Assembly: GCA_913778505.1 (NCBI GenBank)
Contig: CAJYWD010000047.1
Span: 1 to 64,000, forward strand
Source of the DNA: an uncultured Chryseobacterium sp.
GTDB taxonomy: Bacteria; Bacteroidota; Bacteroidia; Flavobacteriales; Weeksellaceae
Reading direction: 5' to 3'
Length of the DNA: 64,000 bases
How positions within the stretch are numbered: the first letter of the stretch is position 1; each line of letters starts with the position of its first letter. Positions 1-64,000 of this stretch are shown here, piece by piece. The position numbers and the translations under genes are program-made. The notes under the pieces were generated by a model, which saw nothing but the letters and a program-made list of their open reading frames with translations, was not told the DNA's origin and did not search any database.

Positions 1-235
1 TATCGTCTTTTGTTTTTAAAACAACAGCTTTTTCTTTATTATCCTTTGCATTTTCAATCCTTCTTTCGAGTTCCGCTACGTTTTCCGGATTATCAAAATA
101 TGGGTCATTGCTTGGACTCAGGCTTTCCGATTTTTCTTCTTTCAACACAAATTGTGCATCCAAAGCTTTCAGCACTTTTTTAAGCAATGATGCTTCTTTT
201 CGGTTTCGAGGATGTATGATAATTGATGCTTCCAT
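1..235 (-). CDS. DUF2683-like small protein (partial, C-terminus runs off window start)
   Basis: Reverse strand ATG at 233-235 gives MEASIIIHPRNRKEASLLKKVLKALDAQFVLKEEKSESLSPSNDPYFDNPENVAELERRIENAKDN..., open to the window edge; resembles short Bacteroidetes DUF2683 proteins. Confidence 0.55.
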   Translation of the reverse strand, partial: MEASIIIHPRNRKEASLLKKVLKALDAQFVLKEEKSESLSPSNDPYFDNPENVAELERRIENAKDNKEKAVVLKTKDD

Positions 236-317
236 CGTTTTTTAGTATTATTAAATCTTTACGAATTTACGATTTTTAATTTTTGTTTAAAACATCATGA
301 TCAATCATCATTGATGA

Positions 318-1019
318 TTAAACCGTATAACTCTGGAAAGCTTCTTCCAGACTTGCAAATTTGCCTTTGAATTCGGAAATCGGAGAATCCTGAATGATAT
401 TTCCTTGGTGAATTAAAATAACTCTGGAGCAAAGCGCTTCCACTTCCTGCATAATGTGCGTGGAGAGAATCACGGTTTTTTCTTTCCCGATTTCTTTGAT
501 AACGTTTCTGATTTCCACAATTTGATTTGGGTCGAGTCCGTTGGTTGGTTCGTCTAGAATCAATAGATCAGGTTCGTGAAGAATGGCTTGCGCTAATCCG
601 ACACGTTGCTTGTAACCTTTGGAAAGTTGACCGATTTTCTTAGATTTTTCCGGCGTAATGCCCACCAAATCTATCACCTGCTCTACTCTTTCTTTTTTGA
701 TGTTATGAAGATTTGCGACAAATTGCAGATATTCCTTCACAAACATCTCGTTGTAAAGCGGATTGTTCTCCGGGAGGAAACCTACTTTTCGTTTCGCACT
801 GAGCGAAGTCGAACTGTCCGAGATATTTTTTCCGTCTAGGAGAATTTCGCCTTCATCGATTTTCAGAACGCCAGTGATGGATTTCATCAGCGTGGATTTT
901 CCGGCACCGTTCGGGCCAAGGAGACCAATGATTTCGTTATTGGCAATCGTTATGTTGATATCATTGAGCGCAATTTGCTCTCCGAATTTTTTGGTAAGTC
1001 CTGAAATTTTTAAAGACAT
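318..1019 (-). CDS. ABC transporter ATP-binding protein (GldA/CcmA-like)
   Basis: Walker A GPNGAGKST, LSKGYKQRVGLAQA signature, Walker B LLILDEPTNGLD. Confidence 0.9.
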   Translation of the reverse strand: MSLKISGLTKKFGEQIALNDINITIANNEIIGLLGPNGAGKSTLMKSITGVLKIDEGEILLDGKNISDSSTSLSAKRKVGFLPENNPLYNEMFVKEYLQFVANLHNIKKERVEQVIDLVGITPEKSKKIGQLSKGYKQRVGLAQAILHEPDLLILDEPTNGLDPNQIVEIRNVIKEIGKEKTVILSTHIMQEVEALCSRVILIHQGNIIQDSPISEFKGKFASLEEAFQSYTV

Positions 1020-1103
1020 TTTTGTTCTTTTATTGTTACAAAAATAGGAAAATTGATTGGTTTTATTTTAACGCAAAGAGAAACAAAAAAAATATTAAAA
1101 AAG

Positions 1104-1525
1104 AGGAAATTATTGTAATTTTTTTGAACGCAAAGTCCACAAAGTTTTTTTGAATATTATTGAAAATATTTTAAGGCTCGCAGAGACGTAAACTTATCAA
1201 AGAAATAAAGGAAATTATTGTTTTTTTTTGAACGCAAAGTCCACAAAGTTTTTTTGGAAATTATTGAAAATATTTTAAGGCTCGCAAAGACGTAAACTCA
1301 TCAAAGAACTAGAGGAAATTATTGTATTTTTTTTTTGAACGCAAAGTCTGCAAAATTTTTTTTGGAAATTATTGAAAATATTTTAAGGTTCGCAGAGACG
1401 TAAACTCAGCATAGAAATAGAGGAAATTATTGTATTTTCTTTGAACGCAAAGTCCGCAAAATTTTTTTTTGAAAATTATTGAAAATATTTTAAGGCTCGC
1501 AAAGACGTAAAACTTAGCAAAGAAT
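1104..1525. repeat. Four tandem copies of a ~105-bp AT-rich repeat
   Basis: aggaaattattgt...ttgaacgcaaagtcc(a/g)c(a)aa...gaaattattgaaaatattttaaggctcgca(a/g)agacgtaaac starts at 1104, 1209, 1313 and 1421. Confidence 0.93.
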
Positions 1526-1585
1526 ATTGTGTTAATTTTTATCAAATAACAAAACATGGATTGAAGGATAATTGTTCAATCCTGG

Positions 1586-1680
1586 CGAAGCGCGCCCCGA
1601 CTTGAACGTAGCTCATTTTTTGTGGCTGGAAAAGCGAAGGCAAAAAATAGCGAGAGTGGAAGGCGGAAAAGGCGCCCAAA
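1586..1680 (+). ncRNA. Dispersed structured element, copy A (putative RNA)
   Basis: GCGCC-CCGACTTGAACGTA-GCT-C-ATTTTTTG...CAAAAAAT-AGC-GAGAGTGGAAGGCGGAAAA-GGCGC; paired outer and inner stems. Confidence 0.6.
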
Positions 1681-1750
1681 TCAATGCATCAATTATTTTC
1701 TGTAACAAATTTCATTTATCATTACTAACCGGATAGAGTTAACACAGAAA

Positions 1751-2248
1751 ATGCAGTCATCTGAGCAAGAATTTTTAGCGAAAATCGAAATGCACAAAGG
1801 AATCATCTTCAAGATTTCCAAGATGTATATGGATAATCGGGATGACCAGAATGACCTTTTTCAGGAAATTGTTTATCAGGTTTGGAAATCGTTTTCGAGT
1901 TTTGAAGGGAAGTCGGAATTTTCGACCTGGCTTTACAGAATTGCGCTGAACACTGCGATTATTTTCCTGAAATCTGAGAAACGACGCAGCTTCATCCAGA
2001 ACGATGATGTCTCGCTCTATAAAATCAAAGAGGAAGAATACAATCTGGAAGACGAACAAAATCTGAAACGGATGTACGAATGTATCCAGAAACTTAACCC
2101 AATTGACAAAGCTTTGATCTTCTATTATCTGGAGGATTTTTCGGGAAAAGAAATGGCAGAGCAAATGGGAATCTCGGAAGGCAATGCCCGCGTAAAACTG
2201 AATCGTGCAAAGGAAAAACTAAAGCAATTCATTCAGGATACAAGGTAA
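1751..2248 (+). CDS. RNA polymerase sigma factor, ECF (sigma-70 family)
   Basis: DLFQEIVYQVWKSFSSFEGKSEFSTWLYRIALNTA (region 2) and C-terminal sigma-4 HTH GKEMAEQMGISEGNARVKLNRAKEKLK. Confidence 0.92.
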   Translation: MQSSEQEFLAKIEMHKGIIFKISKMYMDNRDDQNDLFQEIVYQVWKSFSSFEGKSEFSTWLYRIALNTAIIFLKSEKRRSFIQNDDVSLYKIKEEEYNLEDEQNLKRMYECIQKLNPIDKALIFYYLEDFSGKEMAEQMGISEGNARVKLNRAKEKLKQFIQDTR

Positions 2249-2290
2249 AAGGTGGAAGAAATGAGTCAAAACTCAGCTCAAACTGACAAA

Positions 2291-2325
2291 CATCAACTAT
2301 CAACTATCAACTATCAACTATCAAA
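2291..2325. repeat. 7-bp-period array (TATCAAC)n
   Basis: catcaactatcaactatcaactatcaactatcaa directly before ATG at 2329. Confidence 0.9.
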
Positions 2326-2328
2326 GAT

Positions 2329-2925
2329 ATGGACTTAGATAATCTTAAATCACTTTGGAATAAAGAAGATGTTTCCGAAACACCGGAAATCTCTACGGAA
2401 AGACAAAAAGAAATACATCTGCCTCTGGAAAAAATCAGGAAAAATATGCGAAATGAATTTTGGCCAACTGCTATTTTGCTGCCAATCATTCTAATCCTTA
2501 TCTGGTTTTTCCAAATTCCTTTTCGTTTTAAGCTTTACATCGAAGTTTTGGTGGCTTCTATGGCGCTGGTAACTGCATTTTTCTTTAGCAAGTTTTTTAA
2601 ACTATACAAAGAAATCAGCAATCCGACTTTAGGAACTTTTGATTCACTTAAAGATTTGCTTCATCAGTTTGAATTGAATAAACAATATTATTTATCATTT
2701 TATCTGAGTTTTGTCCCGTTTTTCGTTTGTGAAATAGTGATTATAACCGAATCTATTCCTTACACTCATCAATATACAGATGGACTTTTGGCTTTGAAAT
2801 TCATTTTATCTATTTTGTTTGGATTGTTTGCACTTTATTTTTTTGGACTCTGGTGGTTCAAACATTTTTATGGGAAGTATATCGACAGGATCAAGCGTCT
2901 GGTGGAGGAAATGAAACTTCAATAA
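2329..2925 (+). CDS. Membrane protein, probable partner of the adjacent ECF sigma factor
   Basis: ~4 hydrophobic segments; immediately downstream of sigma factor gene, same strand. Confidence 0.6.
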   Translation: MDLDNLKSLWNKEDVSETPEISTERQKEIHLPLEKIRKNMRNEFWPTAILLPIILILIWFFQIPFRFKLYIEVLVASMALVTAFFFSKFFKLYKEISNPTLGTFDSLKDLLHQFELNKQYYLSFYLSFVPFFVCEIVIITESIPYTHQYTDGLLALKFILSILFGLFALYFFGLWWFKHFYGKYIDRIKRLVEEMKLQ

Positions 2926-2939
2926 AATTGATTCATTCC

Positions 2940-2981
2940 AAAAAAGCCTGTTAAACCCGATTCTGCTCGCTGGGCTTTTTT
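2940..2981 (+). terminator. Probable rho-independent terminator
   Basis: AAAAAAGCC ... GGGCTTTTTT. Confidence 0.5.
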
Positions 2982-3006
2982 AATTTCCATAAGCTGAAAA
3001 TTTTTG

Positions 3007-3014
3007 TAAATTTG
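3007..3014 (+). promoter_or_regulatory. Bacteroidetes-type -7 element (TAnnTTTG)
   Basis: TAAATTTG 8 bp upstream of ATG at 3022. Confidence 0.45.
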
Positions 3015-3021
3015 CCAACTT

Positions 3022-3435
3022 ATGGGACAAATTCTGGCCATCGACTATGGAAAAGCAAGAACGGGCATTGCTGCAACAGATGATCTGCAAATCATCGCCA
3101 GCGGACTGACGACAGTGGAAACGCCGAAGCTTGTAGATTTTCTGAAAACATATTTTTCCGAAAATCAGGTAAACGAGATCGTCATCGGACTTCCCACCGA
3201 TCTAAAGGGAAATATGTCCGACATCGAGACAGATATTCAGAAATTTATTTCGGTTTTCGAAACAGAATTTCCCGGAAAAAAAGTCAATCGCCTGGATGAA
3301 CGTTTTACCTCCAAGATGGCTTCGTTTTTCATCAGCCAAAGTGGAAAAAACAAGAAACAAAGGCAGGAAAAAGGTTTGATTGACAAAGTGAGTGCGACGA
3401 TATTGTTGCAGAATTTTTTAGACCAGAAAAGATGA
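3022..3435 (+). CDS. ruvX: Holliday junction resolvase-like RuvX/YqgF
   Basis: MGQILAIDYGKARTGIAATD N-terminus and LDERFTS motif. Confidence 0.92.
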   Translation: MGQILAIDYGKARTGIAATDDLQIIASGLTTVETPKLVDFLKTYFSENQVNEIVIGLPTDLKGNMSDIETDIQKFISVFETEFPGKKVNRLDERFTSKMASFFISQSGKNKKQRQEKGLIDKVSATILLQNFLDQKR

Positions 3436-4004
3436 TTTTACCAATTAGAGCATTCGGAGATTCCGTTTTAAGAAAAAAAGCACACGATATCGACAAAGAT
3501 TATCCGGAACTTCAGACATTGATTGACAATATGTTCGAAACCATGTATGGCGCCAACGGCATCGGTCTTGCTGCGCCTCAGATTGGTCTGGACATTCGTC
3601 TTTTTGTGGTAGATGTTTCTCCTCTTGCCGAAGATGAAGATTACGAAGATATCGCCGATAAGCTGAAAGACTTCAAAAAAGTGTTTATCAACGCGCAGAT
3701 CCTGGAAGAATCCGGCGAAGAGTGGAAATTCAACGAAGGATGTCTCAGCATCCCGGAAGTCAGGGAAGATGTGAAGCGTAAATCGACCATTAAAATAGAA
3801 TATTACGACAGAAATTTCGTTAAACATACCGATACATTTTCTGACATCCGCGCCAGAGTGATTCAACATGAATATGACCACATCGAAGGCATCCTATTCA
3901 CAGACCATCTGAGTGCTCTGAAGAAAAAAATCGTGAAAGGAAAACTTCAGAAAATTGCCAATGGCGATGTGAATGTCAGTTATAAAATGAGGTTTCCGAA
4001 ATAG
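3432..4004 (+). CDS. def: Peptide deformylase
   Basis: GIGLAAPQIG, EGCLSIP, QHEYDHIEG motifs. Confidence 0.97.
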   Translation: MILPIRAFGDSVLRKKAHDIDKDYPELQTLIDNMFETMYGANGIGLAAPQIGLDIRLFVVDVSPLAEDEDYEDIADKLKDFKKVFINAQILEESGEEWKFNEGCLSIPEVREDVKRKSTIKIEYYDRNFVKHTDTFSDIRARVIQHEYDHIEGILFTDHLSALKKKIVKGKLQKIANGDVNVSYKMRFPK

Positions 4005-4115
4005 AAAATTGTAAAAAGTAAAATGTATAAATGTAGAAAGTATTAATGTATTATAAAACCGACTTTTTACATTTGACAACCGATAAATAAAAAAAATACT
4101 AAAGAAAATATTAAA

Positions 4116-4718
4116 ATGCAGTTAGAAAAAATTATTTCAATCTCCGGAAAACCGGGACTTTTCAAATTGGTTTCTCAGCTTAAGAACGGATTTATCGTTG
4201 AGGATATCAGCACTAAGAAAAAAGCGAGCATCTCCAACTCCAGCCAGGTCAGTCTTTTGGACAACATCGCAATGTTCACATTTGATAAAGAAGTTCCTCT
4301 TTTCGAAGTTTTCGAGAATATTGCAAAAAAATACGACTACAAGCAGACGATTAGCCACAAATCTTCCAGCGAAGAACTGAGAACTTTTATGTCAGAATCT
4401 CTTCCAAACTATGATGTGGAAAGAGTTTATGAATCTGACATCAAAAAACTGGCTCAGTGGTACAACTTACTTCAGAAAGCAGGTTACATCACACCGGAAA
4501 GTTTTGTGAAGCCGGAAGCGCCTGCTGTAGAAGTGGCTGAGACACCAAAAGCTGAAGATAAATCTGAAGAAAAAGCTGAAAAAGCAGAGAAAAAACCAGC
4601 CGCTAAAAAAGCGCCAGCCAAAAAAACGGCTGAAAAAACGGAAGATGCTAAAGCAGAAAAGCCTGCTGCTAAGAAGCCTGCTGCCAAAAAAGCGACTAAG
4701 AAAGAAGACAAAGAATAA
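4116..4718 (+). CDS. DUF5606-like protein with Lys/Ala-rich C-terminal tail
   Basis: N-terminal ISISGKPGLFKLVSQLKNGFIVEDISTKKKASISNSSQVSLLDNI; low-complexity AAKKAPAKK tail. Confidence 0.75.
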   Translation: MQLEKIISISGKPGLFKLVSQLKNGFIVEDISTKKKASISNSSQVSLLDNIAMFTFDKEVPLFEVFENIAKKYDYKQTISHKSSSEELRTFMSESLPNYDVERVYESDIKKLAQWYNLLQKAGYITPESFVKPEAPAVEVAETPKAEDKSEEKAEKAEKKPAAKKAPAKKTAEKTEDAKAEKPAAKKPAAKKATKKEDKE

Positions 4719-4745
4719 TTTTTAACTAATAATTATAAATTATAA

Positions 4746-5510
4746 ATGCTCTCTCAGAAATGTTTATTTTTGGGAGAGTTTTCATTTATGAGAGTTATTT
4801 CCCTGGTTCCTTCCATTACGGAAACGTTATTCGATTTGGGTTTAACGGCTGATGAGATTGTCGGCCGGACCAAATTCTGCATCCATCCGAAAGATCTGGT
4901 TGATAAAGTTGAAATCATTGGAGGAACGAAAAACCTTAACCTGGAGAAAATCAAATCTCTCAAACCCGACCTCATCATTGCCAACAAAGAGGAAAACGTG
5001 AAAGAGCAGGTGGAAGAACTAATGAAGGATTTTGAAGTCCTGCTAACCGATATCGAAACGCTGGAAGACAATGACGACCTGATTGAAGAGCTGGGACAAA
5101 TCTTTGGGAAAGAAGAAAAAGCGCAGTTTTTTAACCATCAGATCACAGAAATCTTTAACCTCCCAAAACCTGAAAGACCGCTGACAGTTGCATATCTCAT
5201 TTGGAAAAATCCTTATATGACCGTAGGTGGCGATACTTTCATTTCAAGGATTCTGCAACTACTGGGTTTTGAGAATTTATTTAAAGACCAGAAACGTTAT
5301 CCGGAAATTCAATTGGAAGATTTGAGAAAAGCCGATTTGATTTTCCTTTCGTCAGAGCCTTTTCCGTTTAAAGAACAACACATTGAAGAGATCCAAATGG
5401 TTTGTCAAAATCAGAAAATTTTGATTGTGGACGGCGAAGCTTTTTCCTGGTACGGAACACATCTTGCGAAGTGTGGGGAATATTATCGGGAGTTGATGGA
5501 AAACATTTAA
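4746..5510 (+). CDS. ABC transporter substrate-binding protein (helical-backbone metal receptor, BtuF-like); start more likely 4788
   Basis: MRVISLVPSITETLFDLGL...VGRTKFCIHP; KPDLIIANKEEN. Confidence 0.85.
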   Translation: MLSQKCLFLGEFSFMRVISLVPSITETLFDLGLTADEIVGRTKFCIHPKDLVDKVEIIGGTKNLNLEKIKSLKPDLIIANKEENVKEQVEELMKDFEVLLTDIETLEDNDDLIEELGQIFGKEEKAQFFNHQITEIFNLPKPERPLTVAYLIWKNPYMTVGGDTFISRILQLLGFENLFKDQKRYPEIQLEDLRKADLIFLSSEPFPFKEQHIEEIQMVCQNQKILIVDGEAFSWYGTHLAKCGEYYRELMENI

Positions 5511-5515
5511 TAACG

Positions 5516-5558
5516 ACAAAAGTCACAAAAGTTTAATAATATCTTTTGTGACTTTTGT
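5516..5558. terminator. Bidirectional terminator between convergent genes
   Basis: Perfect 16-bp inverted repeat ACAAAAGTCACAAAAG / CTTTTGTGACTTTTGT. Confidence 0.75.
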
Positions 5559-5576
5559 GGTTTTAATATGACTTAA

Positions 5577-6023
5577 TTACAATATCTTCGCAACCTCGTC
5601 ACAAAGCCAGTTCAGCATTTCCTCGTCTTCTTTGGTGAATGGGTCGATTTTGTGACTGTCGATATCAATCTGCCCAATGTTTTCTCCATTTTTGAAAATC
5701 GGAACTACAATTTCTGCTTTGGTGTCGATAGAACAAGACAAATAATTGTCCTGAGCATTGACATCCGGAACCACAAAAGTCTCTCCGGAAACCGCGACCT
5801 GACCGCAAATTCCTTTCCCGAACGGAATAATCACGTGGTCTGTAACGGCACCAACATAAGGTCCCAAAACCAATTCGTCTTTGTCACCGTTTTTGAAATA
5901 GAAACCTGTCCAGTTATAGTATTCGATTTCCTTGTCCAAAACCTGGCAGATTTTCAGAAGTTTGACGTTGGTATCTTGCGGACTTTCCAGAATGGTGGAA
6001 AGTCTTTTTTTAAGTTCTATCAT
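5577..6023 (-). CDS. GAF domain protein (free methionine-R-sulfoxide reductase-like)
   Basis: YNWTGFYF...LVLGPYVGAVTDHVIIPFGKGICGQVAVSGETFVVPDV...SCSIDTKAEIVVPIF. Confidence 0.88.
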   Translation of the reverse strand: MIELKKRLSTILESPQDTNVKLLKICQVLDKEIEYYNWTGFYFKNGDKDELVLGPYVGAVTDHVIIPFGKGICGQVAVSGETFVVPDVNAQDNYLSCSIDTKAEIVVPIFKNGENIGQIDIDSHKIDPFTKEDEEMLNWLCDEVAKIL

Positions 6024-6040
6024 TTTTTTTATTATATTAT

Positions 6041-7468
6041 TTAATTGAGTCCGTCGAAAGTCAGTTCTTTGTAACCGAACATCTGGCGGTCTTTGATCAT
6101 CTCAGAAACACCTGCAGGCAATTCTTCTTCCCAGCCCAGTTCTTGTGTCACAATTTTTTTAAGAATCTCACGCGAATAGATTTCGAGGAATTTTGGGTTG
6201 AAGTTATCAATATCCACAATTCTTTTATTGAGTTTGAAATACTTATAAAGCTCCTTGAGGTTATCATTCACTTTAAGATTTTCCGAAGTCAGCAACTCGC
6301 CGGTTTCAGGATCTTTGTAAGGATATAGGTAAACGCGCATATCTTTCCGGAAAAACTTCCCGAAAGCTTCCAGAATGCCGCCCGGAAGATTCTTGTAATA
6401 TTCTTCGTCAAAGACATCCAACAGGTTGTTAACGCCCATGGCTACGCCGATATGCTGATTCGTAAACGTGGAAAAATAATCCACCAGACGGTAATATTCA
6501 GAAAAATTAGAAATCATTACCGTGTAGCCGAGCGTTCCCAGAATGTCTACTCTATCCAGGAAATCACGTTCGTTAATGTCACCGTCCGCACGCAGGTTGG
6601 AAATGGTAATTTCGAAAAGAATTTGCGTATTGCCACTATCGCAGGCGTTATCCTGATTGAACATTTTAAGTCCATTCTCGAACATATCAATATTGACGCG
6701 CGTTACCGGACGGAAACTTCCCCGTACGGCAAAAATATTTTTCTTGTAAAGAATATCGGCGGGCAACATATTATTACCCTCGGAGTTGAAAATCACCGCA
6801 TCCGTCATTCCCAGTTTCACAAGCTGAAGACTCATCAATCGGTTATCAACATATTGGAAAGCCGGCCCGCTGAAGTCAATCATATCAATCTCCAGCCTGT
6901 CCAGCGCGATGTCATCATAGAGTGATTCGATCAGGATTCTTGGATTATCGGTGTAAAAGTAAGCGCCGTAAATCAGATTGACACCCAGACTTCCTAAAGT
7001 TTCCTGCTGCAAAGTCGCATTGGTTTCCTTGAACTTAACGTGGATTACAATTTCATTATAGTCATCCTGCTCAGAAGCCTGAAACCGGATACCGACCCAG
7101 CCGTGACCTTTTGACGTTTTATCAAAATTAATGGTTGTAACGGTATTGGCATAAGAAAAGAATTTTTTGCCCGGATTTTTTTCTCTCGGAATCCGCTCTT
7201 CGATGAGTGACGTCTCGTAGCGGAGCATCTTCTTCAGGCGGTTCTGTGTGACGTAGCGGTTTTTCACCTCTTTCCCATAAATGGCATCGGAAAAATCCTT
7301 ATCATAAGCAGACATGGCCTTGGCAATCGTCTGGGAAGCTCCGCCGGCACGGAAGAAATGACGTACAGTTTCCTGTCCGGCGCCAATTTCTGCAAATGTT
7401 CCGTAGATGGATGAATCGAGATTAATCGCTAAAGCTTTCTGTTTTGGGGTAAGTTTTGGCTTTATCAC
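6041..7468 (-). CDS. Conserved hypothetical cytosolic protein
   Basis: Long 475-aa ORF, no signal peptide; no motif I can assign securely. Confidence 0.7.
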   Translation of the reverse strand: MIKPKLTPKQKALAINLDSSIYGTFAEIGAGQETVRHFFRAGGASQTIAKAMSAYDKDFSDAIYGKEVKNRYVTQNRLKKMLRYETSLIEERIPREKNPGKKFFSYANTVTTINFDKTSKGHGWVGIRFQASEQDDYNEIVIHVKFKETNATLQQETLGSLGVNLIYGAYFYTDNPRILIESLYDDIALDRLEIDMIDFSGPAFQYVDNRLMSLQLVKLGMTDAVIFNSEGNNMLPADILYKKNIFAVRGSFRPVTRVNIDMFENGLKMFNQDNACDSGNTQILFEITISNLRADGDINERDFLDRVDILGTLGYTVMISNFSEYYRLVDYFSTFTNQHIGVAMGVNNLLDVFDEEYYKNLPGGILEAFGKFFRKDMRVYLYPYKDPETGELLTSENLKVNDNLKELYKYFKLNKRIVDIDNFNPKFLEIYSREILKKIVTQELGWEEELPAGVSEMIKDRQMFGYKELTFDGLN

Positions 7469-7519
7469 AAAGAATTAGATTTATTTTGTAAATTTACCAA
7501 AAACAGCCCAATTACGAAA

Positions 7520-8287
7520 ATGCTTTTAAAATTTTTAGGTACCGGAACCTCGCAGGGAATTCCCGTGATCGGCAGCCATCATCCTGTATGTCTGTCGGAT
7601 AATCCCAAAGATAAAAGGCTGAGAACATCTGCCATGGTTACCACAGATTCCGGAAAGAAAATCCTGATAGACTGCGGCCCGGACTTTCGGCAACAGATGC
7701 TGATGAATAAAGAGGAACAGGTAGACGCAGTCCTGATTACCCATGAGCACAATGACCATATCATCGGACTGGATGACCTGCGACCCTTGATCTTCAGGAA
7801 CAAAGCATCGATGCCGATTTTCTGCAACCGCCGTGTTGCCAATGAGATCAAAGCGCGCTTTCCTTACGCTTTCAGCCAGCAACGGTATCCTGGCGCCCCA
7901 AGTTTTGACTTGTTCGAAATTGAGAAAACATGGATTCTTTTAGATGAAGTCTCGGTGGAACCCATAGATATTATTCATTCAGAAATCAATATTCTGGGAT
8001 TCAAATTTAAAAATCTGGCCTACATTACCGATGCCAGCAAGATTGAAAATCAGGAAAAAGAAAAACTAAAGGATCTGGATGTTTTCATCATCAATTGTCT
8101 CAGAAAAACCGAACCTCATCATTCTCACCTTATTCTTCCGCAGGTTCTGGAGCTTGTGGATGAGCTAAAACCGAAAATCACTTACCTGATTCACATCAGC
8201 CATCATCTCGGATTTCATGACGAGGTAGAAACCGAACTTCCTGACAATGTTCATCTTGCTTATGACGGGCTTGAGATCGAATTTTAA
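7520..8287 (+). CDS. MBL-fold metallo-hydrolase (PhnP-like)
   Basis: GTGTSQGIPVIG, ILIDCGPDFRQQ, THEHNDHIIGLDDLRP motifs. Confidence 0.92.
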   Translation: MLLKFLGTGTSQGIPVIGSHHPVCLSDNPKDKRLRTSAMVTTDSGKKILIDCGPDFRQQMLMNKEEQVDAVLITHEHNDHIIGLDDLRPLIFRNKASMPIFCNRRVANEIKARFPYAFSQQRYPGAPSFDLFEIEKTWILLDEVSVEPIDIIHSEINILGFKFKNLAYITDASKIENQEKEKLKDLDVFIINCLRKTEPHHSHLILPQVLELVDELKPKITYLIHISHHLGFHDEVETELPDNVHLAYDGLEIEF

Positions 8288-8335
8288 ATTTGAAAAAAAC
8301 TTCAAAAAAACTTTTACAGTAATGATTTTTTGAAT

Positions 8336-8343
8336 TATATTTG
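8336..8343 (+). promoter_or_regulatory. -7 element upstream of tRNA-Leu
   Basis: TATATTTG matches TAnnTTTG. Confidence 0.4.
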
Positions 8344-8373
8344 CACACCAATTTACAACAAGGTAACACACTT

Positions 8374-8453
8374 GCCCAGGTGGCGGAATTGGTAGACGCG
8401 CTGGTCTCAAACACCAGTTCTTAGGAGTACCGGTTCGATCCCGGTCCTGGGTA
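8374..8453 (+). tRNA. tRNA-Leu (anticodon CAA)
   Basis: Acceptor GCCCAGG/CCTGGGT; anticodon stem CTGGT-CTCAAAC-ACCAG; T arm CCGGTTCGATCCCGG. Confidence 0.95.
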
Positions 8454-8454
8454 C

Positions 8455-8498
8455 AAAACCGGAAAATGGTGACCATTCACTTTCTTTCCGGTTTTTTT
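8455..8498 (+). terminator. tRNA-Leu terminator
   Basis: AAAACCGGAAAA...TTTCCGGTTTTTTT hairpin + T tract. Confidence 0.7.
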
Positions 8499-8505
8499 AT
8501 TGATT

Positions 8506-8810
8506 TAACCTGAATTCGGGATAAGGAATTTATTAATTATTGATTTTACAATGCTGAATTGTTTTAATCGTAAAGAAAAACAAAAGGATATATTCTCTAA
8601 AATGATTTTGGGTTAAACAATGCCAATTAACTAGGTCGACTCTTCGATTTCGTTTATCAAAATAAACCAAAAATTTTGTTTCACATTGATAAGTTTGTAA
8701 CTTATACGGAGCTTGCCGAAGCACCCTTGCCTATCCAAATTATTGAAAATCAAACAATCAATTTTTGTCTGGCTTTGCGATTTACAAAGACTTAACCCAA
8801 ACTCACGTTG
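8506..8810 (-). repeat. ~305-bp dispersed repeat, copy 1 (inverted relative to 60766-61070)
   Basis: Reverse complement aligns over its length: AACGTGAGTTTGGG..., AAATCGCAAAGCCA..., TTTGATAAACGAAATC..., ACCCAAAATCATTTTAGAG..., AATTCAGCATTGTAA, TATCCCGAATTCAGGTTA. Confidence 0.88.
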
Positions 8811-8985
8811 ATTTAGTTTTGCCCGGGATCGATTAAATGCTTATCGAAAGTCCAAACAATTTACCCTACAGCTAATTATCCCGACATTCGCTCATTGATA
8901 ATAAATAAATGCTTATCATAACCCTTTATTATCAATAAAAATGTAAATCATATTTATGTTTTGAAGCTTTTATTATCTTTGAGCC

Positions 8986-9186
8986 ATGAAAGAATTAGTC
9001 ATCGACTATCTAGCGATGCGGTTTAAGAAAAATGGCATGATGAGTGGTGCCACACTACAGGACATTATTTTTGCAACCAAAATCAAACGGTTTGAACTCA
9101 CCCTCATTCTGGAAGAACTTATTGCGGAAGGTAAAATCACACTGAAAACGGGCGCACACGTCGATATGTATTTCCTAAAAATTTAG
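8986..9186 (+). CDS. Small hypothetical protein
   Basis: 66-aa ORF; TATCTTTG -7-like motif at 8974-8981; winged-helix-like KNGMMSGATLQDIIFATKIKRFELTLILEELIAEGKITLKT. Confidence 0.65.
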   Translation: MKELVIDYLAMRFKKNGMMSGATLQDIIFATKIKRFELTLILEELIAEGKITLKTGAHVDMYFLKI

Positions 9187-9295
9187 GTGTTTTCTTTTTC
9201 TTCTTTAAGGTGGATTTTCAACTAGCATGCTTCTGTCCCTGACTTTATAAATATCAATGCATTAAGGAAAATGCAGATATATTGAATATAAATTT

Positions 9296-9303
9296 TAAAT
9301 TTG
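9296..9303 (+). promoter_or_regulatory. -7 element (TAAATTTG) upstream of Nudix regulator
   Basis: Matches TAnnTTTG. Confidence 0.45.
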
Positions 9304-10077
9304 TGTTTGACTTCCAATAATAACTCCATGGATTCCAAACAACTGATTATCCAGCGCTCTGAAGAACACAAGCAGCTATTCATTCCCAATCTTTCGGTAG
9401 ATCCTGTCATTTTCGGATTCGATCAGAATAAACTCAAGGTGCTTCTTTCTAAGCTCAATTATAAAAAAATGTGGTTTTTGCCGGGCGGTTACGTTAAGTA
9501 CTCCGAAGATCTGGATGACGCTGTTATCAGAGTTTTGAAGGAACGCGCCGGGATCAGCGGAGTTTTTATGGAACATTTTGGGATATTTGGCAAGACAAAC
9601 CGCAGTGAATCTTTTTTTGACGAGTTTGATGAAGATCTTTTTCACAAGCAACGCTTCATCACCCTGGGCTATTACGCACTCTACAACCCGAATAAACTTA
9701 ATCCGATACCTGATGAGCTGAGTGAAGTCTGCGAATGGAAATATATCTGCGAACTGGATAAGATCCGGCTGGCTATGGATCATCGTGAGATCATTGACAA
9801 AGCATTGCTGGCGCTACAGGAAAAGATTGCCATCAAACCGATTGGCTATAACCTTTTGCCGGAAAAGTTTACACTTTCAGAATTTCAGAAATTGTATGAG
9901 GCCATCCTTGGCAAAGAACTGAACCGCGGGAATTTTTACCGAAAGATCAAAAATCTCGGAATTCTCCGCAAGCTGGACGAACAGCGTCGTGGTGGTGCTC
10001 ATAAAGCGCCGGATCTTTATACTTTTGATGAAGAGCAGTACAACAAAACGCTGAAAAACGGGCTGTTCAACTGGTGA
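9301..10077 (+). CDS. Nudix-domain transcriptional regulator (NrtR/AraR-like); start likely 9328
   Basis: Nudix-like N-terminal domain with degenerate box (LPGGYVKYSEDLDDAVIRVLKERAGI) and C-terminal winged helix (FTLSEFQKLYEAILGKELNRGNFYRKIKNLGIL). Confidence 0.88.
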   Translation: MCLTSNNNSMDSKQLIIQRSEEHKQLFIPNLSVDPVIFGFDQNKLKVLLSKLNYKKMWFLPGGYVKYSEDLDDAVIRVLKERAGISGVFMEHFGIFGKTNRSESFFDEFDEDLFHKQRFITLGYYALYNPNKLNPIPDELSEVCEWKYICELDKIRLAMDHREIIDKALLALQEKIAIKPIGYNLLPEKFTLSEFQKLYEAILGKELNRGNFYRKIKNLGILRKLDEQRRGGAHKAPDLYTFDEEQYNKTLKNGLFNW

Positions 10078-11806
10078 TTTCAGGCATTGGCAGCACAAAT
10101 GAAAATTGACTTCCGGCACCCAGCTGGCTTTCTACCGCAATTTTACCTTGCTGTGCCTCCACAATCTGCTTGCTGATACTTAATCCCAGGCCTGTACCCT
10201 CCTTCCTGGTACCGGGAATGCGGAAGTAGCGGTCAAAAATCCTGTCCAGATACTTTGGTTCTATCCCCCGGCCGAAATCTTTTACGCAGAATCGGATCTT
10301 ATCCTTTTCAGATCTGACATCCACTTCTACCACAGAATTGTCATAAGAATAACGGATCGCATTGGATAAAAGATTACTGAGAACCCAGGTTGTTTTCTCG
10401 GCATCAGCGAAGATTTTTGTCAATTCTTTCTCAATCTTAACCTGAATATTGATTTGCTTCTGCTCTGCCGCAGATTGATTGGCCTTCGCAGCATCATCTA
10501 TAATTTTATTGATGTCAGAATATTTGGAATTCAGCTGTATAATTCCGCTCTCCACCTGCGTTATGTTCAGCAATTCTGAGGTAATTTTCAGCAATCTTCC
10601 AGAATCTTCCCTGATGCCGTTCACCAGATTTCTCTGTTCATCGTTCAGCGGACCGATCTGTTCATTTTCCAAAAGCTGAATGCCCATCTGGATGGAGGAA
10701 ATCGGCGTTTTGAACTCGTGGGAAACGGTTCCGAGGAAATTAGTTTTAGCCAGATCCAATTCCTTGAACGGTGTGATGTTCCTCAGCATAATCACCTGAC
10801 CAATGAACTCACTATCCTTTTCGCCAGTCGGGATAATATTGATATCAATGATTTCTTTTTCAAAATAGCTTTCTTTACCGTCTGCATAGATCTTCACCGG
10901 TGTTTTCCCGGCAGAGGCACTTTCCTGGCGGATCATTTCCTTGATCAGATCCCGAACCAGGTCATTACTCACAGCCACATCCTGAATCAGCTGACCTACA
11001 AAATTTTCCTTCCTCAGACCTGTGATTTTCAGCGCTTCATCATTCACGAAGAGTACTTTTTTATTCTCATTGATGCCAATCACCGCATCGTGCATATTGT
11101 CAATCAAAGCTTCAATACGTTTTTTCCCGCGAATGATCTTATCCAGCCTGCTCTCGGAATATTCCTGAAGTTTTTCTGCCATCGTGTTGAAAGACATTGC
11201 CAGCTCGCCAAACTCACTTCTGCTCTCGAAATGCACCCGTTCTTTATAATTCTGATTCGCAATTTCGCGGATGCTCTCCGTTAAAATCCTGACCGGATTG
11301 GCAATATTGGAAGGCAGATTAACCAAAAGGATAAAAGCCGTAATAAAACAAAGCATTCCTGTAACCGAAATCGCCATGATTGCACGCTTCGCCGTTGAAT
11401 CTGCAACACTGCTTTTGTGCTCTATCGCACTCATATTGAGCTGCATCAGTTCGGCAATATCTTTCCGGATAGAGGATTGCAGACCCATATTTCCAGGATC
11501 TTTCTTCAAAGCTTCGAAATGAATCGTCACATTATCCGTAGCTTCCTTCTCGCCAGGCTCCGTAACATTCGCTTCCTGTTTGGACAGATGATTCTGAAAC
11601 ACATTGAAAGCCAGAGGATCCGTATTGATTTCCTCCAAAGCCAAAAGCATATTCCGTGAATATTCCAGGGTGTTATAATTGGCTTTCAGAATGTTGTTCG
11701 TATCTTTTTTCAGTTGATTGATGTACCAGCCGCTGAGAACGGAAAGTACCAGAATCATGATAAAAAGAAGACCGACACCGATGTTTAATTTCGTTTTAAT
11801 TTTCAC
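10067..11806 (-). CDS. Sensor histidine kinase (HAMP-PAS-HisKA-HATPase), kdp-associated
   Basis: FLGTVSHEFKTPISSIQ H-box; DFGRGIEPKYLDRIFDRYFR; GTGLGLSISKQIVEAQQG. Confidence 0.93.
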   Translation of the reverse strand: MKIKTKLNIGVGLLFIMILVLSVLSGWYINQLKKDTNNILKANYNTLEYSRNMLLALEEINTDPLAFNVFQNHLSKQEANVTEPGEKEATDNVTIHFEALKKDPGNMGLQSSIRKDIAELMQLNMSAIEHKSSVADSTAKRAIMAISVTGMLCFITAFILLVNLPSNIANPVRILTESIREIANQNYKERVHFESRSEFGELAMSFNTMAEKLQEYSESRLDKIIRGKKRIEALIDNMHDAVIGINENKKVLFVNDEALKITGLRKENFVGQLIQDVAVSNDLVRDLIKEMIRQESASAGKTPVKIYADGKESYFEKEIIDINIIPTGEKDSEFIGQVIMLRNITPFKELDLAKTNFLGTVSHEFKTPISSIQMGIQLLENEQIGPLNDEQRNLVNGIREDSGRLLKITSELLNITQVESGIIQLNSKYSDINKIIDDAAKANQSAAEQKQINIQVKIEKELTKIFADAEKTTWVLSNLLSNAIRYSYDNSVVEVDVRSEKDKIRFCVKDFGRGIEPKYLDRIFDRYFRIPGTRKEGTGLGLSISKQIVEAQQGKIAVESQLGAGSQFSFVLPMPEITS

Positions 11807-11829
11807 TTTAGTTAATTGATTTTCAAATT

Positions 11830-12951
11830 TTAACTAAGAATAACCAGATCGATATTTTCCTTGGCCAATCTGTTGAGCAGCGTATTAAAAGTATCTGTGG
11901 CCACAATAATCTTCCAAAGATTGAGATGCGGCTTCCCGATGCATACTGTCGTAATTTTCTGCGCTACACATTGTTCCATAATGGTATGGACGATGCCGGA
12001 ATTTTCAACTTTAATGATTTCGGCGCCCAATTCTGTGGCTAATTTAAAATTATTAATGAGATGTCGCTGCTTATCCAGTGCAATTTTATCCGGGCTTTCC
12101 CTCGGTACCTGGACATAGAGCAAACACCAGTGGCTGTTGTAATAATTAGCCAGCCTTGCCGTTTTCCGGATCACGCTTCTGGCGGTCTTTTCATTGGAAC
12201 TGATGCACGCCAGAAACTTTTCCTTTCTGATATTCTTTAGGGTTGAAACCTCTGTCTCCACTTTCCTCTGAACCTGGGAAGCTACCTCTTTAAGAGCGAG
12301 CTCACGCAGTTGCAGGATATTTTCAGATTTAAAAAAATTATTGAGCGCCGAATTTACTTTCGACTGGTCATAGATCTTTCCTGCTTTTAATCGGTCAATT
12401 AGTTCTTCTGCAGTGAGATCAATATTCACCACTTCATCGGCCTGGGCAAGAACGCTGTCCGGGATCCGCTCTTTGACCTCGATATTCGTAATTTGCTTCA
12501 CATCATCGTTCAGACTTTCTATATGCTGAATATTAACTGCGCTGATCACATTAATCCCAGAATCCAAAATATCCATCACATCCTGCCACCGTTTTTCATT
12601 TTTGCTTCCTTCGATATTGGTGTGAGCCAACTCATCTACTATCACCACTTCCGGGCGAAGGTTGATTACCGCCTGTACGTCCAGCTCATCCAGTTCTTTT
12701 CCTTTGTAGAATAATTTCCTGCGGGGAATCACGGGAAGTCCGTCCAGCAAAGCATGCGTTTCCTTCCGGCGATGCGTTTCGATATATCCGATTTTCACAT
12801 CGATGCCATTTGATAAAAGAGTGTGCGCTTCCTGGAGCATTCTGTAGGTTTTCCCCACGCCCGCGCTCATGCCGATGTAGATTTTGAATTTTCCACGCCG
12901 TGATCTTTTAATAAGGTCTAGGAAGTCTTGAGCAGATTTTTTCTCATCCAT
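11830..12951 (-). CDS. kdpD: KdpD N-terminal sensor domain protein with USP-like domain, lacking kinase core
   Basis: GKFKIYIGMSAGVGKTYRMLQEA, GYIETHRRKET, VIVDELAHTN; 373 aa, no HisKA/HATPase. Confidence 0.9.
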   Translation of the reverse strand: MDEKKSAQDFLDLIKRSRRGKFKIYIGMSAGVGKTYRMLQEAHTLLSNGIDVKIGYIETHRRKETHALLDGLPVIPRRKLFYKGKELDELDVQAVINLRPEVVIVDELAHTNIEGSKNEKRWQDVMDILDSGINVISAVNIQHIESLNDDVKQITNIEVKERIPDSVLAQADEVVNIDLTAEELIDRLKAGKIYDQSKVNSALNNFFKSENILQLRELALKEVASQVQRKVETEVSTLKNIRKEKFLACISSNEKTARSVIRKTARLANYYNSHWCLLYVQVPRESPDKIALDKQRHLINNFKLATELGAEIIKVENSGIVHTIMEQCVAQKITTVCIGKPHLNLWKIIVATDTFNTLLNRLAKENIDLVILS

Positions 12952-12967
12952 AAATCATTATTTTTGC

Positions 12968-13037
12968 TTTTGGCGATTAGCTTTTGACAACTGGCAATCA
13001 TCTGCCTAAAGCCATTGGCCAAAAGCTATTCGCTGCA
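12968..13037. repeat. 7-bp-period degenerate array
   Basis: ttttggc gattagc ttttgac aactggc aatcatc tgcctaa agccatt ggccaaa agctatt cgctgca. Confidence 0.65.
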
Positions 13038-13043
13038 GGTTGT

Positions 13044-14123
13044 CTAAAAACTAACCGCCAAAGATGTCACTGCAGAAAAATTATGGTTCTTAAAAGTATC
13101 ATTTCTGGTAAGGAAAATCTGGTCTTTGCTGTTTAAATTTTTGATTTCTGTTCGCCAGACCAGGTTTGGGAGAATCCAGTAATCGGCATTCAATGAATAA
13201 CCAAAAGTCTGAAAACCATTCTCTGTTCCGGTAGCGATAATGACGCCTTTTTTATCTTGGTAATACTCGCCTCTCACAGCAAAACTCAGCTTTCCTGTCG
13301 GACTGAATTTCGCAATCATCACGGGCGAGTACCAAACATTATATTGCTCACTGCCTTTCGCTTTTTGTTCTGCGCCAACATCAAATCCTGCTGTAAGTGC
13401 AAACTTTTCTGTCAATTGAAAAATCCCGTAAAAGTTATGAAAATAGCGCATCTGTCTCAGGCTGTCCGGTTTATCGTTCCCTATGAAAGAACTGCTGTTT
13501 AGCGTGATCTTTTCAGTCGGTTTATAGGTTAACTGATGACCAAATGCTACCGTAGAATTCCCGTCAGCACGCTGGATCCTTTGCCACCCATTCAGGACCA
13601 GGCCACTCAAAAACCATTTCCCTGAGTTGCTGGTATAAGAAATCCTGGCGCCGGTTTCAAAGTAAGGTGAATTTTCTGCCTGCATACTTCTGGTCAAAGC
13701 CCAGCAATCTTTGCTCACAGCACTTTCGAAACCGATGTGAGAAGGCAAAATTCCTGCATCAATCCATAGATTCTTTGATTTCGATATTTTTACACCTATA
13801 TTCGCTTCGTAGATATTTTTCAGCACGCCAGGTTCCGCAGCATAATTGGCATTCATATAAGTTCCGGCTGCTAGTGAAAGATTAGCTCGGAGTTTTTCGG
13901 TTTCATAATTGACCTTGATGAAGCCTAAGTTCAGATTGACCTCATTATTTCTGTTGTGGCTGTAGATAAACGTCGGGCGTGTATTATTCTGTGGATTACT
14001 AGCGTCAAGCTGATAATAAACTTCCGCATACCCGGAAATTTTCACAGGTTGATGTTCTTCCTGAGCAATCATCAGATTAGACATTCCAAGGATTGATAAT
14101 GCCAGTTTTATAACTGTTTTCAT
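13044..14123 (-). CDS. Outer-membrane beta-barrel porin embedded in kdp locus
   Basis: Signal peptide MKTVIKLALSILGMSNLMIAQ; amphipathic strands, terminal aromatic F (SLAVSF). Confidence 0.85.
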   Translation of the reverse strand: MKTVIKLALSILGMSNLMIAQEEHQPVKISGYAEVYYQLDASNPQNNTRPTFIYSHNRNNEVNLNLGFIKVNYETEKLRANLSLAAGTYMNANYAAEPGVLKNIYEANIGVKISKSKNLWIDAGILPSHIGFESAVSKDCWALTRSMQAENSPYFETGARISYTSNSGKWFLSGLVLNGWQRIQRADGNSTVAFGHQLTYKPTEKITLNSSSFIGNDKPDSLRQMRYFHNFYGIFQLTEKFALTAGFDVGAEQKAKGSEQYNVWYSPVMIAKFSPTGKLSFAVRGEYYQDKKGVIIATGTENGFQTFGYSLNADYWILPNLVWRTEIKNLNSKDQIFLTRNDTFKNHNFSAVTSLAVSF

Positions 14124-14139
14124 TCTTTTAATTTTTTAT

Positions 14140-14700
14140 TTATTTCAAACCGTCTAAAGCGATATTGAGCTTAAGAACATTGATTTTTTCTGTCCCGAAG
14201 ATTCCCAGAAAAGGTTTTTCTGTATTGGATGTGATCAATTTTGCAATTTGATTTTTGTTAATATGTCTGATCTTCGCAATTCGTTTTGCCTGAACATTGG
14301 CCGCCTGAACAGAAATATTCGGATCCAGGCCACTTCCGCTGGCGGTGACTAAATCGGACGGAATTTCAGATTTTTTGATATCAGGATTATGCTGGATAAA
14401 ATTGTTGATTCTCTGCTGAACGGTTTTCAAATAATCCGGATTTTTAGGGCCTTTGTTGCTCCCGCCGGCGCCGGCGGCATTATAATCTACAACCGAGGGA
14501 CGCGACCAGAAATATTGGTCTTCCGTAAAAGCCTGACCAACGTTGGGATAATACTTTTTGTTATTAAAAGTCAGGATTTCACCTTTCCCACGATTCGGAG
14601 AGAACTGTGCAATTCCATAAATAATTAAGGTATAAAAGCCGGTAAAAAACACCAGGCAAACTGCTGTAAGTCTGATGGCTGGTAAGATATTTTGTTTCAT
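14140..14700 (-). CDS. kdpC: Potassium-transporting ATPase subunit C
   Basis: SRPSVVDYNAAGAGGSNKGP, SGSGLDPNISVQAANVQAKRIA. Confidence 0.97.
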   Translation of the reverse strand: MKQNILPAIRLTAVCLVFFTGFYTLIIYGIAQFSPNRGKGEILTFNNKKYYPNVGQAFTEDQYFWSRPSVVDYNAAGAGGSNKGPKNPDYLKTVQQRINNFIQHNPDIKKSEIPSDLVTASGSGLDPNISVQAANVQAKRIAKIRHINKNQIAKLITSNTEKPFLGIFGTEKINVLKLNIALDGLK

Positions 14701-14710
14701 TACTTTTTTT

Positions 14711-14780
14711 GTTAGAAGTTAGAGGTTAGATGTGAGGTGCGAGGTTTCAGGTGTTAGGTGTTAGAGTTCTGAGGATTGAA
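14711..14780. repeat. 7-bp-period array upstream of kdpC
   Basis: gttagaa gttagag gttagat gtgaggt gcgaggt ttcaggt gttaggt gttagag ttctgag gattgaa. Confidence 0.8.
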
Positions 14781-14853
14781 ATTAATTAACAACCAGAATA
14801 TTATGATGTAGCATCCTTCAAACTTAAACCTACGGCCTCACTACTTATCACGA

Positions 14854-16911
14854 TTAAAAGAACAGCGACACCAGAAGGTCAATAATTTTTATGCCGATGA
14901 AAGGAATCAAAACGCCTCCCAAGCCGTAAATCAAAAGGTTTCTTCTGAGCAGTGCGCTGGCGCCGATGGGCTTGTAGGCAACGCCTTTCAGAGCCAGTGG
15001 AATCAGCATCGGAATAATAATCGCATTGAAAATCACTGCTGATAGAATGGCAGTTTCCGGTGAATGCAGGTTCATGATATTGAGACCTTGAAGCGCCGGA
15101 ATCGAAGCGATGAACAACGCCGGAACAATGGCAAAATATTTGGCTACATCGTTGGCAATACTGAACGTGGTCAAAGTTCCGCGAGTCATCAAAAGCTGTT
15201 TTCCTATTTCTACAATTTCAATGAGTTTGGTCGGGTCGTTGTCCAAATCCACCATATTTCCGGCTTCTTTTGCGGCCTGAGTTCCGCTATTCATGGCCAC
15301 GCCCACATCGGCTTGTGCGAGTGCTGGCGCATCATTGGTTCCGTCGCCCATCATCGCTACCAATCTTCCATCAGCCTGTTCTTTTTTGATGTAGTTCATT
15401 TTGTCTTCCGGTTTGGCTTCTGCAATGAAATCATCTACGCCTGCTTTTTCAGCGATATATTTGGCGGTCAATGGATTATCTCCGGTTACCATCACGGTTT
15501 TGATTCCCATTTTTCTCAAGCGTTCGAACCGTTCCTGAATGCCCGGTTTGATAATATCCTGAAGTTCTACCACGCCTAAGACTTTTTCGTTTTCCGAAAC
15601 AACTAAAGGTGTTCCTCCATTGCTCGAGATAGTTTTTACGGTTTCCTCAATTTCTTTCGGAAATGAATGGCCTGCTTTTTCTACCAAATTTCGGATTGCG
15701 TCAGAAGCACCTTTCCGGATGCGGGTATTGTCATAATTGACCCCTGAACTTCTGGTTTCCGCCGTGAAATTGATGAATTCCGGATTATTAACCTCATAAC
15801 TCAAAGGATTGGTGCCTGCCAGTTCTATAATGGATTTTCCTTCCGGCGTTTCATCCGCCATTGAACTTAAAACCACGGCTTTCGTGAAATCTTTTTCATG
15901 AATCCCATTGACCAAATGAAAATGGGTCGCCTTTCTGTTTCCGATGGTGATGGTTCCTGTTTTATCCAGTAAAAGCACGTCCACATCTCCGGCCGTTTCA
16001 ACAGCTTTTCCACTTTTCGTGATGACGTTGGCTCGTAAAGCTCTGTCCATTCCGGCGATTCCTATCGCTGACAATAATCCGCCGATGGTGGTTGGAATTA
16101 AACATACAAAAAGAGAAATAAAGGCTGCAATCGTAATCGGCGTCTGTGCATAATCTCCGAATGGTTTCAGGGTTACGGTCACGATAATGAAAACCAGGGT
16201 AAATCCTGCCAACAAAATCGTCAAAGCAATTTCGTTGGGTGTTTTCTGTCTTGAAGCGCCTTCCACCAAAGCAATCATTTTATCCAGAAAACTTTCGCCA
16301 GGTTCGGTGGTTACTTTGACTTTAATTCGGTCAGACAGAACTTTAGTTCCTCCCGTTACGCTGCTTTTGTCACCGCCGGATTCCCGGATTACCGGAGCAC
16401 TCTCTCCTGTAATGGCACTTTCGTCGATAGTTGCAAGACCTTCAATAATTTCTCCGTCGGATGGAATAATATCGCCAAGCTCGCAAAGAAACACATCGCC
16501 TTTTTTTAGAGCGTTAGAAGTTGTAAGTAAGAAGTCAGAAGCAATCAAATCGAAAAGACTTTTTACATTCAATACCTCTTTTTTCACAAGTTTTGCGGGC
16601 GTTTCTTCCCGTGTTTTTCTGAGTGAATCGGCTTGCGCTTTTCCTCTGGCTTCGGCGATGGCTTCGGCAAAATTGGCAAAAAGCAGCGTCATAAATAGAA
16701 TGGTTGTCACAAAAATATTATAGACCAAACTTCCCTGATTTTGTTCGCCTGCTGCAATCCAGATGCAAACGCCTGCCATCACGATGGTTCCTATCCAAAC
16801 CATAAACATGACAGGATTTCGGAACATTTTTGAAGGATTAAGTTTTATGAATGATTGTTTCAGCGCCTCATTCACGAGTTCTTTCTGAAACAAGTTGTTG
16901 TTATTTTTCAT
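14854..16911 (-). CDS. kdpB: Potassium-transporting P-type ATPase subunit B
   Basis: [66 protein letters not shown]. Confidence 0.98.
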
Positions 16912-16980
16912 TGTTTTATGAATTAAAAAAAGTAAGATGTAAAATGTGAGATGTCAACAATCATGCGTGCTTCTCACCTC

Positions 16981-18678
16981 TTACCCGCCAAAATATTCTG
17001 CAATTGGACCCAATGCCAAAGCCGGGAAAAATGATAGAGCTGCGACCAAAGCAATGACCGCAAAGACCATCATTCCAAATGTTGAAGTATCGGTTTTCAA
17101 AGTTCCTGCACTTTCAGGAATGTATTTTTTAGCAGCTAGGCTTCCTGCAATAGCGATGGGACCGATGATCGGGAGATATCTGGCCATCAGCATCACGATT
17201 CCACAGGCAATATTCCAGAACGGCGTGTTGTCTCCCAAACCTTCGAAACCACTTCCGTTATTGGCACTGGAAGAAGTGAATTCATACAGCATCTCGCTAA
17301 ATCCGTGGAAACCGGGATTATTGAGCCAGCTTGCATAAGCTTCGGGATTATTGGCATAAGTATAGCTCGCAATGGCCGTTCCCGCAAGAATCAATAATGG
17401 GTGCAACAGCGCAATCATCATGGCGATTTTCATTTCTTTTGCCTCAATTTTTTTTCCAAGAAATTCCGGTGTTCTTCCGACCATCAGACCGCTGATAAAG
17501 ACAGCAAGAATAATGAAAATGTAAAAATTCAGAAACCCGACGCCTACACCACCGTAGAAACAGTTGACCATCATTCCGAGCAGTTGGTTCATTCCACTAA
17601 GTGGCATGAAACTGTCGTGCATAGAATTGATACTTCCTGTAGAAATCACAGTAGTTGCGATGCTCCAGTAAGCCGATGCTGCGGAACCGAAACGGACTTC
17701 CTTGCCTTCCATATTTCCCATGGTCTGAGAAATTCCCATGTCAGAAATCGCAGGATTGCCGCCGGTTTCTGAGACAACAGCAGGGATCATCAGCAATAAA
17801 AATCCCGCTGTCATCACTCCAAAAATGATCCAGGCCAGCTTTTTTCTTTTGAGCATGAAACCCATCGCAAAAATCATGGCGAGCGGAATCAGCATTTGGG
17901 TAACAATCTCAACAAGATTTGTAAAATAGCTTGGGTTTTCCAGCGGATGCGCTGAGTTGGGTCCGAAAAATCCGCCGCCATTGGTTCCCAAATGTTTGAT
18001 GGCAACAAATGCTGCTACAGGCCCTCGGCTGACTTCGACTTTATCACCCTGAAGATTGATCATCGTGTCTTTTCCTTCAAAAGTCATCGGCGTACCGCTG
18101 AATGCTAAAAGAGAAGCTACTAAAACAGCTATTGGAAACAGAATCCTGGTACAGCTTCTCACAAAGAAGAAGTAAAAATTTCCGAGTTTATCGGTGGTTT
18201 TCTCCTTCATTGCGGTGAAAACAACAGCTGCCGCTGCGATTCCGCAACCTGCACTGATAAATTGCCACAGCATCAGCGTCAGCTGACCCAGATATGACAT
18301 TCCTATTTCGCCGGAATAATGCTGCAGATTGGTATTGCACACAAAACTCACAGCAGTGTTGAAGGCCAGGTCGCCACTCATTGACGGATTATGATCCGGA
18401 TTCAGCGGAAGCCAGCTCATGTTGGTGAGCACCAGCATGGCAACCAGAAACCAGATTAGATTAATGGTCAGAAGTGCCAGAAGATGCTCTTTCCAGTTCA
18501 TCTGTTTTTCCGGATCAATGCCTGACAGTTTATAAAAAAGTTGATCTACGGGATTTAAAATAGTATCCAGCCAGGTTTTCTCGCTGCTGAACAGTTTGCC
18601 AATGTATCTTCCTAACGGTATTGCAAGCGACACGGCGAGCGCAAACATTAAAATAATTCCTAAAATTTCTGAATTCAT
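16981..18678 (-). CDS. kdpA: Potassium-transporting ATPase subunit A
   Basis: SFVCNTNLQHYSGE, GTNGGGFFGPNSAHPLENP, SSANNGSGFEGL selectivity-filter motifs. Confidence 0.98.
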   Translation of the reverse strand: MNSEILGIILMFALAVSLAIPLGRYIGKLFSSEKTWLDTILNPVDQLFYKLSGIDPEKQMNWKEHLLALLTINLIWFLVAMLVLTNMSWLPLNPDHNPSMSGDLAFNTAVSFVCNTNLQHYSGEIGMSYLGQLTLMLWQFISAGCGIAAAAVVFTAMKEKTTDKLGNFYFFFVRSCTRILFPIAVLVASLLAFSGTPMTFEGKDTMINLQGDKVEVSRGPVAAFVAIKHLGTNGGGFFGPNSAHPLENPSYFTNLVEIVTQMLIPLAMIFAMGFMLKRKKLAWIIFGVMTAGFLLLMIPAVVSETGGNPAISDMGISQTMGNMEGKEVRFGSAASAYWSIATTVISTGSINSMHDSFMPLSGMNQLLGMMVNCFYGGVGVGFLNFYIFIILAVFISGLMVGRTPEFLGKKIEAKEMKIAMMIALLHPLLILAGTAIASYTYANNPEAYASWLNNPGFHGFSEMLYEFTSSSANNGSGFEGLGDNTPFWNIACGIVMLMARYLPIIGPIAIAGSLAAKKYIPESAGTLKTDTSTFGMMVFAVIALVAALSFFPALALGPIAEYFGG

Positions 18679-18774
18679 TTTTTTTTAATTTGAAGTAAAT
18701 GAGAAGTGAGAAGCGATCGGTAAAAAGTAAGCGGCACTGACCTTCTGACTTTTTACCATAAACTTTTCACCTTT

Positions 18775-18852
18775 TTAAAATTTCTCCGGTTTTACAAGCA
18801 CGTAACACATGTATGCGAAAACGGCTATAGCGATGATGAATAAAGCTGTCAT
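18775..18852 (-). CDS. kdpF: KdpF small membrane subunit (not in ORF track)
   Basis: Reverse strand ORF MTALFIIAIAVFAYMCYVLVKPEKF*, 25 aa, directly upstream of kdpA. Confidence 0.85.
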   Translation of the reverse strand: MTALFIIAIAVFAYMCYVLVKPEKF

Positions 18853-18929
18853 ATTTTTTCGAAGTATTTGACGGTTAGAAAAAAGAGGGCAAAAAGTGCC
18901 AGTCCCGTAATAATTAAAATGGTTGTCAT
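18849..18929 (-). CDS. 26-aa single-TM peptide, ATGA-overlapping kdpF (not in ORF track)
   Basis: Reverse strand ORF MTTILIITGLALFALFFLTVKYFEKI*; its TGA overlaps kdpF ATG. Confidence 0.65.
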   Translation of the reverse strand: MTTILIITGLALFALFFLTVKYFEKI

Positions 18930-18938
18930 TGTTTTATG

Positions 18939-19073
18939 TTATATGAATTGTATAATGGCGGCAGCGACAAACACACTGATAATGACCGCAATATTGACAA
19001 AAAGAATTTGTACCTGATGTCTGGAGCTGGAGGCTTTCCACTGTTGCCAATCTCCATGATGTCTGTTTTTCAT
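18939..19073 (-). CDS. 44-aa single-TM protein (start at 19073, shorter than tracked ORF)
   Basis: MKNRHHGDWQQWKASSSRHQVQILFVNIAVIISVFVAAAIIQFI*. Confidence 0.6.
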   Translation of the reverse strand: MKNRHHGDWQQWKASSSRHQVQILFVNIAVIISVFVAAAIIQFI

Positions 19074-19083
19074 CGTTTGAAAA

Positions 19084-19443
19084 TTATAATCCGGATTTAT
19101 AAACCTGACGGAAATAAACTTTTTGCAGGCCAACAGGAATCTTCTGGAAAATGAGCTTTTTATAAGCGCTGTCACAGTGAAAAACCATACTGTCCAATGC
19201 GTAAACAAATACCGATTCTATGGCATTTTTCAAGGTCTGATCACCTCTCCTGTAGATGTCGTTCATCTTACTGAGGCAATTGAAAAGAACCGTTTGGTCT
19301 TTTATTGTGATCAGTTTCCGGATTTGTTTTGTAAACACATTGATGACCATAAAGGAATTTCTGGTCTTGTAAATTTCTCTGAACTCTGCTTCTGAATCAG
19401 GAGCCACTTTGATGATTTCCTGCATCGCTTCTTTGTAATTCAT
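19084..19443 (-). CDS. Conserved hypothetical (DUF7674-like) protein at head of kdp operon
   Basis: 119-aa ORF starting the tightly packed kdp run. Confidence 0.65.
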   Translation of the reverse strand: MNYKEAMQEIIKVAPDSEAEFREIYKTRNSFMVINVFTKQIRKLITIKDQTVLFNCLSKMNDIYRRGDQTLKNAIESVFVYALDSMVFHCDSAYKKLIFQKIPVGLQKVYFRQVYKSGL

Positions 19444-19551
19444 TGTATTGATTTTGAATCACTGATGCCAAGATATATTCCCTTATATCATCAAAAAGCT
19501 TAAAAGATTAATAATCAATATTTTAAAATAAAATAAAAAAAATTCAGGCAT

Positions 19552-19581
19552 AAAAAAGCCTATCAAAATGATAGGCTTTTT
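19552..19581. terminator. Terminator hairpin
   Basis: AAAAAAGCCTATC-aaaat-GATAGGCTTTTT. Confidence 0.8.
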
Positions 19582-19713
19582 CTCAATTTGATATCAATAT
19601 TGAGTTATCGTTAATAATTAATTATGCAAGAATTCTACGTGAATCGAGGTTTTATGACAGGTCAAAAAAATTCGACAAGGAACTTTAAACCTGATCGATT
19701 AAATGATAGTGAA

Positions 19714-21060
19714 TCATGATATTCTATATTCATCAATTTTGCGATAAAGCGTGGCAATACCAATTTCCAGCAGCCGCGCAGCTTCGGCCTTGTTGCCTTT
19801 AGTATAATTAAGCGTTTTCTGGATGTGGATTTTCTCTGCGCCGGCCATCGAAAATGCGGATAATGTTTTATTTGTATTGTCGGCCAATGAGGTTTGTTGC
19901 AAATCGAACGGTAAACTATCGATCGAGAGAATGTTGGTTTCTTCCAAAATCACACTTCTCTCAATAATATTGCGCAGTTCGCGGATATTGCCTTTCCATG
20001 GATGTTTTTTTAGAATTTCCAGATAATCATCAGCAATAGAGCGTATTTTTTTTCCGATTTTCTGAGAAAATTTAATAAGGAAATACTGAGCCAGTTCCGG
20101 GATATCAGCTGTTCTATCCCGCAATGACGGCAAGATGATGTTGAAAATATTGATGCGGTAAAACAAATCTTCACGAAAGTTACCTTTTTCGATTTCGGTC
20201 TGCAGATCACGGTTGGTGGCTGCAATAATCCGCACATTGACTTTAGTAGGCTTACTATCGCCAACTTTCAGAAATTCCCCGGATTCCAAAACACGAAGCA
20301 GTTTCGCCTGCAGATCGAGCGGCATCTCGCCAATCTCATCCAGAAAGACCGTACCGTTGTTGGCTTCCTCAAAAATACCTTTCGAATCTTTCATTGCGCC
20401 GGTAAAAGCGCCGGCTTTGTGACCGAACAACTCGTTTTCCAACAATTCTTTACTGAACGCCGAGCAGTTGACAGCCACGAAACCGAATCTCGCACGGTTG
20501 CTGGCGTTGTGAATAGCCTGTGCAAAGACTTCTTTGCCTGTTCCCGTTTCGCCATTCAGCAAAACCGTAGCGTCCGTAACAGCTACTTTTTTCGCTGAAT
20601 CAATTGCGAACCTGATCGGTTTCGATTTTCCAATAACGTTGTCAAAAGAATGTTTGTTGTCCAGCTGCTTCTCCAGTTGTAAAACTCTTTTGTTCAGTGC
20701 CGATTTTTCCAAAGCTTTGTAAACCAGAGGAATAATCTTATTATTATCATCTCCTTTGGTAATGTAGTCAAAAGCGCCGTTTTTTATAGCCTGAACACCA
20801 TCCGGAATATTGCCATAAGCCGTTAAAAGAATAACTTCCAAAGCTGGAAATTGATCTTTAATGATTTTAGAAAACGCTACGCCGCTACCATCCGGCAGCT
20901 TAACATCACTGATCACGACATCAATCTCCGAGACTTCCAGTCGTTTCTTTGCATTTTTCAGATCGGAAGCCTGAAACACTTCGAAGCCTTCCAGACCGAT
21001 GATTCGGGAAAGCAAAGTTCTGATTTTTTCTTCGTCGTCTATGATAAGGATTTTATTCAC
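19714..21060 (-). CDS. Sigma-54-dependent NtrC-family response regulator
   Basis: Receiver domain (DVVISDVKLPDGSG), GETGTGKEVFAQAIH, ENELFGHKAGAFTGA (GAFTGA), C-terminal Fis HTH. Confidence 0.96.
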   Translation of the reverse strand: MNKILIIDDEEKIRTLLSRIIGLEGFEVFQASDLKNAKKRLEVSEIDVVISDVKLPDGSGVAFSKIIKDQFPALEVILLTAYGNIPDGVQAIKNGAFDYITKGDDNNKIIPLVYKALEKSALNKRVLQLEKQLDNKHSFDNVIGKSKPIRFAIDSAKKVAVTDATVLLNGETGTGKEVFAQAIHNASNRARFGFVAVNCSAFSKELLENELFGHKAGAFTGAMKDSKGIFEEANNGTVFLDEIGEMPLDLQAKLLRVLESGEFLKVGDSKPTKVNVRIIAATNRDLQTEIEKGNFREDLFYRINIFNIILPSLRDRTADIPELAQYFLIKFSQKIGKKIRSIADDYLEILKKHPWKGNIRELRNIIERSVILEETNILSIDSLPFDLQQTSLADNTNKTLSAFSMAGAEKIHIQKTLNYTKGNKAEAARLLEIGIATLYRKIDEYRIS

Positions 21061-21091
21061 AGCTGGAATTTAGGCGGTAAATTTATAATAA

Positions 21092-21808
21092 TTATTCTCC
21101 TATTGCTGCTTTATCAGTAAAGAATCTGAAGCCTGGTTTTTCCTTATCAATGAGCTGCATCGGATATTGTTCCGGATTATATTCCCCATGCAAAACTTCG
21201 TGCAACGCGTGTTTCTTAGCCTCACCAAAAGCTACAACCAGAATATGCTCTGCCCGGTTGAGAACAGGCTCGGTCAATGTAATCCGGAACATCTCCTGGT
21301 CCTTAAGATAGTAAGCGTCTACCCATCTGTCTTTCTCATTCAGGATAGGCTGGTGAGGAAAAAGTGAAGCGGTGTGGCCATCATCTCCCATTCCCAAAAG
21401 TACGAGATCAAATATGCCTTCATTGCCTAAGACTTTGCGCAGTTGTTCTTGATAGGATTTTGCAAAATCAGCGGGTTCCATATTATCACTGTACATCGGG
21501 AAAACCTGCGCCCGATTCACAGGAACTTTGTCCAGCAATGTTTCGATGGTCATTTTTGCATTGCTCCTATCGTCATCCAGCGGCACCCAGCGCTCATCAA
21601 CCCAAAAAACAAACCATCGATCCCAGTCGATTTTAGTGTAATATTCTTCGGTTGCAAGCAGTTGGAAAATAGCTTTGGGCGATGAGCCACCACTTAAAGC
21701 TACGGTAAATCTGCCATTTTTTGCAACAGCTTCTGCAGAACGTTCCACGAAAAGCATGGCAGCGCTATGATTGAGCTCATCCAGATTATCAAATATCGTT
21801 AAGTTCAT
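21092..21808 (-). CDS. pgl: 6-phosphogluconolactonase
   Basis: VALSGGSSPKAIFQLL, FWVDERWVPLDDDRSN, GMGDDGHTASLFPH. Confidence 0.95.
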   Translation of the reverse strand: MNLTIFDNLDELNHSAAMLFVERSAEAVAKNGRFTVALSGGSSPKAIFQLLATEEYYTKIDWDRWFVFWVDERWVPLDDDRSNAKMTIETLLDKVPVNRAQVFPMYSDNMEPADFAKSYQEQLRKVLGNEGIFDLVLLGMGDDGHTASLFPHQPILNEKDRWVDAYYLKDQEMFRITLTEPVLNRAEHILVVAFGEAKKHALHEVLHGEYNPEQYPMQLIDKEKPGFRFFTDKAAIGE

Positions 21809-21866
21809 TTATTTTAATTTTAATTGTCCGCTTTTAATTCATAAATCCAAATCAGAAGTTGAATTT

Positions 21867-21953
21867 GTCATCCGCAGGAATCTTTACGAAGTTAATGTAA
21901 CAATTCAATCAAACAGCTTTGATTGAATTGTGTCCATATTCCTGCGTAACGAC
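21867..21953. repeat. Intergenic inverted-repeat (REP/MITE-like) element
   Basis: GTCATCCGCAGGAAT ... ATTCCTGCGTAACGAC with inner CAATTCAATCAAA-cagc-TTTGATTGAATTG perfect hairpin. Confidence 0.7.
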
Positions 21954-22011
21954 AAAACACATCTATAAACCAGAATATTATGAATGGCGGCTATTGAATT
22001 TTCATTTTTAA

Positions 22012-23487
22012 TTAAACCCAGCTGTGGCCTTGTCTTTCCACCAATTCAAAACTCTCTTTCGGTCCCCAGCTTCCGGCTTCGTAATTGGGGAATGATTCGG
22101 CTTTATGATTTTCCCAGTTTTCCTGAATTGTAGTTACCACATCCCATGCTTCTTCCACCTGATCCGAACGCATGAATAGTGTCAAATCGCCTTCCAGAGC
22201 ATCCTGTAGCAGTGTTTCATAGGCTTCGGGCGTATCTTCCTTGCACGCAAAATAATCGAAGATCATTTCCACAGGTCGCAGCTCCATAGAAACACCCTGT
22301 TTCTTAGTCATAAACTGCAGGCGGATATCCATCAAAGGCTGAATGTTGATGATAAGACGGTTGGCTTTCAAAGGATTGGCATCAGAGAAAGTAGAATGTG
22401 GCAACGGTTTGAACTGAACCACAATGTAAGATTGTTTTTCAGCCATCTTTTTTCCGGTTCTCAGGTAGAACGGAACATTTTGCCAACGTTCATTATCCAT
22501 ATAAAATTTGGCTGCCACAAAAGTTTCGGTATTGGAATCCGGTGCTATTTCCTCTTCCTCGCGATAGCCTTTCTGCTCTTTCCCGTTGATGACACCTTTG
22601 CCGTACTGTCCGCGTACCGCATAGTGCGAGACTTTGTCCGCCGGGATTCGGCGGATCGCCTTCAGAACATCTACTTTTCGGTTTCTGATTTCATCAGCTT
22701 CGAGAGACGCAGGTGGTTCCATGGCTACCATACAGAGGATCTGAAGCAAATGATTCTGCACCATATCGCGCAGAGCGCCAGTTTTCTCATAAAAACTGCC
22801 ACGGCTTTCTACGCCCACTTCTTCGGCCACCGTTATCTGAACAGACTCAATATACTGCTGATTCCATAACGGCTCGAAGACAGAGTTTCCAAAGCGGAAT
22901 GCAAGAATATTCTGGACGGTTTCTTTACCCAGATAATGATCGATCCGGTAGATCTGCTTTTCTTCGAAAGTTTGTGACAGAAGCTGATTCAGTTCTATCG
23001 CTGATTTTTTATCGTGTCCAAATGGTTTCTCAATGATAATTCTGTCCTTATCGGAATCGGAAGCCAAGGCTGTAGTTTTGATATGGTTGGAAATCACGGA
23101 AACAAAGTCCGGACCTATAGAGAGGTAGAATAATCTGTTTCCACGTACACCGAAAGCTTTATCCAGTTCATCGAGTTTGGCATCCAGTGCGCTGTACGAA
23201 GGCTCTTCATTAAGCTGATGACGGAAATAGGTGATATGAGATTCAAAATGTCCCCAGTCTTCCTCAGTCACCTTATTTCTGGAAAACTCTTCCAAATGGG
23301 TCTTCACATAATTTCTGAAGTTTTGGTTCTCATATTCGGAACGGCCCAGGGCAACGATATTAAATTGCTCCGGCAATCTGCCATCCAGAAAAAGGTTATA
23401 AAATGCAGGAAACAGTTTTCTTTTTGCAAGGTCTCCCGTAGCACCAAAAATAATAATATTGGTTGCGTTCAGTTGTTTATCGCTCAT
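22012..23487 (-). CDS. zwf: Glucose-6-phosphate 1-dehydrogenase (start trimmed to MSDKQLNATNIIIFGATGDLAKRK)
   Basis: GATGDLAKRKLFPA, RIDHYLGKETVQN. Confidence 0.96.
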   Translation of the reverse strand: MSDKQLNATNIIIFGATGDLAKRKLFPAFYNLFLDGRLPEQFNIVALGRSEYENQNFRNYVKTHLEEFSRNKVTEEDWGHFESHITYFRHQLNEEPSYSALDAKLDELDKAFGVRGNRLFYLSIGPDFVSVISNHIKTTALASDSDKDRIIIEKPFGHDKKSAIELNQLLSQTFEEKQIYRIDHYLGKETVQNILAFRFGNSVFEPLWNQQYIESVQITVAEEVGVESRGSFYEKTGALRDMVQNHLLQILCMVAMEPPASLEADEIRNRKVDVLKAIRRIPADKVSHYAVRGQYGKGVINGKEQKGYREEEEIAPDSNTETFVAAKFYMDNERWQNVPFYLRTGKKMAEKQSYIVVQFKPLPHSTFSDANPLKANRLIINIQPLMDIRLQFMTKKQGVSMELRPVEMIFDYFACKEDTPEAYETLLQDALEGDLTLFMRSDQVEEAWDVVTTIQENWENHKAESFPNYEAGSWGPKESFELVERQGHSWV

Positions 23488-23497
23488 GATTGTGTTA

Positions 23498-24916
23498 TTA
23501 TAAATTACAAGAATCCCATGATGTGTGGAAAATACCTTCCCTGTCAATTCTCTGATAAGTGTGCGCTCCAAAATAGTCACGCTGCGCCTGGATGAGGTTC
23601 ACGGGAAGCGAGGCTGTGGTGTAGGCGTCAAAATATCCAAGCGCAGTCTGAAGACCAAGACTCGGAATTCCGTTAGATGCTGCGTAGGCCGCAGTTTTAC
23701 GAATCGAACCCAATTTCGATTTTACAATATCAACAATGGTTTCATCCAGTAAAATATTGGTGAGTTCCGGACGTTTGGAATAGGCCTGATAAAAAGTTTC
23801 CAGCACAACTGAGCGGATAATACAGCCGCCGCGCCATATTTTGACAACATCTTTCAGCGGGATTTCAAATTTATATTCTTCAGAAGCGTTCACGAGCAGT
23901 GCAAGTCCCTGAGCATAACTGATCAAGGTTGAGACGTACAATGCCTCGCCGACCTCTTCGATGAATAATTCTTTATCTGTAACCGCTTCAACAGATTTTT
24001 CGCCATAGAGCTCAGAAGCTACCATTCTTTCCTCTTTATAAGCCGAAAGAATCCTGGAAGTTACTGCAATATCGATTGTAGGAATGGACGTTCCGATTTC
24101 CATGCCCTGCTCAGAAGTCCATTTTCCGGTTCCCTTGGCGCCTGCTTTATCCAGAATACTGTCTACAAGATAAGCTTTAGACAGCGTGTCCTTCTCGCGG
24201 AAAATATCACGCGTAATCTCGATCAGGAAGGAGTTCATTTCGCCCTCGTTCCATTTCCTGAAAACCTCATAGAGCTCATCGTTATTAAGTTTCGCACCTT
24301 TTCTGAGGAGATCATACGCTTCGCTGATGAGTTGCATGATCGCATACTCAATGCCGTTGTGCACCATTTTGACATAATTTCCGGCGGAGCTTCTGCCCAT
24401 ATATGCTGTACAAGCCTCGCCGTTGACTTTCGCCGAGATAGCTTCCAGCATTGGTTTTACTTTGTTGAAGGCTTCCAGATCGCCGCCGGGCATAATACTG
24501 GGACCGGTTCTGGCGCCCTTTTCGCCGCCGGAAACTCCCATTCCCATAAAATGAAGTCCGAGTGTGGCATAATCTGCAATTCTGCGTTCAGTATCCAGAA
24601 AGAATGAATTTCCCGCATCAATCACAATATCTCCCTGATGCAGGAATGGTTTCAGATTCGTCAGCACGATATCTACCGGTTTTCCTGCCGGCACCATAAG
24701 GATAATTTTGCGCGGTAATTCCAGAGATTGGACGAAGGCTTCCAGAACCGCAGTTCCCATCACGCTAGTTCCGGGCGTGGCGCCGTCTGCAAGAGTATTG
24801 GCTTTTTCGGCATCCAAATCGAAGCCGGCAACAGAAAAACCATTGTCGGCAATATTATAAAGAATATTTTTTCCCATCACACCGAGGCCCACGACCCCGT
24901 AGTTGTACTTTTCCAT
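23498..24916 (-). CDS. gnd: 6-phosphogluconate dehydrogenase (NADP+, decarboxylating)
   Basis: GLGVMGKNI, GMGVSGGEKGARTGPSIMPGG, KMVHNGIEYAIMQL. Confidence 0.97.
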   Translation of the reverse strand: MEKYNYGVVGLGVMGKNILYNIADNGFSVAGFDLDAEKANTLADGATPGTSVMGTAVLEAFVQSLELPRKIILMVPAGKPVDIVLTNLKPFLHQGDIVIDAGNSFFLDTERRIADYATLGLHFMGMGVSGGEKGARTGPSIMPGGDLEAFNKVKPMLEAISAKVNGEACTAYMGRSSAGNYVKMVHNGIEYAIMQLISEAYDLLRKGAKLNNDELYEVFRKWNEGEMNSFLIEITRDIFREKDTLSKAYLVDSILDKAGAKGTGKWTSEQGMEIGTSIPTIDIAVTSRILSAYKEERMVASELYGEKSVEAVTDKELFIEEVGEALYVSTLISYAQGLALLVNASEEYKFEIPLKDVVKIWRGGCIIRSVVLETFYQAYSKRPELTNILLDETIVDIVKSKLGSIRKTAAYAASNGIPSLGLQTALGYFDAYTTASLPVNLIQAQRDYFGAHTYQRIDREGIFHTSWDSCNL

Positions 24917-25154
24917 AGTGTGTAATTTGATTTTTTACTGAGATAAAATTAGAGAATCGAAAACAAAAATCATCATAACATAAGATAATTAATTCTTAAA
25001 ATTTTGCTGATTTTTGGTTTAATCTCATGACCTTAAATTTGGATATATGATTTTGCACAATTAAAATAAATACACTATTGATTAATGATGACAATCCATT
25101 ACCAAAGGAAAAAGCGACATTGATTTAAAAGATTATAAAAACATTTCAAATTCG

Positions 25155-25162
25155 TAAATTTG
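25155..25162 (+). promoter_or_regulatory. -7 element (TAAATTTG) upstream of mutS2-like gene
   Basis: Matches TAnnTTTG. Confidence 0.45.
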
Positions 25163-25166
25163 TAAT

Positions 25167-27308
25167 GTGAATATTAATCAAGCAGACCTTAATGAATTAG
25201 AATTTCCGGCGTTACTTTCGGAAATCGCACCATTCGCCTACTCGCCCAAGACGGCAGAACGGATCATGCAACTCCGCCCGATGGCGATTGAAGAAGCGGA
25301 AATCTCGCTGAAAAAAACTTCGGAATTCCTCTCGAGTTTTGAAAGTTCCAATGCCATTCCCTTCGATGAATACGAGGACATCGACGAAGAGCTAAAGCTG
25401 ATGCATATTGAGAATTTTCGTCTGGAAAACAAATCTTTCATCAGAATCAAAACCATTACCGAGCAGATCGGAAAACTGCAAAAATTCTTCCCTCAGCATG
25501 CCGAAGCTTTTCCAACACTCATCGATGAAGTGAAAGATCTGGAATTCCGGAAGGAAATCATCGATAAAGTGGACAAAGTGTTCAACCGTTTCGGTGAAGT
25601 TAAGAGTGAAGCTTCCACTGCGCTGAAAATATTGAGAACCGAAATACAGCACGCCAGGAAAGCTGTGGATGAGAATTTTAACCGCTCACTGGCAACATAC
25701 TCGGACTTTCTGGAAGACATCAGAGAAAGTATTATTGACGATCAGAGAGTTCTGGCGGTAAAATCAGGCTTTAAGAAAAGGGTGAATGGCCGAGTACTGG
25801 GCATTTCCAAAACAGGATCCATCACCTTTATGCAGCCGGAAAGCGTGGTGAGGCATTATTTTAAACTGAAAGAAAATCAGGAGGAAGAGAAAAAGGAAAT
25901 CGACAAAATATTGCGAAAGCTTACGGCAGAATTGTCAGAATTCCAGCCGCAACTTTCGGATTATCAGACTTATATTTTTGATCTGGATTTAATCCGAGCA
26001 AAAGCCCAATTTGCTGAAAAAGTCAACGGCATTCTACCGAAAATCAACAGACATCAGACCTTACGTCTGAAAGATGCGTTTCATCCCTTACTTCGGATCC
26101 GGAATAAAAATGAGAATAAGGAGATTTTTCCACAGACTTTAACGTTAACAGAACACAACCGCATCATCTGTATTTCCGGACCTAATGCCGGAGGAAAATC
26201 CATTACGCTGAAAACCGTTGGATTGCTGCAGCTGATGATCCAGAGCGGAATTCTTGTTCCTGTTCACCCGAAATCTGAAATGTTTTTCTTTGAAAGCATT
26301 ATGACCGATATTGGTGACAATCAATCCATTGAAAACCATTTGTCCACCTACTCTTCCCGACTGAAAAAGATGTCGGGAATGATCCGTGAAGCGGACAGCA
26401 GAACCTTGCTTTTGATTGATGAATTCGGAACCGGTTCCGACCCTGAACTGGGCGGCGCACTGGCAGAGAGTTTTATGGAATATTTCTATGACAAGAAAAG
26501 CTTCGGCATCATCACGACGCATTATACGAATATCAAACTGGTGGTAGAACAGATGCCGGCGGCCACTAACGCTGCGATGCTTTTCGATGAAAGAACGCTT
26601 GAACCACTTTATAAACTGGAAATCGGACAAGCCGGAAGTTCCTTCACATTCGAAGTAGCAGAGAAAAATAAGATTCCGAGATTCATTATCAACAATGCGC
26701 GGAAAAAGGTAGAACACGACATCGTAAATCTGGATAAAACCATCGTAAAACTGCAGCAGGAAAAATTCGAAGTCGAAAAACTGAAATCCAATCTCGCTGA
26801 AACCAAAGAATCTGTGGAAGACAAGCGTGACAATCTGCAGAAACTCAATGAACAGCTTCAGCAGAAGTTATTTAACTTCCAAAAATTGTATGAAGAAGAA
26901 CATAGAAAACTGCAATTCGGAAATAAGATTGAAACATTTATTGACAGCTATGTGAAAGGAAAATCGAGAAAAGATGTCGTAAAAGATTTTGTTAAAATCC
27001 TGGAACAGGAAAAATTCCGCAAGTTGGGAAGCGATAAAGATGAGACCAAAAGGCTTCAGGTGGTGAGACGCAAAATCACGCAGCAGCTGAAAAAAGAGGA
27101 TGTACAGGAAAAAATTGCTGAAACCAACGAAAAATTAGAAGAAAAAAGAAAAGCCGAGCGCGCGGTCTGGATGAAAGTTGGCCAACGGGTACGGATTACG
27201 GGAAGCACAAGTGTAGGGACGATAGAAAAAATTTCCAAGAATAAAGTCATTGTCAATTACGGCACGTTCAAAACGACTATTAATTCTGAAGAATTGGAGA
27301 GAATATAA
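25167..27308 (+). CDS. MutS2-family DNA mismatch repair/recombination ATPase
   Basis: ISGPNAGGKSITLKTVGLLQ, LLLIDEFGTGSDPELGGALAE, ITTHYTNIK; long coiled coil; C-terminal Smr not evident. Confidence 0.93.
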   Translation: MNINQADLNELEFPALLSEIAPFAYSPKTAERIMQLRPMAIEEAEISLKKTSEFLSSFESSNAIPFDEYEDIDEELKLMHIENFRLENKSFIRIKTITEQIGKLQKFFPQHAEAFPTLIDEVKDLEFRKEIIDKVDKVFNRFGEVKSEASTALKILRTEIQHARKAVDENFNRSLATYSDFLEDIRESIIDDQRVLAVKSGFKKRVNGRVLGISKTGSITFMQPESVVRHYFKLKENQEEEKKEIDKILRKLTAELSEFQPQLSDYQTYIFDLDLIRAKAQFAEKVNGILPKINRHQTLRLKDAFHPLLRIRNKNENKEIFPQTLTLTEHNRIICISGPNAGGKSITLKTVGLLQLMIQSGILVPVHPKSEMFFFESIMTDIGDNQSIENHLSTYSSRLKKMSGMIREADSRTLLLIDEFGTGSDPELGGALAESFMEYFYDKKSFGIITTHYTNIKLVVEQMPAATNAAMLFDERTLEPLYKLEIGQAGSSFTFEVAEKNKIPRFIINNARKKVEHDIVNLDKTIVKLQQEKFEVEKLKSNLAETKESVEDKRDNLQKLNEQLQQKLFNFQKLYEEEHRKLQFGNKIETFIDSYVKGKSRKDVVKDFVKILEQEKFRKLGSDKDETKRLQVVRRKITQQLKKEDVQEKIAETNEKLEEKRKAERAVWMKVGQRVRITGSTSVGTIEKISKNKVIVNYGTFKTTINSEELERI

Positions 27309-27316
27309 AAAAAATT

Positions 27317-27811
27317 ATGAAAATTGAATATAAAATTCAACAATCTGAATACATAAAACTTATGTTTTATCAGGCTTATACAAAACCGATATTCATATAT
27401 ATAACTATAATAGGAATTATCTTTCTGTTTTTAATTATTAAAGATTTGTTTTTATATAAGACATTCGGTGATTATACTTCAATATTCATTGCAGTTTTCA
27501 CCTTACTCTTCTATCCAATTTTACTCTATTCACGATTTCGGAATTTTTACAAATCTCATAAGATTTTAGGATTAAAAACCATTACAGAAATCGAAAGAGA
27601 GGGATTTCGTGATGAAGGGGAAGGTTTCGAAGCAAAGATTCTTTGGAAAAATATTTATAAAGTCAAAGAACTTAAAAATTGGATATTAGTTTATCATAAT
27701 TCTATAGCTTACGGTTTTTTACCAAAAAGAGCAATGACAAAGTCACAAATTGAAGATTTTAGAAATATAGTTATTGAAAATAAAATCAAGGCTGAGTTGA
27801 GGGCTGATTAA
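27317..27811 (+). CDS. YcxB-like membrane protein
   Basis: Two TM segments then WKNIYKVKELKNWILVYHNSIAYGFLPKRAM. Confidence 0.65.
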   Translation: MKIEYKIQQSEYIKLMFYQAYTKPIFIYITIIGIIFLFLIIKDLFLYKTFGDYTSIFIAVFTLLFYPILLYSRFRNFYKSHKILGLKTITEIEREGFRDEGEGFEAKILWKNIYKVKELKNWILVYHNSIAYGFLPKRAMTKSQIEDFRNIVIENKIKAELRAD

Positions 27812-27818
27812 TATAAAA

Positions 27819-27849
27819 AAGAAAGCGATCATTCATCTGATCGCTTTTA
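27819..27849. terminator. Bidirectional terminator
   Basis: AAAGCGATCA-ttca-TCTGATCGCTTT. Confidence 0.7.
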
Positions 27850-27854
27850 CAATT

Positions 27855-28232
27855 TTATGCGTGAAAATGCTTTTTCACTTCTTCAAGAACCTGCTCTTCG
27901 CTGAGTTGCGAATCGGTTCCGAGCTTGATATTCAGGTTTTTGTACTGTGGCGTTTCCAGTAAGTGATTTCTCAGTTCCTCCTGCGAAGTTCCCGGTCCTG
28001 TGATGAAAAGCTCTGTACTGTTGGTGATCACCTTTTCAATCTCCTTGTAGAACTTAGCACGGTTGGTCTGTTCTGCATTGTGCGCTGCGTTTTCGCTGGA
28101 ATTTCCATGTTGCACTTCTGCTTTTACTACCTCGCGTACTGCAAAATCCGTTACATCCTGAGCATTGTGATTGGTTACCACGATTGCTTTTCTGCCGTCT
28201 ATCCAAAGACCAGCTACTTTTTTATCATTCAT
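27855..28232 (-). CDS. Hypothetical protein, host-attachment/eRF1-like fold suspected
   Basis: GLWIDGRKAIVVTNHNAQDVTDFAVREV...ELFITGPGTSQEELRNHLLETPQYKNL. Confidence 0.6.
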   Translation of the reverse strand: MNDKKVAGLWIDGRKAIVVTNHNAQDVTDFAVREVVKAEVQHGNSSENAAHNAEQTNRAKFYKEIEKVITNSTELFITGPGTSQEELRNHLLETPQYKNLNIKLGTDSQLSEEQVLEEVKKHFHA

Positions 28233-28296
28233 AATTTTTTAATTTGAACAATACTTTTCAAGGATTGTGCAAAACTAGTGTTAACGGACGTTAAAG

Positions 28297-28911
28297 TTAA
28301 TGATGATAAACATCCTCATACGTCACACCCGCTTCAATTCTGATCGGCAGCTTATTTTCTTCCGGAACAATCGGGCAATTGTAATCCAAGGCATTGTAGG
28401 CGCAATAAGGCTGATAGGATTGATTAAAATCCAAAACGATTTCGTTGCCGGCTGGGATTTTCAGATCCATATATTTTCCGCCGCCATAAGTGTCTGTGCC
28501 GTTGGTAAGATCGCGGAAGGGCAAAAACAGATGATCTTTGTATTTATCCATTTTCATCAGATCCAGACTTTGATACAGGGTCAACGTCAGGTATTGCCCG
28601 TCCAATTCAAACCTCACTTTCCCATACTCCCGATACTGTTTGAATTTCCCGGAAGAAGTCGGCCATTCGAAAGGAACAGGATTCTCGGTTTTTACAACAT
28701 TAGCAATTACCCTGTATTTCAGATTGATTGGGAAAAACGGATGTTTTTTGAAATTCTTCAGATTATCGCCTCGCAACGGCGTTTCCTTTGGGTTCAGGTA
28801 CTCTGCATTAAGTTCTTTCTGAAATTTTTTAATGGCCGCAATATTGTCTTTTTCAGTCTGAGCACTTAGACATAAAGACAACAATATGAACAGCAAACAT
28901 AATTTTTTCAT
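28297..28911 (-). CDS. DUF1684 domain secreted protein
   Basis: Signal peptide; LFLPFRDLTNGTDTYGGGKYMDLKIP, LDFNQSYQPYCAYNALDYNCPIVPEENKLPIRIEAGV. Confidence 0.88.
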   Translation of the reverse strand: MKKLCLLFILLSLCLSAQTEKDNIAAIKKFQKELNAEYLNPKETPLRGDNLKNFKKHPFFPINLKYRVIANVVKTENPVPFEWPTSSGKFKQYREYGKVRFELDGQYLTLTLYQSLDLMKMDKYKDHLFLPFRDLTNGTDTYGGGKYMDLKIPAGNEIVLDFNQSYQPYCAYNALDYNCPIVPEENKLPIRIEAGVTYEDVYHH

Positions 28912-28935
28912 ACTTCCATTTTATTAATAATTTGG

Positions 28936-29053
28936 GCAGCTTATCCGTCTTCCACTCCCGCTTTTTTCTGTCATTGCGAACGAAATGAGTCAATCTGCAG
29001 AACTTTTGCCCCATCGCAATGACAGAAAAAGAGCTCCGTTCAAGCCGGGCTGC
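28936..29053 (-). ncRNA. Dispersed structured element, copy D, with a REP-like TGTCATTGCGA...TCGCAATGACA insert in inner stem
   Basis: Minus strand GCAGC-CCGGCTTGAACGGA-GCT-C-TTTTTCTGTCATTGCGA ... TCGCAATGACAGAAAAA-AGC-GGGAGTGGAAGACGGATAA-GCTGC. Confidence 0.6.
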
Positions 29054-29070
29054 TGCAATTCGGAAACGAT

Positions 29071-30216
29071 TTATTGCTTAGTTTCGTTTTCAGAATGGGC
29101 AATGATCTGATCTGCTTTCGCTTTTTTGATGAGAAAATATTTATCAAAAATCGATTTGAAAACAGGAACATCCTCATCTTCACCCATCAGGAATCCCCAG
29201 GATTGCAGGCCTTCTACCCTGTCAAAAATTATTTTCAAAATCGCCAAAATCGGAATTGTGAGCAGCATTCCCGCAATGCCCCAAATCATCTCTCCAATCA
29301 CCAAGCCGACAATCACAATCAATGAGTTGATTTTCACCTTAGAACCTACAACTCTTGGCATTATGATATTACCATCTATGGCGTGAATTATTACTATTGC
29401 AATCACAATGAATAAAACATGACTGATTCCAGAGGTTGCAAAGGTAATCAGCGCGCCAATCAGCAATGCAGTAAAAATCCCGATATAGGGAAGAATATTT
29501 AATATCCCTGTTAAAATAGCGAGCATAAAATTGTACTTCACACCGATTATCGTATAAGCTATGAAAGAAAGAATCGTCACGATAATCATCTGCAGAAACA
29601 ATCCCACCAGATACTTTTTCACCATAAACTGGATATTTTCCACAATCTCGAACACCGTTTTGTGATGCGTTTCGGTAAAACTCGCGACCAGAAACTTCAG
29701 CAGATGCGTTCTGTACAACAGGAAAAACAATGTAAATAAGAATGTAAAACCGGTGAGCATCAGGACGTAACCTACGGAAGTGAGCGTTTTCTCCAGAATT
29801 GCGGTTCCCGTGCTGATGGATTTTTTCAGTGTATCATTCAGATACGTCAGCTGTTCGTGTCGTCTTACTCCGAAGGTTCTGGAAATCCAGCTCTGCAGAT
29901 TATCCGTAAGCTGAATAAACTGCTTCTGAAACTGCGGCCAGTCATTGGCAAGTTTACCGACTTCTATCGACATCAGGTAAATGACGGAAGCAATCACCGC
30001 CAATGCCAAAACACTTGCAAAAATGGAGGAAACACCGCGCGGAAAACGCAGCCTGTTTTCCAGAAATCGGCATAATGGAATCAGCAAAATGGCAATAAGC
30101 AGCCCAAGAACCATGGGAACCAAAATCTGCTGACCAATCATCGCCAGAAATCCGAGGATGATGATGCTGATCAAAATACAGGACAGCTTTACGTAAAAAG
30201 GGTAAGTTTGATTCAT
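29071..30216 (-). CDS. AI-2E family transporter (PerM-like)
   Basis: Multi-TM; IDGNIIMPRVVGSKVKINSLIVIVGLVIGEMIWGIAGMLLTIPILAILK. Confidence 0.9.
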   Translation of the reverse strand: MNQTYPFYVKLSCILISIIILGFLAMIGQQILVPMVLGLLIAILLIPLCRFLENRLRFPRGVSSIFASVLALAVIASVIYLMSIEVGKLANDWPQFQKQFIQLTDNLQSWISRTFGVRRHEQLTYLNDTLKKSISTGTAILEKTLTSVGYVLMLTGFTFLFTLFFLLYRTHLLKFLVASFTETHHKTVFEIVENIQFMVKKYLVGLFLQMIIVTILSFIAYTIIGVKYNFMLAILTGILNILPYIGIFTALLIGALITFATSGISHVLFIVIAIVIIHAIDGNIIMPRVVGSKVKINSLIVIVGLVIGEMIWGIAGMLLTIPILAILKIIFDRVEGLQSWGFLMGEDEDVPVFKSIFDKYFLIKKAKADQIIAHSENETKQ

Positions 30217-30219
30217 ATT

Positions 30220-30282
30220 GTGAGAGGTTTGAGTTTCGATTTTTGATGTCAGACGCTGGATGTCTGATATCAGTTGGTCGGT
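30220..30282. repeat. 7-bp-period degenerate array upstream of AI-2E gene
   Basis: gtgagag gtttgag tttcgat ttttgat gtcagac gctggat gtctgat atcagtt ggtcggt. Confidence 0.6.
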
Positions 30283-30311
30283 GTGTTTTTTGGTTTAACT
30301 TTCGTCATTTA

Positions 30312-31010
30312 TTACTTCCCAACGAGAAAAACTGCAGGAATCTTGTGTAATTCTGGCTTTTCTTTTTTCCAGTCGCTGATAGTTTTTGTTTTGATAAACT
30401 CGGTTTCCGGGTCATTGATATTGGCAGCGATGCACAATTTCGTATTTGGATTAAGAAATCTGGTCAGATCTTCGAATAATGGATTATTTCTGTAAGGTGT
30501 TTCCATAAAGATCTGCGTAAATCCCGTTTTCTCTACCAGATTTTCCAGATGCTGAATTTCTTTTTTCTTCTTATCTTTTTCGATAGCCAGATAACCATTG
30601 AAGGAAAACTGCTGTCCATTAAATCCACTCGCAACCAAAGCCAGAACGAATGAACTTGGCCCATTAACCGGAATTACTTTGATATTATTTTTATGAGACC
30701 AGCCGACGATGATATTTCCCGGATCGCCAATGCAAGGCAAACCGGCTTCCGACAACAATCCGAAATCTACGCCGTCTTTCATCAGTTTCTGTGCTTCTTT
30801 CAAATCTGCTGTTTCAGAATATTTGTCGAGTAGAAACAATTTCAGCTCCGGCTGTTTCTTTTCAGGCGCGAAGAATTTGATGACTTTTCTGGCTGTCTTT
30901 TCGCTCTCCACAAAATAATGGTCGACATTCATAATGATGTCTTTGATGGTCGGCGCAAAATACTCTGTGGGAGAATTTTCCGAAAGATAAGCTGGTAGAA
31001 GGTATAGCAT
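30312..31010 (-). CDS. SAM-dependent methyltransferase (RsmI/tetrapyrrole methylase family)
   Basis: FGLLSEAGLPCIGDPGNIIV, IPVNGPSSFVLALVASGFNGQQFSFNGYL, FMETPYRN. Confidence 0.9.
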   Translation of the reverse strand: MLYLLPAYLSENSPTEYFAPTIKDIIMNVDHYFVESEKTARKVIKFFAPEKKQPELKLFLLDKYSETADLKEAQKLMKDGVDFGLLSEAGLPCIGDPGNIIVGWSHKNNIKVIPVNGPSSFVLALVASGFNGQQFSFNGYLAIEKDKKKKEIQHLENLVEKTGFTQIFMETPYRNNPLFEDLTRFLNPNTKLCIAANINDPETEFIKTKTISDWKKEKPELHKIPAVFLVGK

Positions 31011-31159
31011 TTTTGTTGTATTAATGTATGATGTAAAATGTATTTACGATTATATTCTAAGTTTTTCTTTGAGATTGATTTCTTCTAACCATTACATTTG
31101 GTTTCATACGAATTACAAAATTATGTTTTTTTATGTTGAATCCTGTTTATGTTGAATTT

Positions 31160-31290
31160 GCAGCCCGACTTGAGCGGAAATCCTTTTTTGCTTGCGCTTC
31201 AAGTTTTAATAAATCTGAAGTCTTCTGCAAAAAAGATTGACTACGTCACCACTTCGTTAGGTTTGGGAGCGGAAGGCGGAAATAGCTGCC
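31160..31290 (+). ncRNA. Dispersed structured element, copy B
   Basis: GCAGC-CCGACTTGAGCGGA-AAT-C-CTTTTTTGC...GCAAAAAAG-ATT...AGCGGAAGGCGGAAATA-GCTGC. Confidence 0.6.
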
Positions 31291-31355
31291 ATAAAAACTA
31301 TGACAAATTGCTATTCGACACAATCAAAAGCTACCCAAATCGACCAATTACAAAT

Positions 31356-32633
31356 TTAGTTCAAAACTTCTTTCAATCGGTCTTTGTTCAATCGGTTTTC
31401 CCAATTGGAAACAACCACTGTGGCAACGGCATTCCCAATCACATTGGTCAACGCACGGCATTCCGACATAAATTTATCAATACCGAGAATCAGAGTCATT
31501 CCGGCAATCGGAACTTCGGGAACTACGGCCAGAGTTGCCGCCAAGGTTATAAAACCTGCGCCTGTAACGCCGGCTGCTCCTTTGGAACTCAGCATCGCCA
31601 CCAGAAGCAAACCTAGTTGATGTTCCAGAGTCAAATCGATATTGCAAGCCTGAGCGATGAACAACGCCGCCAAAGTCATATAAATATTGGTTCCGTCGAG
31701 ATTGAAGGAATAGCCCGTCGGAACCACCAAACCAACCACACCTTTGTCACAGCCGGCATTTTCCATCTTTTTCATCAGTCCGGGAAGTGCAGGCTCGGAC
31801 GAACTGGTTCCCAAAACCAGAAAAATCTCTTCTTTGATATATTTCAGAAATTTGAAAATATTAAACCCGTTATACCACGCCACACTTCCTAAAATGACAA
31901 TAACAAACAACGCCGAAGTCACATAAAATGTCCCGACCAGCATTGCCAGATTTTTTAGGGATTCCACGCCATATTTCCCAATTGTAAAGGCCATCGCTCC
32001 GAAAGCGCCGATTGGTGCGAGTTTCATCAGGATTTCCACCACTTTGAAAATCGGAATGGTCAATGTCTGAAGAAAATCGAAAACAGGATAACTTTTCTCC
32101 GAAGTCAGCGCCAACGCTACGCCAAATAAAATAGCCACCAACAAAACCTGCAAAATATTATCGCCTGTCAGCGGACTGAACAAGGTTTCCGGAATAATAT
32201 TGAAAATAAAACTGACCAAAGAACTGTCGTGCGCTGCTTTGACATATTTCTCAACTTCGGCGCCATTCAGAGTATTGGGATTGATGTTAAGACCTTTTCC
32301 CGGCTGAACGATATGGCTGACCATCATCCCGATAATCAAAGCTAATGTAGAAAACGTAAAAAAATAAATAAAGGCTTTCCCGGCCACTCTTCCGACTTTT
32401 TTGAGGTCGCTCATTCCTGCAATTCCTGTGGAAACAGTGAGGAAAATAACCGGCGCAATAATCATTTTCACAAGCTTGATAAAACCTTCGCCAAGCGGTT
32501 TCATTTTTTCGCCCAAAGCAGGATAGAAATAGCCGATAGAAACACCGAAAACAATCGCAATCAGCACTTGCACATAAAGCAACTGATAGAATTTTTTTGG
32601 TTTTACGGCTTTTTGTTCAGTGTCCAAATTCAT
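31356..32633 (-). CDS. Dicarboxylate/amino acid:cation symporter (DAACS)
   Basis: [45 protein letters not shown]. Confidence 0.95.
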
Positions 32634-32674
32634 AAATAAATCAAATTAATAACATTCAGAATAGTATCGTTAAA

Positions 32675-33241
32675 TTAGACATATACTTTTTGAGTATATT
32701 CCATAATATTATTAAAAATAATTTTATTTAATTCATCTTTATTTACAATTCCGTTTTCATTATTTCTTCTCCAAAGGTCATAGATTTTTTCAACCTCTTC
32801 TGATAACAAAAAATATTCATATTGTTCTTTCTTAAAATGTTGTAAATCTTTGTAATCAAATACTCTTTTCTGAATAAAATTACCATTTTCAATTTGCAAA
32901 TATTCAAAAACACCATCTTCAGGTTCTGAATCAAATTCGCCACGAAAATCATCAATTCTAATCAGTCCCGAATACCATTCAAATTTATTATTGGGGAAAA
33001 TTTCGTTTTTTAGAGACACCACATTAAAATCAATATCTGATAAAAATTCAATTTTATCTATTAATAATTCATCATTCTTGATTTTAAAAATAGCAACATA
33101 GCCTCTCCATAATGCTGTACAACTAACTTCAAAATCAGGTCTTTTATTAGGGTATTCACAAAAATACCCTTCTAAAAGTTCAACATTTAAATAATATTCT
33201 TTGTTTTGATATAATAGCTTATCTCTAATTTGCCTTGTCAT
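32675..33241 (-). CDS. Hypothetical protein
   Basis: 188-aa AT-rich ORF; no recognised family. Confidence 0.6.
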   Translation of the reverse strand: MTRQIRDKLLYQNKEYYLNVELLEGYFCEYPNKRPDFEVSCTALWRGYVAIFKIKNDELLIDKIEFLSDIDFNVVSLKNEIFPNNKFEWYSGLIRIDDFRGEFDSEPEDGVFEYLQIENGNFIQKRVFDYKDLQHFKKEQYEYFLLSEEVEKIYDLWRRNNENGIVNKDELNKIIFNNIMEYTQKVYV

Positions 33242-33285
33242 ATATTCTAAAATTGCCTGTTTACAAATTTAGAATAGTTTGTAAA

Positions 33286-33726
33286 TTATATCGTGTTGTT
33301 CCTGATTTTTTCTGCAATTCTTTCGCAGGATTCGTCCAGCATTTTGTAAACGTTATCAAATCCGTCGATTCCGCCAAAATATGGGTCCGGAACTTCCAAT
33401 TGGTTATCGAGAATCAATCTGATTTTATGTTTTTGAGAATCATCTGCCATTTTCAGAACATCATTATAATTGTTTTTGTCCATACAGAAAATCAAATCAA
33501 AGTTTTCCAAATCCGATTTTTTGATGGGTCTTGATTTTTGCATAGAGATATCAATTCCATTTTTGAAAGCGGTTTTTACAGAACGTTCGTCGGGACCGCT
33601 GCCTTCGTGATAATCGATCGTTCCGGCACTGTCTATCAGATGATTATCATCAAGTTTGGATTTTAAAATTCCTTCTGCCAAAGGACTTCTGCAAATATTA
33701 CCGAGGCAGACCATTAGTATTTTCAT
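33286..33726 (-). CDS. Low-molecular-weight protein-tyrosine phosphatase
   Basis: MVCLGNICRSPLAEG P-loop; VPDPYFGG. Confidence 0.95.
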   Translation of the reverse strand: MKILMVCLGNICRSPLAEGILKSKLDDNHLIDSAGTIDYHEGSGPDERSVKTAFKNGIDISMQKSRPIKKSDLENFDLIFCMDKNNYNDVLKMADDSQKHKIRLILDNQLEVPDPYFGGIDGFDNVYKMLDESCERIAEKIRNNTI

Positions 33727-33820
33727 TTTTTAAATTGTAAAATGTTTAATGTAAAAAGTAAGTTGACTATTAATTTAAAACAAAAAAAAGAATTCGAAAT
33801 TGATTGTTTGATTAAATTTT

Positions 33821-33838
33821 AATCGTAATATTGCAATA
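33821..33838. promoter_or_regulatory. Predicted ArsR operator, site 1
   Basis: AATCGTAATATTGCAATA, identical to 34195-34212; core ATATTGCAATAT is a perfect 12-bp palindrome here. Confidence 0.6.
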
Positions 33839-33851
33839 TTAAATTACAACA

Positions 33852-34178
33852 ATGGGCGCAAGCAAGACAGAACATTTTACCGAGCAGCAAAACAGAATTG
33901 CCAGCATCGCAAAAGCTTTAGGGCATCCGGCGAGAATTGCCATCATCGAATATCTGATGAAAGTGAATGAATGCATCTGCGGTGACATCGTGAATGAACT
34001 TCCATTGGCTCAGCCAACCGTTTCACAACATTTAAAAGAACTCAAAAACGCGGGAATCATTAAAGGAAATATCGAAGGTAATTCAATTTGCTATTGTATT
34101 GATGAAAAAGCGATTGAAGTTCTGAATACGTACTTTTCAAAAATCATCGAAACTGTTTCGAAAGCAAAATGCTGTTAA
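33852..34178 (+). CDS. ArsR-family transcriptional regulator
   Basis: CICGDIVNELPLAQPTVSQHLKELKNAGIIKG. Confidence 0.93.
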   Translation: MGASKTEHFTEQQNRIASIAKALGHPARIAIIEYLMKVNECICGDIVNELPLAQPTVSQHLKELKNAGIIKGNIEGNSICYCIDEKAIEVLNTYFSKIIETVSKAKCC

Positions 34179-34194
34179 AAAAATTATATTATTC

Positions 34195-34212
34195 AATCGT
34201 AATATTGCAATA
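34195..34212. promoter_or_regulatory. Predicted ArsR operator, site 2
   Basis: Second exact copy of AATCGTAATATTGCAATA upstream of the 34238 gene. Confidence 0.6.
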
Positions 34213-34237
34213 AAACATTAATTAAAAATCAAAAAAT

Positions 34238-34702
34238 ATGACTCTTGAACAAATCAAACAAATTCTTCCAACATTGGATAATGTAGAATTTCAGCTGGAA
34301 AACGGAACTTTTGTGCCGGAACATTTTCACGTGACAGAAGTGGGACAAATCACCAAAAACTTTATTGATTGCGGTGGAACAATTCGTACCGAAAAAGTGG
34401 TGAATTTCCAGCTCTGGAATGCCGATGATTACGACCATCGCCTTAAACCTGGAAAATTACTTAACATTATCAGACTATCGGAAGAAAAGTTGGGTATTGA
34501 AAATTCTGAAATCGAAGTGGAATATCAAAGCGAGACTATCGGCAAATATGATTTGGAATTCAACGGAAAACATTTTATTCTTAAAAATAAAACAACGGCT
34601 TGTCTGGCTCAGGACGCTTGTGGGATTCCGACAGAAAAAACAAAAAGGAATTTATCCGAGTTAAGTTCTAACTCCTGTGCTCCCGGAAGTGGTTGTTGTT
34701 AG
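34238..34702 (+). CDS. DUF6428-like protein (ars-associated)
   Basis: Between arsR and arsC; C-terminal Cys-rich tail NSCAPGSGCC. Confidence 0.75.
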   Translation: MTLEQIKQILPTLDNVEFQLENGTFVPEHFHVTEVGQITKNFIDCGGTIRTEKVVNFQLWNADDYDHRLKPGKLLNIIRLSEEKLGIENSEIEVEYQSETIGKYDLEFNGKHFILKNKTTACLAQDACGIPTEKTKRNLSELSSNSCAPGSGCC

Positions 34703-35130
34703 ATAAAAAAGTGATGAGTAAAAAAATCTTGGTGCTTTGTACGGGAAACAGTTGCAGAAGCCAAATTGCAGAAGGTTATCTCAGACATTTTGCAAAAGAA
34801 AAAGCCGAAATCTACAGTGCAGGTGTCGAAACTCATGGTGTGAATCCAAAGGTCATTGCGACAATGAAAGAAGATGGAATCGACATTTCCAATCACACTT
34901 CTAATAACATCGAGGAATATAAAAACATCGACTTTGATTTTGTCATTACGGTTTGTGATAACGCCAAAGAGCGATGTCCATTTTTTCCCTCCAAAGCTGC
35001 AAAATTTCACCATAATTTTCCTGACCCTGCAAAAGCTATCGGTACTGAAGAAGATATAATGAAAGAATTTAGATATGTCAGAGAACAAATCAAAAATTAT
35101 TGTTTTAAATTCGTGAAAGAAAATCTTTAA
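34693..35130 (+). CDS. arsC: Arsenate reductase, LMW-PTP type (start likely 34714)
   Basis: VLCTGNSCRSQIAEGYLRH; VCDNAKERCPFFP. Confidence 0.92.
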   Translation: MLLDKKVMSKKILVLCTGNSCRSQIAEGYLRHFAKEKAEIYSAGVETHGVNPKVIATMKEDGIDISNHTSNNIEEYKNIDFDFVITVCDNAKERCPFFPSKAAKFHHNFPDPAKAIGTEEDIMKEFRYVREQIKNYCFKFVKENL

Positions 35131-35621
35131 TGAACTTCATAATCAAACCTTTAGAATCCAATCATCGAACTGAAGTTCTGGAAATCTATAAACTAGGCAT
35201 CGAAACTAAAAATGCGACGTTCAACACTGCTGTTCCGACTTGGGAAGAATGGGACAAAGGTCATCTCCAGCATTCCAGATTTGTAATAGAAATAGAAAAT
35301 AACATTGCAGGCTGGATTGCCCTAAGTCCTGTTTCATCTCGTTGTAATTATTCCGGTGTTGCAGAAGTAAGTGTTTATATTCATCCAGATTTTAATGGTT
35401 TGGGATTGGCTTCTGAACTGATGATAATTTTAATTTCAGAAAGCGAAAAGAATAGAATCTGGACCTTGCAATCCAGTATTTTCCCGGAAAACGAAGCCAG
35501 CATAAAACTTCACGAAAAGTTTGGCTTTAGAAAAGTCGGCTATAGGGAAAAGATTTCCAAAATGAACGGCGTTTGGAGAGACACAATTCTTTTGGAGAGA
35601 AGAAGCCCGAAAATTTTATAA
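35130..35621 (+). CDS. GNAT acetyltransferase (phosphinothricin/arsinothricin acetyltransferase-like)
   Basis: VPTWEEWDKGHL, GVAEVSVYIHPDFNGLGLASELM, LQSSIFPENEASIKLHEKFGFRKVG; overlaps arsC stop (TAATG). Confidence 0.88.
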   Translation: MNFIIKPLESNHRTEVLEIYKLGIETKNATFNTAVPTWEEWDKGHLQHSRFVIEIENNIAGWIALSPVSSRCNYSGVAEVSVYIHPDFNGLGLASELMIILISESEKNRIWTLQSSIFPENEASIKLHEKFGFRKVGYREKISKMNGVWRDTILLERRSPKIL

Positions 35622-35622
35622 C

Positions 35623-35658
35623 AAAAAAGTCTGAACAATTTCAGACTTTAATTTTTTT
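35623..35658. terminator. Bidirectional terminator
   Basis: AAAAAAGTCTGA-acaatt-TCAGACTTTaaTTTTTTT. Confidence 0.75.
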
Positions 35659-37112
35659 TATTGGGCAATTTTCTCTTTCAAATCCTTGATGTATTTCTTC
35701 AATTCTTTGTCGATTTTGGAAACATCCCGGATGGTGTCGCAAGCGTACATCACCGTCGAATGGTCTTTCCCGCCCATTTCTTCACCAATTTTTGTAAACG
35801 TTGCATTGGTATATTCTTTTGCGAAATACATTGCGAGCTGTCTAGGCAAAGCAATTTCTCTCTTCCTGGTCTTAGACAACAACTGCTCTCTCTGGATTCC
35901 AAAATAATCGCAAACAACCTCCTGAATATAAGGAATGTTGATGGTTTTTTTCTGAGTGGTGGCTAATTTATTGATTGTATCTTTTAACAAATCAAGACTG
36001 AAATCAGATTTGTAAACCGTTGAGTAAGCAATTACGGCATTTACAACGCCAATCAGCTCTCTCACACCGTTGGTCTTGACTTCTGATGCCAGGTAATCCA
36101 GCATATCGTCTGTCAATTCTATACCGTCTCGGCTTAATTTATCAACAATGATTTTACGTCTGGTTTCGAAATTTGGCGATTTGATTTCTGCAGAAAGTCC
36201 CCATTTGAAACGGGAAATAATCCTTTCCTGCGTATCCAGAATATCGGCAGGAGCTTTATCGGAAGTCAAAATAATCTGTTTTCCGTTCTGATGAAGATAA
36301 TCGAAAATATGGAAGAAACTGTCCTGCGTTGCTGCCTTACCGGACAAAAACTGAATATCATCGATAATCAAAACATCGATCATCTGATAATAGTTCTGGA
36401 AATCTGTTTTGTTCTGAGACTTCGCAGCCTTTACAAAATCCTGGATGAATTTTTCCGAAGACTGATATAGAACCACTTTTTCCGGAAAAGAAGCTTTCAC
36501 TTCCAATCCGATTGCCTGAGCCAGGTGTGTTTTTCCAACGCCGTAACCACCGTATACAAACAGTGGATTAAATGCTGTGGAACCTGGTCTTTTTGCAATC
36601 GATTTCGCAACGGTGCAGGCAAATTTATTGCTTTCGCCTTCTACAAAGTTATCAAAGGATTGGTCTGCTTTCAGGTTAGAATCAATGTTGACTTTTTTGA
36701 TTCCCGGAACCACAAAGGGATTCACGTTATTATCTTTCAGAACCGGTCTGGCTTCCTGGATTTTCGGTGCTTGTGTGGAGATACCTTTTACATTAACCGT
36801 AATAGGCTTTTCTTTTCCTGCAGGTTTATTTTCCATTACGGAATACCACAATTTCACACCTTTACCGATATTTTTCTTGAGTGCAGCAGACAGCAGAGAC
36901 AGGTAATTGTCCTCGATGTATTCTTTGTAAAAATCACTAGGAACCAGCAACGTCAGATTATTGTTCACCAAAGAAATTGGCTGAACTTTGTCAAACAATA
37001 AATCAAAAGAATTTTCTAATTTTTTGAGGTCTGTGTTGTCCTCCGCTGCGTTTAGATTATCCCTCATAAACTGAAGGCATCTATCCCAGATAAATACTAA
37101 ATTTTCGTCCAT
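35658..37112 (-). CDS. dnaA: Chromosomal replication initiator protein DnaA
   Basis: NPLFVYGGYGVGKTHLAQAIG, IDVLIIDDIQFLSGK, DHSTVMYACDTI DnaA signature. Confidence 0.97.
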   Translation of the reverse strand: MDENLVFIWDRCLQFMRDNLNAAEDNTDLKKLENSFDLLFDKVQPISLVNNNLTLLVPSDFYKEYIEDNYLSLLSAALKKNIGKGVKLWYSVMENKPAGKEKPITVNVKGISTQAPKIQEARPVLKDNNVNPFVVPGIKKVNIDSNLKADQSFDNFVEGESNKFACTVAKSIAKRPGSTAFNPLFVYGGYGVGKTHLAQAIGLEVKASFPEKVVLYQSSEKFIQDFVKAAKSQNKTDFQNYYQMIDVLIIDDIQFLSGKAATQDSFFHIFDYLHQNGKQIILTSDKAPADILDTQERIISRFKWGLSAEIKSPNFETRRKIIVDKLSRDGIELTDDMLDYLASEVKTNGVRELIGVVNAVIAYSTVYKSDFSLDLLKDTINKLATTQKKTINIPYIQEVVCDYFGIQREQLLSKTRKREIALPRQLAMYFAKEYTNATFTKIGEEMGGKDHSTVMYACDTIRDVSKIDKELKKYIKDLKEKIAQ

Positions 37113-37217
37113 TTTTCTGCTGCTGTTACCGGTAAGATTTTAGTTTTTTTAGAAGAAGACAAATATCTTATTATTAATTCTCATAAAAAAATTTTTTCGC
37201 TATTGATTATTTAAAAA

Positions 37218-37225
37218 TATATTTG
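37218..37225 (+). promoter_or_regulatory. -7 element (TATATTTG) upstream of thioesterase
   Basis: Matches TAnnTTTG. Confidence 0.4.
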
Positions 37226-37247
37226 TATGAATTATTAAAGACTAGAA

Positions 37248-37658
37248 ATGATACACACAACCCACTCAATACGAGTACGTTACGGAGAAACAGATCCTAT
37301 GAAATATGTCTATTACGGTAACTATGCAGAATATTTTGAAGTCGCAAGAGTGGAGCTTTTTCGCACACTTGGAATGTCTTATGACGAGATTGAAAAACGC
37401 GGCATTTTCCTGCCAGTTTCCGAATATAAAATTAAGTACATCAGACCAGCACTTTATGACCAGCTTCTGGAAATCCATACGTACATCAGAAAAATTCCGG
37501 GTGTCAAAATTGAGTTCGATTATGAAATTTATAATGAAGACAACGTGAAAATTACTGAGTCTACAACGACTCTATTTTTCCTGGATTCAGAAACAGGTAA
37601 AATTGTAAGGTGTCCGGATTTTCTTTTAGACCTGATCAAAGAAAACTGGAAAGAGTAA
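37248..37658 (+). CDS. Acyl-CoA thioesterase (4HBT hotdog fold)
   Basis: RVRYGETDPMKYVYYGNYAEYFEVARVELFR. Confidence 0.93.
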   Translation: MIHTTHSIRVRYGETDPMKYVYYGNYAEYFEVARVELFRTLGMSYDEIEKRGIFLPVSEYKIKYIRPALYDQLLEIHTYIRKIPGVKIEFDYEIYNEDNVKITESTTTLFFLDSETGKIVRCPDFLLDLIKENWKE

Positions 37659-37708
37659 ATTGCCCTTCTTTAAATTTTCAATATATTGGACCTAAAAATA
37701 AAACTTCA

Positions 37709-39463
37709 ATGAAAAAATTACTCGCAATAGTTTCATTATCCATTGTATCATTATTCTCAGCGCAACAAAAAACCTACTGTAATCCAATCAACATCGATTA
37801 TGGCTATACACCGTTCGAGGTTTTCTCGAAACAAGGGAAACATCGCGCAACGGCTGACCCAGTAATTGTTAATTTCCAGAAAAAGCTTTTTCTATTTTCT
37901 ACCAATCAGGAAGGTTATTGGTATTCCGACGATATGCTGAACTGGAAATTTGTTTATCGGAAATTCCTGAGAGACAATAAATATACACACGACCTGAATG
38001 CGCCCGCTGTCTGGGCAATGAAAGATACACTTTACGTTTTCGGCTCCACCTGGGAACAGGATTTCCCGATTTGGAAAAGTACCAATCCAACCAAAGACGA
38101 TTGGAAAATCGCTGTTGACACTCTGAAAGTTGGCGCTTGGGACCCGGCCTTCCATTATGATGAAGACAAAGATAAATTGTACCTCTATTGGGGATCTAGC
38201 AACGAATGGCCTCTTCTTGGAACCGAAGTCAAGACCAAAACGCTGCAATCCGAAGGCTTTGTAAAACCTGTCATCAGACTAAAACCGGAAGATCATGGCT
38301 GGGAAAGATTCGGGGAATATAACGATAATGTTTTTCTGCAACCTTTTATAGAAGGCGCCTGGATGACGAAACACAACAACAAGTATTATCTGCAATATGG
38401 CGCGCCTGCAACGGAATTCAGCGGCTATTCTGACGGGGTTTATGTTTCAAAAAATCCTTTGGAAGGTTTCGAATATCAGCAACACAATCCATTTTCTTAC
38501 AAGCCAGGAGGTTTTGCGAGAGGTGCGGGGCACGGTGCAACCTTTCAGGATAATTATAATAATTGGTGGCACGTCTCCACGATTTTCATCTCCACCAAAA
38601 ATAATTTTGAAAGACGATTGGGAATTTGGCCAACTGGCTTTGATAAAGACGATGTAATGTACACCAATACGGCTTATGGCGATTATCCTACTCTTCTTCC
38701 GCAATACGCACAAGGAAAAGATTTTTCCAAAGGTTTATTCCCAGGCTGGATGCTGCTGAATTATAATAAACCTGTGCAAGTTTCTTCGACTTTAGGCGGT
38801 TATCATTCCAATTATGCCGTGGACGAAGACATCAAAACCTATTGGTCTGCCAAAACTGGAAATTCCGGGGAATGGTTTCAGACGGATTTGGGAGAAGTTT
38901 CTACCATCAATGCCATTCAAATTAATTATGCCGATCAGGATGCTGAGTTTATGGGAAAAACACTCGGTAAAATGCACCAGTACAAAATCTACGGTTCGAA
39001 CGACGGCAAAAACTGGAAAGTAATTATTGACAAATCAAAAAACCAAACCGATGTTCCGCACGATTATGTAGAATTAGAAACACCTGCAAAAGCAAGATTC
39101 CTAAAAATGGAAAATCTGAAAATGCCGACAGGAAAATTCGCTTTAAGTGGATTCCGAGTGTTTGGGAAAGGCGCCGGAACAAAACCTGCGAAAGTTCAAA
39201 ATTTTGTTCCACTAAGAGCTGACCCGAAAAAATATGGAGAAAGAAGAAGCATTTGGTTCAAATGGCAACAGAATTCTGATGCGGACGGTTATGTTATTTA
39301 TTGGGGAAAATCGCCGGACAAATTATATGGAAGCATTATGGTTTATGGCAAAAATGAATATTTCTTCACAGGAGCGGATAGAACGGACGCTTATTATTTT
39401 CAGATCGAAGCATTTAACGCCAATGGAATCTCTGAAAGAACAGAGGTTGTAAAATCAGAATAA
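37709..39463 (+). CDS. Secreted family-43-like glycoside hydrolase with F5/8 discoidin domain and Fn3-like C-terminus
   Basis: Signal peptide MKKLLAIVSLSIVSLFSAQQ; HRATADPVIVNFQKKLFLFST; WSAKTGNSGEWFQTDLGEVSTINAIQINYAD. Confidence 0.88.
   Translation: MKKLLAIVSLSIVSLFSAQQKTYCNPINIDYGYTPFEVFSKQGKHRATADPVIVNFQKKLFLFSTNQEGYWYSDDMLNWKFVYRKFLRDNKYTHDLNAPAVWAMKDTLYVFGSTWEQDFPIWKSTNPTKDDWKIAVDTLKVGAWDPAFHYDEDKDKLYLYWGSSNEWPLLGTEVKTKTLQSEGFVKPVIRLKPEDHGWERFGEYNDNVFLQPFIEGAWMTKHNNKYYLQYGAPATEFSGYSDGVYVSKNPLEGFEYQQHNPFSYKPGGFARGAGHGATFQDNYNNWWHVSTIFISTKNNFERRLGIWPTGFDKDDVMYTNTAYGDYPTLLPQYAQGKDFSKGLFPGWMLLNYNKPVQVSSTLGGYHSNYAVDEDIKTYWSAKTGNSGEWFQTDLGEVSTINAIQINYADQDAEFMGKTLGKMHQYKIYGSNDGKNWKVIIDKSKNQTDVPHDYVELETPAKARFLKMENLKMPTGKFALSGFRVFGKGAGTKPAKVQNFVPLRADPKKYGERRSIWFKWQQNSDADGYVIYWGKSPDKLYGSIMVYGKNEYFFTGADRTDAYYFQIEAFNANGISERTEVVKSE
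39446..39463. repeat. 18-bp direct repeat flanking OLD gene (left)
   Basis: GTTGTAAAATCAGAATAA (3' end of GH43 gene), 17/18 match to 41543-41560. Confidence 0.8.
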
Positions 39464-39486
39464 ATAAAATAAAACTCATTATTGAA

Positions 39487-39519
39487 CCTCAGAATAATTG
39501 CAATTATTCTGAGGTTTTT
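39487..39519. terminator. Terminator upstream of OLD gene
   Basis: CCTCAGAATAATTGCAATTATTCTGAGG perfect palindrome + TTTTT. Confidence 0.85.
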
Positions 39520-39543
39520 CTATTTTTAACAAAAACTAATTCA

Positions 39544-41529
39544 ATGAAATATGACTTACTCTTAAATGAAAATACTGACAGTAAAATCATTAATAGATAT
39601 TATTTATTTGGAGATAATAACATTATACGATTCTTACCAAATATTAATTCTATAAACATCTTTATTGGTGCTAACAATAGTGGAAAAAGCTGGATGATGA
39701 GACACCTAATGAAAATTCAAGATTTTCAATATGTTTTAAATGAACTATTAATAATTTCTAATTCTTTCAATAAACTATTAAAAAAAAATATTTATGCTCA
39801 ACAAAGAAGGGATTTATGGAGTACATCCTTTACAGCACCAAATATAAGAATAGAAAAACTGGACACTTCTTCTTTTTCTAATATCATTTCTACTTCATCC
39901 AATAATAAAGACAATTTTATCCAACTTATTAATTTTAATTATTGGGAACATTTTGATGTTGAAATCGACCCAAATGAAATATCTAAGTTAGATGCTATTA
40001 ATAATAAAATCATTGAGACTATAAAGCAAAACAAAAAAACAGAAAATGTAATAAAATATTTCATCCCTACCTTAAGAACGGCTCATTCTCTATATAACTC
40101 TGATGGAAATAAGATAGAAGATGATATTTTTTATAATACACTTCAAATAAATCATCCAACTGAGAATGTAAAAACGTTCACTGGATTACATTTATACAAA
40201 TCAATATTAAACGCAAGAAATGCAAGAAAAGAAATCCGAAAAAGGTTTGAAGATTTTGAAACGTTTGTACAAAATAATTTTTTCAGTGGAAAAAAGATTG
40301 ATATTGTTGCGGAATTTGACAAGGACAAAAGCTTAAATGGAGATAATTCTGGAGAAATAATAACAATTCATATTGATGGCGAAAATGACACAAGAAAATT
40401 ATATGAACTCGGAGACGGGATACAGGCTATTATTATTTTAATGTATCAAATATTTATGGCGGAAAATGATTCTATAATTTTTATTGATGAGCCAGAACTA
40501 AATCTTCACCCAGGAATGCAAAGGTTATTCTTTGAGCAAATTTCATTAAATAACGACATTACTAAAAAAAATCTGACTTATTTTATCTCCACACATTCAA
40601 ATCATCTATTAGATTTAACATTAGAAAGCGACAACGTTTCAATTTATTCCTTCAATCCAATTGTTGAAAAAGGAAATAAAAAAATCATTATAAAAAATGT
40701 CAATTCGGGAAATAATGAATTATTAAAGGATTTAGGTGTTAACAATACATCAGTATTTCTTGCCAACTCAAGTATTTGGGTCGAAGGAATTTCTGACCGC
40801 AATTATATTAAATCATTTTTGAGAGCCTATTGTGATGATGATAACAAAAGAAACTATCCTAAAGAAGATATTGATTTCGCCTTTTTCGAATATGCTGGCG
40901 GAAATATAGAACATTACATTTTCGGAGACGAATTGGATGAAATTGATGATGATGAAAAATTTTTAAAAGAGATAAACACTTTAGCTCTATCCAATAAAAT
41001 TTTCCTATTCGCAGATTCTGATATGGCAAAAGAAGGAACTAAAAAATTTGAGAGATTGAAATTGCTTGAAGAAAAATTCTCTGCGAATAATAATTTAGAA
41101 GGATTGATAATTAGAAATATACGAGAATCTGAAAACCTTTTATCAATAGAAGTTTGGAGAAAAATTTTGATTGAATTTTGTAATAAAAAAGACATAACAG
41201 GAGAAACTCAAAATGAGATTGATAATTACTTTTCGACTATATCAGAACTGAACCAGACAGAATATGTTGGTAAATTTTTGAAAAAAATAAAAGATTCTGG
41301 AATCCCCTTAAATGAAGTTGCAAAAAAAATACCTAGAGGCGGTGGAAAAGAATGGCAAACATTCAAAGACAAGGCTTTTCTCAGTAGAATCATTCTTGAA
41401 AAAACATTAAATAAAGAATTAACTTGGGATGATTTCAAAACTGTTCCTGAAGTTGTTGAATTAACTGAAAAAATATATCAATTCATTCTAAAACGTGGAA
41501 AGAATATGCAAATCCATAACCTAGATTAA
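39544..41529 (+). CDS. OLD-family ATPase with C-terminal TOPRIM nuclease domain
   Basis: Walker A GANNSGKS; IIFIDEPELNLHPGMQ; FISTHSNHLLD; TOPRIM motifs SSIWVEGISDRNYIKSFLRAY and KIFLFADSDMAKEG. Confidence 0.88.
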   Translation: MKYDLLLNENTDSKIINRYYLFGDNNIIRFLPNINSINIFIGANNSGKSWMMRHLMKIQDFQYVLNELLIISNSFNKLLKKNIYAQQRRDLWSTSFTAPNIRIEKLDTSSFSNIISTSSNNKDNFIQLINFNYWEHFDVEIDPNEISKLDAINNKIIETIKQNKKTENVIKYFIPTLRTAHSLYNSDGNKIEDDIFYNTLQINHPTENVKTFTGLHLYKSILNARNARKEIRKRFEDFETFVQNNFFSGKKIDIVAEFDKDKSLNGDNSGEIITIHIDGENDTRKLYELGDGIQAIIILMYQIFMAENDSIIFIDEPELNLHPGMQRLFFEQISLNNDITKKNLTYFISTHSNHLLDLTLESDNVSIYSFNPIVEKGNKKIIIKNVNSGNNELLKDLGVNNTSVFLANSSIWVEGISDRNYIKSFLRAYCDDDNKRNYPKEDIDFAFFEYAGGNIEHYIFGDELDEIDDDEKFLKEINTLALSNKIFLFADSDMAKEGTKKFERLKLLEEKFSANNNLEGLIIRNIRESENLLSIEVWRKILIEFCNKKDITGETQNEIDNYFSTISELNQTEYVGKFLKKIKDSGIPLNEVAKKIPRGGGKEWQTFKDKAFLSRIILEKTLNKELTWDDFKTVPEVVELTEKIYQFILKRGKNMQIHNLD

Positions 41530-41542
41530 GTAAGAAATAAAA

Positions 41543-41560
41543 GTTATAAAATCAGAATAA
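41543..41560. repeat. 18-bp direct repeat flanking OLD gene (right)
   Basis: GTTATAAAATCAGAATAA. Confidence 0.8.
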
Positions 41561-41587
41561 TTTTTAAAGTTTTTCAAACAAAAATTC

Positions 41588-41620
41588 AAGCTTTCGGAGT
41601 TAATCTTCGAACGCTTTTTT
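41588..41620 (+). terminator. Terminator
   Basis: AAGCTTTCGGAG-ttaat-CTTCGAACGCTTTTTT. Confidence 0.5.
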
Positions 41621-41792
41621 ATTATATCTTATTATGATTTCGAAATATTAAATTTACATTAATTCAAAGATTTTAAAATTAAGATCAAGAATCATTAACA
41701 AACTGAAATTTAAGAAGAAAAGTACGCAACATTTTTTCATTAATTGAAATTATTTTATAAATTTATAAGATATAACAGAATTCAAAATTAGA

Positions 41793-42920
41793 ATGGAGTT
41801 TTTTCTGACATCAGAAGATAATGATGACCGAGCGATTTTTATTACGGGAAATTTCAACAAATGGAATCCGAAAGATTCTAAGTTCATGTTAGAAAAATTG
41901 AATGAGAATAATTATTACATCAATATTTCCGACGAAATTTTGAATGAAGAAATCGAATACAAATTCACAAAAGGCGGCTGGGAAAACGTAGAAATTGACC
42001 AATATGACAACATCACTCCGAACAGAAAAACAAAAAAAGATAAGAAAAAAACTCAGGATTGTGTCGAAAAATGGAGACTGAACTGGGGACCATTCAAGCA
42101 GGAATTTTTCCCGATTGTAGAATTGGCAGACGAAGCATTTTACATTCCTCAGCTCGACAAAACCAGGAAAGTCTGGGCACTTTTGCCTTATGATTATTAC
42201 GATTCCGGGAAGAGCTATCCGGTTTTGTATCTTCAGGATGCGCAAAATTTGTTTAATGAAGGTTCGGCTTACGGGAATTGGGAAATCGACAAAAAACTGT
42301 CTTTGCTTGCAGAATATGGCCGTGGAGATCTAATCGTTATCGCGGTGGAACACGGTGAAGATGACCGAATCAAAGAATATATTTTTGATAATGAAGATGT
42401 GACGAAGAATGCCCAGGGAAAAAAATACCTCAGGTTTATCACCGATACTTTGAAACCTTGGATTGATAAACATTACAGAACTAAAAAAGACAGGGAAAAC
42501 ACAGGAATCGGAGGAAGTTCTCTAGGCGGATTGATAAGTATTTATGGCGGTTTTCTTTACCCGGAAGTCTATTCCAAACTGTTGATTTTTTCTCCATCGC
42601 TTTGGGTAGAGCCGGAAAATGATTTTCCGATGATAAACTTCACCAATCCTTACAAAATTAAAGTTTATCTCTACGGTGGCAAAAAAGAAGGTTCCCGAAT
42701 GGTGGGTAGAATCCGGTTATTTGAAAAGGCTTTGAAACAATTAAGCGCCCGGAGAATTTTTGATTTTGAAGTCAGAACCAATATCAATGACCAGGGAACA
42801 CATCAGGAATTTTTCTGGTCGCAGGAATTTCCAAGAGCGGTGGAATGGCTTTTCATCGACAGTCTGGAAAGTCCTGTAAAAGCCAAAAATGAATTGGAAA
42901 ATGAGATAAAAAATAAATAA
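41793..42920 (+). CDS. Alpha/beta hydrolase (Fes/IroE esterase-like) with N-terminal CBM48/early-set-like domain
   Basis: DRAIFITGNFNKWNPKDSKFMLEK; GIGGSSLGGLISIYGGFLYPEVYSKLLIFSPSLW nucleophile elbow. Confidence 0.85.
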   Translation: MEFFLTSEDNDDRAIFITGNFNKWNPKDSKFMLEKLNENNYYINISDEILNEEIEYKFTKGGWENVEIDQYDNITPNRKTKKDKKKTQDCVEKWRLNWGPFKQEFFPIVELADEAFYIPQLDKTRKVWALLPYDYYDSGKSYPVLYLQDAQNLFNEGSAYGNWEIDKKLSLLAEYGRGDLIVIAVEHGEDDRIKEYIFDNEDVTKNAQGKKYLRFITDTLKPWIDKHYRTKKDRENTGIGGSSLGGLISIYGGFLYPEVYSKLLIFSPSLWVEPENDFPMINFTNPYKIKVYLYGGKKEGSRMVGRIRLFEKALKQLSARRIFDFEVRTNINDQGTHQEFFWSQEFPRAVEWLFIDSLESPVKAKNELENEIKNK

Positions 42921-43030
42921 GTCACGAAGTGACGATGCAACAAAGAATAGGATAAAATTTTATTAATGCATCAATAGCGTCGGGTTTTAGCCCGATGTAA
43001 AATTAAAGATTGTAGTTGGCTTTAGCCAAA
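42921..43030. repeat. Intergenic multi-hairpin repeat region
   Basis: GTCAC-gaa-GTGAC; CGGGTTTTAGCCCG; TTGGCTTTAGCCAA. Confidence 0.65.
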
Positions 43031-43042
43031 ATTTAAAAATTT

Positions 43043-44452
43043 ATGATTAAAATTAACAATAAAAAAGTATCAACAGCACAAAACATACATCTGTTCAGCG
43101 AAGCCGACTGGGAACAGGAAAAAAGCTCGTATCCTAACGTAGAATTATTCTTCAACGGAAAAAAGAACGAGGTTTTCGTCAAAACAGATTCTGATAAAGT
43201 GAGTTTTTTCATTGGAATCGGGAAAGCTGCAAAAGGATTTGAAATACAAGCAATTGCCAATAAATTTGCGAATGATTATAAAAAAAATCTACAGGCAGTT
43301 CCAACTTCGGTTTGTTCCAATTTAGGATTGGATTTGACGGAAGAATTGGTGAAAGGCTTGTTTTTGGGAACTTACCTCTACCCTTTTGAGAAATCTCATG
43401 CGTTTTGGCAGGAGAATTTTGAACTTCATTTTGAAAATATTTCTGAGGAAGAAGGAAACAATTTAGCTTTAAAAACAGAAGCGCTCTGTAACGGCCAATT
43501 TGCCGGAATGGAATGGCTGAACAAACCTGCTAATCATAAAAAGGTTCATCAAATCTCAGATTTTCTGAAATCAACGGCAGAGAAATATGGTTTAAAATAT
43601 AAATCCTTCAACAGAGAAGAATCCATTAAAGAAGGTCTTGGGGCGTTTGTAGCTGTCAATCAAGGGAGTTCGCAGGAAGCGGCTTTCACAATTCTGAAAT
43701 ACAACTGTGGAAAAGCCGATGCAAAAACTTTCGGATTGGTAGGAAAATGCGTTCTCTTTGACACAGGTGGAATTTCCATCAAACCGTCTGATAATATGCA
43801 TTATATGAAGAGCGACATGGGCGGCGCAAGTGCTGTTATCGGCGCCTTGATTACCGCTTCGGAACTGAAACTTCCGGTCAATATCATCGCTATTCTCCCG
43901 ATTACGGATAATGCGGTTTCGGAAAATGCGTATCTGCCGAGCGACGTCGTGACAGCTTACAACGGAAAAACGATTGAAGTCCTGAACACCGATGCAGAGG
44001 GCAGAATGACTTTGGCAGACGGACTTTCTTACTTGTCAAAAAACTATAAAACTGATGTTTTGATAGATCTGGCAACGCTCACAGGAAGTTCGGTCAGAAT
44101 GTTTGGCTACACTTGTGGTGCCTATTTCTCGAACAACAGTGATTTGAAAATAAAGCTGGAAAAATCTGCCGATAAAACCAATCAGCGACTATGGAATCTG
44201 CCGCTTTGGGATATTTGGAAAGACGATTTCACATCGGACGTTGCAGATTTCAAGAATATCTCCATGAAACCTTTCGGAGATTGCATTATTGCCGGGAAAT
44301 TTTTGGAACAGTTTATAGAAGGACATCAGAATTGGGCGCATCTCGATATTGCCGGCGTTGCTTTTGGGAATGTCGGTTATGCTAAAGATAAAATGGCGAC
44401 AGGTTATGGTGTGCAGCTATTAGTGGACTTTATCGAAAATTATAATATTTAA
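43043..44452 (+). CDS. M17-family leucyl aminopeptidase
   Basis: GKCVLFDTGGISIKPSDNMHYMKSDMGGA, NTDAEGRMTLADGLSY. Confidence 0.95.
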   Translation: MIKINNKKVSTAQNIHLFSEADWEQEKSSYPNVELFFNGKKNEVFVKTDSDKVSFFIGIGKAAKGFEIQAIANKFANDYKKNLQAVPTSVCSNLGLDLTEELVKGLFLGTYLYPFEKSHAFWQENFELHFENISEEEGNNLALKTEALCNGQFAGMEWLNKPANHKKVHQISDFLKSTAEKYGLKYKSFNREESIKEGLGAFVAVNQGSSQEAAFTILKYNCGKADAKTFGLVGKCVLFDTGGISIKPSDNMHYMKSDMGGASAVIGALITASELKLPVNIIAILPITDNAVSENAYLPSDVVTAYNGKTIEVLNTDAEGRMTLADGLSYLSKNYKTDVLIDLATLTGSSVRMFGYTCGAYFSNNSDLKIKLEKSADKTNQRLWNLPLWDIWKDDFTSDVADFKNISMKPFGDCIIAGKFLEQFIEGHQNWAHLDIAGVAFGNVGYAKDKMATGYGVQLLVDFIENYNI

Positions 44453-44467
44453 ATAAAAACTAAAACT

Positions 44468-44773
44468 ATGAATTCAAATTTTCAAAATGAATCGGGACAA
44501 AATCCTCAACACATCATTATTAATCAGGTAGAGAAACAAACGAACGGCATTGGAACTGCCGGATTTGTACTCGCACTGATTGCGATTTTCTTAGGCTGGG
44601 TTCCATTTTTGGGACAATTAATTTGGTTTCTAGGCTTGATTTTTTCGTTTGTGGGCATTTTTAAAAAACCAAAGGGATTGGCTGTTGCCGGTCTGGTAAT
44701 TTCCTTAATTGGAATTGTACTTCTCATTTTTGTCTTTAGCGCTTTTGCAGCAGCCGCAGCAATAAGTCATTAA
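44468..44773 (+). CDS. DUF4190-like small membrane protein
   Basis: GTAGFVLALIAIFLGWVPFLGQLIWFLGLIFSFVGIFKKPKGLAVAGLVISLIG. Confidence 0.8.
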   Translation: MNSNFQNESGQNPQHIIINQVEKQTNGIGTAGFVLALIAIFLGWVPFLGQLIWFLGLIFSFVGIFKKPKGLAVAGLVISLIGIVLLIFVFSAFAAAAAISH

Positions 44774-44826
44774 CGCTTCTTAACTATCAAATCAGTATAG
44801 AAGAAAATTAACACAATGAATTGAAT

Positions 44827-46032
44827 ATGGAAAAAACGATTGTCTGTATCTCTTGTTATTACAAAGGCTATGATTTTATGGACGAGTGCAAAAAACTCGG
44901 GAATAAGGTCATTCTCATTACCTCAGAAAACCTGAAAGAGAAAAACTGGCCTTGGCACGCCATAGACGAGGTTTATTATATGCCGGAGCTAGAACCTTCC
45001 GTTTGGAATCTTGACCATTTGGTTCAGGGATTTGCATATTTAATGAAGGACCATCAGATTGACGCCGTGATTGCATTGGACGATTTTGATGTGGAAAAAG
45101 CGGCAATGATTCGCGAAACCTACCGTATTCCGGGAATGGGACAGACAACGCATCGTTATTTCCGGGATAAGCTGGCAATGCGCCAACAGGCTAAGGACAA
45201 TGATATTTCTGTGCCGGAATTTTCCTCGATTTTTAATGATGCAAAACTTCATCAGTTCACGCAAGATGTTCCCGGACCTTGGGTTCTGAAACCACGTTCC
45301 GAAGCTTCCGCAAGCGGCATCAAGAAAATCAATTCGGCCGATGAACTTTGGCCGGCTGTGGAAAATCTGGGCGATGAACGTTACAAATTTCTTTTGGAAT
45401 CTTTCAAACCCGGCGATGTTTATCACGTGGATTGTTTGGTTTATAATAAGGAAATTGTGTTTTCCTGCTTTTCTAAATACCTCTCTCCACCGATGAAAGT
45501 TTCCCACGAGGGCGGTGTTTTCCGGACCAAAACTCTGGATAAAACTTCTGAAGAAGCCAAAGGTTTGGATGAAATCAACAAACAGGTTTTAGACAAATTC
45601 GGAATCCGAAACGGAGCCACTCACAGCGAATATATCCGGGGAACAGACGGACGGTATTATTTCCTCGAAACGTCTTCCAGAGTGGGCGGCGCGCACATTC
45701 CCGATATGGTGGAGGCGGCAACAGGCGTCAATATCTGGAGAGAATGGGCAAAATTGGAAAATGCACTTTTGGACGGAACTCAATACTCGGTGGAGGAAAC
45801 CCAGAAATTATTTGGCGGATTGATCATCGCACTGGCAAAGGAGAGACATCCCGACACTCACAATTTGCAAAGCGAAGAAGTGGAAAAATTTTTACCAATC
45901 GATTATCACGTCGGGATTGTCTACAAAGCAAAAACGGCAGATATCATTGAAGAAAGACTGGACCAAGCTGCAGAAATTGTCACGCAACAGATTCTGAATA
46001 TCCTGCCTCCGAAAGACAAACCGACGAGTTGA
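44827..46032 (+). CDS. ATP-grasp ligase (carboxylate-amine ligase superfamily), no. 1
   Basis: PWVLKPRSEASASGIKKI; GRYYFLETSSRVGGAHIPDMVEAATG. Confidence 0.9.
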   Translation: MEKTIVCISCYYKGYDFMDECKKLGNKVILITSENLKEKNWPWHAIDEVYYMPELEPSVWNLDHLVQGFAYLMKDHQIDAVIALDDFDVEKAAMIRETYRIPGMGQTTHRYFRDKLAMRQQAKDNDISVPEFSSIFNDAKLHQFTQDVPGPWVLKPRSEASASGIKKINSADELWPAVENLGDERYKFLLESFKPGDVYHVDCLVYNKEIVFSCFSKYLSPPMKVSHEGGVFRTKTLDKTSEEAKGLDEINKQVLDKFGIRNGATHSEYIRGTDGRYYFLETSSRVGGAHIPDMVEAATGVNIWREWAKLENALLDGTQYSVEETQKLFGGLIIALAKERHPDTHNLQSEEVEKFLPIDYHVGIVYKAKTADIIEERLDQAAEIVTQQILNILPPKDKPTS

Positions 46033-46109
46033 GTTTAAGGTTTAAGATTCAAGGTTCAAGGTTCAAGGTTCAAAATTTAAAGTTCATTATTCATCATTTA
46101 TCAATTATA
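46033..46109. repeat. 7-bp-period array upstream of esterase start
   Basis: gtttaag gtttaag attcaag gttcaag gttcaag gttcaaa atttaaa gttcatt attcatc atttatc aattata, then ATG at 46115. Confidence 0.8.
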
Positions 46110-46114
46110 AAAAA

Positions 46115-46829
46115 GATGCCTCAAATAACACATACAGATTATTATTCTCATATTCTCGGGATGAGCCTTCAGGTCGAGGTTACAGGCCATTTTGGTTATC
46201 CGGTTATTATGTTCCCGACGTCGCAGGGTTCTTACACGCAGAATGCCGATTTTCATTTGAACGGAAGCATTTCCCATTTTACCAACAATGGAATTTTGAA
46301 ATTATTTAATGTTCAGACGATTGATAAACTCAGTTTTTACGACAAAGGTATTTCGCCCTATGAACGAATCCGGAATTATGAAATGTACGTTCAGTTCCTG
46401 GTTCAGGAGTTCATTCCTTATATCCAAAGAACACACAACACACATCGTGTAGCGGTTGCCGGCGCAAGTTTCGGAGGTTATCACGCAGCGAATTTTGCGT
46501 TCCGTTTTCCCGATTTGGTGTCGCATCTTTTTTGTTTGTCCGGCGCTTTTTCTATCCGGAGTTTTATGGGTGGCTATGATGACCAGCTGATTTACTTCAA
46601 TTGCCCGGACGAATTTGTGAAGAATGACGAAGCCTGGAAATACAAACATATGCACATCGTGCTCAGCACATCCGACCGTGATATTTGCCTGGAGTCGACA
46701 AGAAAAATGGCAGGGATTTTAACATCAAAAGGAATCAATCATTGGTATGATGAACAAAAATGGATAGACCACGATTGGGTGCTTTGGCGAATGGTTTTCC
46801 CGACATTCATCGGTAGATTTTTCGGGTAA
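46115..46829 (+). CDS. Esterase family protein (alpha/beta hydrolase)
   Basis: MPQITHTDYYSHILGMSLQVEV; HRVAVAGASFGGYHAANFAFRFPDLVSHLFCLSGAFS. Confidence 0.9.
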
Positions 46830-46977
46830 AATTTGCCAAAAATTAAAATCGTCAAGATGTAAAACTGTAAAATTGTTAAGATTTACAAACAATATTCAAG
46901 TGATTGGACAAAACAACAATTTAGCGATTCATCAACTTAAAAAATCAACTTACTAACAAATAAACAAATCATAAATT

Positions 46978-47928
46978 ATGGCAAAAAAAATTGGAATTTT
47001 ATTCGGAATGGAAGACACATTTCCGTGGGCTTTTATCGATAAAGTTAATGAATTGGGCAAAGGCGAATATATCGCAGTACCTGTCCAAATCGATAAACTG
47101 GAACAAGGTGCAGATTATGGCTACGCTGTGATCATCGACAGGATTTCTCAGGACGTTCCTTTCTACAGAGCTTATCTTAAAAATGCGGCGGTAAATGGAA
47201 CTTACGTCATCAACAATCCTTTTTGGTGGAGTGCAGATGAGAAATTCTTCAACAACGCATTGATGTCAAAAATCGGAATTCCGTTGCCGAAAACGGTTTT
47301 GCTACCTTCACACGAAAGACCAACCAACACTTCGGAAACCTCGTTCAGAAACCTGAAATTTCCTCACGATTGGGAATACATTTTTAATTATATCGGATTT
47401 CCGGCTTATATGAAACCACACGATGGCGGCGGCTGGAGAAATGTGTACCGTGTTGAAAGTCCGGAAGATATGTGGGCAAAACACGCTGAGACAGAGCAAT
47501 TGGTAATGATGGTTCAGGAAGAAATTGTCTTTGAGGATTATTACAGAGTGTATTGTCTGGGAAGGAAATATGTTCACATTATGCCTTATGAACCAAGAAA
47601 TCCGCATCATCTAAGATACGCAACCACGCATCAGACCGAAGGAAAAGAACTCGAAAAACTGTTAAAAACCATTACAGATTATACCATTAAAATGAATGAA
47701 GCGCTTGGTTATGATTTCAACACGGTAGAATTTGCTGTGAGAGATGGAATTCCTTATGCGATTGACTTCTGTAATCCGGCTCCGGATGCGGACAGAAACT
47801 CTGTGGGCGAAGAAAATTTCCAGTGGATTGTGGAACACGCCGCAAAGCTGGCCATTGAAAAAGCTAAAGATTACGAACCCGGAAAAATCAATATCGATTG
47901 GGGAACATTTGTAACCAACAAACTTTAA
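46978..47928 (+). CDS. ATP-grasp (RimK-like) ligase, no. 2
   Basis: FPAYMKPHDGGGWRNVYRV; NTVEFAVRDGIPYAIDFCNPAPDAD. Confidence 0.88.
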   Translation: MAKKIGILFGMEDTFPWAFIDKVNELGKGEYIAVPVQIDKLEQGADYGYAVIIDRISQDVPFYRAYLKNAAVNGTYVINNPFWWSADEKFFNNALMSKIGIPLPKTVLLPSHERPTNTSETSFRNLKFPHDWEYIFNYIGFPAYMKPHDGGGWRNVYRVESPEDMWAKHAETEQLVMMVQEEIVFEDYYRVYCLGRKYVHIMPYEPRNPHHLRYATTHQTEGKELEKLLKTITDYTIKMNEALGYDFNTVEFAVRDGIPYAIDFCNPAPDADRNSVGEENFQWIVEHAAKLAIEKAKDYEPGKINIDWGTFVTNKL

Positions 47929-47980
47929 AACTTAACTAACTTAAATATTTAATGATATAATTTGAAGCGTTGAATCATTC

Positions 47981-48113
47981 GCAGCCCGACTTATCTCACA
48001 TTTGTTTATTTTTTATATGAATTGATGAATATCGTTCCTCGATTTGAGCGGAAATCCTTTTTAGGCAATGTACTGGAGTGAAAAGATGTGGAGCGGAAGG
48101 CGGATAAAGCTGC
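47981..48113 (+). ncRNA. Dispersed structured element, copy E (with ~50-nt insertion in 5' arm)
   Basis: GCAGC-CCGACTT...[insert]...TTTGAGCGGAAATCCTTTTT...GAAAAGATGTGGAGCGGAAGGCGGATAAA-GCTGC. Confidence 0.55.
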
Positions 48114-48197
48114 CCAAACCTAACAAAGTGTTTCGATGAAATCAAATTATATCATGAATTTAATTTACTACTAACTTTAACTAACACAAGAAAAAAA

Positions 48198-49301
48198 ATG
48201 CACAGATTCACAATAGGCGTGGAAGAAGAATACCAAATCATCGATGCGGAAAGCCGTGATTTGGTGTCTCACGTTTCCAAAATAATAGAAGGCGGAAAAG
48301 CCGTTCTCAGCGAAAATTTAAAACACGAGATGCACGAGTCGGTTGTCGAAATGGAAACAGGCATCTGTGAAAACATTCAGCAGGCGCGTCAGGAATTGAC
48401 CGACCTCAGGAGACATCTTGTAAAAACGGCTCACGAACAAGGCCTTAGAGTTTCCGGCGGAGGAACACATCCGTTTTCCCACTGGAAAGACAATGTCATT
48501 ACCAAAGATGCGCGTTACGACAAAATCGTAAGCGATATGGGCGATGTCGCCAGGTCTAATCTGATTTTCGGATTGCACGTTCACATCGGGATTCCTGATC
48601 GTGAAGAAGGCATCAGAATCCAGAATGTGATGCGTTACTTTTTGCCACACGTTTATGCTTTGTCCACCAATTCTCCGTTTTGGGTTGGAAGATTAACAGG
48701 TTTCAAATCATATAGACAGGAAGTTTTTGCCAAATTCCCAAGAACCGGATTGCCAAGCTATTTCAGCAGTGTGGCGGAATTTGATGCCTATGTCAATCTG
48801 ATGGTAAAAACCGGAACCATTGATAATGCCAAGAAAATCTGGTGGGATTTGAGGGTTCATCCTTTCTACCCTACGATTGAGTTCAGGATTTGCGATATGC
48901 CTTTGACGATTGATGAAACGGTTTGCCTGGCGGCAATTATGCAGGCTTTGGTGGCAAAAGTTTACAAAATGCACCAGCAGAATACAAGTTACAGAAGTTA
49001 CAGAAGACTGCTTCTGACGGAAAACAAATGGCGCGCTTCCAAAGACGGCATTGATGCCCATCTGATTGATTTTGGTAAAGAAGCGAGTGTTCCATATCGT
49101 GACCTTTTGGAAGAATTACTGTTATTCATAGATGATGTTGTTGATGATTTGGGCTGCCGTAAAGAAGTCGAATATGCCCGGGAAATTGTCAAAATGGGAA
49201 CCGGTGCAGACAGGCAGCTTAAAGTCTTCCACGAAAGCGGTGGCGATATGAAAAAGGTGGTGGATTATATGATTTATGAGACGGAGAAAGGTCTGCTATA
49301 G
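48198..49301 (+). CDS. Carboxylate-amine ligase, YbdK/GCS2 family
   Basis: FTIGVEEEYQIIDAESRDLV; SNLIFGLHVHIGIPDREEGIRIQNVMR; WWDLRVHPFYPTIEFRICDMP. Confidence 0.95.
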   Translation: MHRFTIGVEEEYQIIDAESRDLVSHVSKIIEGGKAVLSENLKHEMHESVVEMETGICENIQQARQELTDLRRHLVKTAHEQGLRVSGGGTHPFSHWKDNVITKDARYDKIVSDMGDVARSNLIFGLHVHIGIPDREEGIRIQNVMRYFLPHVYALSTNSPFWVGRLTGFKSYRQEVFAKFPRTGLPSYFSSVAEFDAYVNLMVKTGTIDNAKKIWWDLRVHPFYPTIEFRICDMPLTIDETVCLAAIMQALVAKVYKMHQQNTSYRSYRRLLLTENKWRASKDGIDAHLIDFGKEASVPYRDLLEELLLFIDDVVDDLGCRKEVEYAREIVKMGTGADRQLKVFHESGGDMKKVVDYMIYETEKGLL

Positions 49302-49304
49302 ATT

Positions 49305-49339
49305 TTGGTTGTTGGTTGTCAGTTAATTGTTGTCGGTTT
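49305..49339. repeat. 7-bp-period array
   Basis: ttggttg ttggttg tcagtta attgttg tcggttt. Confidence 0.55.
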
Positions 49340-49425
49340 GTAATAGTAGATTAGACTGAAATAGTTTTAGTTCTCCACAGATAAATTTTAGAATTTTATT
49401 AACTTTTCATCAATTCTAGATTCCG

Positions 49426-49433
49426 TATTTTTG
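49426..49433 (+). promoter_or_regulatory. -7 element (TATTTTTG)
   Basis: Matches TAnnTTTG upstream of GATase gene. Confidence 0.4.
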
Positions 49434-49442
49434 TAAAAATTT

Positions 49443-50285
49443 ATGAATATGAGTAAAAATGATGTAAGAATTGCACTTCTTGATATGAATAACAACCATC
49501 CGAATCAAGGGATGAGAAACATCAAAGAGCTGTCGAAAGCATTTCAGGAGCAGTCGGAACACGAGGTTTCTGTGGAGCTTTTTGATGTCCGTTATAAAAA
49601 TGAGATACCCAATATTGAAGATTTTGATATTTTTATTTCGTCCGGCGGACCGGGAAATCCGCACCGTGAAGGTTATGAATGGGAACAGAAATTTGCTGAT
49701 TTCCTAACACAAATCTGGGGACATAACAAAACTAATGAACAAAAAAAATATCTGTTTTTAGTTTGCCATTCTTTCCAACTGGCGGTGATTCATTTCGGGA
49801 TTGCGAATGTCTGCAAACGTAAATCCTACTCTTTCGGTGTGATGCCCATTCATAAATCGGAAGACGGCGAAACGGAATTTTTGTTCAAAAATCTGCCAGA
49901 CCCTTTCTACGCAGTAGATTCCAGAGCTTACCAATGTATCGAGCCCAATCAGGAAAAACTGGATGAGCTGGGAATGAAAATCGTGGCCTTGGAGAAAATC
50001 CGCCCGACCGTTCATCTGGAAAGAGCGATGATGGCCGTTCGTTTCTCTGATGAGATTTTCGGAACGCAGTTTCATCCGGAAGCTGACCCGCTTGGTTTCA
50101 TCAAAAATCTGGAAGATGAGAAAAATAAGGAAGCGATGATTGAAACATTCGGGATGGAAAAATACCTCGAAACCATTGACAGAATGGATGATGACGACAA
50201 AATCGTGTTAACCAGAGCGCAAATCATCCCAAGATTTTTGCAACAGGCTTCTGAACAAATTACGAAAAACTTAATATTCGGTTAA
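49443..50285 (+). CDS. Type 1 glutamine amidotransferase
   Basis: FDIFISSGGPGNPHREGYEW; LFLVCHSFQLAVIHFG nucleophile elbow with Cys; GTQFHPEADPLG. Confidence 0.9.
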   Translation: MNMSKNDVRIALLDMNNNHPNQGMRNIKELSKAFQEQSEHEVSVELFDVRYKNEIPNIEDFDIFISSGGPGNPHREGYEWEQKFADFLTQIWGHNKTNEQKKYLFLVCHSFQLAVIHFGIANVCKRKSYSFGVMPIHKSEDGETEFLFKNLPDPFYAVDSRAYQCIEPNQEKLDELGMKIVALEKIRPTVHLERAMMAVRFSDEIFGTQFHPEADPLGFIKNLEDEKNKEAMIETFGMEKYLETIDRMDDDDKIVLTRAQIIPRFLQQASEQITKNLIFG

Positions 50286-50350
50286 TTTTCTAGTACAATG
50301 TATTTTGTACAATGTAAAAAGTATAGATGTATAATGTACTTTTTTACATG

Positions 50351-50395
50351 CATACATTTTACATCCATACATTTTACATCCATACATTTTACAAT
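50351..50395. repeat. Three tandem 15-bp repeats
   Basis: (CATACATTTTACATC)3, just upstream of ATG at 50404. Confidence 0.88.
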
Positions 50396-50403
50396 CAAAA
50401 ACT

Positions 50404-51585
50404 ATGATTCCAAAATACAGAGCTCAATTCAACCAAGAATTCTCTCAGGAAAAATATCAAAAAGTCAATGAACTGATCAAAGAAAAATGTGGTTATGAAG
50501 CCGCGTTTCGACTTTCTGAGAGCCCGATTTTCCTTAGCAAAGATTTTCAACACAAGCTGGATGATGCTTGTCAGTCGATTATTTCGCAAATCAAAGCAAT
50601 GTCTGATGAAGAACTCAGCAAAGCTATTCCCGCGAATTGCAACGTACCGAATGACACTCAAAAACCACATTTTGTGGCCATCGATTTTGGAATCTGCCAG
50701 GATGAAAATGGCAACGTGATTCCGCAGTTGATAGAATTGCAGGCTTTTCCGAGCTTGTTTGGATTTCAGAAGTTGTTTGAAGAGGTGATTACCGAAGTTT
50801 ATCCTTTTCTGAATGAACTGAAAGACTCGCTTCCGAAAGATGAATACATCAAAAAGCTGAAACAAGTGATTGTTGGAAATGAAAATCCGGAAAATGTGAT
50901 TCTCCTGGAAATCTATCCTGAAAAGCAAAAGACTCTAATTGATTTTGTTCTGACAGAGCAATATCTCGGCATCAAAACGGTTTGCCTCACGAAAATCAAG
51001 AAAGAAGGTAAAAAATTATTCTACGAAAAAGAAGGCAAATTAATCCCTATCAATCGGATTTATAATCGTGTGATTTTTGATGAATTGGATAAGATCGAAG
51101 GTTTGGAAACAGAATTTGATTTCCGGGAAGACATTGATGTCGAATGGATTACGCACCCAAATTGGTTTTTCAAAATTTCAAAATATATTCTTCCAAAACT
51201 GAAACACGAGTTTGTTCCGAAAAGTTACTTCTTACCAGATTTTTCTGGAAATGAATCATTGGAGAATTTTGTTTTAAAACCACTTTTCTCTTTTGCAGGA
51301 AGCGGCGTGAATCTGAATCCAAGCCAGGAAATCATTAACTCAATTGAAGATAAAGAAAATTATATCTTACAGAGAAAAGTGACTTATGCACCACTATTTG
51401 AAGACATCAACGGAGAGTTTTCCAAAGCAGAAATCCGTTTACTTTTTGCGTGGAATCCTGACGAAGAAAATCCTGAACTTTTCGTAAATCTTGTAAGAAT
51501 GACCAAAGCCGCCATGGTGAATGTGGACTTCAACAAGAAAGATGCGATTTGGATCGGGAGTTCTATGGCGTTTTTTGAATCTTAA
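50404..51585 (+). CDS. ATP-grasp-like protein, no. 3 (glutathionylspermidine-synthase-like fold suspected)
   Basis: FVAIDFGICQDENGNVIPQLIELQAFPSLFGFQ; NFVLKPLFSFAGSGVNLNP; EIRLLFAWNPDEENPELFVNLVRMTKAAMVNVDFNKKD. Confidence 0.7.
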   Translation: MIPKYRAQFNQEFSQEKYQKVNELIKEKCGYEAAFRLSESPIFLSKDFQHKLDDACQSIISQIKAMSDEELSKAIPANCNVPNDTQKPHFVAIDFGICQDENGNVIPQLIELQAFPSLFGFQKLFEEVITEVYPFLNELKDSLPKDEYIKKLKQVIVGNENPENVILLEIYPEKQKTLIDFVLTEQYLGIKTVCLTKIKKEGKKLFYEKEGKLIPINRIYNRVIFDELDKIEGLETEFDFREDIDVEWITHPNWFFKISKYILPKLKHEFVPKSYFLPDFSGNESLENFVLKPLFSFAGSGVNLNPSQEIINSIEDKENYILQRKVTYAPLFEDINGEFSKAEIRLLFAWNPDEENPELFVNLVRMTKAAMVNVDFNKKDAIWIGSSMAFFES

Positions 51586-51597
51586 GATTTTTAATTT

Positions 51598-51864
51598 ATG
51601 AAAAATTCCTTTATACTGGGCGGAATACTTTTAGTCTGCCATCTGTCTGCACAAAAGCTGCCTGCAAAAGATTCTGTAGTCGCAGCCGTCAACGGCTCTG
51701 CCAAAAGTTCTACATATAATCTGACGCCGGACACCAAAATACTGGACAATAAAAAGTTTCATTTTGAATGGATGAGGCCTTCAAAGAGTGTATACCGAGA
51801 TAATTTCACCAATCGACTGTATTTCCAGAACGGATTTGACAGAACGAAAATCATTACTAACTAA
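51598..51864 (+). CDS. Small secreted hypothetical protein
   Basis: Signal peptide MKNSFILGGILLVCHLSAQ; 88 aa. Confidence 0.6.
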   Translation: MKNSFILGGILLVCHLSAQKLPAKDSVVAAVNGSAKSSTYNLTPDTKILDNKKFHFEWMRPSKSVYRDNFTNRLYFQNGFDRTKIITN

Positions 51865-52121
51865 AGGCTCTCAATGTTCTCCGGCACCAGCTCCTCAATC
51901 TCAGAGATCAGGGTTTTTAATGATTTTGATTTTTGCATTTGAACATCTATAACCTGCACTATTTAATGCCTTAGAATTGGAATTGCCATTCAGTTCATTT
52001 CTCTCTGCTGCAATTACTTATCTGTATTTGTTATTTCTATTGAATCTTGGTGATTTGAGCTACAGAAAAAATTTAACAAATAAAATCTGGCGTATTTTTT
52101 GAAACATCGGCATAAAAAACG

Positions 52122-52805
52122 ATGCTCGATTTCAAGCAAATTCTCTTAGGCTCAGAAGATTGGAGTTTCCTTTTGGAAACGGTTCTCAGGACGGCAATAA
52201 TGTTCTTCGTGATTATTTTCGGTCTTCGGATTTTGGGCAAGCGTGGCGTGAAGCAGCTTTCAGTATTTGAACTGGTTGTTATTATCGGACTTGGTTCAGC
52301 TGCCGGCGATCCGATGTTTTACAAAGATGTGGGAATCATTCCTGCAATGGTGGTTTTCACAATGATTATCAGCCTCTACTCCATTATCACTTATTTAATC
52401 GGAAAAAGCAAAAAATTTGAACAATTGGTAGAAGGCAAACCTATCTGCCTGATTGATAATGGCGTATTCTGCATTCAGGATTTAAAAAAGGAATCGCTTG
52501 GCGAGGATGAATTCTTTGCTGAATTGAGACTGAGAAATGTCTCCCAACTTGGTCAAATCGAAAAAGCGATTGAAGAAATCTCTGGTGAAATCAGTGTCTT
52601 TTACTTTGAAGATCATGATGTAAAATATGGTCTTCCCATAATGCCAGGCTCACTGGATAAAGCCTTAAAGTTTATTTCCCACAGAAAAAATTACTCCTGT
52701 ACATTTTGTGGTTATACGGAAGAATTGGAAAACGGTAAGCACAACTGTAAAGTCTGCGGGAAGGATGAATGGGTAGAATCATCCAACAAAAAGAGAATCT
52801 CCTAA
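52122..52805 (+). CDS. DUF421 (YetF-like) membrane protein with C-terminal Zn-ribbon-like Cys pairs
   Basis: VIIFGLRILGKRGVKQLSVFELVVIIGLGSAAGDPMFYKDVGI; CTFCGYTEELENGKHNCKVCGKDEW. Confidence 0.88.
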   Translation: MLDFKQILLGSEDWSFLLETVLRTAIMFFVIIFGLRILGKRGVKQLSVFELVVIIGLGSAAGDPMFYKDVGIIPAMVVFTMIISLYSIITYLIGKSKKFEQLVEGKPICLIDNGVFCIQDLKKESLGEDEFFAELRLRNVSQLGQIEKAIEEISGEISVFYFEDHDVKYGLPIMPGSLDKALKFISHRKNYSCTFCGYTEELENGKHNCKVCGKDEWVESSNKKRIS

Positions 52806-53455
52806 ATCATTTGTAATTCCTCAACTTTCAGTTCATCAAAATGATTGATAACCAAATCTGCAGTTTCATAACTCTGATTTTTGCTGTGCTCACTTTTGTA
52901 ACCTACGCAAAATATTCCTGCAGCGTTAGCTGCTTGTATTCCGTTGGTGCTGTCTTCTATGATGATGCAATTCGATTTTTCATTTCCTGAAAGTCTTTGC
53001 GCTTCGATAAAAATCGCCGGGTTTGGTTTGGATTCCGGGAAATCTTCTCCACTTACGAGATGTGAGAAATAGGGAAACAAATTAAACCGTTTGAAAACAC
53101 GATCGATGGTAGATTTGGCAGCAGAAGATGCTAAAATCAATTGAAAATTGGCAGAATGAAGTTCATGAATCAAAACCTGGACGCCGTCTAGTAATCTTAA
53201 AGCCGGGTCAGAATCGAATAAGCCGTAGAAAATGGTTCTTTTTCTTTGAATTAACTCTTCAACATTGGTCTCGATTCCAAAAATATCTTGTATCATTTGA
53301 TAGACATTTCGGGTAGATTTGCCTGTGAATTTTGAGAATAATTCTGCGTCAACTTCTATATTCAACTCATTAAAATGTTGATAGTAGGCCTTTTTATGAA
53401 GCGGTTCCGTATCTACAATCACGCCGTCCATATCAAAAATAACCGTATTCTTCAT
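52802..53455 (-). CDS. HAD-superfamily hydrolase (beta-phosphoglucomutase-like); start trimmed
   Basis: MKNTVIFDMDGVIVDTEPLH; CIIIEDSTNGIQAANAAGI. Confidence 0.93.
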   Translation of the reverse strand: MKNTVIFDMDGVIVDTEPLHKKAYYQHFNELNIEVDAELFSKFTGKSTRNVYQMIQDIFGIETNVEELIQRKRTIFYGLFDSDPALRLLDGVQVLIHELHSANFQLILASSAAKSTIDRVFKRFNLFPYFSHLVSGEDFPESKPNPAIFIEAQRLSGNEKSNCIIIEDSTNGIQAANAAGIFCVGYKSEHSKNQSYETADLVINHFDELKVEELQMI

Positions 53456-53522
53456 CTGCAAATCTCTTTTTTCAGTTTCATTAATTCGGTGCAAAAATAG
53501 GGATAATGTCTGAGATGCAGAA

Positions 53523-53608
53523 TTTGAACGCAAAAACGCAAAGGTTTGTGTTATTATTGACAATATTTAAGATTGCAAATACGCTTCGCCCATCAAAGAA
53601 ATACAAAT
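53523..53608. repeat. Diverged single copy of the 105-bp repeat unit at 1104-1525
   Basis: tttgaacgcaaaaacgcaaagg...attattgacaatatttaagattgcaaatacgc...catcaaagaa aligns to the unit. Confidence 0.65.
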
Positions 53609-53625
53609 CATTTAACCGGCAAATA

Positions 53626-54645
53626 CTATTCAAATCTTATTCTGACGATTTTATCTTTCCCAGCTAAAATCAAAGTATCGTGATTGAGCCATTCACAAGC
53701 GTATAGATTTTTTTCACCGGAGATTTTCGTCCAGGTCTTTCCATAATCTGATGAGAAGCTGATATGTTGGTCGCCAACCGCAACGATCTCTTTTCCTTTA
53801 GTTTCCGGACGGAATTTTACACAAGTCATATAACCTGCATTTTGTCCGCTGGCCTGGATTTGCCAGGTTTCTCCGCCGTCATTTGTTGTTGCGATATTAT
53901 TGACATTATCAGATTGCTTTGTGTAATCTCCGCCAACAGCAATTCCGAAATCTTTGTCGTAAAAATCAATGGAATAAATACCTTGCGATGATGTTCCTTG
54001 AATAAAAGGCGTTTCGAAAACCTGCCAGTTGCAATCCTTGTTTTTCATTCTGTAGATTCTGGATTTGGAACCGCCGGTCGCCATCCAGATATATTTTCCA
54101 GCACTTGCAATATTGGTATTGCTGGCAGCAAAAGCAGCCTCTCCTTTTTCTAAGTAGGGAAAATCTTTACAGTTTTTACAGTTAATCCAGTTAGTACCTC
54201 CATTTCGGGTTTGAGAAATGTTCAGTCTCTGATTCTCTGAAGGGTCACTGAAAGCAATACCGAAAGAATTGCTAGAAAACTTTAATGCATCGTAAAAAGC
54301 TGTAGCATCAGTATCCGTGAAAACGATTTTAGATTTTAAGTTCCTCTTATTGATTTGAAAAAAATAGGCTGGACTTTCAATGTTGATGGCGTAGAAGTTT
54401 TGTTTATTTTGAGCCAGTGTTCTGAATTGTAATTTCTTTTCTGAAAGTTTAAACTGCTTTTTATCTGATTTCTCTTTGAGATTGACATAACCGAATTTGG
54501 AATCCGTTCCCACATACCAGACTTTTCCGTACCCAACCTGAATGGCTCGAATGCTGATTTTATCCGTTAACAATGTGTCGATTTTGAATTTCTGAGAAAA
54601 TGAAAATGCCGAAATCAGCAGGAAAAGGAAGATTAGTTTTTTCAT
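53626..54645 (-). CDS. Secreted BNR/Ycf48-like beta-propeller protein; start trimmed
   Basis: MKKLIFLFLLISAFSFSQ signal; ISQTRNGGTNW, ATTNDGGETW, SFSSDYGKTW BNR repeats. Confidence 0.85.
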   Translation of the reverse strand: MKKLIFLFLLISAFSFSQKFKIDTLLTDKISIRAIQVGYGKVWYVGTDSKFGYVNLKEKSDKKQFKLSEKKLQFRTLAQNKQNFYAINIESPAYFFQINKRNLKSKIVFTDTDATAFYDALKFSSNSFGIAFSDPSENQRLNISQTRNGGTNWINCKNCKDFPYLEKGEAAFAASNTNIASAGKYIWMATGGSKSRIYRMKNKDCNWQVFETPFIQGTSSQGIYSIDFYDKDFGIAVGGDYTKQSDNVNNIATTNDGGETWQIQASGQNAGYMTCVKFRPETKGKEIVAVGDQHISFSSDYGKTWTKISGEKNLYACEWLNHDTLILAGKDKIVRIRFE

Positions 54646-54725
54646 CTTATAAAAATAATGAAAGTTTGGTAATGTTAATGATTGTTGACAAACTTTGATT
54701 TGACAGACAAAACCCATAGCCCCAT

Positions 54726-54815
54726 AGAAGCTGCATCCTTTTTTGAGCGAGGCGGCGTAGTGCAGCGGAACCGACCGAGAGAAAAAAAGATACAGCGGAT
54801 TGCGGGAATTACTTC
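54726..54815 (+). ncRNA. Dispersed structured element, divergent copy H
   Basis: GCAT-C-CTTTTTTGAGCGAGGC...GAAAAAAAG-AT-ACAGCGGATTGCGGGAA. Confidence 0.4.
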
Positions 54816-54879
54816 AAAGAATAATCGACACAGTCATAACAGCTCTTGACATTATTGTTCTACGAAGTCAATAAGCTCC

Positions 54880-54908
54880 AAAAAAAATTCCGCTCGGGAA
54901 AGCGGAAT
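54880..54908 (-). terminator. Terminator of amino-acid permease gene
   Basis: Minus strand ATTCCGCT-ttcccg-AGCGGAATTTTTTTT. Confidence 0.8.
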
Positions 54909-54916
54909 CTATATCA

Positions 54917-56458
54917 CTAATGTTTGTTGTCGATGTCGATATTGACGTCTTCCAAAGGCTCTTGTTCCGCTTTGAAAGTTTCTCCAAATCCGCCGTTCTG
55001 CATCTTGGAATTTCGCTTACTGTAAAGGAAGTAAATCACAAATCCGATGGCCAGCCAGGATAAAGAATACATTTGAGCTTCTTTGCTCAGGTTGATTATC
55101 AGATAGATGTTGATCACGATTCCCAAAACAGCGATCACCGGAAGGGCAGGAACTTTAAAGTTTCTCTGGAGATTCGGTTCTTTCACTCTTAAAACCCAAA
55201 CTGCCACACACACCATTGTAAAGGCGAACAAGGTCCCAAAGCTGGTCATATGCGCCAAATCGTTAATTGGCGTGAATGATGCCACCACAGAGATCACACC
55301 ACCCAAAATTACCAGGTTTTTAGAAGGTACGCCTGTCAATGGATTAACTTTTGCGAAAGTACGAGGAATCAGACCGTCTTTTGACATCCCAAGGAAGATT
55401 CTGGATTGTCCCATAATCATTACCATTAGTACGGAAATCAAACCTACAGTCGCTGCAATCGTGATGATGTAGCCTGCCCAGGCTTGTCCTGCAATATCGA
55501 AGGCATAAGCTACCGGCGCTTTGATGGCGTCTGGATATTTTCCTAATGGGTTGAAGTCTGTATAATGCATCATCCCAGTTAGTACAAGTGAAACTAAGAT
55601 GTACAACAATGTACAGATAATTAATGAAGCAATAATAGCGAAAGGAACATCTTTCTTGGGATTTATCGCTTCACCTGCCTGTGTGGAAACGGCATCAAAT
55701 CCTACATAAGCAAAGAAAATCGCAGAGGCTCCGGCTACAATTCCGGCATAACCATAGGCAGGATGCGAAACGCCGTTTTCCGTAATTGTTGTAGGCTCAG
55801 GGATAAATGGTGTCCAATTTTCTGTGTTGATAAAGAAAACACCTGCAACGATGACAAAGATAATCGCCGAAACTTTTAACATAACGATTAAATTGTTGGC
55901 TTTGGCTGCGCCTTTAGTTCCTCTCAACAAAATCCCGATAACCAACCAGACTATTAGAAATGCCGGAAGATTCATCGAGAAACCACTATTTCCGGCGGCC
56001 ATATAGGTCTGTGGATCCGTGGTTAGAAAATCTGGCAGATGAATATGAAACATCTTCAACAGCTTGCCAAAATAACCGGACCAGGAAACGGCGACTGTCA
56101 TAGAACCCATTGCATACTCCAGAATCAACCCCCAACCGATAATCCAGGCGAAGATTTCTCCAACAGTTCCGTAAGCATAAGCGTAAGCAGAACCTTCTAC
56201 CGGAAGTATGGACGCAAATTCTGCATAGCAAAGTGCCGCAAAAACACACGCAATACCAGCAATAACGAAGGAGAGCGCCAGCGCAGGGCCCGCATTATAG
56301 TAAGCACCTGTACCTGTCAAAACAAAAATGCCACCTCCAATGATAGCACCAATTCCAATAGCCGTTAAACTCCATTTCCCCAATACACGCTTCAGCTGAC
56401 TCTTTTTGATATCTGCTTCGTACGCTTCCATTGGCTTCTTAATCCAAATATTTGCCAT
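54917..56458 (-). CDS. APC-family amino acid permease
   Basis: LTAIGIGAIIGGGIFVLTGTGAYYNAGPALALSFVIAGIACVFAALCYAEFAS. Confidence 0.95.
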   Translation of the reverse strand: MANIWIKKPMEAYEADIKKSQLKRVLGKWSLTAIGIGAIIGGGIFVLTGTGAYYNAGPALALSFVIAGIACVFAALCYAEFASILPVEGSAYAYAYGTVGEIFAWIIGWGLILEYAMGSMTVAVSWSGYFGKLLKMFHIHLPDFLTTDPQTYMAAGNSGFSMNLPAFLIVWLVIGILLRGTKGAAKANNLIVMLKVSAIIFVIVAGVFFINTENWTPFIPEPTTITENGVSHPAYGYAGIVAGASAIFFAYVGFDAVSTQAGEAINPKKDVPFAIIASLIICTLLYILVSLVLTGMMHYTDFNPLGKYPDAIKAPVAYAFDIAGQAWAGYIITIAATVGLISVLMVMIMGQSRIFLGMSKDGLIPRTFAKVNPLTGVPSKNLVILGGVISVVASFTPINDLAHMTSFGTLFAFTMVCVAVWVLRVKEPNLQRNFKVPALPVIAVLGIVINIYLIINLSKEAQMYSLSWLAIGFVIYFLYSKRNSKMQNGGFGETFKAEQEPLEDVNIDIDNKH

Positions 56459-56623
56459 AATCTAATTTTTTTTACCCCAAAAATTGAAGGGGACTTTTTC
56501 TTCTTTATTTATTTTGAATTACGAAAATATTAAAAAAATATTATCCTTAACATTTTTTAACTAATTAATTTTGATCGTTACTAAGAATTCAAAACATTGT
56601 GGAAAATTCTGAGTCTTAATAAT

Positions 56624-56631
56624 TACCTTTG
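56624..56631 (+). promoter_or_regulatory. -7 element (TACCTTTG) upstream of pnuC
   Basis: Matches TAnnTTTG. Confidence 0.4.
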
Positions 56632-56634
56632 ACC

Positions 56635-57309
56635 ATGGATTTTTTACAAGAACTCACTGCCCAATATAACGCCTACGAAACCTATCTTATTTATTTAGAA
56701 ATAACAGCTGTTATCTTTGGATTATTAAGTGTTTACTGCTCCATCAAAAAAAACATCTGGGTTTATCCCACGGGAATTATCTCCACCGTTCTTTTCATCT
56801 ACATCATGTTTGTCTTCGGGCTTTTGGGCGATATGCTCATCAATGTTTACTACACAGTAATGAGCATTTACGGCTGGGTTCTCTGGTCAAAAAATTCGGA
56901 GGACAACATCCACGTGGATGTCAGGAAAGCCAGCTTGAAAGATTGGCAGGTAGGCAGTACTCTGTTTGTAGCCAGTTTATTATTTGTTGGTTTGATTTAT
57001 TACTACAAACCATTTATAGACAATGGATTTTCCATGTCTAAGGTCCAACTCGGACTTTACCATCTTGATTGGGCCAATTATACGGACATCGTGACCACTT
57101 CTCTGTTTCTTGTCGGGATGTACTTTATGGCCAAGCGAAATATCGAGAACTGGCTGTTCTGGATTGTGGCAGATATTATCTGCGTTCCGATGATGCAGTA
57201 CAAAGGACTTTCACTCACCGCGCTTCAATATCTCATTTTTACGGTAATGGCCGTAATAGGATATTGGGAATGGAAGAAAACTCTGAATTCTCCGCATTCC
57301 GTAAAGTGA
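56635..57309 (+). CDS. pnuC: Nicotinamide riboside transporter PnuC family
   Basis: SVYCSIKKNIWVYPTGIISTVLFIYIMFVFGLLGDMLINVYYTVMSIYGWVLW; IENWLFWIVADIICVPM. Confidence 0.93.
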   Translation: MDFLQELTAQYNAYETYLIYLEITAVIFGLLSVYCSIKKNIWVYPTGIISTVLFIYIMFVFGLLGDMLINVYYTVMSIYGWVLWSKNSEDNIHVDVRKASLKDWQVGSTLFVASLLFVGLIYYYKPFIDNGFSMSKVQLGLYHLDWANYTDIVTTSLFLVGMYFMAKRNIENWLFWIVADIICVPMMQYKGLSLTALQYLIFTVMAVIGYWEWKKTLNSPHSVK

Positions 57310-57322
57310 CAGCTTCGCATTT

Positions 57323-57559
57323 TCAGTTAAGTCCCGATAGTTTCTCAGCATATTCCTTAGCAAAAAGTGATTTGTCCTCCTGCAATTTTTCCACCGTTGT
57401 TGGCAAAACATAGTGGAAAAGATACTGTTTCTCGTCATTCAGAAATACAATCTCTTTTTCCTCGCCATCTATCATTTGTGCAAAAATATCCCACATCGAT
57501 TGGTCTCTCAGTCTGAGCAATTCAAAAAAATCGGTGGCTTTAACAGTAATATTTTTCAT
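57323..57559 (-). CDS. Small hypothetical protein (start trimmed)
   Basis: MKNITVKATDFFELLRLRDQSMWDIFAQMIDGEEKEIVFLNDEKQYLFHYVLPTTVEKLQEDKSLFAKEYAEKL. Confidence 0.65.
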   Translation of the reverse strand: MKNITVKATDFFELLRLRDQSMWDIFAQMIDGEEKEIVFLNDEKQYLFHYVLPTTVEKLQEDKSLFAKEYAEKLSGLN

Positions 57560-57573
57560 TTCTTCATTTTTTG

Positions 57574-57679
57574 GGTGTGTCCCTCGCAGCCGCTCTGCCA
57601 AGGCTCGGGTCGCTACGTCCGTTTCTATCTTCTTCTTTCTGCAAAAGAAAAAGGATATCCGCTTCCATCGCTCACACGG
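57574..57679 (-). ncRNA. Dispersed structured element, second variant (copy G)
   Basis: Minus strand GTGTG-AGCGATGGAAGCGGA-TAT-C-CTTTTTCTTT...GAAAGAAGAAG-ATA-GAAACGGACGTAGCGACCCGAGCC...GCGAGGGA-CACAC. Confidence 0.5.
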
Positions 57680-58108
57680 CTATACATCCTTGATAAAATC
57701 TTCATATTCGTAATAAAAACGTTCGAAAGCATCCATTTTTTCCACAAAAAACTCGAAGATATCCGGCCACGTCTGCTTGTTGAAAATGCTGACGCCTGTT
57801 TTCTCCACCCAGATTCTGCTGATGACTTTTCCATTATCCAGAACATAAAATTCATCTTTAGTGAATGCGCCAATCTCATCTTCCAGAATGGATTCCAGAG
57901 ACCAGATTTTTTCATAATAAGCATTTCTGAAGAGTTCATCTTTCATTTCTATGTCTAATGAAACCTCAGCTTTTTTATTGTCTGCAAAGAACTTAAAAGA
58001 AAAATCCTTGATTTTGGTATCGTACAATAGCCATTTTCTCGGGAAAGCCTTACCGAAAGCTGTCCAGAATTCTTTTTTGAGTTGTTGCGCTTCTTGCTTA
58101 GAAAACAT
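57680..58108 (-). CDS. DUF4268 domain protein
   Basis: FWTAFGKAFPRKWLLYDTKIKDFSFKFFADNKKAEVSLDIEMKDELFRNAYYEKIWSLE. Confidence 0.85.
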   Translation of the reverse strand: MFSKQEAQQLKKEFWTAFGKAFPRKWLLYDTKIKDFSFKFFADNKKAEVSLDIEMKDELFRNAYYEKIWSLESILEDEIGAFTKDEFYVLDNGKVISRIWVEKTGVSIFNKQTWPDIFEFFVEKMDAFERFYYEYEDFIKDV

Positions 58109-58114
58109 TTTGTT

Positions 58115-58170
58115 TGGTTGATGGTTGATGGTTGTTGGTTGATGGTTGATGGTTGATGGTTGATGGTCAG
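58115..58170. repeat. Eight-unit 7-bp tandem array (TGGTTGA)n
   Basis: Seven near-perfect units plus TGGTCAG, ending 6 bp from the DUF4268 start codon. Confidence 0.97.
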
Positions 58171-58200
58171 GCCGGATGTTCCATGCCTATCAAACCTGAC

Positions 58201-58235
58201 GCTTCTTACTTCTTACTTCTTACTTCTTACTTCTA
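58201..58235. repeat. 7-bp tandem array (ACTTCTT)n
   Basis: gcttctt acttctt acttctt acttctt acttcta. Confidence 0.95.
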
Positions 58236-58251
58236 ACACTTATCTTGCTTA

Positions 58252-59235
58252 TTACAAACTCAAATCCACTTTTGCTTCGTTAAATTCTTTAATGAGATTT
58301 TCAAAAACCTCTTCGACTGGCAGAATTTTATCGATCAATGCAGAAACCTGTCCTATTTCCAGCTCTCCTTCCGCCAGATCGCCTTCGAACATTCCGCGTT
58401 TGGCCCGGGCTCTTCCAAGCGTTTCTTTCAGAGCTTCAACATTTCTTCCTGATTCATACAAAGCTTCCAGATCCTGGTAGAATTTGTTCTTAACCAAACG
58501 AACCGGCGCTAATTCCTTCAAAGTGAGCTGCGTATCGCCTTCTTTGAGTTCGACAATCTTATTTTTGAAATTATCGTGAGAACTGGCTTCTAAGGTTGCG
58601 GCAAAACGAGAACCGATCTGAACACCGTCTGCACCAAGAATCATCGCTGCTTTCATCTGACTTCCCAATCCGATGCCGCCCGCTGCAATCAAAGGAATAT
58701 CGATATGTCTGCGCACATTAGGGATGAGGCAAAGCGTCGTGGTTTCGTCTCGTCCGTTGTGTCCTCCTGCTTCAAAACCTTCTGCCACAACGGCATCCAC
58801 GCCTGCTTCCTGGCATTTTACTGCAAACTTTGCACTGGAAACCACGTGCGCCACTTGGATGCCTTCCTTTTTCAGCGTTTCTGTATAGATCTTCGGATTG
58901 CCAGCAGATGTGAAAACGATTTTTACGCCTTCATCCAAAATGATATTAATGATGTCTTCAAGATTTGGATAAAGCAAAGCTACATTGACACCGAAAGGTT
59001 TATCCGTTGCCGCTTTGCATTTTCTGATGTTTTCCCGCAATACATCCGGGTACATACTGGCAGAACCGATCAGTCCCAATCCTCCGTTATTCGAAACTGC
59101 AGAAGCCAATCTCCAGCCGGAATGCCAGATCATACCACCCTGAATGATTGGATATCTGATCCCGAAAAGTTGTGTGATTCGATTCATTCTGTTGTATTGT
59201 TTTTGGGCAATTCCAAAATCTATAAAGCTGGACAT
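58252..59235 (-). CDS. Nitronate monooxygenase family protein
   Basis: LFGIRYPIIQGGMIWHSGWRLASAVSNNGGLGLIGSASM; VVAEGFEAGGHNGRDETTTL; LIAAGGIGLGSQMKAAMILGADGVQIGSRF. Confidence 0.95.
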   Translation of the reverse strand: MSSFIDFGIAQKQYNRMNRITQLFGIRYPIIQGGMIWHSGWRLASAVSNNGGLGLIGSASMYPDVLRENIRKCKAATDKPFGVNVALLYPNLEDIINIILDEGVKIVFTSAGNPKIYTETLKKEGIQVAHVVSSAKFAVKCQEAGVDAVVAEGFEAGGHNGRDETTTLCLIPNVRRHIDIPLIAAGGIGLGSQMKAAMILGADGVQIGSRFAATLEASSHDNFKNKIVELKEGDTQLTLKELAPVRLVKNKFYQDLEALYESGRNVEALKETLGRARAKRGMFEGDLAEGELEIGQVSALIDKILPVEEVFENLIKEFNEAKVDLSL

Positions 59236-59316
59236 TGATTATTTTTTTCAAAAATAACAAAACTTGAACGATGCTGAAAGTTTTCGGTGATGACAAATAT
59301 TTCTATGTTGCGAAGC

Positions 59317-59397
59317 GCGCCCCGACCTGAGCGGCTATCCTTTTTGCGAGAGGCTATGCCGAGCAAAAAGATAATAGCGGAGGGCGGATAAAGGCGC
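59317..59397 (+). ncRNA. Dispersed structured element, copy F
   Basis: GCGCC-CCGACCTGAGCGGC-TAT-C-CTTTTTGC...GCAAAAAG-ATA-ATAGCGGAGGGCGGATAAA-GGCGC. Confidence 0.65.
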
Positions 59398-59439
59398 CCC
59401 AATCGTTTTAATTCTTATTTTTACAAAAAAAATTACAGT

Positions 59440-60228
59440 TTGGACTTATCTCTTAGAACAGTTACGGTCACTAGATATATTCTTCCGCTGCGCGAGGGCG
59501 GTTCTTTGCCGGCATTGGCAGAGGCGGATGACGATTTTAAATACGTCCTGAAATTCCGCGGTGCCGGACACGGTGTGAAAGCTTTGATTTCCGAATTGAT
59601 AGGCGGAAAAATAGCACAGGTTCTGGGTTTCCGGATTCCGGAGCTCGTATTTGCCAACCTTTCCGAAGATTTTGGGCGGAGTGAGGCTGATGAGGAAATC
59701 CAGGATTTGCTAAAGAACAGTTGCGGGCTGAATCTCGCTTTGCATTATCTTTCCGGGGCAATGACGTACGATCCTGGCGCTGTGACAATAGGCACAACGT
59801 TATCCTCCGAAATTGTCTGGCTGGATGCCTTTCTTACCAATATCGACCGGACATTCCGCAATACCAATATGCTGATGTGGAACCAGGAGCTCTGGCTGAT
59901 AGACAATGGCGCTTCCCTCTACTTCCACCATAACTGGGACAATTGGGAGAAAAATGCAGTAAGTCCTTTTGTGATGATAAAAGACCACGTTTTGCTACCT
60001 CAGGCTTCTGAGCTGGATAATGTGGATGCACGATTCAAAGCATTATTGACAGACGGAGTTTTAAGGGAAATTGTAGAGCTGATTCCCGAAGAATGGCTCC
60101 ATTGGAGTGATACTGAGCTGGAGCCGGCAGAAATCCGGGATGTGTATTACCAATTCCTGATCCTGAGGCGTGACCATTCCCATAACTTTTTAAATGAAGC
60201 GAAAAATGCAAGAGCCAAAGTTATATGA
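59440..60228 (+). CDS. HipA-like kinase family protein
   Basis: YVLKFRGAGHGVKALISELIGGKIAQVLGFRIPELVFANL; DAFLTNIDRTFRNTNMLMWNQELWLIDNGASLYFHHNW (HipA-like catalytic core). Confidence 0.85.
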   Translation: MDLSLRTVTVTRYILPLREGGSLPALAEADDDFKYVLKFRGAGHGVKALISELIGGKIAQVLGFRIPELVFANLSEDFGRSEADEEIQDLLKNSCGLNLALHYLSGAMTYDPGAVTIGTTLSSEIVWLDAFLTNIDRTFRNTNMLMWNQELWLIDNGASLYFHHNWDNWEKNAVSPFVMIKDHVLLPQASELDNVDARFKALLTDGVLREIVELIPEEWLHWSDTELEPAEIRDVYYQFLILRRDHSHNFLNEAKNARAKVI

Positions 60229-60589
60229 ATACGCAGTAATTCGCCTGGTACCGAAGCCGGAGCGCGAGGAGTTTTTCAATGTCGGTCTCATCATGTTTTC
60301 CAAGCGTGAGAAATTCATACAGGTTAAGATCCATCTTTGTGAGGAGAAATTCCGGGTGATCCGTTCGAAAATTGATTATAATGATGTGATGCGGCATTTG
60401 GAATCCTTCGTCAGTATTGCCAAGGGCGATAAGTCAGCGGGTCCTATTGCTCAACTGGATATTCCGGAACGTTTCCGATGGCTGACTGCAGTGAAGAGTT
60501 CCATTATCCAGACTTCCAGGCCTCATCCGGGAGCCAGTATGAACCTGAATAGCACCTTTGACAGACTATTCCAGGAGTTGGTTTTGTGA
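60206..60589 (+). CDS. DUF3037 domain protein, overlapping HipA-like gene
   Basis: YEYAVIRLVPKPEREEFFNVGLIMFSKREKF; DYNDVMRHLESF; GPIAQLDIPERFRWLTAVKSSIIQTSRPHPG. Confidence 0.9.
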   Translation: MQEPKLYEYAVIRLVPKPEREEFFNVGLIMFSKREKFIQVKIHLCEEKFRVIRSKIDYNDVMRHLESFVSIAKGDKSAGPIAQLDIPERFRWLTAVKSSIIQTSRPHPGASMNLNSTFDRLFQELVL

Positions 60590-60765
60590 AGTAGCCAAAA
60601 AATAATAAATCAGAAGGGAATATAAGTGCAGTTGTATTCTGCCAAAAAATGAATGCTCTTATCGATATGCATAGCATCCCAAAGCTATTCTGCTAAGTTA
60701 TAATCAATGAATAAGTGATTGGACATGGTGATTCTGAGTTGAGAGGCAATCATTAAAATTATTTT

Positions 60766-61070
60766 CACGTGAGTTGGGGTAAAGGATTTATAAATCGCAA
60801 AGCCAAACAAAAAATTGATGATTTGATTGTCCATAATGAAGGTAGACAAACGTACTCCGACAAGCTCAGTGTAAACTACAAACTTATCAATGGGGAGACA
60901 AAAGTTTTGTTTTACTTTGATAAACGAAATCTAAGATTCGACGTAGTCAACTGGCACTGTTAGACCCAAAATCATTTTAGAGGGTATATTCCTATGTTTC
61001 TTTGCTATAATGACAATTCAGCATTGTAAGATCAATAATTTAATCAATTCCCTATCCCGAATTCAGGTTA
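60766..61070 (+). repeat. ~305-bp dispersed repeat, copy 2
   Basis: Inverted copy of 8506-8810; ends TATCCCGAATTCAGGTTA. Confidence 0.88.
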
Positions 61071-61413
61071 TTTTAACCTCTCTGCTTTACAGCCTTAGAA
61101 AACCAGTACGGCTTATGTAGACCATTAACGTACAGATAGACCACTTTCGGAATTATAGTATATTTCGGAAATATTGCAAAGGGGTAATTTCTGAGATCAT
61201 TCGCACAACCATGCACGCTACCTGCTGCCAGAATCATTGCCGTTGCAGCCCGCACATCCTCTACTCTTGGTTTTGCCGCTCATAGACCCAGCATGGGCGG
61301 ACAGCGATTATATTTGGAGATTATTGTTAACTTTGATACATAAAATAATTTACCAGGTAGATTCCTGCACGCCGTGAGATCGGCAGGAATTGAAGTGATA
61401 ACAAAAACACAAT

Positions 61414-61779
61414 ATGATGCCAGTTTTACATACCATCAAGGCTTATCTTCATGATAATACCTTCACGTCTCAAGATGTTACCAATTACATAGCCCGCACG
61501 GTAAGCGATCGCTCCCTGAGCATCAAAGAGGTTTGCGAAGCTGCTGTCAGCCGCGGCAATGCCGAAGTGGAAGCTGCGGCGATGCAGTACACCGTAGAAT
61601 TATTCCTAAAAGAAATGGCCTACCAGCTCTGCGACGGCTACTCCGTCAGCACAGGCTATTTCACAGCTTCTGCCCGGATCAAGGGTGTTTTCTCAGGTCC
61701 CGATGATCATTATGACCCGGCGAGGCACAGCCTCCGCTTCCAGATCACACAGGTGCGGTGTACAAGAATTGAAGCCTAG
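61414..61779 (+). CDS. HU-like DNA-binding domain protein (Bacteroidetes type)
   Basis: SLSIKEVCEAAVSRGNAEVEAAAMQYTVELFLKEMAYQLCDGYSVSTGYFTASARIKGVF. Confidence 0.7.
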   Translation: MMPVLHTIKAYLHDNTFTSQDVTNYIARTVSDRSLSIKEVCEAAVSRGNAEVEAAAMQYTVELFLKEMAYQLCDGYSVSTGYFTASARIKGVFSGPDDHYDPARHSLRFQITQVRCTRIEA

Positions 61780-61925
61780 GTATATGATTAGCCCAATGAT
61801 GGCGCTGTAATGAGGATATAGAAACCGGCGAAAGCAGATAACGCACAAGGAAATGCTTTAGAATCCACTTGCATGAGCATCCTATTAAATTCAATAAAAC
61901 ACATATAAAACAAAAACACAGTACT

Positions 61926-62357
61926 ATGAACAAGCCCACCGACCGTAAAAACGAACTGGCCATGCAATTCCTCATCTTCCTGGATCAGCACATTGAGGAC
62001 GTGGTGAAAGGTCGCCAGACGGAATTCTTCAGTATCAGGACTATCGCCGATAACATGGCAGTTTCCCATACCCATTTTTCCTTTGTGATTAAGGATGTAC
62101 TGGGCCAGAAGCCCTGCCATTATTATGACCAGAAAATTATAGACAAGGCCAAGAATATGCTAGGCGAGCAGAATATGACTCCTGCGGATGTAGCACGCAG
62201 GCTGACCTACGATCCCAGCAATTTTTCCAAGTTCTTCAAAAAATGGACAGGTGAGACGCCCGGGCAGTATAAAAGCCACTATGGATCCGTCAATATCAGC
62301 GGGGAGGCAGTTGCTTGCGTCAACGGGTCACAGCCTGATCTTCCGTCAGACTCCTGA
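61926..62357 (+). CDS. AraC-family HTH regulator (start trimmed)
   Basis: SIRTIADNMAVSHTHFSFVIKDVLGQKPCHYYDQKIIDKAKNML...DVARRLTYDPSNFSKFFKKWTGETPGQYK. Confidence 0.9.
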   Translation: MNKPTDRKNELAMQFLIFLDQHIEDVVKGRQTEFFSIRTIADNMAVSHTHFSFVIKDVLGQKPCHYYDQKIIDKAKNMLGEQNMTPADVARRLTYDPSNFSKFFKKWTGETPGQYKSHYGSVNISGEAVACVNGSQPDLPSDS

Positions 62358-62462
62358 AAAAACAGGAAGACATAGCGCCATAGATTGTCTTGAAATCCAG
62401 CATAGAGACCTTTGGCGAGCTGTAGCCGCATTCTCCGGCCGCATAGTAACGTTGGGAAGCAG

Positions 62463-63353
62463 TTACTTTGCTATGCCTTCCCTATGTACCAAATCCATAG
62501 AGAATGCGGGCAGGCAGATGGCCATATACTCGCAAGGTTCATTAAAGGGATTGGAATACCGCACACGTGCGCCTTTTGCTATCATGATACTTTGCCCTTT
62601 GTCAAGTATCACTGCCTCGCCGTCGATTTCAAAATGCTTCCTGCCAGAGATGATTATCGTAAACTCATCAAACTCCGGTGTCTGATGCGGCTCGCTCCAG
62701 CGGGGCGGCGCAACCATCCGGGCAATGGAAATATTGGATGTCTGAGTGGAGTTGCCCCAGTGTTCTTCTATTAGCTTTCCGTCCGTAGTGGGCACTACAA
62801 AAGGACTTGCCTGGATTCTGTACTTTTTCATATTCAGATCATCTTTTTTATTGATTTGATAGACAACATTCAATCTTTCCGGTTCATAAGCATAGGCCAC
62901 ATTGAGCTCACCTATCATTGTCGCCCCTAACTTTTCCATGGCTTTGCGAGAGCGGATATTATCCTTACCGACGTGGAAATTAACCGTAACTACGAACCGG
63001 AAAATATAATCCAGCATTAGTTTCTTCACCTGCGGATTCAGTGTCGAGCCCCAGAATTTTGTCGCATAAAATGTATAGCCAATGAATATGGAATGCTCTT
63101 CCGGGTCATAATCATAAAATCTTGTGCTTCCGGCAATCTCACCGGTATTTTTGTCAATGATTTTAAAAGCACCTCCACTTTCCATCGCACCCTGAAAGAA
63201 ATTCTCAAAAACCTCTCTTTTGTACCGGTCTTTATTGGGATGCTGTTCCCAAATTTCAGGGTCAGAAGCTACTGCAAACAATGGCTCAAAGTCATTTTCT
63301 ACTAACGGAATTAGTCTTACAAAGTCGTTTTCTAAGGTTGGTTGGATATTCAT
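62463..63353 (-). CDS. GNAT acetyltransferase-cupin fusion protein
   Basis: N-terminal GNAT (DNIRSRKAMEKLGATMIGEL); C-terminal cupin (HQTPEFDEFTIIISGRKHFEIDGEAVILDKGQSIMIAKGARVRYSNP) in one frame. Confidence 0.85.
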   Translation of the reverse strand: MNIQPTLENDFVRLIPLVENDFEPLFAVASDPEIWEQHPNKDRYKREVFENFFQGAMESGGAFKIIDKNTGEIAGSTRFYDYDPEEHSIFIGYTFYATKFWGSTLNPQVKKLMLDYIFRFVVTVNFHVGKDNIRSRKAMEKLGATMIGELNVAYAYEPERLNVVYQINKKDDLNMKKYRIQASPFVVPTTDGKLIEEHWGNSTQTSNISIARMVAPPRWSEPHQTPEFDEFTIIISGRKHFEIDGEAVILDKGQSIMIAKGARVRYSNPFNEPCEYMAICLPAFSMDLVHREGIAK

Positions 63354-63356
63354 TTA

Positions 63357-63435
63357 TTTGATGGATTTTGAATGATGGATGTTGGATGTCGGATTAAAAT
63401 TAAGAAATATCGAACCTAGAATTTCGAATCTTAAA
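63357..63435. repeat. 7-bp-period degenerate array
   Basis: tttgatg gattttg aatgatg gatgttg gatgtcg gattaaa ... atcgaac ctagaat ttcgaat cttaaac cttgaat. Confidence 0.6.
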
Positions 63436-63442
63436 CCTTGAA

Positions 63443-64000
63443 TCAAAAAAGTATGGCTTTCTCCAGTTCTAATAGTTTCTGCTTTCGCCAGATTCCACCG
63501 CCGTAACCGGTCAATGTTCCGTTGGTTCCGATGACCCTGTGGCAAGGAATGACGATTGATATTTTATTAAGGCCGTTTGCGTTGGCAACCGCTCTCACCG
63601 CTTTTGGATTTCCGAGAATGTCTGCCTGTTGCTGATAACTCCTGGTGGTTCCGTAAGGTATCGTTCTCAGCATCTCCCAAACCTTCCTTTGAAAATCTGT
63701 CCCAACGGGAGCAAGCGGAACGGTAAAATCCAGTCTTTTTCCCTCGAAATATTGCGTTAATTCTGTTTCTAAAGTTTTGAAATGGGGATTCTCACCTTGA
63801 ATAATATTCGCTTCGAAGTATTTTGATATTTCTTCCAATTCTTTAGTTAATGATTTTCTGTCGGAGTATTCTAAGAGACAAATTCCGTTTTCATTGGCAC
63901 AGGCAATCATTGTCCCGAGCGGCGTTTCGATTCTTTTGAGGTCAATTATCTTCCCGAATTTTGAATTCCTGGGCGATACTCCAATGATGGATTTGAAGCT
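63443..64000 (-). CDS. ada: Bifunctional Ada-type regulator/O6-methylguanine-DNA methyltransferase (partial, N-terminus beyond window)
   Basis: SIVIPCHRVIGTNGTLTGYGGGIWRKQKLLELE active site; frame stays open upstream with FKSIIGVSPRNSKFG (AraC-like end) to window edge. Confidence 0.88.
   Translation of the reverse strand, partial: SFKSIIGVSPRNSKFGKIIDLKRIETPLGTMIACANENGICLLEYSDRKSLTKELEEISKYFEANIIQGENPHFKTLETELTQYFEGKRLDFTVPLAPVGTDFQRKVWEMLRTIPYGTTRSYQQQADILGNPKAVRAVANANGLNKISIVIPCHRVIGTNGTLTGYGGGIWRKQKLLELEKAILF

Follow-up and report, generated by a model that had tools for sequence, protein, structure and literature searches.

We found that eight genes on the + strand between positions 41793 and 51585 of an uncultured Chryseobacterium contig very likely constitute a single metabolic pathway, since they are co-inherited in roughly one third of the sampled Bacteroidota. 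Their products comprise four amide-bond-making enzymes and four hydrolases. We lean toward a pathway that makes and dismantles a small amide-linked metabolite by means of two modules, with neither a nonribosomal peptide synthetase nor a ribosomal precursor. That metabolite would be a small peptide, probably gamma-glutamyl or amine-capped. The pathway is grounded in gene linkage, co-occurrence, protein folds, intact catalytic motifs, and patterns of displacement. A preliminary description of this DNA had suggested that the set builds and processes a small peptide or gamma-glutamyl compound; the folds and the recurrent pairing of ligases with hydrolases fit that idea, the chemistry of which is a proposal.

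Gene content of the cluster

In the window (the entire 64,000-nucleotide stretch that was analyzed), a check of the open reading frames located the eight main genes at, or close to, the positions first described, all of them on the + strand; two start sites were corrected. The first three encode Est1, a PF00756 esterase of 375 aa (41793..42920, +; 88.4 bits, cut-off 22); M17, a leucyl-aminopeptidase-type metallopeptidase of 469 aa (43043..44452, +; PF00883, E=6e-101); and AG1, an ATP-grasp protein of the L-amino-acid-ligase kind (~401 aa; 44827..46032, +; PF13535 or ATP-grasp_4, 33.9 bits, cut-off 27), the start of which is probably the ATG at 44827. They are followed by Est2, a PF00756-type alpha/beta hydrolase of 237 aa (46116..46829, +) that also exceeds the Pfam cut-off and carries its nucleophile within GASFGG. 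Its start is probably the ATG at 46116, in line with relatives of ~237 aa; the TTG at 46029, which yields a 266-aa frame, is an extension by the ORF caller. Next come the hub gene AG2, a RimK-like ATP-grasp ligase of 316 aa (46978..47928, +; NCBIfam rimK_fam, E=2.7e-8, and fold); GCS2, a YbdK-type carboxylate-amine ligase of 367 aa (48198..49301, +); GAT, an enzyme of the class-I glutamine-amidotransferase fold (280 aa; 49443..50285, +; PF00117, 44.1 bits, cut-off 22.8) with a Cys108-His211-Glu213 triad; and AG3, an ATP-grasp ligase of 393 aa with the glutathione-synthetase/GspS/YgiC fold (50404..51585, +), assigned with AlphaFold2 and Foldseek. M17 and GCS2 likewise exceed their Pfam cut-offs. 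The Pfam profile search returned nothing above cut-off for AG2 or AG3; profile and fold show them to be ATP-grasp proteins. Thus, both hub ligases lie outside the Pfam families at cut-off.

Two small open reading frames accompany these genes. The one at 44468..44773 (+), within the gene run, encodes a 101-aa membrane-type protein that matches no Pfam family, so that the DUF4190 label it had been given was not confirmed, and tblastn found no match to it in the relatives' loci. The other, at 51598, encodes an 88-aa protein, formerly raised as a possible secreted substrate of the cluster; it is not conserved in relatives, close ones included, and such a role is unsupported. A precursor or substrate role for either was rejected on these grounds, and no conserved small-ORF family was seen in the AG2-centered clusters. 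These facts bear on the notion that the ligases mature a graspetide-like ribosomal peptide, the substrate being the 88-aa protein or another small ORF. The graspetide ligase PsnB and an ATP-grasp ligase for RiPPs from Chryseobacterium do appear among the fold matches of AG2, but the cluster has no conserved transporter or leader peptidase at its side, and the want of a conserved precursor gene beside the ATP-grasp genes largely refutes this notion, to which we give very little credence.

Conserved order and co-occurrence

Gene order was compared in 80 named loci centered on AG2, and phylogenetic profiles were compiled from 299 Bacteroidota genomes. Of 68 complete cases, 61 have GCS2, GAT, and AG3 after AG2 in exactly that order, and Est2 immediately precedes AG2 in 63 of 76. 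Est1-M17-AG1 forms a second conserved module, and its order is also kept away from the core cluster (loci L193, L197, L211, and L212); M17 adjoins AG1 in other families. The preliminary description had called for a check of gene order across Bacteroidota, and the order is indeed kept across families. We observed that the label "Est1" in the locus comparison pools esterases of low identity; hence, where a divergent esterase precedes Est2, as it does in many genomes, it may be no orthologue of the Est1 in the window.

In the phylogenetic profiles, all 66 genomes with a strong match to AG1 also have AG2, and the same is true of 69 of the 70 genomes with GAT, the remaining one lacking AG2. AG2 and AG3 are found together in 89 genomes, AG3 alone in 3, and AG2 alone in 19. 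A close AG2 is present in 104 of the 299 genomes (~35%), among them relatives of Chryseobacterium, Elizabethkingia, Dyadobacter, Maribacter, and Algoriphagus. AG3 accompanies it in 89 of these; in exactly the other 15, a circularly permuted ATP-grasp ligase of the CP_ATPgrasp_2 type is present instead and takes the AG3 position (PF14403, 37.3 bits against a cut-off of 32 in locus L172). This exchange provides a natural case of two ATP-grasp families swapping in one operon position. Est2 was found in 40 of 40 AG2-positive genomes and in only 1 of 40 AG2-negative ones. GCS2 is missing from four genomes (G037, G064, G159, and G179) and from 8 of the substitute-ligase type, and any gamma-glutamyl step is therefore not universal. 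The divergence of five core proteins is correlated (r=0.78-0.89), a measure that, like the co-occurrence P values, ignores shared ancestry.

Failure of the genes to co-occur in relatives had been named as grounds for abandoning the idea of a joint system; they do co-occur, even where they are unlinked or scattered. Conserved order and the phylogenetic profiles together exclude chance. The view that these are unrelated housekeeping genes, neighbors by accident, draws on the loose spacing in the window and nothing else: the intergenic gaps of the core run are ~80-270 bp, so co-transcription is putative, a point that we counted against the pathway. Strict co-occurrence, also of unlinked genes, and conserved order refute this view, and we give it practically no weight. 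A promoter scan yielded 30 matches against 28.6 expected by chance, which is no excess, and the 20 terminator-like matches (9.2 expected) are mostly intragenic and do not mark operon limits.

No dedicated exporter or regulator is conserved with the cluster, which likewise speaks against the pathway. AG2 was not found on plasmids. None of the cluster proteins tested matched a PHROG, nor did any of seven (all but M17) match a PADLOC model of anti-phage defense; we accordingly rejected a phage or defense origin.

Ligases, hydrolases, and the chemistry they suggest

The ATP-grasp motifs are intact in the alignments of relatives. AG1 reaches 38 bits against the DdaF profile, with a cut-off of 840, a similarity only; ligation of free amino acids is putative. 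AG2 scores 33.5 bits against 143.4 for TIGR00768 (RimK), and Foldseek matches it to RimK, ArgX, LysX, Ddl, and PsnB at E values of about 1e-11 to 1e-13. Its relatives are 53-98% identical; mean column identity, computed over different row sets, stands at 71% for AG2, which with GCS2 (70%) is the best conserved of the core proteins; AG3 and GAT reach 52-56%. GCS2, the sole copy in the genome, surpasses every curated cut-off applied (NF010039, 532.7 vs 371 bits; TIGR02050, 309.7 vs 176.4; PF04107, 229.5 vs 21). AG3 remains under the Pfam GSP_synth cut-off (17.3 vs 29.3 bits). Its AlphaFold2 model (pLDDT 91) best matches yeast and human glutathione synthetases, YgiC, YjfC, GspS, and TryS (E 1e-14 to 1e-9), and the 22 PDB chains matched at E<=1e-3 are without exception members of the glutathione synthetase/GspS/YgiC superfamily; the matches include Cp1B and trypanothione synthetase. 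Cp1B and YgiC/YjfC are reported to be amide ligases that act on free acids or peptides (PMC12568646).

Among the hydrolases, the catalytic residues of Est2 are preserved in relatives (Ser 95/97, Asp218 99/99, and His248 98/99, in the numbering of the 266-aa ORF), and the GAT triad C108/H211/E213 is invariant in 98 of 98. The cluster holds no classical ammonia-accepting synthase for GAT, and an M29 aminopeptidase occupies the GAT slot of the operon in 5 genomes, all lacking GAT. From the missing synthase partner and this shared slot, we infer that GAT is a hydrolase rather than an ammonia donor.

Reversible sets of ligases and peptidases are known among protein tags. The cluster could by this precedent modify proteins, with the RimK-like AG2 adding amino acids to a C-terminus or to side chains, the other ligases extending the tag, and GAT, M17, or M29 removing it. 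The proximity of the AG2 fold to RimK and ArgX/LysX agrees with such a role, as does the high conservation of AG2, which would be expected of an enzyme that binds a conserved macromolecule. But no gene for a conserved target or carrier protein was found in the cluster, and small molecules are the usual substrates of GCS2 and of ligases with the glutathione-synthetase fold; we regard protein modification as rather unlikely.

Membership of GCS2 in the gamma-glutamylcysteine ligase superfamily, together with the glutathione synthetases that are AG3's nearest solved folds, raises the prospect of a glutathione-like thiol, made by these two enzymes and degraded by M17 and GAT. BshC, of bacillithiol synthesis, is present in 79 of 80 genomes regardless of AG2, so there is no thiol gap to be filled, and replacement of bacillithiol was rejected on this distribution. 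Further, the annotation of YbdK, the E. coli member of the GCS2 family, goes no further than a putative Glu-Cys ligase. Some lineages do without GCS2, and AG1, AG2, and the two esterases would be left idle. A thiol pathway is distinctly unlikely.

The pairing of GCS2 with a class-I GATase also parallels the ligase and gamma-glutamyl hydrolase PuuA/PuuD, which act on putrescine, and fold relatives of AG3 use spermidine (PMC12568646). The ligases could thus gamma-glutamylate amines for catabolism or detoxification, with GAT freeing the glutamate. However, the conserved neighborhood of the cluster includes no oxidase, dehydrogenase, transporter, or transaminase, and three further ATP-costly ligases are ill-suited to degradation, which makes this route improbable.

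Proposed pathway and its relation to known systems

In the biosynthetic pathway that we favor, Est1-M17-AG1 and Est2-AG2-GCS2-GAT-AG3 would act as the two modules. GCS2 would convert the side-chain carboxylate of glutamate, or of a like acid, to an acyl phosphate and join it to an amine. AG3, as a glutathione-synthetase/peptide-spermidine-ligase type, may then extend or cap this product at its carboxyl side, with further amide bonds contributed by AG2 (RimK/Ddl type) and AG1 (L-amino-acid-ligase type). GAT is predicted to hydrolyze gamma-glutamyl or related amide bonds, M17 could clip off amino-terminal residues, and Est1 and Est2 may take off or swap a group bound through an ester or thioester. 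All substrates, the sequence of the steps, and the hydrolytic (not ammonia-supplying) role of GAT are inferred.

More tentatively, the product could be a novel small molecule typical of the phylum, namely an oligopeptide, gamma-glutamyl or polyamine-capped, that environmental Bacteroidota make with four stand-alone ligases from different families. It could serve as a signal, a protectant, or a core metabolite, with Est2, AG2, and either AG3 or the circularly permuted ligase as the core in practically every genome bearing the pathway. A pathway this widespread, in ~35% of the sampled Bacteroidota, is a direct target for comparative metabolomics and gene deletion, and the cluster supplies four uncharacterized, putatively amide-bond-forming stand-alone enzymes.

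A full-text literature search, beyond the reach of which lay the Iyer et al. 2009 survey, found no published description of the cluster. That survey (Mol Biosyst 5:1636; cited in PMC4431377) reportedly treats predicted amidoligase/peptidase operons, in which linked ATP-grasp enzymes, GS-like ligases, and peptidases form a similar theme.

Individually, the ligases have recognizable kin. AG1 is weakly similar to DdaF and PRK07206 (NCBIfam). AG2 has its fold and part of its sequence in common with RimK, LysX, and ArgX, but it falls under every family cut-off, has no carrier protein, and possesses long invariant motifs of its own (RISQDVPFYR, NNPFWWSADEKFF, and NPAPDAD). GCS2 is clearly of the same family as E. 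coli YbdK, aligning over nearly its full length with the YbdK-type structures 1r8g and 1tt4, yet none of the partner genes lies near E. coli ybdK. AG3 shares its fold, and a weak sequence match at the "VLKPLFS..G" region, with YgiC/YjfC and the glutathionylspermidine/trypanothione synthetases; unlike them, it is accompanied by three further ligases. It also has E-L-Q (E111 and Q113, 131/131) as a putative metal-site motif, at what would be the position of E-x-N in Cp1B.

As a whole, the cluster resembles the NRPS-independent pathways to dapdiamide (DdaF), bacilysin (BacD), and fungal E-64 (Cp1B/Cp1D), where stand-alone ATP-dependent ligases assemble a short pseudopeptide; AG1 recalls DdaF in this regard, and AG3 the fold of Cp1B. 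It differs from these pathways in having no warhead-making enzyme, in its phylum-wide spread, and in the regular partnership of its ligases with GCS2, a GATase, and M17/M29 peptidases.

Gene content and order

The eight main open reading frames of the cluster (41793-51585) lie where the preliminary description placed them, every one on the + strand. Pfam families over the cut-off were found for both esterases, Est1 and Est2 (PF00756), the M17 peptidase, the carboxylate-amine ligase GCS2, the class-I glutamine-amidotransferase-fold enzyme GAT and the ATP-grasp-type ligase AG1 (ATP-grasp_4); none was found for the other two such ligases, AG2 and AG3. In NCBIfam, GCS2 matched PRK13515/YbdK over the cut-off, and only sub-threshold matches were obtained for AG2 (RimK/LysX) and AG1 (DdaF, PRK02186, PRK07206). 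The AG2 of E. arachidiradicis is 98% identical to that of the window, which probably derives from Epilithonimonas or a close relation. The small genes at 44468, within the run, and 51598, beside it, show no conservation in relatives.

Directly upstream lies an OLD-family-like AAA ATPase (39544-41529; AriA/GajA/PtuA-like PADLOC matches, best E=7e-18), possibly a defence ATPase without a recognised partner. Inspection by eye found a short run resembling an arsenic-resistance locus at 33852-35130, with genes for an ArsR-like regulator, a 154-aa protein of unknown kind and an ArsC-type low-molecular-weight phosphatase and then for a GNAT acetyltransferase, as well as a dnaA-like gene (35658-37112, - strand) near which a replication origin may lie.

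The preliminary description called for a test of gene-order conservation across Bacteroidota, and such conservation is evident. The comparison covered AG3-centred regions of ~18 kb from 60 genomes spread across the phylum, together with 80 named loci centred on AG2; the loci represent Weeksellaceae, Flavobacteriaceae, Cryomorpha, Saprospiraceae, Cytophagales and Mucilaginibacter. Where the named loci extend far enough, GCS2-GAT-AG3 comes next after AG2, in the same orientation, in 61 of 68, and Est2 lies directly upstream of AG2 in 63 of 76; in six further loci an alpha/beta hydrolase intervenes between them. AG1, with M17 and an esterase, forms a second module. In Weeksellaceae this module is located upstream in the same orientation; in Polaribacter and others it is located downstream in the opposite orientation. 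Est1-M17-AG1 is a separate run elsewhere in four genomes, as is M17-AG1 in a fifth, and AG1 is solitary in many others.

Some loci carry additional genes. At L187:4347-9893, TetR, HlyD and MFS efflux genes on one strand separate AG2 from GCS2, and possibly export the pathway product in that genome. In one distant family (L185, L186, L189), the gene after AG2 encodes an aromatic amino acid lyase and the gene after GCS2 encodes an S10 serine carboxypeptidase, so that a ligase is again paired with a peptidase. Unlinked AG3 genes at L079, L081, L087, L089, L090 and L091, which belong to distant families, adjoin a conserved YtcJ-like amidohydrolase of ~490 aa.

Co-inheritance and exchange of members

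Strong matches in the same 299 Bacteroidota genomes numbered 92 for AG3, 108 for AG2, 103 for GCS2, 70 for GAT and 66 for AG1. AG2 was present in all 66 AG1 genomes and in 69 of the 70 with GAT; it shared 91 genomes with GCS2 and 89 with AG3 (AG3 only, 3; AG2 only, 19). Fisher P values ranged from 1e-19 to 1e-52, shared ancestry being ignored. Est2 matched strongly in 40/40 AG2-positive and 1/40 AG2-negative genomes tested. Co-occurrence holds in several lineages whose genes lie dispersed along the chromosome; in G043, AG2, GCS2, AG3 and AG1 are hundreds of kilobases apart. Because co-occurrence persists where the genes are unlinked, shared neighbourhood is not a sufficient explanation for it.

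Four of the 19 AG2-only genomes have merely a divergent AG2 (34-40% identity). The other 15 all encode a different ligase, roughly 450-480 aa long; at the loci that were inspected (L172-L183, from a group of families), its gene sits between AG2 and GAT. The L172 protein scores over the cut-off for circularly permuted ATP-grasp type 2, and the L173 protein scores below it. Thus, AG3 or this substitute occurs in each of the 104 genomes with a close AG2. No close copy of the substitute was found in 41 genomes with both AG2 and AG3 (one has a 37% relative elsewhere). Similarly, an M29 aminopeptidase occupies the GCS2-AG3 gap in five genomes, all without GAT, and lies elsewhere in a sixth GAT-less genome; no close copies were found in 41 GAT-positive genomes. 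Where GCS2 directly abuts AG3 (G225, G051, G035, G070), GAT is located elsewhere in the genome. GCS2 is the more dispensable ligase, missing from G037, G064, G159, G179 and eight substitute-type genomes.

Folds and a proposed pathway

The AG3 model (pLDDT 91) matched glutathione synthetases (yeast, human, soybean), YgiC, YjfC, GspS, trypanothione synthetase and fungal Cp1B, with no significant match beyond these. According to one report (PMC12568646), YgiC and YjfC are peptide-spermidine ligases, and Cp1B couples an epoxy diacid with an amino acid. From these relatives, we would guess that the amine used by AG3 is a polyamine, e.g., homospermidine. A glutathione-like thiol pathway is a weakened alternative, given that the bacillithiol enzyme BshC is present in 79/80 genomes and that such a pathway would leave surplus enzymes. 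The AG2 model, with a pLDDT of 82 that drops in the glycine-rich loop, matched D-Ala ligases, RimK, ArgX/LysX and graspetide ligases with similar strength and so favours no single substrate class. Protein modification by AG2 is a less likely alternative that draws some support from the strong conservation of AG2; graspetide maturation is contradicted by the absence of a conserved precursor.

Several residues are conserved: D94, E111, Q113, K292, E343 and R345 in AG3 and K146, E251, D263 and N266 in AG2 vary little or not at all, all 98 GAT sequences keep the triad, and Est2 conserves its nucleophile, one Asp and one His. Most of the GCS2 sequence aligns with YbdK-type structures.

The joint retention of four hydrolases and four ligases, the latter drawn from different families, fits one pathway for the building and turnover of a compound with several amide bonds. 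GCS2 would make a gamma-glutamyl or like bond, AG3 would extend or cap the product, and AG2 and AG1 would add further residues. GAT or M29, and M17, would hydrolyse amide bonds; the GAT-M29 exchange favours GAT as a hydrolase. Est1 and Est2 would target an ester or thioester. Amine catabolism is an unlikely rival to this build-and-turnover pathway, since no oxidative partner accompanies the cluster.

Relation to known systems

Taken one by one, the families of the cluster are already known. No description of the set, of its core (Est2, AG2, and AG3 or the substitute) or of their near-perfect co-inheritance was found in the searchable open literature. A 2009 amidoligase survey reportedly predicted many such operons, possibly including this gene neighbourhood; we therefore do not call the cluster categorically new, and place it among the NRPS-independent amide-ligase pathways.
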